This document shows, piece after piece, positions 1 to 7,302 of a stretch of DNA of 7,302 nt. Location: contig JAGLYR010000032.1 of the NCBI GenBank assembly GCA_023132135.1, forward strand, positions 1-7,302, read 5' to 3'. Each line of letters starts with the position of its first letter. Positions within the stretch are counted from its first letter, which is position 1. The notes under the pieces were generated by a model. That model had not been told where the DNA came from. It saw nothing but the letters and a program-made list of their open reading frames with translations, and searched no databases. Source of the DNA: Candidatus Eiseniibacteriota bacterium. GTDB taxonomy: Bacteria; Arandabacterota; Arandabacteria; JAGLYR01. Both the position numbers and the translations under genes were made by a program.

Positions 1-95
1 GAGAATAGATCCCGGACAAGAGCATGATAGAAATACATTCACACTTCTCTATTGCGGTCTATTCTCTATTGTCTAATTTCCCATCCGACAAGGCA
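1..95. other. AT-rich non-coding tail after the operon, with short repeats
   Basis: This stretch is visibly more AT-rich than the coding DNA. It contains a 10-base direct repeat, TTCTCTATTG at 45-54 and 62-71 (17-base period). It also has a 9-base inverted repeat, GAGAATAGA at 1-9 with TCTATTCTC at 58-66, leaving a 48-base centre. There is no GC-rich stem followed by a T-run, so no intrinsic terminator is seen within the window. It could be the upstream region of the next minus-strand gene. Confidence 0.5.
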
Positions 96-659
96 CTAGC
101 CTTCTCTGCCCCGCCTTGCTCCGCGATGAGCGGTCAGCGCCTCCGGCTCGAAATCCTCTTCATCAATAACAATGGCGCCGGTGGAGCTCCTCTTCAAACT
201 CGCGATTCCCGGATGCTCCCTCTCCAGATCCTCCAGGAGGATGGACTGGCGCTTCACCGTCTTCAGCAGGCGCTCATTCTCCTCCATGAGATCCTTGTGC
301 TCCAGCGCCTGCCGGATGGTGATTGCGAGTTCCACCTCGTTACAGGGTTTCATCAGGAATCGATAGATCCGGCCCTCGTTGATCGCGCTCACCGCGGCTT
401 CCAGGCTCGCCTGCCCCGTCAGCACAATGCGGATGGTTTCCGGATAGATGCGGTAGACCTCGGCGAGGAATTCGGAGCCCGACATGACGGGCATTCTCTC
501 ATCGGAAACGACAACGTCCACCTTCTCGCGCGCCAGCACCGCAAGGGCCTCCCTCGCCGAACCCGTTGTCAGAATCTCGTAGGGCTCCCTGCGAAGGGCG
601 CGCTTCAACCCTTCCGTCACATGGCTCTCGTCGTCGACCAGCAGTACCCTGTGTCCCAT
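96..659 (-). CDS. Single-domain response regulator with coiled-coil tail
   Basis: Last gene, 187 residues, ATG start. The receiver (1-120) has D9-D10-E11, phospho-acceptor D53 in SDERMP, T81 and K104 in MKPC. It shares the AINEGRIYRFLMKPC signature with the receiver of the preceding gene, its closest relative here. Beyond it lies a coiled coil (about 122-148, with ENERLLKTVKRQSILLEDLE), then EREHPGI (146-152) and an acidic tail containing GAIVIDEEDFEPEA. I recall similar PGI plus acidic tails on other stand-alone receivers, so the tail may be a conserved docking or dimerisation element; that is inference. No enzymatic or DNA-binding output is present, so it may be a phosphate shuttle or sink, or act by protein contact. 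It sits 10 bases after the preceding stop, with a near-perfect Shine-Dalgarno sharing bases with that stop codon. Confidence 0.93.
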   Translation of the reverse strand: MGHRVLLVDDESHVTEGLKRALRREPYEILTTGSAREALAVLAREKVDVVVSDERMPVMSGSEFLAEVYRIYPETIRIVLTGQASLEAAVSAINEGRIYRFLMKPCNEVELAITIRQALEHKDLMEENERLLKTVKRQSILLEDLEREHPGIASLKRSSTGAIVIDEEDFEPEALTAHRGARRGREG

Positions 660-665
660 GACTTG

Positions 666-671
666 CCTCCT
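666..671 (-). promoter_or_regulatory. Ribosome binding site of the small receiver gene, shared with the upstream stop
   Basis: AGGAGG on the minus strand lies 6 bases before the ATG at 659. Its first two bases are also the last two bases of the TAG stop (672-670) of the preceding gene, so terminating ribosomes stop on this site. Confidence 0.9.
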
Positions 672-1842
672 ATGTCGCCGCAGGCGTCTCCGCTTCTTCC
701 ATCTCGGGCATCTGCACCAGGATCGGTTCCCTGATTCCCGATCTCCCGGCGAAACCCTTGATTCTTTCGATGAGGGCCTGGCTGACTTCCTGGCCCCTTG
801 TCATCAGCAGCATGTCGCTTCCGGTCCGGACTTCCTCGGCGAGAATCATGCCCGGTGTGAGCTCCCAGATACTCACCCCCCTGATCTTCCGACTCTCCGC
901 CTCGACCCCGACAACGGACTCCAGCGCTGTGAGAGCCTCGGGATCATACCACCCGGACCGCCCGCGAAGCCGCGCCAGCGCTTTGTCTCTTGTGATCCCC
1001 GTCGCCTCAAGCATGTCGAAATCGAGCACCACCTTGAGCACTCTGGCGCCCAGGGGAATCCTTTCGCCGCGACCGGAGTCCTGCCGGGACTGCGTGCAGT
1101 CGAACCGCTCCTCCTGGCAGGCGACGATCTCGGCCACCTCTTCCATCCGGGGTATGTGGCTCAACAGGTCTGAGGCGAGAGCAGGATGCTTCCGGAAAAG
1201 CTCGGCCTCTTCCCCGGCAAGATCTCCCCCCCTGTAGAGTTTCTGCAGCGCTCTCTCGGGAAGGATGACACACCCGATCTGCGACAGCATCGCAGCTGTT
1301 TCGAGACGCCACAGATCCGGGACACCCAGGTGTTGACCAATCCGGCGCGCGTAGCGCTTGATCCGCGAGGACCGTCCGAACGCCTCGGGATTGACCAGCG
1401 CGAGGATTTCCGTGAGTACCTTGATACTGCCGCTCAGGGTCTTCTCCAGGAGCTCGCGCTCTGCTGTGACAAGCCGGTATTGCTCAATCCCGAGGTTGAG
1501 GACCTTGGTCAGGACCTCTGTGGGACACGGCTTGGTGAGGAATCGGAAGATGCATCCCTCGTTGATGGCTTCGATCGCCGTTTCGAGATCCGCATTCCCC
1601 GTGAGCATAATCCGGACACTGTCCGAATGACTTTCCCGGACCTCGGAGAGAAACTGGATCCCGTCCATCCCCGGCATCCGCAGGTCGGAAACAACCACCG
1701 CAAATGGTCCGGCGTCTCTCACGGCTTCCAGACCGGCCCGGCCGCTTGCGGCCGTTGTGACCTGATACTGCTTCCTCAGCTGGCGCCTGAAGCTTGTCAG
1801 GATGTTCTCATCGTCATCAACAAAGAGGATCCTATCAGGCAT
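670..1842 (-). CDS. REC plus degenerate HD-GYP-like domain response regulator
   Basis: Fourth gene, 390 residues, ATG start. The receiver (1-122) has D9-D10, phospho-acceptor D53 in SDLRMP, T81 and K104 in TKPC, and carries the AINEGCIFRFLTKPC signature often seen in RpfG-like receivers. Residues about 139-312 align by eye to an HD-GYP domain, but the canonical LLHDIGK is MLSQIGC (185-191), the HHE motif is C242-Q243-E244, the GSGYP loop is replaced by CTQSRQDSG (249-257), and the VADxxDAL aspartate is L273. Only H219 of the usual ligands remains, so cyclic-di-GMP phosphodiesterase activity is unlikely. A C-terminal module (about 323-385) contains LTPGMILAEEVRT and a GQEVSQALIERI segment, as found in related regulators. 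A Shine-Dalgarno at 1849-1854 lies inside the end of the preceding gene, which overlaps by 8 bases. The role is probably as a phosphorylation-switched binding protein. Confidence 0.92.
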   Translation of the reverse strand: MPDRILFVDDDENILTSFRRQLRKQYQVTTAASGRAGLEAVRDAGPFAVVVSDLRMPGMDGIQFLSEVRESHSDSVRIMLTGNADLETAIEAINEGCIFRFLTKPCPTEVLTKVLNLGIEQYRLVTAERELLEKTLSGSIKVLTEILALVNPEAFGRSSRIKRYARRIGQHLGVPDLWRLETAAMLSQIGCVILPERALQKLYRGGDLAGEEAELFRKHPALASDLLSHIPRMEEVAEIVACQEERFDCTQSRQDSGRGERIPLGARVLKVVLDFDMLEATGITRDKALARLRGRSGWYDPEALTALESVVGVEAESRKIRGVSIWELTPGMILAEEVRTGSDMLLMTRGQEVSQALIERIKGFAGRSGIREPILVQMPEMEEAETPAAT

Positions 1843-3043
1843 TCGTGACTCCTTGTTCTACCGCCTCCAGACAGCCGTCCCGCCACAGCGGGATCCGCTG
1901 CGTCAATCCCATCTCGGAGATGTATGGCTCGTCCAGCGCACCGCCGTCCTCGTCCGCCTCAATCTCATTCAGAAGCGCGTTGGCCGCGTGCACCGCCGTG
2001 AGGGGCCCGAACTCCCGGACCGGGCAATCCGCCGGGCGGTGGTGGAACGCGATGGCCTCCACGATCGTATCCGGCAGTCCCCACAAACCCATCAGGTAAG
2101 CCCCGATCTCCGCGTGGGTGGTTCCGAAGCTCTCCAGCTCCGCCCGGTGTACGCGCATGCCGCTTTTCTTTGCCAGGAGGAGGATTGCTCCGTAGCGGTC
2201 CGGTAACCTGGAGGCCAGTACCAGTTTTCCCGAGTCGTGCAACAGTCCGGCCATGAAGGCGTGGTCTGCAGACGCCTGGGGCAGATTCTCACCCGTGGCA
2301 ATGGCCTTGGCCGCAACGCCCGCTGCCATGCTGTGGTTCCACAGGTGGTCCAGCAATCCGCCGGGGAAATGCTTCTGGTCGAACTCCGAAAAAATCTGGA
2401 CCGAGAGAACCAGGCCCCGGACGTTTTCGATTCCAAGAAGGCCGGCGGCCTGTGCCGGGCTGGACACATGCTCGCACAGGCCGAAAAAGGCGGAGTTGAC
2501 CATCTGGAGGATCTTGGCGGACATTCCGACATCCCGGGAGACTATCTCGCCGACCCTCCGGGTCGATGCCTCCGGTGATTGCAGCTCTTCCATCAGTTCA
2601 GCGTAAAGGGACGGCAAACTGGGAAGGGTATCCATCCGGGACACAATGCCCTTGAGGGATTCGTTCTCCAGGAGGTCCCGCAGAGCGCACGCCCGGGCCA
2701 CGGTCGCCTTCAGTACATCCGCGTTGCAGGGTTTGGAAAGGTACTGGTGGGCCGTCCGCACCGACTCCATGATCAATTCCTTATCGGAGTGGCCCGACAG
2801 GACAATCCGCACCGTCCTGGGGTATTCCCGCGCCACCCGGCTGAGCAACCGGGCCCCGTCCATTCCGGGCATCCGCATGTCGCTCACGACGACGTCGCAG
2901 GGCTCCGAGCCCAGAATATCCAGAGCCTGCTCTCCACCCTCCGTGAACAACATGTCCCACTCGCGACGCATGGGCCGGAGCATTCTCCTCAAACCCTCGA
3001 GCACGTTCGGCTCATCATCCACGAACAAGATTCGTCTCTTCAC
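1835..3043 (-). CDS. REC-HDOD response regulator
   Basis: Third gene, 402 residues, starting at GTG. This start is required to include the first receiver strand MKRRILFVDD. The receiver (1-122) has D9-D10, phospho-acceptor D55 in SDMRMP, S83 and K104 in SKPC. After a helical linker, an HDOD domain (about 138-345) begins with LPSLPSLYAELMEEL and includes the typical VNSAFFG segment. Unusually for HDOD proteins, many of which lack metal ligands, it keeps an HD-like set: H237 (LWNHS), H269-D270 (GLLHDSGK), H310 and H334-H335. HDOD regulators are known mainly as non-enzymatic signalling outputs in motility, biofilm and stress control; whether this one binds metal is inference. The tail after about 350 is of unknown role. 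It overlaps the preceding kinase by 29 bases and the following gene by 8 bases, consistent with a direct phosphotransfer target of the operon kinases. Confidence 0.94.
   Translation of the reverse strand: MKRRILFVDDEPNVLEGLRRMLRPMRREWDMLFTEGGEQALDILGSEPCDVVVSDMRMPGMDGARLLSRVAREYPRTVRIVLSGHSDKELIMESVRTAHQYLSKPCNADVLKATVARACALRDLLENESLKGIVSRMDTLPSLPSLYAELMEELQSPEASTRRVGEIVSRDVGMSAKILQMVNSAFFGLCEHVSSPAQAAGLLGIENVRGLVLSVQIFSEFDQKHFPGGLLDHLWNHSMAAGVAAKAIATGENLPQASADHAFMAGLLHDSGKLVLASRLPDRYGAILLLAKKSGMRVHRAELESFGTTHAEIGAYLMGLWGLPDTIVEAIAFHHRPADCPVREFGPLTAVHAANALLNEIEADEDGGALDEPYISEMGLTQRIPLWRDGCLEAVEQGVTNA
1849..1854 (-). promoter_or_regulatory. Ribosome binding site of the degenerate HD-GYP gene
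   Basis: AAGGAG on the minus strand lies 6 bases before the ATG at 1842, inside the final codons of the REC-HDOD gene. It supports independent or coupled initiation across the 8-base overlap. Confidence 0.85.
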
Positions 3044-5273
3044 GCTGCTCCGCCTTCACCTGCTCCGTCTTCCCACCAAGGGGAAGCCGGATGACAAATG
3101 TCGTTCCTCTGCCCGTTTCCGTCTCGAACTGGAGCGTGCCCCCGTGTTTCTGGACAATCACAGAGCGGCACACGGCCAGCCCCTGTCCCGTCCCCTTCCC
3201 CACCTCCTTGGTCGTGAAAAACGGGTCGAAAACCCGGGATCGGATTTCTTCGGGAATCCCCGTTCCGGTGTCCGATATCCTGATCTCCGCCTCATTTCCC
3301 ACCAGGGTCGTGCTCAGGGTGATCCGGCCCTTCTCCGACGCCCCGGACTCCGCAGATCCAGCAATCGCGTGCGCGGCGTTGATGATCAGATTCAAGATGA
3401 CCTGGTTGAACTCACCCGGCAGGCACGGCACAAGGGGCAAGCTCTTGTCCAACTCCATCTTCATATCCGCCACGTATTTCCATTCGTTCCGCGCTACCGT
3501 CGCAGTGCTCTCGATTGCCTTGTTGACGTCCGTCGGCACGTGCCCGTCCGTACCCGGGTGTGAGAACTCCTTCATGGCTCTCACGATGTGCGCGACGCGG
3601 TCAATCCCTTCCAGGGCCTGGCTGATGGCTCTCGGGATTTCCTCCGTGAGGTACTCCACGTCCGCGTCTTCGGCCAGGCTCTCCATCTCCTGAATGAGAC
3701 CCTCGGACTTTTCCCCGGCCTTGACGGCTTTGACCAGTTGATCACCCTTCGCCAGAAGTGTTTCCAGATCTCTGAACGCCTCGTCGAGGAAGCGCACGTT
3801 GTCACCAACGTACTGTGTCGGTGTGTTGATTTCGTGGGCAATGCCGGCCGCCAGCTGGCCGATGGATTCCAGCTTCTGGGACTGGACAATCTGGTGCTCG
3901 CGCGCCCTGCTCTCTGCGATGTCAGGGCGGGGAGTCTCTTCCGCCTTCTCCTGCTCAAGAGTGACCCTGCGGAGCTGCCCATTCAGCCTCGCCAGCTCGG
4001 CCGCCTGCTGCTCGACCCTTGCCGCCAGTTCATTGTTGGCCCGCGCCAGGGCAGCAGGGGGCGCGGAAACCCCGTCTTCATCGACGGGCCTGCTCGCGGG
4101 CGCGGGGCGCTCCTCTGCAGTTTCCCCGGCGCCGCAGGCGGGCAGGCAGACCGAGAAAACCGTCCCCACACCCAGGCTGCTCTCGACCGCGACCTCCCCC
4201 CCATGATCCCGGACAATTCGCCGGACAATGGACAGCCCCAGCCCGGTTCCTCCCTCCAAACCCCGGGTTGTGTAGAGGGGTTTGAAAATGCGTTCCATAA
4301 TCTGCGGGTCAATTCCTCTTCCACTGTCAGCCACGCGCAGCTCCACACACGGGCCCGGACGCACGGTGCCGCCGCCGGGGATGGCGTCTCCCTCTGGTTC
4401 GATGTCCCCGAGAGAAATCTCGACCGCCCCTCCGCGGCTCACAGCTTGAAGAGCGTTGACCCCCAGGTTCATCACGACCTGCCGGATCTGGCCCGCATCG
4501 GCCTCGACCAGCCGGCCCGTTGTTTCTGAATCCGACCATCTCACTTCCACACCCCTGGGAGCCGAAGCCCTCAGGAGCCCGATGCAATCGTCAACGATTT
4601 TCCCAAGATCGCAGGCGGCTCGCTCCCCGGTCTCCCCCTGGCTGAGGGCCACGACCTGCCGCACCAGGGTTCTCGCGTGATCGCAGGACTTCTGGATAGT
4701 TTGCACCTTTTCCCGGGCCTTGTCGTTCGTGTCCAGGTAGCAGGCCAGCAGGTCACTGCTGCCGAGGATGATCGCCAGGATGTTGTTGATGTCGTGGGCA
4801 ACCCCCGCGGCCAGGGTTCCGACCATCTCCATCTTCTGGCTCTGAAGGAGTTGCTGTTCCAGAAGCAGGTTCTGTTGCAGGAGCTCATCCCGGCTGGATT
4901 TAACGCGCAGGGCATTGCTGAGCCGGGCGACCAGGTCTTCCTGCGCCACGGGCTTGTTCAGCAGATCGACGGCCCCGAGGTTGAGCGCCCGTCGTTTCAG
5001 GTCCTGGTCTTCGAGACCCGTGAGGACAACGACTTCAATGTCCGACAGCTCCGGACGGGCCTTCATGTCAGCCAGCAGATCAAGCCCGTTCTTGCCGGGC
5101 ATCATCACATCCAGAACGGCCGCATCGAAAGGTTTTTTGCCAAGAAGGTCCATGGCCTCGGCGGCACTGGTCGCATACTCCAACTCCCAAAGCCCCGAGA
5201 CATCCCGGAGCATTCTCCTGACGCCGTTCAGGACTCTTGAGTCGTCATCTACGAACAAGATCCGTCGTTTCAT
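3015..5273 (-). CDS. REC-kinase-kinase: receiver fused to two complete histidine kinase cores
   Basis: Second gene, 752 residues, ATG start. A receiver (1-122; D9-D10, phospho-acceptor D55, T85, K107 in NKP) is followed by a short coiled coil and a first kinase core. That core has H-box AAGVAHDINNILAIILG with H160, N-box N269/N273, D-box D316-S-G-R-G, PLYTTR and G-box GGTGLGLS (341-348), and ends near 379. A Pro/Ala-rich and then coiled-coil linker (about 380-460) joins a second core: AGIAHEINTPTQYVGDN with H480, N-box N628/N632, D-box D668-T-G-T-G, DPFFTTK and G-box GKGTGQGLA (692-700). Both cores keep every catalytic box, so both look active. No PAS, membrane or Hpt domain is seen. The second core closely matches that of the preceding gene, which suggests duplication and fusion. 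The Shine-Dalgarno is weak (purine-rich stretch only), so translation is probably coupled to the upstream gene through the 29-base overlap. Confidence 0.95.
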   Translation of the reverse strand: MKRRILFVDDDSRVLNGVRRMLRDVSGLWELEYATSAAEAMDLLGKKPFDAAVLDVMMPGKNGLDLLADMKARPELSDIEVVVLTGLEDQDLKRRALNLGAVDLLNKPVAQEDLVARLSNALRVKSSRDELLQQNLLLEQQLLQSQKMEMVGTLAAGVAHDINNILAIILGSSDLLACYLDTNDKAREKVQTIQKSCDHARTLVRQVVALSQGETGERAACDLGKIVDDCIGLLRASAPRGVEVRWSDSETTGRLVEADAGQIRQVVMNLGVNALQAVSRGGAVEISLGDIEPEGDAIPGGGTVRPGPCVELRVADSGRGIDPQIMERIFKPLYTTRGLEGGTGLGLSIVRRIVRDHGGEVAVESSLGVGTVFSVCLPACGAGETAEERPAPASRPVDEDGVSAPPAALARANNELAARVEQQAAELARLNGQLRRVTLEQEKAEETPRPDIAESRAREHQIVQSQKLESIGQLAAGIAHEINTPTQYVGDNVRFLDEAFRDLETLLAKGDQLVKAVKAGEKSEGLIQEMESLAEDADVEYLTEEIPRAISQALEGIDRVAHIVRAMKEFSHPGTDGHVPTDVNKAIESTATVARNEWKYVADMKMELDKSLPLVPCLPGEFNQVILNLIINAAHAIAGSAESGASEKGRITLSTTLVGNEAEIRISDTGTGIPEEIRSRVFDPFFTTKEVGKGTGQGLAVCRSVIVQKHGGTLQFETETGRGTTFVIRLPLGGKTEQVKAEQREETNLVRG

Positions 5274-6942
5274 GGGAACTCTCTGCTTCCCTTTCTTCGC
5301 CGCCGTCGAGAGGCAGCCGGATGATGAAGGTTGCGCCTTTTCCTTCCTCGGTTTCCAAACTCAGAGTACCCCTGTGCTTGTCCACGATCACTGAGCGGGC
5401 AATGGCCAGCCCCTGGCCCGACCCCTTGCCCACTTCCTTGGTCGTGAAGAACGGGTTGAAGACCCGGGACTGGACCTCCTCGGGAATCCCACCCCCCGTG
5501 TCGGCGACCCGCACTTCCACCCAATCCCCATCCTGACGCGTCTCAATGACAATCTCGCCCTTCGCCTCGGGATTCTCGCCCAGGAACTCGTCGATCGCCT
5601 GGGCGGCATTCACAACCAGGTTCAGAATCACCTGGTTGAACTCTCCGGGCATGCAGGGCACCGGCGGCAACGAGGGATCCAGTTTCAGATCGAGATCCGC
5701 CACGTACTTCCACTCGTTCCGGGCCACGGTCACCGTACTCTCGATGGCCTTGTTGATGTCCGTGGCCTGCATTCCCTCACCTCCGGGGTGGGAGAATTCC
5801 TTCATCGCCCGCACAATCCTGGCAACCCGCCCAATTCCATCCAGTGTCTGCTGGAAAGCGCGGGGCGCTTCTTCCAGCAGGTAGTCGAGATCCGTGTCTT
5901 CCAGTACGCTCTCGGCTCGCTCGATCCGCTCCGCTGGAACATCTCCGGACTTCGCCGCATCGAGTACTCCCCGCAGTTCCTCCAGGACCCGGCACAGGCC
6001 CTCGAAGGCTTCTTGCAGAAAGCGGGTGTTGTCACCCACGTATTGGGTGGGGGTGTTGATCTCGTGGGCGATGCCCGCGGCCATCTGGCCGATGGATTCC
6101 AGCTTTTGGGCCTGTATCAGCTGGCTCTCGAGGACCCTCTTCTCCGTGATATCCTGAAGCACTCCCACTGTGCGATAGATTTCGCCTTCGTCGTTCCTGA
6201 CGGCAAATCCCCTCGCCAGGATCCAGCGGACGGAACCGTCGGGTCTGTTGATCCTGAACTCCGCGCGCAACTTCTCGCCGGTCCTGAGGTACTCCTCGAA
6301 CGCACGTTCGAATCCTCCCCTGTCATCCCTGTGGAGACTCTCCCAGAGGACTTCCTCGTCTGCGTACACTTCCTCCGGCCTGCGTCCCCAGATCTTCTCG
6401 AACGCCGGGCTCAGGTAGTAGATCCCCCGGAACTCCCCCCCTCCTCCCACCCAGAAGACATCCTCCACAGTATCTGCAATCTGGCGGAACCGCTCTTCGC
6501 TCTCCCGCAGTGCCGCCGTCCGCTCCTCTACGATCTGCTCCAGATTCTCCTGATGGTGGCGCTTCTCAATCATGAGCTTGCGGCGATGGAGTACGGCGGC
6601 AACATTGATCAGCACCTCCTCCACCCCGAAGGGTTTCACAATGTAGCCGTACACGCCCATCTCCAGCGCGGCCTCGATCATCTCCGGCTTGTTCCTCACA
6701 CTCACAAGAACTGCGGCGGTTTCCTCGTACGTGTCGAGGACAAAGCGGACCAGGTCCAGGCCGGACTCGCCGGGCATGTTGATATCCGAGAGGACAAGAT
6801 CGAACGATTCCCCGGCCAGGCGTTCTCGCGCCCGCTCCGCGTTCTCCGCTTCGACACACGAATGCCCTCTCTCCTCGAGAATATCCTTGAGCAACCGCCG
6901 GATCGCCTGTTCGTCATCGACTATGAGAATCCTACCCTGCAT
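5245..6942 (-). CDS. REC-PAS-histidine kinase (cytosolic two-component sensor kinase, HEINTP type)
   Basis: First gene of the operon, 565 residues from the chosen ATG. An N-terminal receiver (about 1-120) has the acidic pair D9-D10, phospho-acceptor D53 in SDINMP, switch residue S81 and K103 in KPF. A helical coiled-coil linker (about 121-150) leads into a PAS/PAC sensor domain (about 150-270, ending in a typical LQDITEKR motif). The kinase core follows: H-box AGIAHEINTPTQYVGDN with phospho-acceptor H293, N-box around N441/N445, D-box D481-T-G-G-G, F-box NPFFTTK and G-box GKGSGQGLA (505-513). There are no membrane segments, so the PAS domain would sense an internal cue. The start at 6942 is set by a strong Shine-Dalgarno 7 bases upstream. 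An in-frame extension to 7203 runs through palindromic non-coding DNA and is rejected. The 3' end overlaps the next gene by 29 bases. The domain assignment is secure; ligand and partners are unknown. Confidence 0.95.
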   Translation of the reverse strand: MQGRILIVDDEQAIRRLLKDILEERGHSCVEAENAERARERLAGESFDLVLSDINMPGESGLDLVRFVLDTYEETAAVLVSVRNKPEMIEAALEMGVYGYIVKPFGVEEVLINVAAVLHRRKLMIEKRHHQENLEQIVEERTAALRESEERFRQIADTVEDVFWVGGGGEFRGIYYLSPAFEKIWGRRPEEVYADEEVLWESLHRDDRGGFERAFEEYLRTGEKLRAEFRINRPDGSVRWILARGFAVRNDEGEIYRTVGVLQDITEKRVLESQLIQAQKLESIGQMAAGIAHEINTPTQYVGDNTRFLQEAFEGLCRVLEELRGVLDAAKSGDVPAERIERAESVLEDTDLDYLLEEAPRAFQQTLDGIGRVARIVRAMKEFSHPGGEGMQATDINKAIESTVTVARNEWKYVADLDLKLDPSLPPVPCMPGEFNQVILNLVVNAAQAIDEFLGENPEAKGEIVIETRQDGDWVEVRVADTGGGIPEEVQSRVFNPFFTTKEVGKGSGQGLAIARSVIVDKHRGTLSLETEEGKGATFIIRLPLDGGEEREAESSHETTDLVRR

Positions 6943-6949
6943 GAGCGTT

Positions 6950-6956
6950 ACCTCCC
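6950..6956 (-). promoter_or_regulatory. Ribosome binding site of the REC-PAS-kinase
   Basis: GGGAGGT on the minus strand lies 7 bases before the ATG at 6942. This decides the start: the alternative in-frame ATG at 7203 would add 87 residues encoded by hairpin-rich DNA before the first receiver strand. Confidence 0.88.
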
Positions 6957-6974
6957 ATATTGAAATTCGACCCG

Positions 6975-6987
6975 GAGGAACATCCTC
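6975..6987. promoter_or_regulatory. Small dyad close to the first start codon
   Basis: GAGGA (6975-6979) and TCCTC (6983-6987) form a 5-bp dyad with a 3-base centre, about 33 bases upstream of the start at 6942. It could be a small operator half-site pair or a leader hairpin. It is short enough to be chance. Confidence 0.25.
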
Positions 6988-7050
6988 TGAAGCGGATTCT
7001 CGGCAAAAAGGCGACGAGGCGAGTGCGAGAGTGGGCGAGGGGGCAAGTGC

Positions 7051-7073
7051 GCGACAGGGATGGGCGTTGTCGC
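7051..7073. repeat. Inverted repeat (6-bp stem)
   Basis: GCGACA (7051-7056) pairs with TGTCGC (7068-7073) around an 11-base loop. It is the innermost member of the hairpin cluster, about 110 bases upstream of the first start codon. It may be chance in GC-rich DNA. Confidence 0.4.
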
Positions 7074-7080
7074 TCTGTCC

Positions 7081-7109
7081 CCCCGGGTTCCGCTTCGCTT
7101 CACCCGGGG
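7081..7109. repeat. GC-rich hairpin (8-bp stem, 13-base loop)
   Basis: CCCCGGGT (7081-7088) pairs perfectly with ACCCGGGG (7102-7109). The 13-base loop contains the tandem pattern CGCTTCGCTTC. It is part of the palindrome cluster upstream of the operon; no T-run follows on either strand. Confidence 0.65.
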
Positions 7110-7122
7110 CTAACACTGAGCC

Positions 7123-7137
7123 GCCCCCTCCGGGGGC
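7123..7137. repeat. GC-rich hairpin (6-bp stem, 3-base loop)
   Basis: GCCCCC (7123-7128) pairs with GGGGGC (7132-7137) around TCC. On the plus strand it is followed by only three T residues before AAG, so it is at best a weak terminator in that direction. On the minus strand it is preceded by AAA and followed by GGC, which is not terminator-like. It belongs to the same cluster of structured repeats. Confidence 0.55.
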
Positions 7138-7169
7138 TTTAAGTGCCCTTTTCCAAGGTCCCTCGATGC

Positions 7170-7189
7170 GGACGGCGTGGAAGCCGTCC
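7170..7189. repeat. Short inverted repeat (7-bp stem)
   Basis: GGACGGC (7170-7176) pairs with GCCGTCC (7183-7189) around a 6-base loop. No T-run follows. From memory, similar GGACGGC...GCCGTCC hairpins recur in intergenic DNA of some PVC-group genomes; that is not checked here. Confidence 0.65.
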
Positions 7190-7206
7190 CTCCAGCCTGC
7201 CATTGT

Positions 7207-7262
7207 AGCCTGGGTTATTCAGGAATCCCGTAGCGAGCGGGGATTCAGGAATAATCCAGGCT
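7207..7262. repeat. Large imperfect palindrome (dispersed-repeat-like hairpin)
   Basis: Arms 7207-7229 and 7240-7262 pair over 23 positions: 20 Watson-Crick, one G-T, and a two-base mismatch at 7221-7222 opposite 7247-7248, with a 10-base loop (7230-7239). The 10-mer ATTCAGGAAT also occurs as a direct repeat at 7217-7226 and 7243-7252, which accounts for the central mismatch. No T-run follows on either strand, so an intrinsic terminator is unlikely. It resembles REP-like or MITE-like palindromic elements found between genes of large environmental genomes. Confidence 0.8.
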
Positions 7263-7302
7263 GCCGATCTGCTCCACTACCCAGTCCCTCACCTTCTCTC
7301 CC
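7245..7302 (-). CDS. Possible 3' end of an upstream gene (last 18 codons)
   Basis: Reading the minus strand in from the window edge, one frame gives GEKVRDWVVEQIGSLDYS and then TGA at 7247-7245. The composition is protein-like (amphipathic, with a Trp), unlike the Gly/Ser/Arg-rich alternative frame. Its stop would lie inside the right arm of the palindrome at 7207-7262. No family can be named from 18 residues. If real, this gene is co-oriented with the kinase operon and separated from it by about 300 bases. It could equally be a chance open stretch. Confidence 0.35.
   Translation of the reverse strand, partial: GEKVRDWVVEQIGSLDYS

Follow-up and report, generated by a model that had tools for sequence, protein, structure and literature searches.

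Why does one bacterial protein carry two complete and different histidine kinase cores, and what might one core do for the other? In two-component networks, signaling from one kinase to another has mostly been inferred where the kinases are separate proteins, and gene B, the gene studied here, is a compact test case for the control of one kinase core by another. It lies in a window of 7,302 bases that makes up an entire contig (C246) of a 3.4-Mb draft genome in 345 contigs, evidently a metagenome-assembled one, from a phylum represented by 8 genomes in the set that we searched. Judged by its sequence and its relatives, gene B unites in one chain a Rec-controlled kinase of the LvrB type (REC-K1) and, fused to its C terminus, a second kinase (K2) of the HEINTP type found in its own operon.

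Gene B is one reading frame with two intact kinase cores

Gene B is encoded on the minus strand (3015..5273), starts with ATG, and specifies 752 amino acids, in the order REC, K1 core, coiled linker, and K2 core. The REC domain (residues 3-118, minus strand 4920..5267) carries the phospho-acceptor aspartate D55 (codon 5111-5109). It is followed, on the same strand, by a K1 core of the HDINN type in a Rec-HK (LvrB-like) arrangement (residues 138-380, 4134..4862), with H160 at codon 4796-4794; by the linker (residues 381-458, 3900..4133); and by a K2 core of the HEINTP type (residues 459-733, 3075..3899), with H480 at codon 3836-3834. The original prediction, which described a 752-residue protein with a REC domain, an HDINN core, and an HEINTP core, is confirmed as one open reading frame, and every residue that it named is correct (H160, N273, D316, and G341-G346 in K1; H480, N632, D668, and G692-G698 in K2), so that the catalytic boxes are present and their residues intact in both cores. 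Its reading of two distinct, intact cores stands, but it overlooked the strand, which is the minus one, the plus strand at 3015-5273 being interrupted by stops. It also overlooked that the first half is a Rec-controlled kinase that elsewhere has its own gene in the same operon slot, and that K2 is of the same type as the kinase of the neighboring gene A.

Pfam recognized one Response_reg, one HisKA (152-216), and two HATPase_c domains in gene B, the last two scoring 83.7 and 96.1 bits in one common open frame (cut-off, 26.4). The phosphoacceptor domain of K2 matches HisKA at 22.8 bits, below the cut-off of 26.9, and falls within the large, well-conserved HEINTP family. Because a single polypeptide holds both transmitters together with a REC domain, gene B qualifies as a two-transmitter hybrid kinase. 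The two halves were aligned and modeled separately, because whole-protein alignment dragged K1 proteins onto K2. The N-terminal half was modeled as REC-DHp-CA (mean pLDDT, 78.0) and the K2 half as DHp-CA (84.7). The domain search detected none in the linker, in keeping with the prediction that no sensor domain separates the cores; in the model, residues 382-405 are poorly ordered and of low confidence, and a helix with a heptad pattern follows (406-445).

A frameshift or an assembly join near residues 380-460 would have undone this picture, and we looked for one. There is no in-frame ATG, GTG, or TTG between codons 370 and 492, so that K2 can be produced only as part of the gene B protein. The linker has no in-frame stop, the two remaining frames are closed, and the pattern of GC by codon position runs unbroken through residues 380-455. 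Together with the helical linker model, these features make a join artefact improbable, and gene B is unlikely to be a chance reading frame or an obvious assembly join.

The operon around gene B recurs across several phyla

Five genes follow one another on the minus strand in the order A, B, C, D, E, tightly packed or overlapping. Gene A (5245..7203) encodes a REC-PAS-K2 kinase of 652 amino acids as listed, although its start may lie further in. Gene C (1835..3043; 402 amino acids, GTG start) encodes a REC-HDOD protein, gene D (670..1842; 390 amino acids) an HD-GYP-like REC-HD_5 protein, and gene E (96..659; 187 amino acids) a stand-alone REC domain. Genes A and B overlap by 29 nucleotides (5245-5273), as do genes B and C (3015-3043), and the final codons of genes A and B overprint the initial codons of whichever REC gene follows. 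The tails of both proteins read LVR(R/G); that of an unfused pair in another genome (L155) is similar, VIRR.

An operon of an HEINTP (K2) kinase, in some cases a REC-K1 protein, a REC-HDOD protein, and a REC-HD_5 protein recurs across several phyla; loci with K2, REC-HDOD, and REC-HD_5 include L032, L035, L038, L042, L046, L137, L164, L165, L166, and L168. In these operons (L032, L035, L042, L137, and L164 among others), the neighbors and their order are as in the window, but K2 has a gene to itself, as does any REC-K1 that is present, whereas the two are fused in gene B. A limited literature search found no description of an operon of HEINTP kinase, REC-HDOD, and REC-pseudo-HD-GYP, and gene B draws attention to a widespread and apparently undescribed operon. 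Other operons of the same family have two kinases (L040 4408-8342, L051 1773-5215, L055 5131-8366, L138 410-4481, and L139 5733-8951), in some a divergent K2 with a weak-REC-K2 protein and in others two adjacent K2 kinases.

In gene D, the metal-binding HD pair is replaced by SQ ("MLSQIG"), and SQ-type REC-HD_5 genes also occur at L137 2672-3841, L164 3537-4733, and L165 9452-10651. Among the HD_5 genes scored that adjoin REC-HDOD, 13 of 20 have SQ and 2 of 20 have HD, which suggests that the third regulator of the operon is usually a pseudo-enzyme; in other contexts, HD is found in 7 of 20 and SQ in 5 of 20. The SQ-type REC-HD_5 protein beside REC-HDOD is therefore likely a conserved pseudo-phosphodiesterase.

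Unfused counterparts of the N-terminal half occupy the same slot

Five genomes of two other phyla have a stand-alone REC-K1 gene in the same slot, between the K2 kinase and REC-HDOD. The encoded proteins are 381-402 amino acids long (about 396 as listed for G873), and their local identity to the N-terminal half of gene B is 46% in G100 (L137), 42% in G863 (L164), 41% in G905 (L165), and 40% in both G906 (L166) and G873 (L168). In a nine-row alignment, REC-K1 proteins are 39-44% identical to the gene B half, and the best full-length matches in 395 genomes of another phylum reach about 36%. G100 has an additional K2 gene, likewise unfused, so that its parts list equals that of the window except that REC-K1 and the second K2 are not joined. 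Pairs of a K2 gene followed by a REC-K1 gene also occur in L155, L019, L023, L105, and L076, loci that were chosen for their similarity to gene B, which biases the count of such pairs. From these gene orders, stand-alone REC-K1 is, on the evidence of sequence, a recurrent optional component of the K2/REC-K1/REC-HDOD/REC-HD_5 operon.

No fused REC-K1-K2 homologue was found in 386 family-spread genomes, in 395 genomes of a large phylum and 132 of another, in the 8 genomes of the source phylum, or in 80 loci of named genomes, and no plasmid record covered 80% of gene B. Among 250 kinase reading frames of the fetched loci, only gene B and its re-fetched copies have two ATPase domains.

The N-terminal half resembles the Rec-controlled kinase LvrB

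LvrB heads the list of fold matches to the REC-K1 model. The resemblance to LvrB is distant (E value, 1.6e-26), and TM-scores stay under 0.4 when the model is taken as a whole, perhaps because the domains hinge. The receiver aspartate and the histidine are 105 residues apart in gene B, in five unfused relatives (those of G100, G561, G698, G863, and G869), and likewise in LvrB (D56, H161); the spacing is 101 in L168 and 118 in the more distant L056. The knee residues E149 and G152 of gene B align with E150 and G153 of LvrB, and an alignment of nine REC-K1 proteins shows no variation at D55, E149, G152, H160, N273, D316, or the glycines of the G boxes. In the REC domain of gene B, L104 stands three residues ahead of K107, and the aromatic residue of the usual Y-T switch is lacking.

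Gene B thus has what marks a Rec-controlled histidine kinase, an N-terminal REC domain directly before DHp-CA with complete boxes, and it also keeps the LvrB register, with a helical REC-DHp link, the spacing of 105, and the conserved knee glutamate. A protein of the LvrB type consists of REC-DHp-CA only; since a second core continues after CA in gene B, we regard it as a variant and not as a plain member, and it scores 223.8 bits against NCBIfam NF047466 (hybrid_RR_LvrB), under the curated cut-off of 500. LvrB is phosphorylated by LvrA, a kinase encoded beside it, and phosphorylation of its REC domain leads to formation of a coiled coil, which frees the catalytic domain so that the histidine autophosphorylates (PMC13269768, PMC5863495). 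Sequence and predicted fold lead us to conclude that the N-terminal half of gene B resembles such a kinase.

The K2 half is of the same kinase type as gene A

The C-terminal half has the hallmarks of the HEINTP (K2) family, namely, a DHp domain with HEINTPxQYVGDN and a long insert, a G2 box of GxGTGQGLA, and an adjoining REC-HDOD gene. With the K2 model, Foldseek returned only generic kinases and LvrB. The K2 core of gene B is 62% identical to the core of gene A. Their docking helices match almost residue for residue, and K2 is therefore likely to have the same receivers as gene A as its clients. The original prediction had put forward, as candidate roles, that the two cores feed different receivers or form pseudo-heterodimers within one chain. 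Between the two cores, dN is 0.32 and dS is 1.5 (near saturation), which indicates purifying constraint on K2.

At first sight, the 2,230-nt in-register repeats of the window suggest a tandem duplication. A recent origin of K2 as a tandem duplicate of the gene A core was rejected, because other K2 cores are equally close or closer (68% identity to that of L117). A quick tree of K2 cores parts A from B, and a careful one unites them weakly (87/42). Nor are the 29-nucleotide overlaps proof of duplication, since the unfused pair in L155 overlaps similarly (26 nucleotides from coordinates).

A proposed coupling of a receiver-gated kinase to the kinase of the operon

Because the fusion links a Rec-controlled kinase with a kinase of the type at work in the same operon, it is Rosetta-stone evidence for cooperation between REC-K1 and K2 where related operons encode them separately. 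The best overall explanation, to which we give an even chance of being right, is a fusion origin with a receiver-gated K1 coupled to a K2 that serves the regulators of the operon. It starts from an intact reading frame, two complete cores, a conserved operon, and unfused counterparts, all of them observed, and all of its phosphotransfer steps are borrowed from LvrA/LvrB and TodS. In this model, D55 would be phosphorylated by another kinase, probably the K2 kinase of gene A, going by gene order. The helix between REC and K1 would then close as in LvrB, releasing the K1 catalytic domain and allowing H160 to autophosphorylate. The state of K1 would be passed to K2 through the coil at 406-445, by phosphotransfer from H160 via a receiver to H480, or by both. 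Finally, K2 would determine how far the receivers in C (HDOD), D (pseudo HD-GYP), and E are phosphorylated. In this way, the gene B protein would tie a receiver-gated kinase, rigidly and in a 1:1 ratio, to the kinase acting on the output regulators. More tentatively, and with some doubt on our part, K1 may have K2 of the same chain as its direct client; REC phosphorylation would switch K1, and K1 would drive or veto K2 in a kinase cascade or four-step relay with the order R-T-T.

A phosphorelay like that of TodS, acting in cis or between the chains of a dimer, would instead run from H160 of K1 to D55 of REC, on to H480 of K2, and then to external receivers, with K2 acting as both phosphotransfer module and autokinase. 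Gene B together with C, D, and E supplies all four relay elements, and TodS needs His190, Asp500, and His760, all three, to signal to TodT (PMC4861429, PMC3018481). We nevertheless consider this route unlikely: the REC domain of gene B is N terminal and not placed between the cores, the stand-alone REC-K1 relatives have a REC domain with no second core in cis, and in the LvrB paradigm REC is the input of K1.

Less probable still is that one core is effectively silent, either with K2 working and REC-K1 serving as a structural or inhibitory input or with K1 working and K2 serving as a phosphatase or as a dimerization partner of gene A. Pseudo-transmitters do exist, such as the second transmitter of the Red pathway of Myxococcus, which is apparently unable to autophosphorylate (PMC3018481), and the K2 helices of genes A and B are similar enough for mixed dimers to be conceivable. 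Both cores of gene B, however, retain every catalytic residue, and the invariance of the K1 boxes extends to all nine aligned REC-K1 proteins. An assembly or sequencing artefact that fused two adjacent genes could be suspected in a metagenome-assembled contig whose fusion has no homologue and whose parts are separate elsewhere, but it is very improbable given the coding continuity of the linker and the want of a start for a separate K2, and because the order in G100 is K2 and then REC-K1, so that loss of a stop between those genes cannot yield REC-K1-K2.

Comparison with known two-core kinases and with LvrB

Two-core hybrid kinases are known. In the collections that we searched, no other protein had the order REC-HK-HK with a first half of the LvrB type. 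Of the 20,354 transmitter proteins in a 2010 survey, 53 had two transmitters, and 33 of these 53 had a single receiver (PMC3018481); these 33 share with gene B two transmitters and one receiver per chain, and the survey text gives no domain order for them. That two-core kinases are uncommon, as had been predicted from the gene itself, is upheld by these counts and by the solitary position of gene B among the 250 kinase reading frames, although the prediction overlooked that there is precedent for such a kinase with both cores active, namely, TodS of Pseudomonas putida, which has two autokinase domains (PMC4861429, PMC3018481). TodS and gene B are alike in being soluble and in having one REC domain and two histidine kinase cores per protein. 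They differ in arrangement, since TodS is PAS-HK-REC-PAS-HK, the PAS1-HK1-REC-PAS2-HK2 order of its family, whereas in gene B REC comes first, the two cores follow, and there is no PAS or other sensor domain; TodS acts on catabolic genes through TodT.

The closer parallel for the first half is LvrB of Leptospira (PDB 8vc9), which shares with gene B the order REC-DHp-CA, the QSQKxExxG knee, and a position after a kinase gene. Unlike LvrB, gene B carries a second complete kinase core past K1, and overall identity between the two is low. Their outputs differ as well: that of LvrB is an anti-sigma factor, while those of the gene B operon are receivers with HDOD and HD-GYP-like domains.
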